Below the pieces are notes generated by a model. The model saw nothing but the letters and a program-made list of their open reading frames with translations. It was not told the DNA's origin and ran no database searches. A stretch of 32,759 bases of DNA from assembly GCA_009785595.1 (NCBI GenBank), contig WQVZ01000016.1:1-32759 (forward strand). Reading direction: 5' to 3'. Origin of the DNA: Defluviitaleaceae bacterium. Its GTDB lineage: Bacteria; Bacillota; Clostridia; Lachnospirales; WRAX01. Numbering within the stretch: position 1 is the first letter of the stretch; every line of letters begins with the position of its first letter. This document shows, one piece after another, positions 1-32,759 of the stretch. Both the position numbers and the translations under genes were made by a program.

Positions 1-1
1 T

Positions 2-325
2 ACATTCTTCTATACATCTTTTGCGGTTAACCCCGTGGAAATGGCAGAGAATTTAAAGAAAAACGGCGGATTTATCCCCGGTATACGTCCGGGTAGGCCA
101 ACCAGCGATTATATTGCCCGCACGGTTAACAGAATGTCCTGGATAGGCGCGGTGTGTTATTCTATCATCGCCATCATCCCGGTTGTTGTGGAGTGGACCC
201 TGGGCGTAGAAGTTGGCTTTGGCGGTACAACATTGCTGATTGTTGTTGGTGTTGCCCTTGAGCTTGTAAAACAGCTTGAGTCACAACTACTGATGCGCAA
301 TTACAAAGGCTTCCTAGGAAACTAA
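2..325 (+). CDS. secY: Protein translocase subunit SecY (C-terminal part, 5' truncated)
   Basis: SecY forms the membrane channel of the Sec translocon. The reading frame is already open at base 2 (reading TFFYTSFAVNPVEMAENLKK) and the ATG at 35 is internal. The visible 107 residues hold the typical C-terminal part: the AENLKKNGGFIPGIRPG loop, then a hydrophobic helix (WIGAVCYSIIAIIPVVVEW), a second helix (TTLLIVVGVALELVKQL) and the final LESQLLMRNYKGFLGN tail. Its place directly before adk, with a 19-base gap holding a GGGAGG ribosome binding site for adk, is the standard spc-operon arrangement of Bacillota. The gene begins outside the window, so the N-terminal eight or so helices cannot be assessed. 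Confidence 0.97.
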   Translation, partial: TFFYTSFAVNPVEMAENLKKNGGFIPGIRPGRPTSDYIARTVNRMSWIGAVCYSIIAIIPVVVEWTLGVEVGFGGTTLLIVVGVALELVKQLESQLLMRNYKGFLGN

Positions 326-344
326 CCGGGAGGATAAAAACACC

Positions 345-1004
345 ATGCGGCTTATTATTTTAGGGGCCTCCGGTGCCGGCAAAGGCACCCAGGCACAGGC
401 AATTGCCAGCCATTTTGGCGTGCGGCACATTTCCAGCGGAGATTTTTTGCGGGAAGAAACAAAGGCGGACACCGCCCTGTGCCGGGCTGTTAAAAGGTTG
501 ATAGACAGAGGAGATTTGGTGCCGGACGAACTTATGCTATCCATGATGCATGAGATTTTGGAAGGCGACAATTTCATCCTGGATGGCTTTCCCCGCACAT
601 TTGCCCAGGCATTGGCTTTGGACGAGATATGCGGCAAGCTGGGTTGTCAAATAGACATGGCCCTTAACATCCATGTGCCTGATGATGAGGTTATACAGCG
701 CATTACGGGGCGCAAAGTATGCCCCGATTGCAAGGCAATGTTCCACATTATCTTCTATCCGCCCAAGCAGAATTTTATCTGCGACCATTGCGGCGGCAGG
801 TTAGAGCAACGGCCGGACGACACCGCTTCTACCGTGCGCAACCGTTTGAAGATATATCACGAAAGAACATTGCCCATCATAGATTTTTACCAGCGCCAAA
901 ACCTGCTGATATCTACCGGCGGCGTTGGCGATGCAGATGAAATTACAGGAAACCTTATAAGGCTTCTTGAGGAAAGACTAGGTAAAAATGGCCATTGTAA
1001 TTAA
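345..1004 (+). CDS. adk: Adenylate kinase (zinc-type LID)
   Basis: Cytosolic enzyme that interconverts AMP + ATP with 2 ADP. The 219 residues begin with the P-loop GASGAGKGTQ (residues 7-16), followed by the AMP-binding SSGDFLR and the DGFPRT motif (80-85). The LID domain carries four cysteines, C126-x2-C129 and C146-x2-C149, the zinc-binding set found in many Gram-positive enzymes. Length is normal for the long bacterial form. GGGAGG lies 10 bases before the ATG. The 3' end overlaps map by 17 bases, so the two are probably translationally coupled inside the secY-adk-map operon. Confidence 0.97.
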   Translation: MRLIILGASGAGKGTQAQAIASHFGVRHISSGDFLREETKADTALCRAVKRLIDRGDLVPDELMLSMMHEILEGDNFILDGFPRTFAQALALDEICGKLGCQIDMALNIHVPDDEVIQRITGRKVCPDCKAMFHIIFYPPKQNFICDHCGGRLEQRPDDTASTVRNRLKIYHERTLPIIDFYQRQNLLISTGGVGDADEITGNLIRLLEERLGKNGHCN

Positions 1005-1734
1005 AAATCAATTGCAAATTGAAAAGATGCGCAAAGCGGGCGTGCTGGTTAAGGGGGCATTTGACCTTTTGGCCGGTGCCATAGCAGAAGGTGTTACTAC
1101 CAGGGAGCTTGATGGTATTGTGGCCGGTTATTTTAAAAGCCAGGGTGCCACCGCCAGCTTTAAAGGCTATAGAGGCTACCCCGCCTCCATTTGCGCATCC
1201 ATTAACGACGAGGTAATCCACGGTATCCCCGGCACACGGCGGCTGCGCGCCGGTGATATTGTAAGCATCGACATTGGGGCCTGCTTCGACGGTTTTCATG
1301 GGGACGCGGCCCGCACATTTTGTGTGGGGGATGTGTCTGATGAGGCCCGGCGGCTTGCGGATACGACGGAAAAATCTTTTTTTGCGGGTATGCAATACGC
1401 TCGCGCCGGGTATTTTCTTCATGAGATATCCGCCGCTATCCAGGAATATGTGGAACAGCAGGGTTTTAGCGTGGTGAGAAATTTTATTGGCCACGGCATA
1501 GGTGCGGATTTGCACGAAGACCCTGAAATTCCTAACTATCGCCAGAAAAACAAAGGCCCTCGCCTTGTGCCCGGCATGACATTGGCTATAGAGCCCATGG
1601 TAAACGCCGGCACATATGAGGTGGAGGTTTTGGAAGACGACTGGACGGTAGTGACAGCAGATGGCAGCCTTTCGGCCCATTATGAAAACACGGTGCTTAT
1701 AACTGAAGGTGCGCCGGAGATTCTCACATTATAG
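988..1734 (+). CDS. map: Type I methionine aminopeptidase
   Basis: Removes the initiator methionine from nascent proteins whose second residue is small. The 248 residues show the pita-bread fold signature and all five metal ligands: D95, D106, H169, E202 and E233, plus the conserved H78 in HGIPG. Length matches the short type Ia class with no N-terminal extension. The ATG lies inside the end of adk, preceded by TTGAGGAAAG as ribosome binding site. The next gene, a KOW protein, starts 8 bases after the stop. Confidence 0.97.
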   Translation: MAIVIKNQLQIEKMRKAGVLVKGAFDLLAGAIAEGVTTRELDGIVAGYFKSQGATASFKGYRGYPASICASINDEVIHGIPGTRRLRAGDIVSIDIGACFDGFHGDAARTFCVGDVSDEARRLADTTEKSFFAGMQYARAGYFLHEISAAIQEYVEQQGFSVVRNFIGHGIGADLHEDPEIPNYRQKNKGPRLVPGMTLAIEPMVNAGTYEVEVLEDDWTVVTADGSLSAHYENTVLITEGAPEILTL

Positions 1735-1742
1735 GTGAAGCA

Positions 1743-2027
1743 ATGGATTTTACAATTGGCCAAATAGTTTTTTCCAAGGCTGGCAGGGATAAGGGCAATG
1801 CTTTTGTCATAACTGACGTAGAAGGGGAGTATTTATATCTGGTGGATGGCTATGGCCGACCGCTGGAACGCCCCAAGCGTAAAAAGTCAAAGCATGTCCA
1901 GCCTACATGGACTGTAGTGCGTGACCTGCACGAAGCCATAAAGACAAAACAACACATGAAAAATGCAGATTTTAGGTCTGCCTTGAAGAAATATCAGCGC
2001 GAATGGGAGGAAATATCTCATGGCTAA
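1743..2027 (+). CDS. KOW-domain RNA-binding protein (L14e-like)
   Basis: A 94-residue protein with an N-terminal KOW-type beta-barrel motif ([22 protein letters not shown], residues 5-26) and a basic segment KRKKSKH. Small KOW proteins in this exact slot between map and infA are usual in Clostridia and are annotated as L14e/KOW-like RNA-binding proteins; their exact job is not established. An AGGTGAAG ribosome binding site precedes the ATG. The 3' end overlaps infA by 8 bases, suggesting coupled translation and a ribosome-linked function. Confidence 0.85.
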
Positions 2028-2238
2028 GGACGATGCAATTGAAGTAGAAGGTATTGTTGTGGAGAAGCTCCCCAACGCTATGTTCAAGGTGGAGCTGGAA
2101 AACAAACATATCATAACCGCCCATATTTCGGGCAAATTAAGGCTTAATTTTATCAAGATAATTGTTGGGGATAAGGTGTTAGTGGAAATGAGCCCATATG
2201 ACCTTACCAAAGGACGTATTATCTGGCGCGACAAGTAA
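2020..2238 (+). CDS. infA: Translation initiation factor IF-1
   Basis: IF-1 binds the A site of the 30S subunit and assists IF-2 and IF-3 in start selection. The 72 residues form the single OB fold of the family: [11 protein letters not shown] start, FKVELENKH, the HISGKLR loop and the closing [13 protein letters not shown]. Length is canonical. It starts inside the end of the KOW gene (ATGG overlap) and is followed by a short palindrome (2237-2250) and a GC-rich hairpin before rpmJ. Confidence 0.97.
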
Positions 2239-2266
2239 GGTCGTGACCTTGCGGTCGCCCGCAATC

Positions 2267-2291
2267 GTAGGGGCGGCATTCTGCCGCCCGC
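2267..2291 (+). repeat. GTAGGGGCGGC hairpin repeat, copy 1
   Basis: Perfect 8-bp stem GGGCGGCA / TGCCGCCC (2271-2278 with 2282-2289) around a TTC loop, preceded by GTAG. It sits between infA and rpmJ, 21 bases before the rpmJ ATG. Related copies in the same orientation occur at 2927 and 13649, and weaker ones at 25056 and 25094. There is no T-run, so it is not a standard terminator. Confidence 0.7.
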
Positions 2292-2311
2292 ACCAAAGGA
2301 GTGATTCATAT

Positions 2312-2425
2312 ATGAAGGTTAGACCATCGGTTAAGCCTATGTGTGAAAAATGCAAAATAATTAGGCGAAGAGGTGCTGTGCGGGTGATTTGTGAAAACCC
2401 TAAGCACAAGCAAAGACAAGGATAA
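2312..2425 (+). CDS. rpmJ: 50S ribosomal protein bL36
   Basis: A 37-residue large-subunit protein, [15 protein letters not shown] to [10 protein letters not shown]. The zinc-ribbon ligands are intact (C11, C14, C27, H32), so this is the zinc-containing C+ form. The ATG at 2312 has AAAGGAG 8 bases upstream; a longer in-frame extension upstream is not supported because it would run through the GC-rich hairpin repeat. It lies between infA and rpsM as in most Bacillota. Confidence 0.97.
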
Positions 2426-2443
2426 AAGCGAAGGAGGTGTAGC

Positions 2444-2812
2444 ATGGCTCGTATTGCTGGTGTAGACTTGCCCCGGGACAAACGGGTAGAAATAGGCCTT
2501 ACGTACATCTATGGCATTGGGCGTTCCAGCTCCAACAAGCTGCTTACCATTGCCGGTGTTAGCCCCAATACAAGAATTAGGGATTTAACCGATGACGAAG
2601 TGGCCAAAATACGTGAAGCCATTGATAAAAATCAGGTAGTAGAGGGCGATTTGCGTCGTGAGATAGCCCTTAACATCAAACGCCTGACAGAAATTGGCTG
2701 CTATAGAGGCATACGCCACCGCAGAGGCTTGCCAGTGCGCGGACAAAGAACCAAAAACAACGCCCGCACACGTAAAGGCCCAAGACGTACTGTTGCCAAT
2801 AAGAAGAAATAA
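2444..2812 (+). CDS. rpsM: 30S ribosomal protein uS13
   Basis: Head protein of the small subunit that contacts the P-site tRNA and the B1 inter-subunit bridges. The 122 residues begin [14 protein letters not shown] and carry the helix-two-turns-helix region ([12 protein letters not shown]) and the conserved [19 protein letters not shown] segment, ending in a lysine-rich tail. AAGGAGG lies 9 bases before the ATG. It begins the alpha-operon part (rpsM-rpsK-rpsD-rpoA-rplQ). An unusual 165-base gap with a long hairpin follows before rpsK. Confidence 0.98.
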
Positions 2813-2838
2813 TACTGCTGCTGTTTCTTCTTAAATCA

Positions 2839-2898
2839 TTGACATATTTTGCGCGGCGAGCATGCGAATGTTTATGAGCGGCCAGCAAAATATGTCAA
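2839..2898. repeat. Perfect 14-bp inverted repeat between rpsM and rpsK
   Basis: TTGACATATTTTGC (2839-2852) is matched exactly by its complement at 2885-2898, with a 32-base loop that is itself partly self-complementary. There is no T-run, so it is unlikely to be an intrinsic terminator, and it would interrupt an operon that is normally co-transcribed. It may be a small palindromic insertion or an RNA processing or regulatory structure. Confidence 0.75.
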
Positions 2899-2926
2899 CC
2901 CTAGATAAGAAATAGCATAAGCTCAC

Positions 2927-2957
2927 GTAGGGGTGGCTGTTCTTAGGCCGTCCGTAT
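2927..2957 (+). repeat. GTAGGGGCGGC hairpin repeat, copy 2
   Basis: GTAGGGGTGGC followed after a loop by GGCCGTCCGTAT. The stem GGGTGGC (2931-2937) with GCCGTCC (2947-2953) forms seven pairs, two of them G-U as RNA. It ends directly before the AAAGGAGGG ribosome binding site of rpsK, the same placement as copy 1 before rpmJ. Confidence 0.6.
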
Positions 2958-2977
2958 AAAGGAGGGAAACGATTTCA

Positions 2978-3379
2978 ATGCCTAAAAGAGTAGTTAAACG
3001 GGGCACAACCAGAAGACGCCGGGAAAAAAAGGTTGTAAATTTTGGTCAGGCTCATATCCAATCTACCTTTAACAATACAATTGTAACCATCACAGACCAA
3101 AGCGGCAATGCCCTGTGCTGGGCATCCGCCGGCGGCTTGGGCTTTAGAGGCTCTCGCAAATCTACGCCCTATGCGGCCCAAATGGCTTCTGACGCCGCAG
3201 CAAACGCAGCCAAAGAATTTGGCCTGCGCAGCGTAGAGGTTTTTGTGAAAGGGCCGGGAAGCGGCCGGGAAGCGGCCATACGTGCGCTTTCTGCTGCGGG
3301 CTTGGATGTTACAATGATAAAAGACGTTACGCCTGTGCCTCACAATGGTTGCAGACCGCCAAAACGTCGCAGAATATAA
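2978..3379 (+). CDS. rpsK: 30S ribosomal protein uS11
   Basis: Platform protein of the small subunit that helps hold the mRNA near the Shine-Dalgarno helix. The 133 residues have the basic N-terminus typical of Clostridia, the core [19 protein letters not shown] and the C-terminal [18 protein letters not shown] signature. GGAGGG lies 11 bases before the ATG. It is separated from rpsM by a gap with two hairpin elements, which is longer than normal for this operon; rpsD follows after 20 bases. Confidence 0.98.
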
Positions 3380-3399
3380 GTGGAGGAGGTATTTGATAT

Positions 3400-3996
3400 A
3401 TGGCTATTAATAGACAACCGGTTATGAAAAGGTCTAGAAGCTTAGGTATCGAGGCTTCTTTCACCGGGTCCAATAAAAAAAGCAAAAAAAAGCCGCCCAT
3501 GACCAGACGCAAAGTGAGCGAATATGGGCTGCAAATGAAAGAGAAGCAAAAGGCCAAGTTTTGTTATGGCCTGTTGGAAAAGCAGTTTAAAGGCTACTTT
3601 AACCGTGCAAGCAAAATGCGCCAGGGTATTGTGGGCGAAAACCTGTTGATGCTGCTGGAGTTGCGCCTGGATAACGTGGTGTATCGTATGGGCATGGCCC
3701 GCACACGTATGGAAGCCCGCCAATTGGTAAGCCACAAGCTTATTACCGTAAACGGCAGAAAAGTAAATATTCCGTCTTTTTCTGTAAAGCCCGGTGACAT
3801 CATAGAAGTCAATCCGGCTCGCAAGGACAGCGTGCGCTTTAAAGACATTTTGGCGTCCACGGACGGCAGAAGAGTGGAAAGCTGGCTGGATGTGGACACA
3901 AACAACCTGAGGGGCAGTGTTTTGACAACGCCCACTCGTGATCAAATTGACACACCGGTGAATGAAACCTTCATTGTAGAGCTATACTCTAAATAG
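3400..3996 (+). CDS. rpsD: 30S ribosomal protein uS4 (zinc-free form)
   Basis: Primary 16S rRNA-binding assembly protein and, in Bacillota, often an autoregulator. The 198 residues contain the S4 RNA-binding domain (residues about 90-150, RLDNVVYRMGMARTRMEARQLVSHKLITVNG). The N-terminus (MAINRQPVMKRSRSLGIEAS) lacks the zinc-binding cysteines of many S4 proteins, so this is the C-minus paralogue type common in Lachnospirales. GGAGG is 8 to 12 bases before the ATG. A T-rich imperfect inverted repeat (around 4011-4031) lies between rpsD and rpoA without a clear terminator. Confidence 0.98.
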   Translation: MAINRQPVMKRSRSLGIEASFTGSNKKSKKKPPMTRRKVSEYGLQMKEKQKAKFCYGLLEKQFKGYFNRASKMRQGIVGENLLMLLELRLDNVVYRMGMARTRMEARQLVSHKLITVNGRKVNIPSFSVKPGDIIEVNPARKDSVRFKDILASTDGRRVESWLDVDTNNLRGSVLTTPTRDQIDTPVNETFIVELYSK

Positions 3997-4050
3997 ACGT
4001 TTTAGAAATTTTTTCCAGAAACTTTTGGAAACAGAATGGAGGTTTGAATT

Positions 4051-5013
4051 TTGGTAGGATTTCAAAAGCCTCATATCGAAATTGCAGAGATGAGCCGGGA
4101 CGGCACCTATGGCCGTTTTGTTATCGAGCCGCTGGAGCGGGGATATGGCACCACTTTGGGCAATTCTTTGCGCCGGATATTGCTGTCTTCTCTTCCCGGG
4201 GCGGCCATTTCCAATATCAAAATTGACGGCATACTTCACGAGTTCAGCGTAATCGAGGGCGTGAAAGAGGATGTTTGCGAAATTATCCTCAATCTAAAAA
4301 ATGTGGCCATTCGCAATTCCAGCATCAGCGACGAACCGAAAAAGGCCCGCATAGAATATATTGGCGATGGGGAGCTTTATGCCAAAGACATTAAGGTGGA
4401 TGCGGATATCGAAATTTTAAACCCCGACTTGCACATCGCCACATTGTCCGGCAAAGACGCCAACCTGACGGCAGAAATGACCATCACCAAGGGCAGGGGA
4501 TATGCCAGTGCCGAAAAAAACAAGGCCATCAGCCAGGTTATCGGCGTTATCCCTGTAGATTCTATATACACCCCTGTAAAACGGGTTAATTTTCAGGTAG
4601 AAGACACCCGCGTGGGTCAGGTGACGGACTACGACAAGCTTGTGCTGGAGGTTTGGACCAACGGCACCGTTACCCCGGACGAATCCGTAAGCCTGGGTGC
4701 CAAAATATTTAACGACCACCTGGATCTTTTTATAAATCTAACAGAAAACGCCAAAGAAGCCACCATTATGACGGAAAAAGAGGACAGCAACAAGGAGAAA
4801 ATTTTGGAGCTGTCCATCGAAGAGATGGATTTGTCCGTCCGTTCCTATAACTGCCTAAAACGGGCAGGCATAAACACCGTGGAAGATTTGGCTAACAAAA
4901 CCGAAGAGGACATGATGAAAGTGCGCAATCTGGGACGCAAATCCCTAGAAGAAGTGCTTAACCGCCTGGCGGACTTTGGCCTGTCTCTTAGGCCCAGTGA
5001 AGATGCACAGTAA
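4051..5013 (+). CDS. rpoA: DNA-directed RNA polymerase subunit alpha
   Basis: Alpha subunit of RNA polymerase: the N-terminal domain (residues about 1-230) dimerises and nucleates core assembly, and the C-terminal domain (about 250-315) contacts UP elements and activators. Visible signatures are [29 protein letters not shown] near the start and the helix-hairpin-helix [32 protein letters not shown] in the C-terminal domain. At 320 residues it is full length. The start is a TTG at 4051, chosen because GGAGG (4038-4042) is 8 bases upstream and the ATG-less N-terminus aligns with the family. The product would begin [10 protein letters not shown]. Confidence 0.97.
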
Positions 5014-5067
5014 AAGTTAAGATATGTAGCAGAAAGTAACGCAAAATTGCAGTAAGGAGGCAAAAAT

Positions 5068-5604
5068 ATGCCTGGTCATAGAAAACTTGGTCGTACCACA
5101 ACACAAAGGAAGGCCATGCTACGTAACCTTGCGACCAATTTGTTGTACCACGGAAGAATAAAAACCACCGAAACCCGTGCCAAAGAGGTGCGCAAGGTGG
5201 CAGAAAAGCTTATCACCCTGGCGGTGAAAGAAAAAGACAATTACACCGAAGTGACCAAAACCTTTAAAGTGCCCCAAAAGAATGCCAAAGGCCAACGCAT
5301 GAAAGAGGACGTAAACGGCAAGCGCGTGACCGTGTATGACACCATTGAGCGCACCGTAAAGGTGGACAGCCCAACACGCCTCAACGCCCGCCGCAAAATA
5401 CTCTCTGTACTTTATCCCGTCACCGAAGTGCCCGCCGACGGCAGAAAAAAACGCAGCCTGTCCAAGCAAATAAACATGGCTGACAAACTCTTTGACGAAA
5501 TTGCCACCCGCTACGTGGACCGTCCCGGCGGTTACACACGTATCATCAAAATAGGCAAGCGCAAAGGCGATGCCGCCGAAGAGGTTTATATCGAGTTGGT
5601 TTAA
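5068..5604 (+). CDS. rplQ: 50S ribosomal protein bL17 (long form with internal insert)
   Basis: Large-subunit protein near the exit tunnel. The first 60 residues ([20 protein letters not shown], then [21 protein letters not shown]) and the C-terminus ([25 protein letters not shown]) are clear L17. At 178 residues it is about 50-60 residues longer than the usual 112-130. The surplus is a charged middle section (about residues 65-125, [17 protein letters not shown] and on) known from Lachnospiraceae-type L17, which helps place the organism. AAGGAGG precedes the ATG. It is the last gene of the operon, 5 bases before a terminator. Confidence 0.96.
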
Positions 5605-5608
5605 CCTA

Positions 5609-5640
5609 AACGTGGGTTCCCTGGTGGGCTCACGTTTTTT
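5609..5640 (+). terminator. Intrinsic terminator of the alpha operon
   Basis: AACGTGGGTT (5609-5618) can pair with GGCTCACGTT (5627-5636), including three G-U pairs as RNA, around an 8-base loop, and the stem runs into TTTTTT. It begins five bases after the rplQ stop codon. Confidence 0.88.
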
Positions 5641-5680
5641 GTTTAAAATTCGACATAAACAGACAGATGTAGCATATCCT

Positions 5681-5766
5681 GTCAGTTTTTGACGGTTTGT
5701 TTCATATTGACAGGGGGGGGGGGCTTCTTTGTTATACTTTTGGTGCAGCTGTCGACGCTGACTAAA
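5681..5766 (+). promoter_or_regulatory. Poly-G spacer promoter box, copy 1
   Basis: Consensus -35 TTGACA (5707-5712), a run of eleven G (5713-5723), then -10 TATACT (5733-5738), giving a 20-base spacer, 3 longer than optimal. Upstream is GTCAGTTTTTGACGG (5681-5695); downstream in the transcribed leader is GTCGACGCTGACTAAA (5751-5766). By hand count about 74 of 86 positions are identical, without gaps, to the box at 8419-8504, including the G11 length. It drives the secreted protein at 5792. Confidence 0.8.
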
Positions 5767-5791
5767 AATGTAACAAAGGAGAATTACGTTT

Positions 5792-6706
5792 ATGAACAAA
5801 AAAATTAAAGGGATTTTTACCTTACTCATGGCGATGGTTGTTTCCATTACCACCATTTTGCCGGTTTCGGTTTCGGCGAGTGGCAGGCAGGAGTTGGATA
5901 TTAACATGGCTCACTCCCTTGAAGCTCTTTGGGCTATTGGGATTGAGTTAGAATTAAACCTTGACGGTGGTATGCCGCGGTTGCAAAAACTATCTCACAA
6001 TGAGCCGATAGCTATTTTATCAGAGGTTGATGTCGACATAATGCTGGATGCCTTGAAGGTGGCTTTTGAGCTGACGGATAGTACAGTATACATAGACTGG
6101 GATATTACCAGTGCGCTTAAAGAAGCTGGACTTAGAGACTATTTTAACGATGGCGTTAGATTATTGCTTCAAGAAGAGCGTGAGTATGCGCTCATCAATA
6201 TGGTAAAAAACAATACATTTTACGAGCTTGTTGATATGGGCGTGTTTGATAGGCCTGGAATTTTAGAAGAACTGGAATCATTAAACTTGCTAAATGAAAT
6301 TTTTGAAGCAGGCAAAGTGTCGAAATCTATAGGAGATATGGACACAAATCAAGACTGGTGGCGACATTTTTGTGTTATACCGAGTCGCACAATAGTAACA
6401 AGACAGAATTTATATTTGGGTAGTCTTATGACTACAGTTGGTGATGTTATTGATTTCAACCTAAGCTTCATTGCGTCGTTTGCAGGTGGCCACTTAGAAG
6501 TAGGCACCTGGTCTATATGGCAGGACATTTTTACAAATGGTTTGGCTATAACGACCTTTGGTGGCCATCAGACCAGACAAGGCACTTTTCTTCCGCGGGG
6601 AACCCCAGAGCAAGTAGGTGCGCTGAGGGCATCATCAGGGAACACGATAGATATAATAACAGGTTATTTCACTATATGGGTACCAAGGCCAAGGCCGCCA
6701 TTGTAA
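5792..6706 (+). CDS. Secreted protein of unknown function
   Basis: I do not recognise this family. The 304 residues start with a clear Sec signal peptide (basic MNKKIKG, hydrophobic FTLLMAMVVSITTILPVS, likely cleavage after SVSAS near residue 30). The mature part has an acidic, leucine-rich helical half (residues about 35-175) followed by a Trp-containing, probably beta-rich half (QDWWRHFCVIPSRTIVTRQ to IWVPRPRPPL) ending in a proline/arginine tail. No catalytic motif stands out. AAAGGAG lies 9 bases before the ATG. It is the first gene after the poly-G promoter and is followed, 15 bases on, by a lipoprotein gene, so the two probably form one operon. The more A/T-rich codon use compared with the ribosomal genes fits an accessory gene. 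Confidence 0.8.
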   Translation: MNKKIKGIFTLLMAMVVSITTILPVSVSASGRQELDINMAHSLEALWAIGIELELNLDGGMPRLQKLSHNEPIAILSEVDVDIMLDALKVAFELTDSTVYIDWDITSALKEAGLRDYFNDGVRLLLQEEREYALINMVKNNTFYELVDMGVFDRPGILEELESLNLLNEIFEAGKVSKSIGDMDTNQDWWRHFCVIPSRTIVTRQNLYLGSLMTTVGDVIDFNLSFIASFAGGHLEVGTWSIWQDIFTNGLAITTFGGHQTRQGTFLPRGTPEQVGALRASSGNTIDIITGYFTIWVPRPRPPL

Positions 6707-6721
6707 AAGGAAGTGAGGGAC

Positions 6722-7171
6722 ATGAGAAGATTTAAAAGAGCGACAATGTTAATATTGGCTACTTCTTTACTCTTGGCTGCTTGTGATGGTATTTCAAAAG
6801 CACATGAATATGTAGTATATATACTGCATAATGAGCAGTACAATATTATCGTAAATGGCATGAGGCTTGATGACGTCACTTCGGAGAGCTATCCGACACA
6901 TGTGCCGCTTATTGTGGTTGCAAGAGCCTTTGGGGCGGAAGTTTTGTGGGATAGCGATACCGGGGAAGTAGTGTTATACGGCTTAAATGGAAAAATCATT
7001 GCTACAGAAGGCTCTGAAAGTTTTTTATTGGATCAAGAAACTATCATAATTCCTGGCTTGTCGGCAGTGGTAATTGATGGTCGACTCCATGTCCCATTTC
7101 AATTCTTTAGCGATGTGCTTGGTGTAAATAATGCCTACTTCAAAGACGGCCAAATTTTCATCTATAATTAG
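6722..7171 (+). CDS. Lipoprotein with copper amine oxidase N-terminal-like domain
   Basis: A 149-residue exported protein. The N-terminus has a basic stretch, a hydrophobic core and a lipobox LLLAAC with the lipid-modified cysteine at residue 21. The rest resembles the copper amine oxidase N-terminal-like domain frequent on Clostridia surface proteins: IIVNGMRL, VPLIVVARAFGAEVLWDSDTG, then DGRLHVPFQFFSDVLG. This domain has no oxidase activity itself and is thought to be a wall or substrate-binding module. I prefer the ATG at 6722 over the in-frame GTG at 6713, because AAAGGA is about 10 bases upstream of the ATG and only 1 base from the GTG. It probably shares the poly-G promoter with the gene upstream. 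Confidence 0.75.
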   Translation: MRRFKRATMLILATSLLLAACDGISKAHEYVVYILHNEQYNIIVNGMRLDDVTSESYPTHVPLIVVARAFGAEVLWDSDTGEVVLYGLNGKIIATEGSESFLLDQETIIIPGLSAVVIDGRLHVPFQFFSDVLGVNNAYFKDGQIFIYN

Positions 7172-7194
7172 CGCTATGGCGCAAGGATTAAGTA

Positions 7195-7245
7195 ATCAAG
7201 ACCATGGTTTGGTTGCCAGATATAATGGGCGGCCATGGTCTTGAT
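7195..7245. terminator. Perfect 13-bp inverted repeat between convergent genes
   Basis: ATCAAGACCATGG (7195-7207) and its exact complement (7233-7245) flank a 25-base loop. It sits between the lipoprotein gene (plus) and the Dabb gene (minus), where a bidirectional terminator is expected, but neither side has a proper T-run, so termination is an inference. Confidence 0.5.
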
Positions 7246-7250
7246 ACTAA

Positions 7251-7541
7251 TTATTCATAGTAATCAACACAAATTCTGTCGGTGGCCACTGTGCCTATAA
7301 ATTCGGCGGCGCGGACGTGCTCCGGGTGGGGTTTGTATGCGGCCAGGGCTTCTTCGTTGGCAAACAGGCTGTTCAGTACAATGGCCCGGTTGCTGGTGTC
7401 CAGCAGGTTTGTGTGCACCTTTATCTCCAGTAGGCCGTCAATTTTGCCGGCCAGGCCCTCTAGCAGGGCTTTTATTTTTGCGCCGTCCTCCTTGGGGTTG
7501 GCGTTTTCTTTGAAATTCCACGCCACTATATGTCTTATCAT
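7251..7541 (-). CDS. Dabb (stress-responsive A/B barrel) domain protein
   Basis: A 96-residue protein that is a single dimeric alpha+beta barrel domain. Typical Dabb features are MIRHIVAWNFKENA at the start, a middle helix IKALLEGLAGKI, LEIKVHTNL, and the PHPEHVRAAEFIGTVATDRICVDY end. Family members are small cytosolic dimers with varied or unknown roles. It lies 1 base downstream of the methyltransferase stop codon on the minus strand, and an AGGAGG ribosome binding site sits within the end of that gene, so the two are co-transcribed. Substrate unknown. Confidence 0.88.
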   Translation of the reverse strand: MIRHIVAWNFKENANPKEDGAKIKALLEGLAGKIDGLLEIKVHTNLLDTSNRAIVLNSLFANEEALAAYKPHPEHVRAAEFIGTVATDRICVDYYE

Positions 7542-7542
7542 G

Positions 7543-8331
7543 CTAATTTCCTCCTTGTTTGGTGGCGCGGGTGGCCAAAAATGTGGGGTAATATTCGCTG
7601 ATGGGGCCTTTGTCTCTGTCCTCGAAAAGATGGGTGAGGGTGAGGCCTGCCTGCAATTGCCCGCCTATTTGCTCCTCCAGGGTGTGGGAAAATTCTATGG
7701 CCCAGTTGTTGTCGATGCTTTTTTGCATCAAGGCCGGATTTTTAAGGGGATTGTATGGCAGCTTGTTGGCCAATTTTAGGTCATTGTGGCCGTTTTCGTC
7801 CTCGTTGAAAAGATAATTAACGCCATTGCACATACCGGCCATCAGTATGCCACCGGGTTTTAACACTCGGTAGCATTCGCGCCATATGGGATACACATCC
7901 TCCACAAAACAATTGGACACGGGGTGGAAGATGATGTGGAAGGAGTTGTCGGCAAAGGGCAGGGGCAAGGTCATATCCGCCCGCACTGTGTTTATTTCGT
8001 AGCCCTCCCTGGTGGCGACTGCGGTTTCGGTTTCCAGCTGGGCGGCGGAATAGTCAAGCACGGTGCAATCTGCCCCCAAAGCAGCGAAAACGGGCATTTG
8101 CTGGCCGCCGCCGGATGCCAGGCCAAGCAGGGCCGCTCCGTCAAGCCGGCCGTTTTTTAGGTATGGGGCAAACCACTGTTTTGGCACGGGCTTTAGGGGT
8201 GTAAGCACCACGTCCCAGCACCCGTCTTTGGCTTTGGCGAAGTCTTCGGCGGTGATGGCCGTGCCCCATTCCCAGCCGCTTTTTACCCAATTGTCTACGG
8301 CGGCGGCGTTTATATCGGTATATTTTTTCAT
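7543..8331 (-). CDS. Class I SAM-dependent methyltransferase
   Basis: A 262-residue cytosolic methyltransferase with the Rossmann signature: motif I LGLASGGGQQ (residues 69-78), the acidic ribose-binding residue in CTVLDYS (D93), RADMTLPLPFADNSFHIIF (motif II/III area, about 118-135) and YRVLKPGGILMAG (motif post-II). The conserved N-terminal DNWVKSGWEWG resembles a family common in Clostridia whose substrate is not known. Start chosen at the ATG at 8331 because AGGAGGT lies 8 bases upstream; a longer frame to 8415 runs through the likely promoter. A downstream Dabb gene is in the same operon. Confidence 0.85.
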   Translation of the reverse strand: MKKYTDINAAAVDNWVKSGWEWGTAITAEDFAKAKDGCWDVVLTPLKPVPKQWFAPYLKNGRLDGAALLGLASGGGQQMPVFAALGADCTVLDYSAAQLETETAVATREGYEINTVRADMTLPLPFADNSFHIIFHPVSNCFVEDVYPIWRECYRVLKPGGILMAGMCNGVNYLFNEDENGHNDLKLANKLPYNPLKNPALMQKSIDNNWAIEFSHTLEEQIGGQLQAGLTLTHLFEDRDKGPISEYYPTFLATRATKQGGN

Positions 8332-8418
8332 TCCATGTACCTCCTTGTTTGTGGTATAATCATATAATATAGCATGGTGTCCGGAATTACAAGTGTTGTT
8401 GCGTAAATGAAACATTTT

Positions 8419-8504
8419 GTCGGTTTTTGACGGATACTTACATATTGACAGGGGGGGGGGGTATATTTGTTATACTTTTAGTACAGTAGTCGACGCTGAC
8501 TAAA
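8419..8504 (+). promoter_or_regulatory. Poly-G spacer promoter box, copy 2
   Basis: Same architecture as the box at 5681: GTCGGTTTTTGACGG (8419-8433), TTGACA (8445-8450), eleven G (8451-8461), TATACT (8471-8476) with the same 20-base spacer, and GTCGACGCTGACTAAA (8489-8504). The spacing of every element is identical to copy 1. It drives the secreted protein at 8527 and is divergent from the methyltransferase operon. Confidence 0.8.
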
Positions 8505-8526
8505 TGAGAAAGGAAGATGTAACGAA

Positions 8527-9381
8527 ATGAAAAAAATAAAGAGAATTTCTGCACTTGCATTTGTACTAATTTTAATCTTTTCTGTCATTCCCACGCATAC
8601 GGTAGATGGGAGGGGCGGCGAATTAATTTTTGAACGAGTAGTTGTCGATGAAGAAATAGTTTATGTAGCGGAAGGCATACCTGTTTTATTTACTGTTTAT
8701 AGCTATAACGGTATGCTTGTTGAAACAGCTACACTCATGGAAGAAACATCGGACGGTTATTCGGCGATATCATCGGATACACGTGCTGCACGTTCGCAAT
8801 CTTTGCTGGAAATTGAAGATCTTGCTTACATAGTGGCGGCGGTGTCTGATGAAAGATATATCGCAAATAGTAGCTCTGGATGGATGCAGGAGAGTTCAAG
8901 CGGCAATCACGAGGCTAGCGGTTTCATGCACCGAACGAACAGAAGTCCGACTAATGCATCGGTGATAGTGGAACATTCCTTTGCATACCATGCGGTAAGT
9001 AATGTATGGATGCTAGGACATCAAACTATGCTGACATTATCTGGTGGCACTGTTAGGGGTCATAATAGCGTTGCGGGCAATGCTGAAACGATAAGGCTAG
9101 AACAGAACATATCGCGAGATGGCATGGCCGTTAGTGTATCTTTTCCATGGGGCATAGCTTTTTCTGGAAATAGCACAACAGAGCATTGGAGCATTACGGA
9201 AAGAAATACTTTTATGGTTACTGCGCGCTGGCCTAGGAATTTTACGGGGTCTTGGCCGTTAGCTTTTTTCTGGAATAGAACCTTGGTAACAATCACATCT
9301 AGAGTAGATGTAAGCACTCGTACGGGGGGTGCGATAACTGTTGATGCAGCAGTAATCACTCATAATATAAACATATGGTAG
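8527..9381 (+). CDS. Secreted protein of unknown function
   Basis: Not recognised. The 284 residues start with a signal peptide (MKKIKR, then ISALAFVLILIFSVIPTHT; cleavage probably near residue 26-28). The mature part has an N-terminal beta-like segment (LIFERVVVDEEIVYVAEGIPVLFTVY), a Ser-rich middle (SSSGWMQESSSGNHEASGF), and a Trp-rich, probably all-beta C-terminal half rich in T/S/N (FPWGIAFSGNSTTEHWSITE onward). I see no sequence similarity by eye to the 304-aa protein at 5792, although both share the same promoter box, a signal peptide and a similar size. AAAGGAAG precedes the ATG. A terminator follows at 9449, so the gene is monocistronic. Confidence 0.78.
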   Translation: MKKIKRISALAFVLILIFSVIPTHTVDGRGGELIFERVVVDEEIVYVAEGIPVLFTVYSYNGMLVETATLMEETSDGYSAISSDTRAARSQSLLEIEDLAYIVAAVSDERYIANSSSGWMQESSSGNHEASGFMHRTNRSPTNASVIVEHSFAYHAVSNVWMLGHQTMLTLSGGTVRGHNSVAGNAETIRLEQNISRDGMAVSVSFPWGIAFSGNSTTEHWSITERNTFMVTARWPRNFTGSWPLAFFWNRTLVTITSRVDVSTRTGGAITVDAAVITHNINIW

Positions 9382-9448
9382 AATTGCAAGATGTACTGGT
9401 TTTAGATTTAGTATAGAAAAATTATCGTTAAGTTTGGATGATGAAAAT

Positions 9449-9485
9449 AAAAACACTCCACGCAAAGTCGCAGGGGTGTTTTTGT
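9449..9485 (+). terminator. Intrinsic terminator after the 8527 secreted protein gene
   Basis: AAAAACACTCC (9449-9459) pairs with GGGGTGTTTTT (9473-9483), one G-U, with a 13-base loop; the stem ends in TTTTTGTG. It lies 68 bases after the stop codon. Confidence 0.8.
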
Positions 9486-9545
9486 GTTCCTATGATAGAA
9501 TTGTGCAAGATTCAGTATTTTTCATGTTAACCCTTATTTTTGTAG

Positions 9546-9551
9546 TATAAT
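9546..9551 (+). promoter_or_regulatory. -10 element of the phospholipase-like gene
   Basis: Perfect TATAAT at 9546-9551, with no good -35 (TTCATG at a 19-base spacing is the nearest). It places transcription start near 9558, which argues against the ATG at 9558 as start codon and for the ATG at 9594. Confidence 0.45.
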
Positions 9552-9593
9552 CATATAATGCAACAGACAAAATTACGAGCAGGAGCTGATAAT

Positions 9594-10580
9594 ATGCCGG
9601 GGCTTATCACCCATTATATATGCGGGCAAAAGGTGTTGGCAGGACTGCCGGCGGAAATAGCGGCTAATATAGAAGGGCATCGCAAGCTGTTCAACATAGG
9701 GTGCCAGGGGCCGGATATATTTTTTTATCATGCTGCGGCGCTGCTAAAGAAAGAGCAGCGGGGCGTAGGCAGGCGCATGCATAATGAGAGTGTGGGGCGG
9801 TTTATGAGGGCGATGGCGGCCGGGGTGGCGCAAGCGTCAACCGCTGACCGCGACGCGGCTTTTGCGTATTTTTGTGGTTTTTTGGCACATTATGCCTTGG
9901 ACTGCGCTGCCCACCCATATGTGTATTATTGTACAGGGTTTTTGCGCGAGGGCGAGAAGGGCCGTGGGCTTAAATATAAGGAATATCACATACGTTTTGA
10001 GACGGCCATAGATGTTTTGTTATTAGAGATGTTTGCGGGCAAAAAACCTAGGGATGCGCGGCTGTGGAAGCTGATAGAGGTGGATAAAAAGGAGGCACGG
10101 CAGACGGCGGAGCTTGTAGCCGGAGCCATAAACGGCACATATGATGTGGACATGCGCGGCAAAGACGTATTGTCGGCCATGGCGAACATGGTGCTTTTTA
10201 TGTGTGCTACACAGTCCAACATGGGTCTGCGTAAAAGACTGCTGGGGGCGGCAGAGCAGGCATTTTTGCGTGCCAAGATAATCACCGGCCTAATACATCC
10301 CCAGACCATTGACGATGGCACGGACTGTCTTAACCAGGGTCATCGGCTTTGGAGAGAGCCATGGGACGAGGCCAGCGAGCGTGTGGAGAGTTTTGTGCAG
10401 CTACTGGAGGCGGCCGTGGCCGAAGCGGCAGTGTTTATACAGGTCCTGTGGGAGTATGCGCAAGGCACCCTGCCCTTGGAGAGCTTTTTGGGCAGGGTGG
10501 GGGACAGGTCTTTTACCACAGGGCGGCCCATAAGGGATGGTGTGGCCTTGAGGGCGCATGATGTTGTGTATAGGCGGTAA
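9594..10580 (+). CDS. Zinc-dependent phospholipase C family protein
   Basis: A 328-residue protein of the Zn-dependent phospholipase C / S1-P1 nuclease-like all-helical fold. The metal-site motifs are visible in order: an early His in PGLITHYICG, GCQGPDIFFYH (about residues 36-46), a long helix FCGFLAHYALDCAAHPYVYY with the His/Asp set, and HIRFETAIDV. Clostridia carry several short cytosolic members with no signal peptide, like this one, and their substrate is not known. The ATG at 9594 is chosen because AGGAG lies 8 bases upstream; the ATG at 9558 coincides with the likely transcription start. It converges with the SLH protein gene, 7 bases apart, with no visible terminator. Confidence 0.8.
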   Translation: MPGLITHYICGQKVLAGLPAEIAANIEGHRKLFNIGCQGPDIFFYHAAALLKKEQRGVGRRMHNESVGRFMRAMAAGVAQASTADRDAAFAYFCGFLAHYALDCAAHPYVYYCTGFLREGEKGRGLKYKEYHIRFETAIDVLLLEMFAGKKPRDARLWKLIEVDKKEARQTAELVAGAINGTYDVDMRGKDVLSAMANMVLFMCATQSNMGLRKRLLGAAEQAFLRAKIITGLIHPQTIDDGTDCLNQGHRLWREPWDEASERVESFVQLLEAAVAEAAVFIQVLWEYAQGTLPLESFLGRVGDRSFTTGRPIRDGVALRAHDVVYRR

Positions 10581-10587
10581 AGGTCTA

Positions 10588-12606
10588 TTATTGCGCCATC
10601 GGCTGGGGGATTGTTGTGGCGGGCGTGGGGTAGGGTATGTGGTACGGCAACTCTCCCGTCATTTCCACGGACAGCACAGAACCATTGGGTATAAGCATCT
10701 GGTTTAGGGCTACTGCATAATAGCCCCCGATTTCGTTGTAGCGGCCTACGGCTATAATGCCTATTGGAGCATTGTCAAAGGTAACGAGGAAATTGCCGGG
10801 GGTTGGCTGGCCAAGATAGTGGGTGTAAATGTAAATGCGGGTAAAAGGGCCTGTGATGTTACGCAGAGTGAATGCCTCGGCCTGCACCCTGCTTAGTGGG
10901 TCGAAGATTAGGCTAAAGACCACCGCGTTTTGTGTGAAGTTATCTGTTGGGGTTTCGACAATCCGGTGCCATGCATCGCCAAAGATTTCGGTGGTAATTT
11001 CGGCATCAAGGGCGAAGTAGCGGCCGGTAGCGGGCGTTAAAGATACTGTGGCTATGTATATTTCACCAGGGGTAAAATGATTGCCTGTAAGCGGGCTGCC
11101 GTTGATGTTTGCCCAGGTTATGGTGCCGGAAAAACCATTGCCGGTTATATTTCTTTGCACGTTGGACGTAAGGTTTGGGGGAAAAAGTGCCGGTGGAAGC
11201 AGGTTTGGCGGCATGAGGTGTATGTTGATATCGTTGATTGGTGTGCGGTTGTCTGGGTTGGGGCCGGGCTGCTGGGGTATCTGCGGGAGGTTAGGCAAGC
11301 CTATAAACGGCGGGTGCGGGTCATCTTGGTCATCTTCGTCGTCGTCATCCTCAGAAAGCAAATCATACAGCAAATACTCCAGGGCATACATCATTTCATC
11401 CATGCGGGAGTTAAGGGCGTTCAGAAGCAACAACTGACCTATGTCCGCATTGGCCGGGCTGTAAAGTAGGCTGCGAGGGCAGATGATGCTGGCGAAGACG
11501 CCAAAGGGAGCGATAGTATGTTGTATATCTCCTGTGCCAAGCAGTATTATATTACCATCGGCGTAAAGGTTGGCTATGTTGCCGTCTATAAATATTATCT
11601 CGTTATTTAGTGTGCTTCTTACAGTATAAAAATCTCCGGCAAGCTCCACATGGGGGCCGGTGATAAAGATTTCGGGAGCAGAAGTGCTGTCTGTTAATAA
11701 AGAAATGTCTAGTTTGCTTTTATTGCTCATATGTGCAGCATCAATTTGTGTGTAGTTTATGAGAGAAACATTGCTTTGGCCGAGAAAGCGAAGAGATTGG
11801 GCGGCACTGTTGTTGATAACTATGTTCATGGAATGGCCGGATTGGGCAATGATGATGTTGCCGGTGGTGTTAATGCTGTCAAATAGTATCTGGCCGCTTT
11901 GGTTTGGCGCAATGATAATATCACCGCGGCCGTTGATGTTAAGGGCTACTATGCTGGATATATTGTCGGAATTGTTGATGACCATAGCTGCGTCCAGATA
12001 GATGTCTTCAAGGTTTATCAGGGTATCGTCGGCTATAAAGACTTGAACGAGAGAGTCCAGAAAAACAGCCAGTTGGCCAAATGTGAGAAAATCGTTGGGG
12101 AGCAGTTCGTAAGCGTGGCCGGATGGAAAGCCCATAATTATGCCATTTTGATACAAGGAGCTTATATAATATCTGGCATGGGGTGGAATTTGGCTGTTAT
12201 CTGTGAAACTTGTGTGGCCAAGACCGGGGCTGCGGCCCATGGCTTGGGCGATTATGGTGAAGGCCTCGAAGCGGCGGATATACATTTGGTAGGATATGTG
12301 GGTGTATCGCTCGTTGATGGTGTAGTTCAAAAGATTGTGCATTATCTGGGCGAATTGACCATAGGTTACAAAGCTATCGGCTTCGGAGTGACTTACCATT
12401 GGCAATACGCCATAATCTACCCAGCGGGCAATGGCAGTATCGGCGAAATGTGGATGGCCACTAAGCCGCCCAGAATTTTGGGTGTGAATAGAGTATTCTC
12501 CTCCGGAGAAAATGCCGGAATCCGTGGTGGCCAGGACACCAAAAGAACCCATGGCCAGCAATATGGCTGTGATAATCACGATTTTAAAGGTTTTTCTTTT
12601 GCGCAT
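10588..12606 (-). CDS. Large surface protein with SLH domains
   Basis: A 672-residue secreted protein. Signal peptide MRKRKTFKIVIITAILLAMG with likely cleavage near LATTDSG. Residues about 50-190 contain S-layer homology motifs (HFADTAIARWVDYGVLPM, then FVTYGQFAQIMHNLL; SFTDNSQIPPHARYYISSLYQNGIIMGFPSG, then LTFGQLAVFLDSLV), which usually anchor proteins to pyruvylated wall polymers. The middle (about 205-375) is rich in N/I/S with repeating short beta strands, suggestive of a beta-helix or stalk. A very acidic patch (EDDDDEDDQDDPHPP) and a Pro/Asn linker precede a C-terminal beta-rich domain. The start at 12606 has GGAGG 8 bases upstream; the ATG at 12621 lies before the ribosome binding site. 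Function is inferred as surface attachment only. Confidence 0.8.
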   Translation of the reverse strand: MRKRKTFKIVIITAILLAMGSFGVLATTDSGIFSGGEYSIHTQNSGRLSGHPHFADTAIARWVDYGVLPMVSHSEADSFVTYGQFAQIMHNLLNYTINERYTHISYQMYIRRFEAFTIIAQAMGRSPGLGHTSFTDNSQIPPHARYYISSLYQNGIIMGFPSGHAYELLPNDFLTFGQLAVFLDSLVQVFIADDTLINLEDIYLDAAMVINNSDNISSIVALNINGRGDIIIAPNQSGQILFDSINTTGNIIIAQSGHSMNIVINNSAAQSLRFLGQSNVSLINYTQIDAAHMSNKSKLDISLLTDSTSAPEIFITGPHVELAGDFYTVRSTLNNEIIFIDGNIANLYADGNIILLGTGDIQHTIAPFGVFASIICPRSLLYSPANADIGQLLLLNALNSRMDEMMYALEYLLYDLLSEDDDDEDDQDDPHPPFIGLPNLPQIPQQPGPNPDNRTPINDINIHLMPPNLLPPALFPPNLTSNVQRNITGNGFSGTITWANINGSPLTGNHFTPGEIYIATVSLTPATGRYFALDAEITTEIFGDAWHRIVETPTDNFTQNAVVFSLIFDPLSRVQAEAFTLRNITGPFTRIYIYTHYLGQPTPGNFLVTFDNAPIGIIAVGRYNEIGGYYAVALNQMLIPNGSVLSVEMTGELPYHIPYPTPATTIPQPMAQ

Positions 12607-12649
12607 TGTAAATGCCTCCAAACATTATGAGTATGATATGGTGGGGATA

Positions 12650-12779
12650 AAACGCTTCGTTTACGAAGCGTTTGTTTCACAATCCGTAAACGGATTGTGA
12701 CCTCTACGGAGCGTTAACGCTCCGTGTTTTGCCCGCAATGAGTGATTTGCGGGCCAATAACGCTTCGTAAACGAAGCGT
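12650..12779. repeat. Cluster of five small palindromes (REP-like), array 1
   Basis: Hairpins in order: 12650-12673 (11-bp arms, AAACGCTTCGT), 12677-12700 (11-bp arms, TCACAATCCGT), 12706-12725 (ACGGAGCGT with ACGCTCCGT, fully palindromic), 12731-12754 (GCCCGCAA / TTGCGGGC, 8-base loop) and 12759-12779 (ACGCTTCGT / ACGAAGCGT). Four of the five share the pattern ACG-N-A-x-x-GT with tiny 2-base loops. They fill the 220-base gap upstream of the SLH gene; that gap holds no gene otherwise. A related array is at 21221-21296. Confidence 0.85.
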
Positions 12780-12827
12780 CTGCTACTCACGGCCATTGTC
12801 TACTGCATTAGTTTTTGGTGACTGAAC

Positions 12828-13082
12828 TTAATAGCCACGATGTCTGGCCTTGGCTTCAAGGTACCTTTGTTTGGCCGCCTCTCGAATTTCTTCGGTTGGC
12901 CCTGTTTTGGACTCGCCAAAAGCTACACGCCTTTCTGTAGCTTGGTACTTTGCTATAATTTGGCCCTCAATAGAGATACACACCTTCCTGAGCTCATCGT
13001 CGAGCTCGTATTCTTTCAGGCGCATTATCAGATAATCCAGATCAAAAAACATCTTTGCAGGAATTTTTACATCTTTTCCCAT
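12828..13082 (-). CDS. Small protein of unknown function (84 aa)
   Basis: Not firmly recognised. The 84 residues read MGKDVKIPAKMFFDLDYLIM and continue with alternating charged helices (KEYELDDELRKVCISIEGQI) to a basic end KQRYLEAKARHRGY. It is probably cytosolic and helical, with no Cys pair or catalytic motif. The opening KDVKIPAKMF and the closing E.R..AKQRYLE pattern resemble short proteins widespread in Clostridia and their phages, but I cannot name a function. The ATG at 13082 has GGAGG 6 bases upstream and a good -10 TATAAT (minus strand, 13103-13108) further up, so it is a real, separately transcribed gene. Confidence 0.7.
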   Translation of the reverse strand: MGKDVKIPAKMFFDLDYLIMRLKEYELDDELRKVCISIEGQIIAKYQATERRVAFGESKTGPTEEIREAAKQRYLEAKARHRGY

Positions 13083-13312
13083 GATGCACCTCCAATACAC
13101 AAATTATAACATCAAACGACATGTATAGCCAGTACTCCAAAAGAATTATTTTGCATAAATCACACAGTTAAACAACGTTCTATGTAACTTGATTTTGACG
13201 CCAATACAGGGTAAAGGCTACATGACGCAAATTGCAAAAACGGACTTAAAGTTGCTGAAGGGAGTACAAAATTTAATGTTCGCCCAGCATTTCTCGAGCA
13301 ACAAATTTGCCA

Positions 13313-13341
13313 TTGACACGCCGTCAAAATCATAGTATAAT
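13313..13341 (+). promoter_or_regulatory. Sigma-A promoter of the SRP RNA gene
   Basis: TTGACA (13313-13318), a 17-base spacer and TATAAT (13336-13341): a perfect consensus promoter as expected for an abundant stable RNA. The -35 overlaps a short palindrome TTGAC/GTCAA. Confidence 0.9.
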
Positions 13342-13365
13342 ATTGCTTCTATGACATTGTTGTAA

Positions 13366-13637
13366 ACTTTTCGTGCTAGCCGGGGAAGTAGCGGCTCCCT
13401 GTACCTGAAATCCGCTATAGCAGGGGTGATGCCCATCCCGAGGCCATAACTTTTATGCAAGACCCGTATAAGCGGCGTTGACGGCTGAGTCTCGCGCAAT
13501 GACGACCGATGAACCGTGTCAGGGCCGGAAGGCAGCAGCACTAAGTCGGCACCGTCATGTGCCGCGAGGGCGCTTGGCCCGAGCTGGCTGTACGGTGGCG
13601 GTATGGGGGAAGTGTTCGACGGTGGGCGCACGAAATT
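13366..13637 (+). ncRNA. ffs: Signal recognition particle RNA, large (Alu-containing) type
   Basis: RNA scaffold of the SRP that binds Ffh and targets nascent membrane proteins. The conserved Ffh-binding domain is plain (GTCAGGGCCGGAAGGCAGCAG, then CACTAAG, about 13517-13545, with the GGAA tetraloop). The 5' part GTGCTAGCCGGGGAAGTAGCGG and CCTGTACCTGAAATCCGCTATAGCAGGGG matches the Alu domain of the Bacillus scRNA type. The ends close on each other: TTTTCGTGC (13368-13376) pairs with GCACGAAA (13628-13635). About 270 nt, the expected size for Bacillota. Ends are estimated from the closing helix. dnaX is not next to it, unlike in many Bacillota. Confidence 0.93.
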
Positions 13638-13648
13638 TATAAATAAAT

Positions 13649-13675
13649 GCAGGGGCGGCGTTTTGCCGTCCGTAT
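13649..13675 (+). repeat. GTAGGGGCGGC hairpin repeat, copy 3
   Basis: GCAGGGGCGGCG, loop, GCCGTCCGTATG: the stem GGGCGGC (13653-13659) with GCCGTCC (13665-13671) has one G-U pair. It lies directly after the SRP RNA and before the CobA-like gene; there is no T-run, so a role as SRP RNA terminator is doubtful. Confidence 0.6.
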
Positions 13676-13722
13676 GCAGGGAAGACCCTTATGGTCACCC
13701 GATTAACGAAAGCAGGATACCT

Positions 13723-14115
13723 ATGAAAAAAGGTTATGTTCACATCTATGTGGGCGAAAATTCCGATAAACTGCCGACATCGCTAGGAATGGCCCTGCGA
13801 GCCTGCGGCGCAGGCTTAAAATTGGGCTATTTTTCTTTTGGTCATATAGCAAATATGTCTGACCTGGCGGTGCGTATGCCCCAGGCGCATTTTCGGATGC
13901 TTGAGGAGGACCCAGCCGATCTGGCTGCTATAGCCCAAAATGCATCACAATTTGATATGATTATCCTTAACGGCTGTTGCGCCATTGATGGCGATATTCT
14001 AGCGGATTTTATTAAAAATAAGCCCAGCCACATAGAATTTGTGTTGCAGGGCAAAGGCTTTTCGCAAAATATACTTGATATGGCCGATTTAATTTCAGAA
14101 GTGGCCAATTTGTAA
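13723..14115 (+). CDS. Degenerate CobA/BtuR-like (corrinoid adenosyltransferase family) protein
   Basis: A 130-residue protein that aligns by eye with the corrinoid adenosyltransferase CobA/BtuR/CobO: GYVHIYVGEN... then LGMALRACGAGLKLGYFSF matches the P-loop strand and following helix, and DMIILNG... IEFVLQGKGFSQNILDMADLISEV matches the DE-containing strand and TGR motif with the AD-L-SE ending. The key residues are eroded: the P-loop GNGKGKTT is GENSDKLP (one Lys kept, both Thr and two Gly lost), the acidic DE pair is NG, and TGRG is QGKG. It is also short (family about 170-200). ATP-dependent adenosylation is therefore unlikely, although the frame is intact. AGGA lies 7 bases before the ATG; the glutaminase gene follows after 20 bases. 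Confidence 0.65.
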   Translation: MKKGYVHIYVGENSDKLPTSLGMALRACGAGLKLGYFSFGHIANMSDLAVRMPQAHFRMLEEDPADLAAIAQNASQFDMIILNGCCAIDGDILADFIKNKPSHIEFVLQGKGFSQNILDMADLISEVANL

Positions 14116-14135
14116 GCTACCAGAGGTGATAATTT

Positions 14136-15056
14136 TTGCAGATGCACACAAATATAGCACCAATACTGGAGAGTTCCCTGGCGTACGCCGGGGGTTTTCT
14201 TAACACCGGCCGGGTGTCCCAGTATATCTCCAATCTGGCTGCCGCAAATCCTGCTCATCTGGGCTGTGTTGTTATGGAACCAGGGGGCGTCACCCACAAA
14301 GCAGGCGACTGGGATGTGCATTTTTCCATACAGTCTATTTCTAAGGTAATAAGCCTGATGTATGCCCTTAAAACACTTGGCCACGAGGTGGTTTTTGACA
14401 AGGTGGGCATGGAACCCAGCGGTGATCCGTATAATTGCCTGATAAAGCTGGAAACAGCGGGAGAAAAGCCCTTCAATCCCTTCATCAACGCCGGGGCCAT
14501 TACGGTCATCTCACTTTTGGCAGAAAACACCCCGTTTGATGAGGTTTTAGACTTCGCGGGCCGAGCCTTTGGCGCATCTGTGGGCGTGGATGAAGATGTT
14601 TTTGCCCAAGAAACCCACGCCGGCACGCGCAACCGCTCCATGGCCTATTTAATGGCATCAAAGGGGGCTTTGGGCGAAAATGTCGAAACCTATTTGTCCT
14701 TTTATTTCCGCCTGTGCGCTGTTAGCGTTAACGCGGCCCATGTGGCCCATTTAGGTGCCGTGCTGGCATCCGGCGGCAAATGCCCGCACACCGGCCAAGA
14801 AATTGTACCCCAATGGGTTGTGCGCACCACAAAGGCCATTATGCTAACCTGCGGCATGTATGATGGCAGCGGTGATTTTGCTGTAAACGTGGGCTTGCCG
14901 GCAAAATCCGGCATAGGCGGTGGCATTGTGTCCTGTGGCGGTGGCTTGGGCATTGGTACCTTTGGCCCGGCACTGGATGCTAAAGGCAACAGTGTGGGCG
15001 GCATAAAGACTCTGTGGCATTTGTCGGAAAAATTAGGCTTGCACACATTTGTGTAG
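14136..15056 (+). CDS. glsA: Glutaminase A
   Basis: Hydrolyses L-glutamine to glutamate and ammonia in the cytosol. The 306 residues belong to the serine-dependent beta-lactamase-fold glutaminase family: catalytic Ser-x-x-Lys S67-ISK70 within HFSIQSISKVISL, EPSGDPYNCLIKLE, KPFNPFINAGAI, the RNRSMAYLM helix and the late GLPAKSGIGGGI motif. Length is typical of the bacterial short form without ankyrin or STAS domains. AGAGGTGAT fits the TTG at 14136 (9 bases from GG) better than the ATG at 14142; both give nearly the same product. It probably shares a transcript with the CobA-like gene and ends 17 bases before the convergent histidine kinase gene. Confidence 0.95.
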   Translation: MQMHTNIAPILESSLAYAGGFLNTGRVSQYISNLAAANPAHLGCVVMEPGGVTHKAGDWDVHFSIQSISKVISLMYALKTLGHEVVFDKVGMEPSGDPYNCLIKLETAGEKPFNPFINAGAITVISLLAENTPFDEVLDFAGRAFGASVGVDEDVFAQETHAGTRNRSMAYLMASKGALGENVETYLSFYFRLCAVSVNAAHVAHLGAVLASGGKCPHTGQEIVPQWVVRTTKAIMLTCGMYDGSGDFAVNVGLPAKSGIGGGIVSCGGGLGIGTFGPALDAKGNSVGGIKTLWHLSEKLGLHTFV

Positions 15057-15073
15057 AGGTTAGGCCTTGCTGC

Positions 15074-16309
15074 TTACAGCCCCTCTGCATACAACAACAC
15101 ACCTGCATAAAACACATTATCCCTATGGGTAATTTTTATATGGCCATTATATCTTTCGGCGGAGCTGCGGGCGTTTCTGATGCCATAGCCCCGCTCTTTT
15201 ATTTCTCCGTCAAAGGAGTTTTCCAGACTTATAAAAAGCCCGCCCTTGCCCCAGTTTATTTGCAAATTCAGCATTTTTTCCTCGGTTTTGGCGGCGGCTG
15301 ATATGGCATTATCCAGCAAATTACCCAAAATTGCCACCACGTCCCCTGCCTCTATATTTAGGGCGGGCGGTATGGCCACATTAACCCGTGGGTATATACC
15401 TTGCTTTGCCGCACCTTGTAATTTGTGGTTTATTATGCTGTCAAAGGCGATATTGCCCGTTTCGCTGTAAGTTTCGCCCTTGTCCACATCCCCCAGCAAT
15501 TTGTCCAAATATTCTACCATATCAGTTGATTGATGATGTCTGGCATAGTTTTTTAGGGTTGACAGATGGTTTTTTATGTCGTGCTTAAAGATGTTCATGC
15601 GTTCCTCGGAATCCTGCATCAATTGGCACTGGGAATAGTAATACCGCTTCTCGTGGGCTAGCATCACAGCTTTTAGTTTATCTGCATGGCTTTCTGACAT
15701 GGTGTCGTATAAGTAAAACGTAAGCAAATTGACGGAAATAACCACCGCCACTGCTGCAATAACGGTTAGTTGTGACAGATTTGGCGAAGACAGCACGATG
15801 ATGGTCATAAATATGGACGACATGGGGATGGGCAGGGTAGAAATCCAAAAAACAGGGGATGCGGCGTTGTTTGTTTTGATATTTTTAAAGTTGCCCAAAA
15901 GCAGCACCAAAAAATAGGACAGTATGCCCACAACAACAAAGCCGAAGTTGTCGGTAAAAGCAGAATCGAACAAAATAGAGGAAGTGGGCGCACCCAAAAA
16001 CAAATTAACCAGCACGTCTATTGTAAGCATCAAAATATATCCGCACAATACGGCGGATATGCGCTTCATCATGGATGCTTCGTAATTTAATGATATAACA
16101 AAATAGGCCACAAGATTGGCCAGCATACTGGCCAGGGGCATATTAAACACAACAAACACCAGGCTGGTAAAAGCCAGATAAAACAAAAATGACGCCGCCA
16201 TAACACCTGCGGGCGTTTTTCTTGTTTCAAAAAACACCCCCATATATTTCCATATAACAAACATCATAAGGGTGTTGGACATAAGATAAAGGGCCACATG
16301 CAGGTTCAC
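15074..16309 (-). CDS. GHKL sensor histidine kinase (AgrC/NatK-like)
   Basis: Membrane sensor kinase of the HPK10 type. The 411 residues have about six hydrophobic segments in residues 1-200, then a coiled linker (SHADKLKAVMLAHEKRYYYSQCQL), the phospho-acceptor H243 in FKHDIKNHLS, the N-box NLLDNAI (330-336, N330 and N334) and a G-box ERGYGIRNARSSAERY. No extracellular sensor domain of size is seen, so the signal is probably sensed in the membrane, as in AgrC. The start is a GTG whose G is shared with the TAG stop of the response regulator (TAGTG at 16309), a strong sign of coupled translation. No agrB/agrD-like gene is visible nearby. Confidence 0.9.
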   Translation of the reverse strand: MNLHVALYLMSNTLMMFVIWKYMGVFFETRKTPAGVMAASFLFYLAFTSLVFVVFNMPLASMLANLVAYFVISLNYEASMMKRISAVLCGYILMLTIDVLVNLFLGAPTSSILFDSAFTDNFGFVVVGILSYFLVLLLGNFKNIKTNNAASPVFWISTLPIPMSSIFMTIIVLSSPNLSQLTVIAAVAVVISVNLLTFYLYDTMSESHADKLKAVMLAHEKRYYYSQCQLMQDSEERMNIFKHDIKNHLSTLKNYARHHQSTDMVEYLDKLLGDVDKGETYSETGNIAFDSIINHKLQGAAKQGIYPRVNVAIPPALNIEAGDVVAILGNLLDNAISAAAKTEEKMLNLQINWGKGGLFISLENSFDGEIKERGYGIRNARSSAERYNGHIKITHRDNVFYAGVLLYAEGL

Positions 16310-17046
16310 TATCTGCGGCCTCCTTCCAGTGCGGCATAATACGCCTCTCTTATCTCCTTGCGTCTGGCCTGACTGATGGGTAAAGCGGTGCCGTTGGTCA
16401 GGACAAGTCTTTCGTATTCAAAAACCGCCACATGGTCATAATTTACCACATAAGACGCATGTATGGGCAAAAAACCATAACGAGCCAGCTGCAAATCGTA
16501 TGATTTTTTAAGTCCGCCATAAAACCTGTCACGGCTGCCGTCAACCATATGCACAATAACTTCACGCCCGGCACTTTCCAGATACACAATATCTCTAACC
16601 CGCACCTTATAAAAAGTATGGCCTATCTTATATCCAAAACTGCCGGCAGAAAGCCCGGCCACCTTTAAATGGGCACTTACGGCCTGCTCTATTTTCTCGT
16701 AGGTTAGGGGTTTTATCAAAAAGTTAAGTGGCCGAGTGTCAAACAGCTGCATGGAATACTTTTGCTGCCATGATATATATACAATGGACACAATATTATC
16801 GCCAAAAACATCACGTATCATGCTGCCAACCTCTATGCCGCTGGCGGCAACCCGCGAAAGCTCGATATCCAGAAAAATAAGATCATAACAAACCCCGGAT
16901 GCCAGGCCTTCGCACAGCCCCTCTCCGGTAAAATAAACATCCACGTCAAATTTAATATTAATCTTGTCGGATATTTGCGCCAAAAATCCCTCAACCTGAG
17001 AGCCTATGGCTATCTCGTCGTCGCACACAGCTATTTTGACAATCAT
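16309..17046 (-). CDS. LytTR-family response regulator (AgrA-like)
   Basis: DNA-binding partner of the adjacent kinase. The 245 residues hold a receiver domain (acidic pair D9-D10 in VCDDE, phospho-acceptor D60 in LIFLDIEL, Lys in FLIKPL) and a C-terminal LytTR domain (about 140-240: HTFYKVRVRDIVYLESAGREVIVHM, then FLPIHASYVVNYDHV and the final helix). LytTR proteins bind direct repeats near -35 regions. GGAGGG lies 6 bases before the ATG. It is the first gene of the two-gene operon and has a good sigma-A promoter just upstream (minus strand 17102-17074). Confidence 0.92.
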   Translation of the reverse strand: MIVKIAVCDDEIAIGSQVEGFLAQISDKINIKFDVDVYFTGEGLCEGLASGVCYDLIFLDIELSRVAASGIEVGSMIRDVFGDNIVSIVYISWQQKYSMQLFDTRPLNFLIKPLTYEKIEQAVSAHLKVAGLSAGSFGYKIGHTFYKVRVRDIVYLESAGREVIVHMVDGSRDRFYGGLKKSYDLQLARYGFLPIHASYVVNYDHVAVFEYERLVLTNGTALPISQARRKEIREAYYAALEGGRR

Positions 17047-17073
17047 GGCAGACCCTCCGTTTGGTATAGGGCC

Positions 17074-17102
17074 ATTCTACCAAAGGCCGGTGGTAAAGTC
17101 AA
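17074..17102 (-). promoter_or_regulatory. Promoter of the two-component operon
   Basis: On the minus strand: TTGACT (17102-17097), 17-base spacer, TAGAAT (17079-17074), giving a leader of about 20-30 bases. A short perfect hairpin GGCGACC-TGG-GGTCGCC (17131-17147) lies between this promoter and the upstream M20 gene and may insulate the two. Confidence 0.75.
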
Positions 17103-17168
17103 GAACTTGCGGCTTGACAACACACGAGCAGGCGACCTGGGGTCGCCACCGGACACGTGATGCGGCAC

Positions 17169-18332
17169 TTATTTTGCTGCTTCTATCGCAAAAGCCACAT
17201 ACAACGCACAACCCAGGGGCAGTGCATCCTCATTTACAACAAATTTAGGATGATGGGCATTGGAAACCCCGCTTTTTGGCGCGGCACCCAGACGAGAAAA
17301 ATATGCCGGTGCTATATTACCGTATGCAGAAAAATCCTCGCCGCCCATGCGGGGCTCCTGTATGGTGATGGTGGCTTGGGGCAGGGTTTTTGGCACCAGC
17401 TTTTCCATCAGGTGGTGTAGCCCCTCGTCATTATCCACACAGGCATAACCCTGCATATAATCCACTTTGCATGCGGCCCCATACGCGGCGCAAATGCCCT
17501 GGACTGTCTCGTTTATGCGCTGCTCCACTAAATCTCTAATTTCGGCCTTGTATGTGCGCACTGTGCCAAGGATTTTGGCTGTATCGGGGATGATATTGTG
17601 AGATGTGCCGGAATTAAAGCTGGCCACCGTCACCACGGCAGCTTCGTTGGGTGGAATATTTCGGGACACAATAAAATTAAGAGCCTGGACAATTTCTGTG
17701 CCGATAAGCAGAGGATCTACGCCGGTATGGGGAGCGGCGGCGTGGGCGCCCTTACCCTGGATGGTTATGGTAAAGCTGTCCGTATTAGCATAAATAGGCC
17801 CTGCGGCCAGCCCAACCGTGCCCACAGGATGCTCCGCGCTAATATGACAGCCGTAAAAAGCCTCCACATCACCCAACAGGCCGGAAGCCACAATTTCTCT
17901 TGCGCCGCCGGGCGGCAATTCCTCCGCGTGCTGAAAAATAAACTTAACCGTGCCGCAAAGCTCATCCTTCATGGCGTGCAGCACATCCACCGCACCAAGC
18001 AGCATTGCGGCGTGCATATCATGGCCGCAAGCGTGCATAACACCAGGGTTTTTGGATGCATATGGCACATCTGCCTCTTCCAAAATGGGCAGGGCATCAA
18101 AATCTGCCCGCAAGGCCACGGTTTTACCGGGCTTGCCGCCTTTTAGCACTGCCACAAGACCGGTTTTAAAATGCCGGGTATCTTGCAAAACTTCCACGCC
18201 GGGATATTGCGCCAGCTGGGCCGCTATATATGCCGTGGTTTCGTGCTCTTTAAAGGCCACCTCCGGATACATATGAAAATGCCGCCGCCAGGCCACCAAC
18301 TTTTCTGTGTCAATGCGTTTCAAGATGTCCAT
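17169..18332 (-). CDS. M20 family amidohydrolase (hippurate hydrolase / aminoacyl-hydrolase-like)
   Basis: A 387-residue cytosolic metallo-amidohydrolase that removes acyl groups from N-acylated amino acids or similar amides. Metal-site motifs: MHACGHDMH (residues 99-107), QHAEELPPGGA (E137/E138, about 135-145), GCHISAEHP, the dimerisation lid with GKGAHAAAPHTGVDP, and the late MGGEDFSAY. This set is typical of the HipO/IAA-hydrolase/N-acetyldiaminopimelate deacetylase group; the substrate cannot be settled from sequence. The ATG at 18332 has GGAGG 6-7 bases upstream, so the longer frame to 18380, which would enter the palindromic operator region, is rejected. Confidence 0.9.
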   Translation of the reverse strand: MDILKRIDTEKLVAWRRHFHMYPEVAFKEHETTAYIAAQLAQYPGVEVLQDTRHFKTGLVAVLKGGKPGKTVALRADFDALPILEEADVPYASKNPGVMHACGHDMHAAMLLGAVDVLHAMKDELCGTVKFIFQHAEELPPGGAREIVASGLLGDVEAFYGCHISAEHPVGTVGLAAGPIYANTDSFTITIQGKGAHAAAPHTGVDPLLIGTEIVQALNFIVSRNIPPNEAAVVTVASFNSGTSHNIIPDTAKILGTVRTYKAEIRDLVEQRINETVQGICAAYGAACKVDYMQGYACVDNDEGLHHLMEKLVPKTLPQATITIQEPRMGGEDFSAYGNIAPAYFSRLGAAPKSGVSNAHHPKFVVNEDALPLGCALYVAFAIEAAK

Positions 18333-18365
18333 ATCAGCCCTCCTTCTCGTTTTTTGATAAATTGA

Positions 18366-18396
18366 GTATACCACATACACGTGGTGTGTGGTATAC
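18366..18396. promoter_or_regulatory. 31-bp palindrome in a divergent promoter region
   Basis: GTATACCACA (18366-18375) and TGTGGTATAC (18387-18396) are exact complements around an 11-base centre. Each end supplies a -10-like TATACT pointing outward (18392-18397 on plus, 18370-18365 on minus). It lies between the divergent M20 and GNAT genes and looks like an operator shared by two promoters; neither has a recognisable -35. Confidence 0.6.
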
Positions 18397-18408
18397 TTTT
18401 TCTTATAG

Positions 18409-18429
18409 ATCCCGGATCAAGTTCGGGAT
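18409..18429 (+). repeat. Short hairpin in the GNAT leader
   Basis: ATCCCGGA and TTCGGGAT (18409-18429) form a seven- to eight-pair stem with a 5-base loop, 25 bases before the GNAT start codon. Function unknown; there is no adjacent T-run. Confidence 0.4.
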
Positions 18430-18453
18430 AACGATTGATAAGGGGGATTTTTT

Positions 18454-18945
18454 ATGAACATCACATATCGTCTGGCCAAGCCGGAGGACTGCGCATTAAT
18501 ATTACAATTCATCAAAGACCTGGCAGAATACGAAAAAATGACAAATGATGTGGTGGCCACAGAAGAGCTGCTGGCCCAATGGATATTTGAAAAAAAAGCC
18601 GCGGAGGTTATCTTTGCCATGGCAGACGGCAAGGAAGTTGCTTTTGCCGTATTTTGCCAAAACTTCTCCACCTTTGTGGGCCGCGCCGGACTGTATTTGG
18701 AGGATATATACGTTATGCCTCAATATCGTGGCCGCGGCATAGGCAAAGCCATGCTGGGCAAACTGGCCGATATTGCAAAACAACGGGGCTATGGCCGCAT
18801 GGAATGGGTGTGCCTGGACTGGAACACACCAAGCATAGACTTTTATCACGGTTTGGGGGCCGAAGGCCTTACGGAATGGACAACATACCGCCTGGCCGGG
18901 GATGCTTTGGCGGATTTGGCCGAGGGGAATGATGTAAATGTGTGA
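18454..18945 (+). CDS. GNAT acetyltransferase, diamine/thialysine type (SSAT-like)
   Basis: A 163-residue acetyl-CoA-dependent N-acetyltransferase. It follows the spermidine/spermine N1-acetyltransferase pattern closely: YRLAKPEDCALILQFIKDLAEYEKM at the start, GLYLEDIYVMPQYRGRGIGKAML (acetyl-CoA-binding motif A with RGRGIG, about residues 88-112), then MEWVCLDWNTPSIDFYHGLGAE and the final WTTYRLAG. Likely substrates are polyamines or lysine analogues, by family analogy only. AAGGGGGG-like ribosome binding site upstream of the ATG. Its 3' end overlaps the next GNAT gene by 8 bases. Confidence 0.88.
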   Translation: MNITYRLAKPEDCALILQFIKDLAEYEKMTNDVVATEELLAQWIFEKKAAEVIFAMADGKEVAFAVFCQNFSTFVGRAGLYLEDIYVMPQYRGRGIGKAMLGKLADIAKQRGYGRMEWVCLDWNTPSIDFYHGLGAEGLTEWTTYRLAGDALADLAEGNDVNV

Positions 18946-19444
18946 TAAGGATATTTTGCAAGAAATTGAATATTACAACGCCCTGCCCTGTGTTTTTGAG
19001 GAGTTTATTGAATTATCGGAGCTATCTGACGGTGTTATCCATCTGGTCTGCAAAGAGAAAACCCCGGCCATACCCGAAAAAGGCTGGGTGCCGATGTATG
19101 CTTTCGACATATGTGTGGGTGCCGAAAAAGTTGGGGCCATACGTCTGCGGGTTGGCTATTCCGACAGCTTATATTACGCCGGGCAAATTGGATATGATGT
19201 GGATGAGGCGCACCGCGGCAAGGGCTATGCCCTGTGGGCGTGTCGCCTAATTGCCCCCGTGGCGCGGGCTCATGGCATGGCAAAGCTGCTTATCACCACG
19301 GAAGAGAGCAACACGGCGTCCAAGCGGGTTTGTGAAAAGCTGGGGGCAAGGCTTGTGCGTACCACACCCACGCCCAGCTGGCATGATTGTTACGATGATG
19401 GCTGGCGGCTTACCAGCATTTACGAATGGGATTTGACAAAATAG
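18938..19444 (+). CDS. GNAT family N-acetyltransferase
   Basis: A second, unrelated-looking GNAT enzyme of 168 residues (RimJ/RimL-like group). Acetyl-CoA motif: IGYDVDEAHRGKGYALWACRLI (about residues 86-107), followed by MAKLLITTEESNTASKRVCEKLGARLV, the standard N..S..C..LG pattern. The acceptor substrate cannot be predicted. It starts within the end of the preceding GNAT gene (ATGTGTGA), so the two acetyltransferases are translationally coupled. purF follows after a 58-base gap without a clear terminator. Confidence 0.87.
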   Translation: MCDKDILQEIEYYNALPCVFEEFIELSELSDGVIHLVCKEKTPAIPEKGWVPMYAFDICVGAEKVGAIRLRVGYSDSLYYAGQIGYDVDEAHRGKGYALWACRLIAPVARAHGMAKLLITTEESNTASKRVCEKLGARLVRTTPTPSWHDCYDDGWRLTSIYEWDLTK

Positions 19445-19502
19445 GTCTTTTTCTGATAAACTTGGGTGGATAGCATATTGTTTAGCAATCAGGAGGATGA
19501 CA

Positions 19503-20897
19503 ATGGGCGACCATATGGACAGAATTGGTGAAGAATGCGGAATTTTCGGGATTTGTAAGCCCGGGGCCGAAGGGTCTTACCTTGCAACCCAGACATATAT
19601 AGGGCTGATGGCCCTGCAACACCGAGGTCAGGAGGCCTGCGGCATAGCCGTGGGGCATAATCGCGAGATTTCCTTTCACAAAAATTTAGGTTTGGTGGAA
19701 GAAGTTTTCCGCGGCGATGTTATTGATGGGCTGATAGGTAGCATGGCTGTTGGGCATGTGCAATATTCTACGTCAAGCAGCAAAAAAAGCAAAGAAAACG
19801 CCCAGCCTCTGGTGCTTAATTATGCCAAAGGCCAGCTTGCCATATGCCACAACGGCAATATTACCAATGCCAATGAGCTGCGCCGTGAATATGAGCTTAA
19901 TGGCGCAATATATCAAACCACTACCGATGCGGAGATTATCGCATACACCATAGCCCGCCACCGCATTGCGGCCGGGTCTATCGAAATGGCTGTGTTTAAA
20001 GCCATGAAGATACTGCGCGGGTCGTATTCTCTTGTAATAATGAGTCCTAAAAAGATGGTTGTGGCCCGAGACCCCTTTGGTCTGCGGCCGCTGTGTTTCG
20101 GCATGAAAGCCGATGGCTCTTTTGTTTTTGCTTCCGAAAGCTGTGCCTTGGACGCGGTGGATGCAGAATTTGTGCGGGATGTGCGCCCTGGTGAGGTAAT
20201 TGTGGTGGAAAACGGCCAAATGAAGGAATTTACCGGCCATTGCGGCATATCCCCCGGCAGATTGTGCATTTTTGAATATATATACTTTGCCCGGCCGGAT
20301 TCTATCATCCACGGCCAGCTTGTTAATGATTCCCGCCGCATAGCCGGGCGGCTTTTGGCTAAAAAGCATCCCGTGGATGCGGATATTGTGTTTGGTTTGC
20401 CGGACAGCGGCGTACCCAGTGCCATGGGCTTTGCGGAGGAAAGCGGTCTGCCCTATGCAGAGGGTTTTGGCAAAAACCGCTATGTGGGCCGCACTTTTAT
20501 ACGTCCCGATCAAATTAGCAGAGAACAAACCGTGCGCCTAAAGCTAAACCCCTTGCGCAAGTATGTGGAGGGCAAGCGAGTGGTAATGGTGGATGATTCC
20601 ATTGTGCGTGGCACCACCACCAATATAATAATAAAGCTGTTGCGAGAAGCCGGGGCCAGCGAAGTGCATGTGCGTATATCCAGCCCGCCCTTTTTATATC
20701 CTTGTTATTATGGCACAGATGTGCCAAGCTTTGACCAACTTATATCCCACAAGCATTCTGTGGATCAAGTTTGCAAAATAATAGGTGCTGACACCTTGGC
20801 ATATCTGGATGTTGAGGATTTGACGGATATTGCCCCGGATGTGCGGGATACGGGCTTTTGCTCGGCGTGCTTTACCGGGAATTATCCTGTTCTGTGA
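19503..20897 (+). CDS. purF: Amidophosphoribosyltransferase
   Basis: First committed step of purine synthesis: PRPP + glutamine to phosphoribosylamine. The 464 residues are of the Bacillus type, with a short propeptide (11 residues) before the catalytic Cys12 in EECGIFGI, and Cys residues in the positions that bind the 4Fe-4S cluster (GRLCIFEYIYFARPDS, LYPCYYGTD, and CSACFTGNYP at the end). The PRPP loop VVMVDDSIVRGTTT is intact. ATG at 19503 chosen because AGGAGG ends 6 bases upstream; the ATG at 19497 abuts the ribosome binding site. No other pur gene is in the window, so it stands apart from a pur operon. Confidence 0.96.
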   Translation: MGDHMDRIGEECGIFGICKPGAEGSYLATQTYIGLMALQHRGQEACGIAVGHNREISFHKNLGLVEEVFRGDVIDGLIGSMAVGHVQYSTSSSKKSKENAQPLVLNYAKGQLAICHNGNITNANELRREYELNGAIYQTTTDAEIIAYTIARHRIAAGSIEMAVFKAMKILRGSYSLVIMSPKKMVVARDPFGLRPLCFGMKADGSFVFASESCALDAVDAEFVRDVRPGEVIVVENGQMKEFTGHCGISPGRLCIFEYIYFARPDSIIHGQLVNDSRRIAGRLLAKKHPVDADIVFGLPDSGVPSAMGFAEESGLPYAEGFGKNRYVGRTFIRPDQISREQTVRLKLNPLRKYVEGKRVVMVDDSIVRGTTTNIIIKLLREAGASEVHVRISSPPFLYPCYYGTDVPSFDQLISHKHSVDQVCKIIGADTLAYLDVEDLTDIAPDVRDTGFCSACFTGNYPVL

Positions 20898-20910
20898 TGG
20901 GGCAAAAATT

Positions 20911-21219
20911 ATGAACAATTACCAAAAATTAGCCGCAGAAATGGCGAAAAAATATGGATTAAGCCGCGATGCAATGATTAGGTATGCGGATTTGGTGTCG
21001 GAAGTAGGCGAGGTGGGCAAAGAGCTGCTTGTAGGTGGTGACTATGGTGACAAAAAAATACAGCCCACGGAAAGCCTGGCAAGAGAGCTGGGCGATGTTG
21101 TTTTCTCCTTAGTATCTTTAGCAAATTGCTTAAATTTGGATCTGGAAGAATGTTTCGCTGCTGCCGCAGAAAAATACGAAATACGATTTTCACAGTCTGG
21201 GCGAATCGGTTCGCGATGA
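20911..21219 (+). CDS. MazG-like nucleotide pyrophosphohydrolase
   Basis: A 102-residue all-alpha NTP pyrophosphatase-like protein of the short MazG family. The metal motif is visible as ADLVSEVGEVGKELL (residues about 27-41, E-x2-E) and the downstream LARELGDVVFSLVSLANCLNLDLEEC (E-x2-D). Members hydrolyse (d)NTPs or modified nucleotides for house-cleaning; the substrate here is unknown. It begins 13 bases after purF, so the two are probably co-transcribed and both concern nucleotides. The ATG at 20911 is preferred because the longer frame overlaps purF. A palindrome begins one base after the stop codon. Confidence 0.85.
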   Translation: MNNYQKLAAEMAKKYGLSRDAMIRYADLVSEVGEVGKELLVGGDYGDKKIQPTESLARELGDVVFSLVSLANCLNLDLEECFAAAAEKYEIRFSQSGRIGSR

Positions 21220-21220
21220 A

Positions 21221-21296
21221 ACGAAGCGTTAACGCTTCGTCGACCCACACGCTGCGTCTACGCAGCGTGAAAACCACGGAGCGTAACGCTCCGTGG
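21221..21296. repeat. Cluster of three small palindromes (REP-like), array 2
   Basis: Hairpins: 21221-21240 (ACGAAGCGTTAACGCTTCGT, a perfect 20-base palindrome), 21248-21269 (10-bp arms CACGCTGCGT / ACGCAGCGTG, CT loop) and 21274-21296 (11-bp arms CCACGGAGCGT / ACGCTCCGTGG, single A loop). They share the ACG-N-AGCGT unit with array 1 at 12650, with N = A, C or G and the matching base changed on the other arm. The stretch 21297-21436 that follows holds only a weak hairpin (21372-21393) and no gene that I can support. Confidence 0.85.
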
Positions 21297-21436
21297 ACGT
21301 CGAAGGCCTCGCTAATCAAGAGCAAAATCGTTTAGAGGACATGTCTTGAAGAATCAATTTGCCACTTGCGAAAGACCGGACATGGTAGGTCTTAGCCACC
21401 ATGCACTGGATATATTCAGAAAATTGTATTGCGGCC

Positions 21437-22114
21437 TTAATTAAGCCCAAAATCCGTAAGTAGCATGCCATCCGGCACCTCGCCGGCAAAAACCGTATTA
21501 ACCAGTGGCACCCGGCGAGACACGGGTATATCTGCCTCTTGCAGGGGTATGACAATACGCATATTGGTCTCCACCACCAGCCACACCTGGAAATTTATCT
21601 GGTTTATGCCTGCGGATGTAAAGGACGTCTCGTATTCCACCGTGGCCTCTCCCGCGGGTATTATCTGCACAGGCACACGGGGACCAAGGCCGGCCATAAT
21701 AGGTATGCCACTAAAAAGACCCATGGGTATGTGGATGGTCATGGGATCGTCTTGGGATAAATGGCCGCTGATGTCCTGGGCAAGGATAGACGCCACCTGA
21801 TTTACCAGTATAGTGTTAACAGACAGGCTGTTAAGTCTGCCCGCGTCATCCAGGCTAAGCACATAAAAATCCTCGCTGGTAAGGGCAAAATCCGCCACAG
21901 TATTTGCCAGCGACCCATTAATTACCTCATTTATCAGCGTCACAGACCGCTGGCTGGCCATGGTTGTCACCACAGGCAAAATGGTGCGGTTGATGATGGC
22001 AAAAAGGAAATAAGTAACCAAAATTAAGACTATTAAAGTCAAGAATAGAGCCATTTTTGCACGGCTTATTTTTTTGCGCCTGCGCCGCCCCATGGTAAAA
22101 TATGGTCTAACCAT
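21437..22114 (-). CDS. yunB: Sporulation protein YunB
   Basis: A 225-residue membrane-anchored protein: basic N-terminus (MGRRRRKKISRAK), one transmembrane segment (MALFLTLIVLILVTYFLFAII, about residues 21-41), then an extracytoplasmic part with the family pattern (ASQRSVTLINEVINGSLA, IPMGLFSGIPIMAGLGPRVPVQI, YETSFTSAGINQINFQVWLVVETNM, VIPL, VPDG). YunB is a spore-formation gene under mother-cell control in Bacillus; its molecular role is not well defined. This places the organism among spore formers. It diverges from the penicillin-binding protein gene. The ATG at 22114 has GGGGGTGAG nearby; an ATG 7 codons later is an alternative. Confidence 0.88.
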   Translation of the reverse strand: MVRPYFTMGRRRRKKISRAKMALFLTLIVLILVTYFLFAIINRTILPVVTTMASQRSVTLINEVINGSLANTVADFALTSEDFYVLSLDDAGRLNSLSVNTILVNQVASILAQDISGHLSQDDPMTIHIPMGLFSGIPIMAGLGPRVPVQIIPAGEATVEYETSFTSAGINQINFQVWLVVETNMRIVIPLQEADIPVSRRVPLVNTVFAGEVPDGMLLTDFGLN

Positions 22115-22155
22115 CGTCTCACCCCCAACATTACCCCAATATTACGCAATTTTAA

Positions 22156-22207
22156 CAAAAATTATGGAAATACTTTATTTTAGGCAAAAATTATGGTACA
22201 ATATAAT
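22156..22207 (+). promoter_or_regulatory. Direct repeat and -10 region in the yunB / pbp divergent gap
   Basis: CAAAAATTATGG occurs twice (22156-22167 and 22185-22196, 29-base period) just before overlapping -10 candidates TACAAT (22197-22202) and TATAAT (22202-22207). No strong -35 is visible, which suggests an activator or an alternative sigma factor. Confidence 0.45.
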
Positions 22208-22257
22208 ATGTATGGGCTTTTGCCTGCAATAGACCTGCAACAGAAACGGAGGACATT

Positions 22258-25017
22258 ATGAATTATTCTCAAGATAATAACAGAAAGAGGCTTAGAAAGC
22301 ATAAATCCCATGGCAAAAAGGTAAAAAACAAGGCTGGCTTCATTGTTTTGCGGGTGGTTGTGGCCGCTGTGCTTATATCCACCTTTGCCTTATCTGCCGC
22401 CGGTATCGGAGCGTATCTTAGCATCATTCATGGCGCGCCGCCTATAGATTCCCTTAGCTATGACCTGCTGGAGGGCAGCTTTGACACCATAATTTTGGAC
22501 GCCCATGGCAATGAACTTGTGCGTCTGGAAGGCGGCGTAAACCGCATTTTTGCCGAATGGGATGAAATACCCGACCATGTGTGGCAAGCCGCCGTGGCCA
22601 TTGAGGACGAGCGTTTTTTTGAACACAATGGCGTAGATGTACAGGGCTTTGCGCGGGCCATCTACCAGACATTTATACACAGCAACACCCAGGGTGGCAG
22701 CACCATAACCCAGCAGCTTATCAAAAATCAGTTGGATGTAAGGCGAAATTCTATGGAAACAAAGTTGCAGGAGCAATATCTGGCCATACAATTTGAAGCC
22801 ATGCTGACAGAGCAATTGGGCAGTGTAGAAGCCGCCAAACAGCGCATATTGCATCTGTATCTTAACGAAATATATCTTGGCCACGGCCAACAAGGTATAC
22901 AGGCGGCATCTTGGTTTTATTTTAACAAACCCGTCAGCGACCTTACTATTTCAGAAGCCGCCGTCATAATATCCATCACCCAATGGCCTTATCAAAATTC
23001 CCCCGTGCGCTTTCCGGAACACAACAGAAATAGGCAGGTGCATGTGCTTAACGCTATGCTGCGCCTGGGTTATATTACCGAAGCACAACACAGAGAAGCC
23101 TATAACGACGACCCATTTGTCCGCATACAGCAAGTAACCGAGGAATTTCGTACAGATGCCGTTATTTGGCACTATTTTGTGGATGCGGTGATAAGCCAGC
23201 TGTACAGAGACTTTAGGGCCCAGGGCAGAAACTCCAGAGAAGCCTGGCGTCTTGTTTATCACGGCGGCCTGCGGGTCTATACCACTATGGATCCCCGTGT
23301 TCAGGCTATTGTGGATGATATTTACTTAAACGAGGCCAATTTTCCCACGGCTTCCCCGGATTTTTACTATCATCTTACCTATATAGCTACAATTCGTAAC
23401 CAAGTCACCGGTCTGTCGCGCAACCGCGAAATTAGCAGCGACCGCTGGGACAGAAGAGCCACCAACCGTGATATGTTTGACGATTTTAAAACATGGGCCG
23501 AAGGGCAGCTGCTGGGTATGGACGACTATATTGTGGCGTACAGATTTTTCTTTGCGCCACAGCCCCAGTCTTCTGTGGTTATACTAGACCACAACAACGG
23601 CCATGTGCTGGCCATAGCGGGCGGGCGGGGCGAAAAACAAGCCAACCGTGCTTTTTGCCGTGCCACCGAGGCCCTGCGCCAGCCCGGCTCTGTTTTTAAA
23701 ATGTTTGCGTCTTTTGCCCCGGCACTTGATATGGGGCTTATAACCGCCGCCACCACATATGATGATGTGCCGCATATTTTGCGCCAGCCGGGTCATGCGC
23801 CCCGGGTTTGGCCGCGAAATTGGTATGCTAATTCGGCTTTTCCTTTCCGCGGCTTTAGCAGCATACGTCGGGCCGTGGCAGACAGTATGAACGTGGTGGC
23901 CGTGCTTAACATGGAAGCAACCGGCACACGCAATGTTTTTAATTATCTGCTTAATTTTGGCTTTACCACTCTTGGTGAAGAGTTGGCCGACAACCTGTCT
24001 TTGTCGCTGGGAAGCGGAGAGGTTACAAATATAGAGCTTACTGCGGCCCAGGGTGCCATTGCCAATGGTGGCATATTACAGCCCACCATATTGTACACCA
24101 GGGTTTATGACGTAAATAATAATCTTATCATAGACAATACCGCGCTGGAGCCCACCCAGGTGCTAACCCGCTATTCTTCTTATTTACTTATAGACACCAT
24201 GCGCAGTGTTGTTATTGACGGCACGGGCACGCGGGCACGTTTCCAAAACCTGCCTGGCATGGACAATATGGGCAAAACCGGCACCACCCAAGATGGACGC
24301 GACCAATATTATACCGGGTCTACCCCTCATCTTTCCGCCAGTGTGTGGATTGGCCACGACATACCCCGCCCCATGTCCAGCCGTGTTACGGGTGCCCGTT
24401 TTGACGTTACCCTATGGCGGTATGTTATGGAGCGCGTCCATATAGAATTGGGACTGGAAGCCGCAACTTTCCAGCAGCCTCCCGGTTTTGAGCGGGCAAG
24501 CATATGCCGCGTGTCCGGCTTGTTGCCCGTACCCGGGCTTTGTAACCACGACCCGCGCGGCAGCCAGATTGGTACCGAAATTTTTGCGCCGGGTACGATA
24601 CCCACTACTTTCTGCCATATTCACAGGGAATTTACAATGTGTTCGGTTTCCGGCATGGCACCGGGCCCCTGGTGTCCGGTGGATCATATTGTCACCCGTG
24701 TTGGCATAGAGCGCAACAGGGACTGGATGGAGGTGGCCGGCAATCCGGCCGTGCGTGACGCTGCCCACGAAGTTCCTCAAGCGTATCTGCGCGGAGAAAT
24801 ATGTGATGTTCATGATGCGTTTTATATAGGCCAGCCGGATGATCATCCCTATAATGACGACCCATACGACCATTATAATACGGGGGGTACCGGCTTTGAA
24901 CCGACAGACAGACCCCAAGAGCCGGATGATCCAGGCGGGGCGGTTGGCTATCCCGGCCCGAGCGGGCCGCTGATAGATGATGACGAAGATGAGGACGACC
25001 TGCTTTTGTTGCCGTAA
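22258..25017 (+). CDS. Class A penicillin-binding protein (PBP1A-like transglycosylase/transpeptidase)
   Basis: Bifunctional peptidoglycan synthase, 919 residues. Short basic cytoplasmic tail, one membrane helix (about residues 27-55), then the GT51 domain with catalytic E116 in AIEDERFFEHNGVD, GGSTITQQLIKN and KRILHLYLNEIYLG-like motif. The transpeptidase has S478-VFK481, SMN (S543) and K673-TGT. After it comes a Cys-rich stretch (ICRVSGLLPVPGLC, then FCHIHREFTMCSVSGMAPGPWC) usual in Clostridia PBP1A proteins, and a low-complexity tail rich in D, P, G and Y ending DDDEDEDDLLLLP. GGAGG lies 5-6 bases before the ATG. It is monocistronic: yunB diverges upstream and a probable terminator lies at 25133. 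Confidence 0.95.
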   Translation: MNYSQDNNRKRLRKHKSHGKKVKNKAGFIVLRVVVAAVLISTFALSAAGIGAYLSIIHGAPPIDSLSYDLLEGSFDTIILDAHGNELVRLEGGVNRIFAEWDEIPDHVWQAAVAIEDERFFEHNGVDVQGFARAIYQTFIHSNTQGGSTITQQLIKNQLDVRRNSMETKLQEQYLAIQFEAMLTEQLGSVEAAKQRILHLYLNEIYLGHGQQGIQAASWFYFNKPVSDLTISEAAVIISITQWPYQNSPVRFPEHNRNRQVHVLNAMLRLGYITEAQHREAYNDDPFVRIQQVTEEFRTDAVIWHYFVDAVISQLYRDFRAQGRNSREAWRLVYHGGLRVYTTMDPRVQAIVDDIYLNEANFPTASPDFYYHLTYIATIRNQVTGLSRNREISSDRWDRRATNRDMFDDFKTWAEGQLLGMDDYIVAYRFFFAPQPQSSVVILDHNNGHVLAIAGGRGEKQANRAFCRATEALRQPGSVFKMFASFAPALDMGLITAATTYDDVPHILRQPGHAPRVWPRNWYANSAFPFRGFSSIRRAVADSMNVVAVLNMEATGTRNVFNYLLNFGFTTLGEELADNLSLSLGSGEVTNIELTAAQGAIANGGILQPTILYTRVYDVNNNLIIDNTALEPTQVLTRYSSYLLIDTMRSVVIDGTGTRARFQNLPGMDNMGKTGTTQDGRDQYYTGSTPHLSASVWIGHDIPRPMSSRVTGARFDVTLWRYVMERVHIELGLEAATFQQPPGFERASICRVSGLLPVPGLCNHDPRGSQIGTEIFAPGTIPTTFCHIHREFTMCSVSGMAPGPWCPVDHIVTRVGIERNRDWMEVAGNPAVRDAAHEVPQAYLRGEICDVHDAFYIGQPDDHPYNDDPYDHYNTGGTGFEPTDRPQEPDDPGGAVGYPGPSGPLIDDDEDEDDLLLLP

Positions 25018-25055
25018 CTCTGCGGAAGTCAACCTTTAATGGATGCACTGCATTT

Positions 25056-25123
25056 GTAGGGTGCGCTGCCTTGGGAATGGCACCGGGTACCTTGTAGGGG
25101 TGACTGTCCCGGTTACTCGCATA
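25056..25123 (+). repeat. Two degenerate copies of the GTAGGGG hairpin repeat (copies 4 and 5)
   Basis: GTAGGGTGCGC (25056) with a GGTGC/GCACC stem (25060-25064 with 25080-25084), and GTAGGGGTGACTG... CTCGCATAAA (25094-25123), which resembles copy 2 at 2927 (GTAGGGGTGGCTG ... TCCGTATAAA). They lie in tandem in the gap after the PBP gene. Similarity is partial and judged by eye. Confidence 0.4.
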
Positions 25124-25132
25124 AATATCAGT

Positions 25133-25157
25133 GCGGCTGTCCGCAGCCGCTGCTTTT
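25133..25157 (+). terminator. Probable intrinsic terminator after the PBP gene
   Basis: GCGGCT (25133-25138) pairs with AGCCGC (25145-25150) around GTCCGC, followed by TGCTTTTT. The stem is short but GC-rich. It sits 115 bases after the PBP stop codon and just before the glyA promoter. Confidence 0.55.
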
Positions 25158-25164
25158 TCAGCTC

Positions 25165-25193
25165 TTGCCAAGGACAAAATATTGTGATAATAT
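25165..25193 (+). promoter_or_regulatory. Probable glyA promoter
   Basis: TTGCCA (25165-25170), 17-base spacer, TAATAT (25188-25193). It would start transcription near 25200 and give a leader of about 90 bases that contains the hairpin at 25228-25266. Confidence 0.6.
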
Positions 25194-25227
25194 AGTACAA
25201 TGGGGTAATTTGTTGAAAAATTAGGAG

Positions 25228-25266
25228 CCTGTGTTCGGCCTTTGCATTATAAGGGCCGGGCACGGG
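25228..25266 (+). promoter_or_regulatory. Long leader hairpin before glyA
   Basis: The arms at 25228-25243 (CCTGTGTTCGGCCTTT) and 25251-25266 (AAGGGCCGGGCACGGG) form 16 continuous pairs as RNA, four of them U-G, around a 7-base loop GCATTAT. It ends about 8 bases before the AAGAGG ribosome binding site and has no T-run. A possible 5' UTR control element; it matches no riboswitch that I recognise. Confidence 0.6.
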
Positions 25267-25291
25267 TTCTATCAAGAGGATGTGGGATTTT

Positions 25292-26791
25292 ATGGAAATA
25301 CTAAAGGACTATCTGGCTCATACAAGCAAACCGCTTAATGCTGAAATGCTCACCTTCACAGCCAATTTGGACGCTGTGGCAAAGGCATATCCGCAAATAG
25401 CCAAAGGCATTGTAAAAGAGCTGACTGACCAGCGCAGCCATTTAAAACTTATTGCCAGCGAAAACTTTTGTTCTCCCGCCGTACAGGCCGCCATGGGAAA
25501 TTTGTTGACAGATAAATATGCCGAAGGTTATGTGGGCAACCGTTTTTACGCCGGTTGCGATAATGTGGACGATATTGAGCGCATGGCCTGTAAAGAGGCT
25601 TGTGAGCTTTTTGGCGCAGAACATGCTTATGTACAACCCCACTCCGGTGCAGATGCCAATTTGGTAGCCTTTTGGGCCATTTTGCGCAAGCATGTTCAGG
25701 TTCCTATGCTGGACAAAATGGAGCAAAAAAACCTGCTGACCATTACCAAGGCCGAGTGGGACGAAATTAGGGCGGTTATGGGCAACCAGCGGCTTTTGGG
25801 CATGGATTTATATTCTGGCGGCCATCTTACCCATGGTTTCCGCCACAATGTTTCTGCCCAGATGTTTGATGTGTATAATTACACCGTGGATAAAGAAACA
25901 GGCTTGCTTGATTATGATAATATCCGTCAAATGCTCCACGAAGTCAAGCCCCTTATATTCCTGCTGGGCTTTAGCGCGTACACACGCAATATTGATTATA
26001 GCCTGCTGCGCCAATATGCTGATGAAGTGGGCGCGGTGATGATGGTAGATATGGCCCATTTTGCGGGATTGGTGGCCGGAGGTGCCCTAAGTGGCAAATA
26101 CAACCCCGTTGCATATGCGGATGTGGTGACAACCACCACCCACAAAACCCTGCGCGGCCCACGGGGCGGTATGGTGCTGTGTAAGGCAGAATATGCCGAA
26201 TGGGTTGACAAAGGTTGCCCACATGTTATCGGCGGCCCCTTGCCCCATGTTATGGCGGCTAAGGCCATCGCCTTTAAAGAGGCACGTAGTCCGGAATTTA
26301 AAGATTATGCCCATAGTGTAATAGACAATGCCCGCCATCTTGCCGCCGCCTTGGCGGACAAAGGCATAGAAGTGCAAACCGGCGGAACTGATAACCATAT
26401 TGTGCTCATAAATGTAGAAAAACTGGGCCTGACCGGACGCCATGGGGAAAGTGTGCTGCGGGAATGCGGTCTTACCCTTAACCGTAACACCCTGCCTTTT
26501 GACAAACAAGGGCCTTGGTATACCAGCGGCCTGCGTCTTGGCACCCCGGCCGTAACCACGCTGGGCATGGGCAAAGATGAAATGACGGAAATTGCGGATA
26601 TTGTTGCAAGCGTGCTTTTTGCCACAAAACCTGCCATAGGCAAAAACGGCAAACCCAGCAAGGCTAAATATATCTTGGATGATGGCATTAAAGCCGAATC
26701 TATCCGGCGGATAAGGGCTATTTTGGATAAATATGTGCTGTATCCCGAAATTGATGCGGATTTCTTCAATAAGTACTTTAATGAAAATTAG
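25292..26791 (+). CDS. glyA: Serine hydroxymethyltransferase (long form)
   Basis: PLP enzyme that converts serine + tetrahydrofolate to glycine + methylene-THF. Signatures: HLKLIASENFCSPAV, TDKYAEGYVGNRFYAG, EHAYVQPHSGADAN, MMVDMAHFAGLVAGG and the PLP-lysine motif VVTTTTHKTLRGPRGG. At 499 residues it is about 80 longer than the common 415-residue form. The surplus includes a 40-residue N-terminal extension and a segment after the PHSGADAN motif (MLDKMEQKNLLTITKAEWDE and on), as in the long SHMT class known from Chlamydia and spirochaetes. The start at 25292 (MEILKDY) has AGAGG 12 bases upstream; the ATG at 25280 would touch it. A structured leader precedes the gene, and tadA starts 1 base after the stop. 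Confidence 0.95.
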   Translation: MEILKDYLAHTSKPLNAEMLTFTANLDAVAKAYPQIAKGIVKELTDQRSHLKLIASENFCSPAVQAAMGNLLTDKYAEGYVGNRFYAGCDNVDDIERMACKEACELFGAEHAYVQPHSGADANLVAFWAILRKHVQVPMLDKMEQKNLLTITKAEWDEIRAVMGNQRLLGMDLYSGGHLTHGFRHNVSAQMFDVYNYTVDKETGLLDYDNIRQMLHEVKPLIFLLGFSAYTRNIDYSLLRQYADEVGAVMMVDMAHFAGLVAGGALSGKYNPVAYADVVTTTTHKTLRGPRGGMVLCKAEYAEWVDKGCPHVIGGPLPHVMAAKAIAFKEARSPEFKDYAHSVIDNARHLAAALADKGIEVQTGGTDNHIVLINVEKLGLTGRHGESVLRECGLTLNRNTLPFDKQGPWYTSGLRLGTPAVTTLGMGKDEMTEIADIVASVLFATKPAIGKNGKPSKAKYILDDGIKAESIRRIRAILDKYVLYPEIDADFFNKYFNEN

Positions 26792-26792
26792 C

Positions 26793-27260
26793 ATGGATGA
26801 GCATTTTGTGCAACAGGCCTTGGCGCTGGCAAGTCAAGCCTTTGCCGCCAATGAAGTCCCCATAGGCTGTGTTATTGCCCATAATGGCGAAATTATAGGT
26901 GCGGGGTTTAATCTGCGCAATACCAAAAAAAATACCCTGTATCACGCCGAGATTATCGCTATAGATCGGGCCAGCGAAGTCTTGGGCGACTGGCGGTTGG
27001 AGGATTGCACCCTGTACGTGACTGTCGAGCCTTGCCCCATGTGCGCCGGTGCTATTTTGCAGGCCCGCATACCCCGCCTGGTTTATGGGGCGGCCAACCC
27101 AAAGGCCGGGGCCGTTGGTTCGGTTGTTAATTTGCTTAACAACCCCGCCTTTAACCACCAGGTGCAGGTTGTGTCCGGCATAATGGAGGCAGAATGCGCC
27201 GGACTAATGACCGAGTTTTTTAAAAAGTTCCGAAAAAATAACGACCACATTTCGTTGTAA
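26793..27260 (+). CDS. tadA: tRNA-specific adenosine deaminase
   Basis: Deaminates A34 of tRNA-Arg(ACG) to inosine. The 155 residues contain the zinc site H51-A-E53 (catalytic Glu53) and P80-CPMC84 (C81, C84), with FNLRNTKKNTLYHAEIIAI and the C-terminal FFKKFRKN. Length is standard. The start at 26793 (MDEHFVQQAL) fits the family; an in-frame ATG at 26781 overlaps the end of glyA. No separate ribosome binding site is evident, so translation probably depends on coupling to glyA. The terminator stem begins inside its last codons. Confidence 0.94.
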   Translation: MDEHFVQQALALASQAFAANEVPIGCVIAHNGEIIGAGFNLRNTKKNTLYHAEIIAIDRASEVLGDWRLEDCTLYVTVEPCPMCAGAILQARIPRLVYGAANPKAGAVGSVVNLLNNPAFNHQVQVVSGIMEAECAGLMTEFFKKFRKNNDHISL

Positions 27261-27284
27261 AATCCGGCGAAATGTGGTATTTTT
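27244..27284 (+). terminator. Intrinsic terminator of the glyA-tadA operon
   Basis: ACCACATTTCG (27244-27254) and CGAAATGTGGT (27268-27278) are perfect complements (11 bp) around a 13-base loop, followed by ATTTTTAT. The left arm lies within the last codons of tadA. Confidence 0.93.
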
Positions 27285-27312
27285 ATATTAGAGACGCAAG
27301 GGAGGAGCAAAC

Positions 27313-28188
27313 ATGAAATTTTATCAAGTAGACGCCTTTACGGACAAGCTTTTTGGCGGCAACCCCGCCGCTGTATGTCTGGTATACGACCAATGGCCGG
27401 AAGAATCCCTTATGCAGGCCATTGCAGCTGAGAATAATCTATCAGAGACGGCATTTGTGTTGGATGTAGCGGGTCAACTAGCCATACGCTGGTTTACTCC
27501 CACGGTGGAAGTGCCGCTGTGCGGTCATGCTACATTGGCGGCGGCTCATGTGATGTTTAACCACGAGAATTTTGGGGGGGACACCCTGGTGCTTAACTCT
27601 CGCAACCATGTGTTGAAAGTGGCTTACGAAGGGGATTTTCTTTCCGCATTAGATGAAGGAAAAATTGCGGCCAACCGCCCCAGCCACTCCGCAATTTTTC
27701 CTTCTGGAGTGAAGCGGAAAGATAGTGATGTGCTGACGCTGGATTTTCCGGCCGATCATATATGGCAAATTCCTTTTGAGGCCCATATGGACTGCTTTAA
27801 CGCCGCCCCGATGCAAGCCTGGCGTGGCACAGAAGAATATCTGTTGGTATTTGAAAATCAATCACAAATAGAAAATATGGTATGCGATTTGGCCAAGGCT
27901 ACCAAAATAGATATGTCCGGTTTTATTGTCACGGCACCTGCCGATATGCCTGGTGTAGACTTTGTTTCTCGCTACTTTGCCCCGAAAATCGGCATTGATG
28001 AAGATCCGGTGACGGGTTCGGCCCATACCCTGCTTGCACCATATTGGAAAGAGGTGCTTGGCAAGGATAATTTCACCGCCTTGCAGTTGTCTAGGCGGGT
28101 AGGGCGGTTGTTTTGCCGCATAGAGGGCGACAGGGTGAAAATAGGCGGCAAAGCCATTACATTTGCCGTGGGAGAAATATTATTATGA
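27313..28188 (+). CDS. PhzF family isomerase/epimerase with in-frame palindromic insert
   Basis: A 291-residue member of the PhzF fold (two diaminopimelate-epimerase-like halves). Clear motifs: FYQVDAFTDKLFGGNPAAVC, ENNLSETAFV (catalytic Glu about residue 46), WFTPTVEVPLCGHATLAAA, and the late RYFAPKIGIDEDPVTGSAH. Members are isomerases of varied, mostly unknown substrates. Relatives of this short type are about 260 residues; the surplus corresponds to 28 codons (27639-27722) that form a nested inverted repeat between the strands KVAYEGD and VLTLDFPAD. GGGAGGAG lies 7 bases before the ATG. The stop overlaps the next gene (ATGA at 28185), linking it to the KamB/KamC-like pair. Confidence 0.92.
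   Translation: MKFYQVDAFTDKLFGGNPAAVCLVYDQWPEESLMQAIAAENNLSETAFVLDVAGQLAIRWFTPTVEVPLCGHATLAAAHVMFNHENFGGDTLVLNSRNHVLKVAYEGDFLSALDEGKIAANRPSHSAIFPSGVKRKDSDVLTLDFPADHIWQIPFEAHMDCFNAAPMQAWRGTEEYLLVFENQSQIENMVCDLAKATKIDMSGFIVTAPADMPGVDFVSRYFAPKIGIDEDPVTGSAHTLLAPYWKEVLGKDNFTALQLSRRVGRLFCRIEGDRVKIGGKAITFAVGEILL
27639..27722. repeat. 84-bp nested palindromic element inside phzF
   Basis: Outer arms TCTTTCCGC (27639-27647) and GCGGAAAGA (27714-27722), 9 bp, and inner arms GAAGGAAAAATTGCGG (27655-27670) and CCGCAATTTTTCCTTC (27689-27704), 16 bp, are both perfect, with internal gaps of 7 and 9 bases and an 18-base loop. The length is exactly 28 codons and it is read through in frame, adding residues from about LSALDEGK to GVKRKDS to the protein. 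Confidence 0.85.
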
Positions 28189-29084
28189 GCAGTCTTGTTG
28201 ACATGCTGCTGCCATATAACACTATCAACATTATAGGTATGACCAAAAACGCAGGCAAAACCACGGTGCTAAACCATCTGATACGGGATTTCGGCCGTCG
28301 TGGCGTGGGGCTGGCTCTTACCAGCATCGGCCGGGATGGGGAGGAAATAGACGTGGTGACGCAAACCTCGAAGCCTCGCATTTTTGTGGCCGCGGGCACT
28401 ATTGTCATTACCACGGAAAAACTTCTGCCTGTGTGTGACATAACCAAGGAAATAGTGGCAGTAACGGACTTTGCCACGCCACTGGGCCGCGTGGTGGTCG
28501 TGCGGGCCATATCTGGCGGTTTTGTGCAGCTTGGGGGCCCGTCAATAACCACACAAATGGCCGTGCTGGTGGCGGATTTGCAAGGGCTTTGGGCGGAAAA
28601 AATCATCATTGACGGAGCAATAAGCCGCAAAAGCTTGGCTAGTCCCACCCTGACCCAAGCCACCGTATTATGTACAGGGGCAGCTTTGGCTGCTGATGCT
28701 AATAGTATTATTGATCAAACGTGCCACGCTGTGAACATGCTGATGCTGCCAAAAGCACCGAAGGATGATGGCGACCATATATACTTGCCGGGGGCGGTGT
28801 CTGATGCCAGAATGCGAGAGCTTGTTTTGTCCAGAGACATTAAGGGTCGGTGTGTCATCGCCGATGATGCCAGCAAGGTCTTTATTTCATCGGATACTTA
28901 CAGTAAACTATTGACACGCAAGGGCACATTGGCGGTGCGCGCACCTATAAACCTTGTGGCTGTGGCGGTAAACCCCGTGTCGCCGCGGGGGTTCGTCCTG
29001 GATGCCGAGGAGTTTTTGGCCAAAATGCGCGCGGCTATGCCGATACCGGTGTATGACGTGGCCCAAAAGGAGTGCTTGATATGA
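28185..29084 (+). CDS. KamB-like P-loop protein (aminomutase reactivase family)
   Basis: A 299-residue cytosolic protein with a P-loop GMTKNAGKTT (residues 18-27) near the N-terminus and the pattern of the small partner protein found beside KamC in lysine and ornithine fermentation clusters (GLALTSIGRDGEEID, KPRIFVAAGTIVITTEKLL, GGFVQLGGPSIT, DGAISRKSLASP, KGTLAVRAPINLVAVAVNP). In the known clusters KamB and KamC reactivate the B12-dependent lysine 5,6-aminomutase. No aminomutase subunit is in this window, so the target is not shown. The start ATG overlaps the phzF stop (ATGA) and its own stop overlaps the next start (ATGA at 29081), a tightly coupled three-gene unit. Confidence 0.7.
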   Translation: MSSLVDMLLPYNTINIIGMTKNAGKTTVLNHLIRDFGRRGVGLALTSIGRDGEEIDVVTQTSKPRIFVAAGTIVITTEKLLPVCDITKEIVAVTDFATPLGRVVVVRAISGGFVQLGGPSITTQMAVLVADLQGLWAEKIIIDGAISRKSLASPTLTQATVLCTGAALAADANSIIDQTCHAVNMLMLPKAPKDDGDHIYLPGAVSDARMRELVLSRDIKGRCVIADDASKVFISSDTYSKLLTRKGTLAVRAPINLVAVAVNPVSPRGFVLDAEEFLAKMRAAMPIPVYDVAQKECLI

Positions 29085-30472
29085 TTGACCTGACCAACAC
29101 CCAAAAAGACGCCATCGGCCTTAATTATGTGCTGGGCCGCATGACCTGCCGCTCGTCCTACGGCGGCGAAAAAATGCGGCAAATTGCCCCTTTTGGCTCG
29201 GGGGATGAGGCGCGGTTGACCCAATGTTTTGATAATATGGAGAAAATTATGGCCATGGATGCCCGGGATATGGAAAACCTAGGTAATTTGTTGGGTCGCT
29301 TTAAGAATATCCGCGGGATTGTGGCGAAGCTGGAGGTTGGCACCCTTAGTCAGGTGGAATTTTTTGAAATAAAAAACTTTTTGCTGGTTTTTGCGGAAAT
29401 GGACATAAATTTGCCATTGGAAGGCATATTTTTTACCAAAATGGTAGATGTTTTGGATATTTTAGACCCGGCAGGCCAGCGCATCGCGCCTTTTTCCTTG
29501 GGTGAGGGCTTTTCCGCCGACCTGGCCGCCCTGCGGCGTGACAAAGCTAGGCTGGAACATCTGTTGCAACAAGAGGTCGATCAAGGGCAGCGTGCAGAAT
29601 TGTTAACACAAAGAGCAAAGATAGTAGCCGCTGAAGATGCGGAAGAAATGCGGGTCTTGGAAGCATTATCCGCAAAGTTGCGGCCGTATATCCCGGTCTT
29701 TTGCGCAAATATGGATAATTTGGGTTTATTGGATTTTACCATGGCCAAGGCGAATTTGGCGCAAGAATATGGTGCCGTGCGGCCAGAAATTTCCGAGAAC
29801 CGCCTTGCGTTTAAAAATATGTACAATCCAATGGTGGCCGAGGTTTTGACGACAAAAAACAGGGTCATGACCAAAGTGTCCATAACCCTTGAAGTTGGTG
29901 CTACAATAATGACCGGCGCAAATATGGGGGGCAAAACCGTGGCCATGCAAACAGCGGTGCTTAACGCTGCCCTGGGTCGTATGGGTTTTTTTGTCTTTGC
30001 CGATGGGGCGGAAATTCCCTTATTTGACGGTATTTGTATGGTGGCGGAGGATATGCAGGGTACAGGGCATGGTCTGTCATCTTTTGGGGCCGATGTGGTG
30101 CAAATTAATGATATAATTTGCCACAGCCGCAATAATTTTTTGCTGATAGCCATGGACGAACCCGCCCGCGCCACAAATCCTGCGGAAGGGGCTGCTATTG
30201 TGCGCGCCCTGGCTGCGTTTATGGCACAAAAAAACTGTGTGTGCCTCATCAACACCCATTATGACCGCATTGTGCGGCCCGGTATGCGCCATTATCAGGT
30301 GGCGGGTTTGAGAGGGGGCAGCACCATGGATTATAACCTTGTGGAGGTCGATGCCGACACCGCCCCGCCCCGGGACGCCTTAGAAATATGCCGCATTATG
30401 GGGATGGATAGGGAACTGCTGGACATAATTGAAAAAGAATGTGACCCTATCCCGGAAACCACATATTATTAA
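29081..30472 (+). CDS. KamC-like MutS-related ATPase (aminomutase reactivase family)
   Basis: A 463-residue protein with a C-terminal MutS-type ABC ATPase: Walker A MTGANMGGKTV (about 277-287), then AVLNAALGRMGFFVFADGAE, a signature-like GTGHGLSSFGADV (327-339), Walker B FLLIAMDEPARATNP (353-367) and the INTHYD switch (His). The N-terminal half has MutS core/lever-like helices (coiled region about 145-195) but no mismatch-binding or clamp domain. This matches the MutS-like protein paired with KamB in lysine/ornithine fermentation clusters rather than a DNA repair MutS. The start at 29081 has AGGAG 8 bases upstream and overlaps the previous stop (ATGA). The last 26 bases overlap the convergent gene on the other strand. 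Confidence 0.75.
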   Translation: MIDLTNTQKDAIGLNYVLGRMTCRSSYGGEKMRQIAPFGSGDEARLTQCFDNMEKIMAMDARDMENLGNLLGRFKNIRGIVAKLEVGTLSQVEFFEIKNFLLVFAEMDINLPLEGIFFTKMVDVLDILDPAGQRIAPFSLGEGFSADLAALRRDKARLEHLLQQEVDQGQRAELLTQRAKIVAAEDAEEMRVLEALSAKLRPYIPVFCANMDNLGLLDFTMAKANLAQEYGAVRPEISENRLAFKNMYNPMVAEVLTTKNRVMTKVSITLEVGATIMTGANMGGKTVAMQTAVLNAALGRMGFFVFADGAEIPLFDGICMVAEDMQGTGHGLSSFGADVVQINDIICHSRNNFLLIAMDEPARATNPAEGAAIVRALAAFMAQKNCVCLINTHYDRIVRPGMRHYQVAGLRGGSTMDYNLVEVDADTAPPRDALEICRIMGMDRELLDIIEKECDPIPETTYY

Positions 30473-31625
30473 ATCTTTGAAAGGCCATGGAAATTTCTTG
30501 GAATTCTGCAAAATCCCTGTCGGTCCAGCCATTTCTTGCGGACAATATGACAAGCGCGTAGGGTGACGGCGCATATACAATGGCCATATCATGCCATGCC
30601 GTTGGTCTTGTCCAGCCGGTTTTGCTTGCTATGGGATAATCCGACACAATAAAGGGAAACTGATTGTCAAGCAGGTGTTGCTTAAACTCTTCGCTGTATT
30701 TGCCGCCGGATTCTATGTATCTAAAAATCTCTCTTGCAAAAAGCCCTGATTCGCTTGCGGTTAGGGTAGAATCCATCACCCTGTTGCGCACAAAGTTTGG
30801 ATTGCCGCCTATGTCTTCAACAAACTGTCTGTATCCTTCTGTTCCGTGAATTCTTATAAGCATATATGTAGCAATATTGTCACTGTAGCTAAGATTTAGC
30901 CGCAAGAGCTCCCGCTGGGTAAAAGTGGCACCAACCCTGTATCTGTGGCGGATAACGCCGGAACCCCCTATAAAATCGGCATTGGTAAAGGTGTGTATGC
31001 TGTCCAAGTCTGTTTCGCCTCTTTCGGCCTTTTGGTATATGTACAGGGCAAAGGATGCCTTGGTAACGCTTGCGGAAAAATAAGACCTGTTGGCATTATG
31101 CCTGTATGTAAAGCCGGTGTCAAGGTTTTCGAAATATACCGACAAATTGTTGCCAAAGCGTCTTAGTAGTCTGTCTAGTTCGTACACAGGTGGTGTAAAG
31201 TCCAGGTTTATCCATTTTGGTCCAAGCCATGTTGCAATTTGCAGCCATCTGCCGTCTCTTTCCAAAACAGTAACAACCTGTGGGCTCACAACGCTTACCA
31301 TATTACTGTCGCCCCTGTTTGCAAAAATACCCATGGGCCTTTCTATATAGCGCATATTGGCACCAAGATATGTCCATTTGTGTCCGTATGCGGTGCATAT
31401 TATTGCCCAGTTATAGTCGTTTGCATATACAATATTAATTGTCTGTGGGCCGAAAGTAGCAACACGTTTGGCTCTAAAATCCGGCGCATCATAAATAGAA
31501 AATGCCCATGGGATGTGTTGGGTTTTTGTTTCGGATTCGGCCCATACGGCCAGAGGCAACATAAGAATTGCAATAAAAAACACAGCTAATGCCGTGGGTT
31601 TTGTGATAATTTTTCTTGGGTTCAT
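30447..31625 (-). CDS. Secreted SH3/beta-lactamase-fold serine hydrolase
   Basis: A 392-residue exported protein. Signal peptide MNPRKIITKPTALAVFFIAI with cleavage near AVWAES (residue 29). Residues about 35-145 look like two bacterial SH3-type modules (AFSIYDAPDFRAKRVATFGP, then KWTYLG; IFANRGDSNMVSVVSPQVVTV, then GRWLQIATWLGPKWINL). The C-terminal class A beta-lactamase fold has S186-VTK189, S248-DN250 and K335-TG337. The omega-loop Glu that deacylates penicillins in class A enzymes is not evident; the region reads RVMDSTLTASESG. A D,D-peptidase-like or wall-related role is therefore as likely as beta-lactam resistance. The start at 31625 has GAGGGG 7-8 bases upstream. Confidence 0.82.
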   Translation of the reverse strand: MNPRKIITKPTALAVFFIAILMLPLAVWAESETKTQHIPWAFSIYDAPDFRAKRVATFGPQTINIVYANDYNWAIICTAYGHKWTYLGANMRYIERPMGIFANRGDSNMVSVVSPQVVTVLERDGRWLQIATWLGPKWINLDFTPPVYELDRLLRRFGNNLSVYFENLDTGFTYRHNANRSYFSASVTKASFALYIYQKAERGETDLDSIHTFTNADFIGGSGVIRHRYRVGATFTQRELLRLNLSYSDNIATYMLIRIHGTEGYRQFVEDIGGNPNFVRNRVMDSTLTASESGLFAREIFRYIESGGKYSEEFKQHLLDNQFPFIVSDYPIASKTGWTRPTAWHDMAIVYAPSPYALVILSARNGWTDRDFAEFQEISMAFQRFNNMWFPG

Positions 31626-31659
31626 GTATTTACCCCTCTCGAATTTTGTTGTACAGACA

Positions 31660-31737
31660 ATTGTAGCATAGATTTGGTCAAATGTCCAGAACCTGGGCGA
31701 AATATACCTGGACAAAGGCCAGGTGGTAAGTTATACT
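31660..31737. promoter_or_regulatory. Mirror-image divergent promoters
   Basis: Minus strand: TGGACA (31688-31683), 17-base spacer, TACAAT (31665-31660), for the serine hydrolase gene. Plus strand: TGGACA (31709-31714), 17-base spacer, TATACT (31732-31737), for the thiolase gene. The two -35 hexamers are part of an inverted repeat 20 bases apart (TGTCCAG / CTGGACA). Confidence 0.7.
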
Positions 31738-31758
31738 AATCTGCGAGGTGATTTTTTA

Positions 31759-32759
31759 ATGACAGAAGTAATAATTGTGGCGGCGGCCAGAACCCCCATA
31801 GGTTCTTTTGGTGGATGTTTTAAGGATGTCTCTGCTGTGGAACTGGGTGTAGCAGCTGCGAGGGAAGCGATGGCACGCGCAAATGTGCTGCCGGCGCAAA
31901 TAGATGAAGTAATATTTGGTAATGTGTTGCAGGCGGGACTGGGCCAAAATGTGGCGCGGCAGATATCCGTGGCGGCTGGGTTGCCGGAGGCGGTACCGTC
32001 TTTTGCTGTAAACAAGGTATGCGGCAGTGGCCTTAAAGCAGTGGAATTGGCGGCCCAGGCCATAATATGTGGTCAGGCGGATGTTATTTTGGCCGGCGGC
32101 ACGGAAAATATGAGCGCCGCGCCGTTTTTGATGAAAAATATGCGCTGGGGGCAGAAGCTGGGTAACGGTGAGGCTATCGACACCCTGGTACACGACGGCT
32201 TGACGGATGTTTTTAATAACTACCACATGGGTATAACCGCGGAGAATATTGCGGAGCAATTTGCCATAACTCGGCAGGAGCAGGATGAGTATGCTGCCGA
32301 AAGCCAGCAAAGGGCCGAGCGTGCCATGGCCGCAGGGCTCTTTGTTGACGAAATAGCCCCGGTGGCCATACCCCAACGTAAAGGCGACCCTATTATTGTG
32401 GACACAGATGAGTATCCCAGAGCAGGCACCACTGCCGAGAGCCTGGCCAAGCTGCGCCCGGCCTTTAAAAAAGACGGCACGGTGACAGCGGGTAATGCTT
32501 CCGGTATAAATGACGGGGCGGCGGCGTTGGTGTTGATGAGCCGGACAAAAGCAGAACAACTGGGCATAAAGCCTCTGGCTGTAATAAAATCTTATGCCAA
32601 TGTGGGCGTAAATCCCGCCACAATGGGTCTTGGGCCTGTGCCTGCCGCCCAAAAAGCACTGGCAAAGGCCGGACTTTCTGTGGGAGATTTGGATTTGATA
32701 GAGGCCAACGAAGCTTTTGCCGCCCAGGCGTTGGCTGTTATGCGGCAACTTGGTCTGGA
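31759..32759 (+). CDS. Acetyl-CoA C-acetyltransferase (thiolase), 3' truncated
   Basis: Condenses or cleaves acetoacetyl-CoA / two acetyl-CoA in butyrate-type fermentation. 333 codons are visible from [19 protein letters not shown]. The acylated active-site cysteine is C88 in [10 protein letters not shown], followed by [45 protein letters not shown] and [12 protein letters not shown] (about 315-326). The base His and second Cys of the family (near 348 and 378) lie beyond the window. GAGGTGA precedes the ATG. It has its own promoter at 31709-31737. Its position near KamBC-like genes fits amino-acid fermentation through acetyl-CoA, by inference. Confidence 0.95.

Follow-up and report, generated by a model that had tools for sequence, protein, structure and literature searches.

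In this work, two 86-bp boxes, each placed before a gene for a putative secreted protein, were observed in a 32,759-nucleotide stretch of Defluviitaleaceae DNA (the window). We hypothesize, with a probability of roughly 0.77, that both are sigma-A promoters with a G11 spacer tract that mediates slipped-strand phase variation of the secreted-protein genes, a reading drawn from the sequence and from analogy with known systems. The G11 run between -35 and -10 would slip during replication, so that single cells would gain or lose G residues, and the changed spacer length would make transcription strong (about 16–18 bp, G7–G9), weak or off. The features of the two loci are as follows.

5681..5766, plus strand: promoter box 1, 86 bp, after the terminator of rplQ and before the secreted-protein gene at 5792; 74/86 identity with box 2, sharp edges.
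5681..5695, plus strand: conserved upstream element GTCAGTTTTTGACGG, 14/15 identical in box 2; possible regulator site.
5707..5712, plus strand: -35 TTGACA of box 1, exact consensus.
5713..5723, plus strand: G11 tract of box 1, adjoining the -35; proposed slippage element; layout also present in relatives.
5733..5738, plus strand: -10 TATACT of box 1, preceded by extended -10 TGT; spacer 20 bp.
5751..5766, plus strand: conserved transcribed leader GTCGACGCTGACTAAA of box 1, 16/16 identical in box 2.
5792..6706, plus strand: orphan secreted protein of 304 aa with a signal peptide by eye and without a Pfam match.
6722..7171, plus strand: likely lipoprotein with copper amine oxidase N-terminal domain (PF07833, 4.9e-11).
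8419..8504, plus strand: promoter box 2, 86 bp, from pairwise alignment and own-genome search.
8445..8450, plus strand: -35 TTGACA of box 2, from sequence.
8451..8461, plus strand: G11 tract of box 2, from sequence.
8471..8476, plus strand: -10 TATACT of box 2, preceded by extended -10 TGT; spacer 20 bp.
8489..8504, plus strand: conserved leader GTCGACGCTGACTAAA of box 2, from pairwise alignment.
8527..9381, plus strand: orphan secreted protein of 284 aa with a signal peptide by eye and without a Pfam match, sequence unrelated to the 5792 protein.

The initial annotation had aligned the boxes without gaps at about 74 of 86 positions, and the ungapped comparison of 5681–5766 with 8419–8504 gave 74/86, or 63/75 without the G run. 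The identity per 10 bases was 6–10 within the box vs 2–6 outside it, and it ends within about 10 bases of each edge. The layout was likewise as first described: in both boxes the sequence reads TTGACA-G11-N9-TATACT, so that a homopolymer lies between a recognisable -35 and -10 and the spacer is 11 + 9 = 20 bp. An extended -10 TG (TGT-TATACT), absent from the earlier description, was found in both. A generic promoter scan overlooked the two boxes because it allowed only 16–18 bp spacers, which fits a weak assembled state. The box tracts are the only runs of nine or more G in the window.

The proteins encoded at 5792 and 8527, originally described as secreted and dissimilar, bear signal peptides by eye and show no meaningful resemblance (best BLASTP match 23 residues long, E 0.015). 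No convincing relative of the 5792 protein was found in 15 genomes of the family, and structure prediction for both orphans gave unusable models (mean pLDDT 33 and 35). The gene at 6722..7171 starts 15 bp past the end of 5792 and is probably in an operon with it. A surface protein with S-layer homology (SLH, E 2.7e-5) is also encoded near both boxes, at window positions 10588–12621 on the minus strand. Furthermore, the upstream element (5681–5695, GTCRGTTTTTGACGG) and the leader (5751–5766, GTCGACGCTGAC) each contain GTC-N6/7-GAC, on either side of the promoter, and could be an operator pair. The leader had no Rfam match, and folding gave no notable structure. The conserved flanks may place both boxes under one common regulator, which is our guess from the sequence.

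Homopolymer-slippage phase variation is known mainly from Gram-negative pathogens, Treponema pallidum and Cutibacterium acnes. The porA promoter of Neisseria meningitidis has a poly-G between -10 and -35 and works best at about 17 bp, and it resembles the window in carrying the poly-G in the spacer of a surface-protein promoter (PMC7864442). It differs from the window in being a single Gram-negative locus with no twin box sharing a common leader; moreover, slippage and expression were demonstrated for porA, whereas for the window they are predicted from the sequence. In tp0126 of T. pallidum the poly-G is also located between -35 and -10, transcription was best at a spacing of 17, and length variation was measured by fragment analysis (PMC7864442), although the product is a spirochaete outer-membrane protein. 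PPA1880 of C. acnes is Gram-positive like the window and has a poly-G spacer, in which G11, G13 and G15 give spacers of 18, 20 and 23 bp, with secretion only in the 18-bp strain; its authors also allow a coding-frame explanation (PMC3224659). Unlike the window it is actinobacterial and concerns one secreted PT-repeat protein, and PPA1943 is a further C. acnes case (PMC4746626). Random switching in Clostridia, as proposed for the window, occurs in Clostridioides difficile, but by site-specific inversion of DNA and not by slippage (PMC9286219). The initial annotation knew of no such description in Clostridia. This holds for open-access full text, in which neither poly-G spacer promoters in Clostridia nor their multi-copy use in Clostridia or Bacilli was found described, but C. 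acnes provides a Gram-positive precedent (PMC3224659).

By analogy with tp0126, porA and PPA1880, both window promoters are predicted to be weak as assembled, with 20 bp. A tract of G8 corresponds to a 17-bp spacer in these boxes, and gain or loss of a few bases takes the spacer through 16–18 bp; loss of two to four G would be expected to turn the promoters on. Owing to the extended -10, some basal activity may persist; the extended -10 could also reduce the importance of spacing, which would speak against a spacing switch. The boxes would be duplicates of one promoter cassette, and their independent slipping would lead to a combinatorial display. We infer slippage in the source organism, its effect on transcription and control by a regulator from the sequence and by analogy.

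The 1.69-Mb genome contains six tracts of nine or more G in all, three inside contigs and three near contig ends. A -35 and a -10 flank all three contig-internal tracts, namely those of the two window boxes and of a third poly-G spacer promoter (G000:C47:11346-11366, L038; TTGACA-aaaaca-G9-t-TACACT, 16 bp), whose downstream ORF carries an HSDR_N domain (type I restriction). Phase variation classically affects restriction genes. In addition, the first 100 bases of contig C38 (L036) hold a poly-C17 followed by TATAAT on the coding strand, with a tract length that is unreliable near the contig end, and the product of the gene behind it is secreted and has a copper amine oxidase N domain. This arrangement resembles the opc promoter of N. 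meningitidis, where a poly-C across the -35 gives homopolymer-length control of a surface protein; the opc tract covers the -35, whereas the window tract forms the spacer.

TTGACA-G8 was confined to four of the order's 392 genomes, and three of the four belong to the same family as the window; it was found at 8 places vs 0 for the reversed pattern. One family member of another genus (G007) has a single TTGACA-G11-N9-TATACT with a 20-bp spacer like the window. Another (G012) has four such tracts of G17–G21, three of them near contig ends, where lengths are unreliable; one follows rplQ and a terminator, the position of box 1, and its contig ends within the tract. In the remaining family genomes that were read, no promoter with eight or more G was found after rplQ. 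Three boxes of the family are complete, two in the window and one in G007, and all have G11 and 20 bp, so this uniformity could reflect a fixed length. The tract would then be a structural or regulator-bound element, selected for constant length, in which an over-long 20-bp spacer needs either an activator that binds the flanks or MerR-like distortion of the spacer. The flanks and leader are conserved beyond the needs of a slippage spacer, and the tract often directly adjoins the -35, as such an element might. Operators of the MerR type are dyads centred in the long spacers (19–20 bp) of their promoters; the G run is no dyad, and the window spacer consists of G11 and nine non-palindromic bases.

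A fixed length is also at odds with the boxes of other genomes, in which copies with the same flanks differ in tract length (G393, G443, G394 and G400) and spacers range from 12 to 22 bp. G393 has six complete boxes with G10, G11, G11, G12, G10 and G11 and no flank indel beside the tract; three identical boxes have G10, G11 and G10, and both downstream genes tested encode BspA-type leucine-rich-repeat surface proteins. Four related boxes of G443 (YAG-TACAAT) have G8, G12, G14 and G14 with spacers of 11, 15, 17 and 17, and same-flank boxes of G394 differ too. In G400 (loci L332-L334) the boxes read TTGACAGCTA-G8, -G11 and -G11, and the two with a readable gene precede prepilin-like proteins (MKKGFTLIELLAVIVILAIIALIATPIIL), possibly phase-variable pilins. 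In G392, on the other hand, as a fixed element would have it, the tract is G8 in 13 of 15 boxes and the variation falls in the other part of the spacer; hypervariability is therefore not a constant property of the tract. Taken together, we regard a fixed element as unlikely. The unequal G number of same-flank boxes is as predicted by independent slippage of copied cassettes. The variable G number anticipated by the initial annotation was thus found between boxes with the same flanks, although only in other genomes and between paralogues of those species, not between alleles of one locus.

In 84,980 species genomes, 92 stretches with TTGACA-G8+-N-TATAMT were found, mostly in gut Clostridia and Bacilli; the reversed-pattern controls given here come from smaller genome sets and not from this collection. 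The scan pattern allowed spacers of about 10–32 bp, but those found cluster at 15–20 bp and peak at 16–17, as in real promoters. In 16 match-bearing genomes TTGACA-G7 occurred at 57 places vs 0 reversed, with a maximum of 15 in one 1.1-Mb genome; these genomes were chosen for having a match, which accounts for only part of the 57. A set of 147 genomes of one family gave 18 matches vs 0 reversed, and some genomes hold 10–15 boxes. The rabbit-gut Bacilli genome G392 (1.1 Mb; loci L189-L197) has fifteen TTGACA-G7-9 promoters, most with a DnaA-box-like TTTTTCCACA closely upstream. Eight G394 contigs (C7, C18, C23, C41, C49, C90, C110 and C191) have one box, TTGACAAAAGYCCT-G8-12, at or close to their start or end. 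It appears that short-read assemblies break at poly-G promoters, and MAGs would therefore under-count them. Two viral contigs (L157 and L158, IMG/VR) carry the same poly-G9 promoter with a 16-bp spacer before a small secreted protein; a search of phage contigs for alleles with other G counts yielded just these two, with no difference in length. Phages or prophages may thus also carry poly-G promoters; most viral TTGACA-G8 matches lack a -10 and were set aside as background.

Genes behind the Bacillota boxes were exported-looking in 25 of 35 cases vs 49 of 214 other genes of the same stretches (p=4e-8), and in 15 of 23 when one box per genome was taken (p=6e-5), by a simple hydrophobicity rule that counts membrane proteins too in both groups. 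Behind same-flank boxes with differing G, the gene types were BspA-type leucine-rich-repeat, secreted and prepilin-like. This enrichment, together with the signal peptides on both window proteins, points to surface or secreted targets.

These data also bear on a plain recent duplication of an ordinary promoter, in which the G run would be incidental and functionless. The recurrence expected by the initial annotation held for the layout, which recurs in related genomes, but not for the 86-bp box: used as a query against its own genome, the box found its twin, 2.7 kb away, as the only full match (E 8.7e-24, 86%), and by DNA query neither the genome nor the family yielded a third full copy, as a single duplication would leave it. 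Weak matches such as C36:13415 were rejected, with only the 17-base -10 region in common. However, both G11 runs are still pure although 12 of the 75 positions outside them now differ, the layout is found again, independently and between unrelated flanks, in many taxa, with a reversed control of zero, and the downstream genes are biased to exported proteins, which makes a functionless run quite improbable. That the G runs were inserted or lengthened by an artefact of assembly or of two-colour sequencing is very improbable: although the source is a MAG assembly, and half of the genome's six G tracts, like several in G012 and G394, are close to contig ends, some in G-rich stretches, the window tracts are in the interior of a 32.8-kb contig, between normal sequence to the left and right and with the same -35 before them, and similar tracts, in at least four such promoters, occur in the cultured isolate Anaerocaecibacter muris CLA-AA-M11 (>400x stated coverage).

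The recurrence of the layout and the differing G number between same-flank paralogues elsewhere lend good comparative support to phase variation through a poly-G spacer, as the initial annotation proposed. Many gut Clostridia and Bacilli probably switch such surface proteins on and off at random by gain or loss of G, judging from these sequences. Somewhat less securely, we favour the view that several uncultured lineages among them maintain genome-wide contingency sets, in which one or two poly-G cassettes are present in 10 to 15 copies, each in front of a surface protein of its own, often a paralogue of the others (BspA-LRR, lipoprotein, prepilin). Independent slipping would give each clone a random surface combination, the flanks would add common control, and the window would be a two-gene instance. 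If this is true, transcript and binding data from clonal cultures would mix on and off cells, and the cultured A. muris would make a direct test feasible. It would also mean that surface bet-hedging, directed against phages, the host's immunity or competitors, is practised by commensal gut Clostridia and Bacilli too.

Follow-up and report, generated by a model that had tools for sequence, protein, structure and literature searches.

The phzF-family gene of the window (the whole stretch of 32,759 nucleotides that was analysed) carries in its reading frame a segment that is very probably (about 0.86) a copy of a small, non-autonomous, palindromic MITE-like mobile element of about 90 bp, inserted into a pre-existing phzF. 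Two sister copies enlarge two unrelated genes of the same genome, and related palindromes lie between genes. It makes up a new family within a class of elements that is already known but rare.

A nested palindrome within phzF

The gene that hosts the insertion occupies positions 27313 to 28188 of the plus strand, an open frame of 291 codons for a phzF-family isomerase that matches PhzC-PhzF of Pfam with an E value of 3.6e-56; the four relatives with a matching PhzF start have 258 to 263 residues. Inside this open frame, and exactly where the first-pass annotation had placed them, two nested inverted repeats were found on the plus strand. The outer arms, TCTTTCCGC (27639 to 27647) and GCGGAAAGA (27714 to 27722), showed 100% complementarity over 9 bp, and the inner arms, GAAGGAAAAATTGCGG (27655 to 27670) and CCGCAATTTTTCCTTC (27689 to 27704), 100% over 16 bp. 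The loop between them, CCAACCGCCCCAGCCACT (27671 to 27688), belongs according to the alignments to a core common to the intergenic relatives described below, and it is without the inner hairpin seen in the addA copy and in most of the type B elements.

The palindrome is genuine, and chance does not account for it. RNA folding of the region gave -40.5 kcal/mol (z score, -4.35), and none of 200 shuffled sequences was equally stable. In a sample of 431,426 bases, made up of the window and 20 stretches of the same genome, only seven nested palindromes reached 22 perfect pairings, the one in phzF (25 positions) being among them; a single shuffled copy of the sample yielded one, with 23. The sister copies in the AEC and addA genes, whose arms are imperfect, remained below 22 in this scoring.

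Further palindromes of the genome were recorded on their own account. On contig C1 (locus L161), a 180-codon open reading frame (ORF) is flanked by two groups of perfect hairpins lying side by side (3921 to 4086 and 4608 to 4780), each differing in sequence; their loops have 3 bases and their arms 20 to 34 bp. In the window, the short palindromes AACGCTTCGTTTACGAAGCGTT, CAATCCGTAAACGGATTG, ACGGAGCGTTAACGCTCCGT and AACGCTTCGTAAACGAAGCGT are clustered in an inter-ORF gap (12641 to 12790), some 600 bases before the gene for the signal recognition particle (SRP) RNA.

Two sister copies in unrelated genes

The first-pass annotation had proposed a search for further copies, and it succeeded: two were found in frame in unrelated genes, together with five related intergenic elements (see below). 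The assembly to which the window belongs as the whole of contig 16 comprises 1.69 Mb in 92 contigs (completeness, 91; contamination, 2.7). A DNA search of it recovered the element on contig C36 (13857 to 13925; 90% identity; E, 1.2e-20) and, in two pieces of 82% and 84% identity, on contig C34 (5920 to 6024). The C36 copy sits in a frame of 364 residues that matches Mem_trans of Pfam (E, 3.6e-25) and, below the model cut-off, the auxin efflux carrier model TIGR00946; to judge from these matches, the host gene is that of an AEC-type permease. For its part, the C34 copy sits in addA (TIGR02785; E, 4.7e-201), in a frame cut by the end of the locus.

The segments encoded by the three coding copies (DFLSALDEGKIAANRPSHSAIFPSGVKRKDSD, GTLFMSSEGKIAANRPSRSTIFPSGMKWKEYD and DALSMLKEGKIATNPIAWIRNQPSHSAIFPPGMKCKEYN) have in common the peptide EGKIAxN...PSxSxIFPxGxKxK. 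A hidden Markov model (HMM) of the three peptides gave exactly three matches in the genome, with E values of about 1e-23, the next best having an E value of 0.3. The element is about 93 bases long, and the inserts add 31 codons in phzF, 31 in the AEC gene and 38 in addA, where the 7 additional codons correspond to another hairpin within the loop. The length of each insert is divisible by three, and none has a stop in the host frame.

The three coding copies agree in the strand and the frame of the element that are read, the frame being the sole one that is open in all of them (open frames: +0, -1 and -2 in phzF; +0 and -1 in AEC; +0, -0 and -2 in addA). With two or three of the six frames open per copy, the probability of such an agreement would be about 1/18, were any open frame sufficient, so the shared frame alone is no proof of selection on the peptide. 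Since the pN/pS values between the coding copies, over the whole element, were 1.18, 0.68 and 0.49, selection on the inserted peptide appears weak or absent, and none is clear.

Empty sites in homologues and codon-level junctions

A search of 31 genomes gave PhzF matches in 12 relatives, with the host genome itself as the thirteenth. A segment of 31 residues was missing, as a clean gap, from all 12 aligned homologues. The AEC set (14 loci given, of which 12 rows, from 9 genomes, were aligned) was likewise devoid of its 31-residue segment in 12 of 12 rows, the closest relative aligning contiguously across the junction (query positions 125 to 157). The 38 residues of the AddA segment were missing from all 13 rows, which were drawn from the 21 relatives that had matched; near the insertion site, the AddA alignment is variable. 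Given that no homologue row contains the corresponding segment, those of phzF, AEC and addA are, on this comparative evidence, insertions, and the expectation of orthologues lacking the segment was thus borne out, not only in PhzF. The same relatives, G011 and G014, supplied the closest kin for each of the three host genes.

The size of the insert had to be revised. Instead of the 28 codons of the first-pass annotation, the orthologue alignment, with junctions compared at codon level with six relatives, gave 31 codons (93 nt, 27637 to 27729 of the plus strand, FLSALDEGKIAANRPSHSAIFPSGVKRKDSD); 84 nt is only the end-to-end span of the outer arms. A solved structure of the PhzF family (1s7j) aligned in sequence as two blocks flanking the insert. 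The loop positions of the inserts rest on alignments of this sort, because the single-sequence AlphaFold model (pLDDT, 34.9) was useless.

Codon-exact junctions were taken from the nearest relatives only. With a slash at the point of insertion, they read GGG GAT / TTG in PhzF, AAG GAT / AAG in AEC and TAT GAC / GTG in AddA, an Asp codon (GAT or GAC) standing at the junction of all three host genes; the background of Asp codons in 14 ORFs of the window was 291 of 4764. In the occupied genes, the codon at the left flank is GAT in phzF (27634 to 27636, plus strand), GGC in AEC and GAT in addA, and the insert ends on the right with GAT in phzF (27727 to 27729, plus strand), GAT in AEC and AAT in addA. 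A 3-bp GAT target duplication is possible, exact in phzF (one of the three copies) and consistent with AEC and addA only given later changes. The terminal inverted repeats that mark a MITE are present: they comprise 9 bp in phzF, and the ends of the three-copy consensus, with one undecided letter set to A, pair over 11 positions, more than those of phzF itself.

Related intergenic elements and paired changes in the arms

When a covariance model was built from the three copies, it detected one more locus in the same genome (C1:75241-75358; E, 1.1e-9), along with further, weaker matches. Five elements, on contigs C1, C4, C10, C12 and C30, were classed as type B; they share the loop core, whereas their arms differ from those of the coding copies yet remain complementary, and their loop usually carries an added hairpin like that of the addA copy. 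All five lie outside recognised genes: one is 3' of recX, one occupies the gap between two facing ORFs, one is upstream of a sigma-70 region 2 gene, one is 3' of an ORF close to the end of a contig, and one (L040, 1501 to 1746) separates the aptamer of a NiCo riboswitch from the start of a cation-efflux gene, the usual place of the expression platform. By their arms, the coding copies constitute a separate type, type A, of which no example was found between genes with the covariance models in this genome. A second model (R2) recovered all eight loci from which it was built.

When the three coding copies were compared, changes on both sides were seen in 4 of 31 pairs, against 0 to 2 in slid controls, and 21 of 500 shuffles scored as high. 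In the outer arms the paired changes concern two neighbouring positions, G-C and C-G in phzF versus A-T and T-A in AEC and addA; in the inner stem, G-C in AEC stands against A-T in phzF and addA. Coming from three sequences, these paired changes are suggestive only of an upkeep of complementarity, and they may reflect copying from different source elements or repair in place. In the eight-row alignment, 12 cells had changed on both sides compared with a shuffle mean of 6.4, and 0 of 500 shuffles were as high; both the alignment and the structure had been picked using the very sequences tested, and two of five measures were not above the shuffles.

Palindromes of related appearance were noted at other places. 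At C7:24527-24638 (L145) and C2:21370 (L149, around 1501), nested palindromes have outer arms akin to types B/C and other inner stems. The relative G012, of the same family and another genus, has an intergenic nested palindrome (L151, 1460 to 1600) whose loop resembles the type A core (E, 8.7e-5), 3' of an ORF that by eye resembles a chemotaxis receptor; from its sequence, it is plausibly a distant nested palindrome of the element family.

Searches beyond the known copies

At the DNA level, no full match to the element was found in 58 genomes, the host's included, beyond the copies already described; one match, in G043, covered one arm only. No convincing match to the peptide HMM appeared in 392 genomes, five matches at the level of the order (E, 0.004 to 0.01) covering only 11 to 15 positions. 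With R2, at most 16 first-look candidates per genome were scored over 295 genomes of the order, so that negatives are weak there; of its two matches in relatives, one is L151 and the other (L152) a terminator-like hairpin.

The pattern GGNAAAATTGNRR had 33 matches in the host genome versus 3 in the control, and 30 were made into loci. Those inspected, besides the known copies, had no matching second arm, and several were, by eye, GKIV codons of ABC-transporter-like genes. Matches to a 21-base pattern in Mangrovimonas and Lentisphaerae (two) had no nested palindrome and were taken as chance. The type B/C outer-arm pattern found 6 sites, against 8 in the reversed control; five were exact and lay in palindromes already known, and no transposase or insertion sequence with the element ends was found with this pattern in the host genome.

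No Rfam family was found on the element, the addA copy had no match to plasmids and phages, and two element patterns had none to viral contigs. NCBIfam and Pfam hold models of the Rickettsia palindromic elements (RPE). Searched with the three peptides, they gave no family match beyond one at an E value of 1, and descent from RPEs is for this reason left unsupported. In the literature, no in-frame palindromic family in Clostridia was found among open-licence PubMed Central papers.

Proposed mode of insertion and alternative explanations

The mobile unit would be the hairpin, recognised by some transposase either as a folded single strand or via its inverted ends. A unit of about 90 bp plus the putative GAT duplication would make up a multiple of three with a stop-free frame, and its insertion in the right phase and orientation would give a longer protein and not a destroyed one. 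The sites used would lie between two strands of PhzF, in a stretch between helices of the AEC permease and in a variable stretch between domains of AddA, where 31 to 38 extra residues would be tolerated. The peptide, predicted to be translated, would be a by-product or passenger, probably with no function of its own.

A stable hairpin between identical GAT codons, as found in phzF, could also suggest ribosome bypassing, in which the hairpin would be transcribed and skipped between the matching codons, leaving a protein of normal length. In a byp element the take-off and landing codons match; here the flanking codons do so in only one of the three copies, the pairs being GAT/AAT in addA and GGC/GAT in AEC. 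Moreover, bypassing would need neither inserts that are in-frame multiples of three nor the absence of stops, and all three copies have both. Although bypassed palindromic elements are on record in a yeast mitochondrion, in the passages of PMC6649704 that concern them, and offer a precedent, we regard this explanation as very improbable. An ordinary lineage-specific indel, that is, a loop grown in place and palindromic by chance, would accord with the varying lengths of loops and with the variability of AddA around its site; closely similar DNA encoding the same peptide in three unrelated genes refutes it, and its likelihood is negligible. The draft state of the genome, with its many contigs and its contamination value, might in turn raise the suspicion of a chimeric bin or an assembly artefact. 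Yet the three host frames are intact, the inserts are in frame and the three genes have the same nearest relatives, so that an artefact is hardly credible.

More weight is due to the possibility that an intergenic terminator-like repeat landed in genes by accident, its frame reflecting survivorship and no special fitness for coding sequence. The five intergenic relatives, such as those next to recX and the NiCo riboswitch, agree with it, as do the number of open frames per copy, which makes a shared frame no great coincidence, and the nearly neutral pN/pS values. Against it, the coding copies have arms of type A, distinct from those of the intergenic type B, and no type A element was found between genes. 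We consider accidental landing unlikely but a serious contender, differing mainly in emphasis from the preferred reading of a MITE-like element inserted into phzF.

Comparison with known palindromic elements

RPEs (Ogata et al. 2000, 2002) are described, in the relevant passages of PMC2229807, PMC10969869 and PMC3767692, as long palindromic hairpins of several families with coding and intergenic copies, inserted in frame into unrelated conserved genes, encoding a conserved peptide and missing from orthologues elsewhere. The present element resembles them in its hairpin, its coding and intergenic copies, its in-frame inserts, its common peptide and the empty orthologues. Thus, the first-pass suggestion that the palindrome behaves like the protein-coding palindromic elements of Rickettsia agrees with those descriptions (PMC10969869, PMC3767692), and several traits of this functional class, a long hairpin at several unrelated loci, with in-frame inserts of one peptide and empty homologues, were found here. 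It differs from RPEs in that its copies are fewer (three coding ones, in a single genome), no family of NCBIfam or Pfam matches its peptides, its coding and intergenic types have a common loop core and different arms, an Asp (GAT) codon stands at all three sites, and its host is probably of another phylum.

The accounts in PMC2996958 name two further hosts of stand-alone in-frame palindromic coding insertions: Wolbachia, with its palindromic elements, and Methanocaldococcus jannaschii, with coding palindromic repeats; the likeness is one of description, and the hosts are unrelated. The element would work like those of Rickettsia and Wolbachia, yet it seems to form a family unrelated to either. 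PARCEL, as outlined in the same paper (PMC2996958), has a palindromic coding sequence too, but consists of tandem 25-residue repeats, associated with membrane proteins, and not of single insertions.

ERIC/RU-1 and YAPL/RU-2 of enterobacteria and QMITE1/2 of Coxiella, in the parts of PMC2229807 and PMC5896051 that treat them, are MITE-like elements whose readable frames are in some cases joined in frame to genes; they share these traits with the present element but are longer (127 to 400 bp) and belong to Proteobacteria. BOX, RUP and SPRITE of the pneumococcus are likewise small structured repeats of a Gram-positive genome. The portion of PMC3049150 devoted to them speaks of intergenic placing, gene disruption and free-standing ORFs, with SPRITE terminator-like, but of no in-frame enlargement of conserved proteins. 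Identity with REP/REPIN, extragenic palindromes of 20 to 40 bp as characterised in the relevant section of PMC3733652, was rejected, as the present unit is of about 90 bp and lies inside genes.

Significance

The host is probably Gram-positive, because its AddA fits the Gram-positive-type model (addA_Gpos), a large SRP RNA is encoded at 13371 to 13633 of the window and the genome has a NiCo riboswitch, located beside a type B element. Tentatively, and with the odds against it, we would go further and see here coding palindromes that make up a lineage of their own, belonging to a Gram-positive clade and assembled from nested exchangeable modules. In such a lineage a conserved loop core would be combined with different arm pairs, complementarity would be kept by paired changes, and one arm type would have become adapted to genes through its unit length and one stop-free frame, which would let it lengthen proteins where an Asp (GAT) codon stands.

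As far as the passages cited above report, selfish palindromes that lengthen proteins are known from few lineages: Rickettsia, Wolbachia and Methanocaldococcus, with scattered cases in enterobacteria and Coxiella. The presence of such a family in another lineage, probably a Gram-positive one, would demonstrate repeated origins of this route, also outside intracellular parasites. Its low copy number and the clean empty sites in related genera would make target choice, dependence on frame and the effect on the host protein testable.
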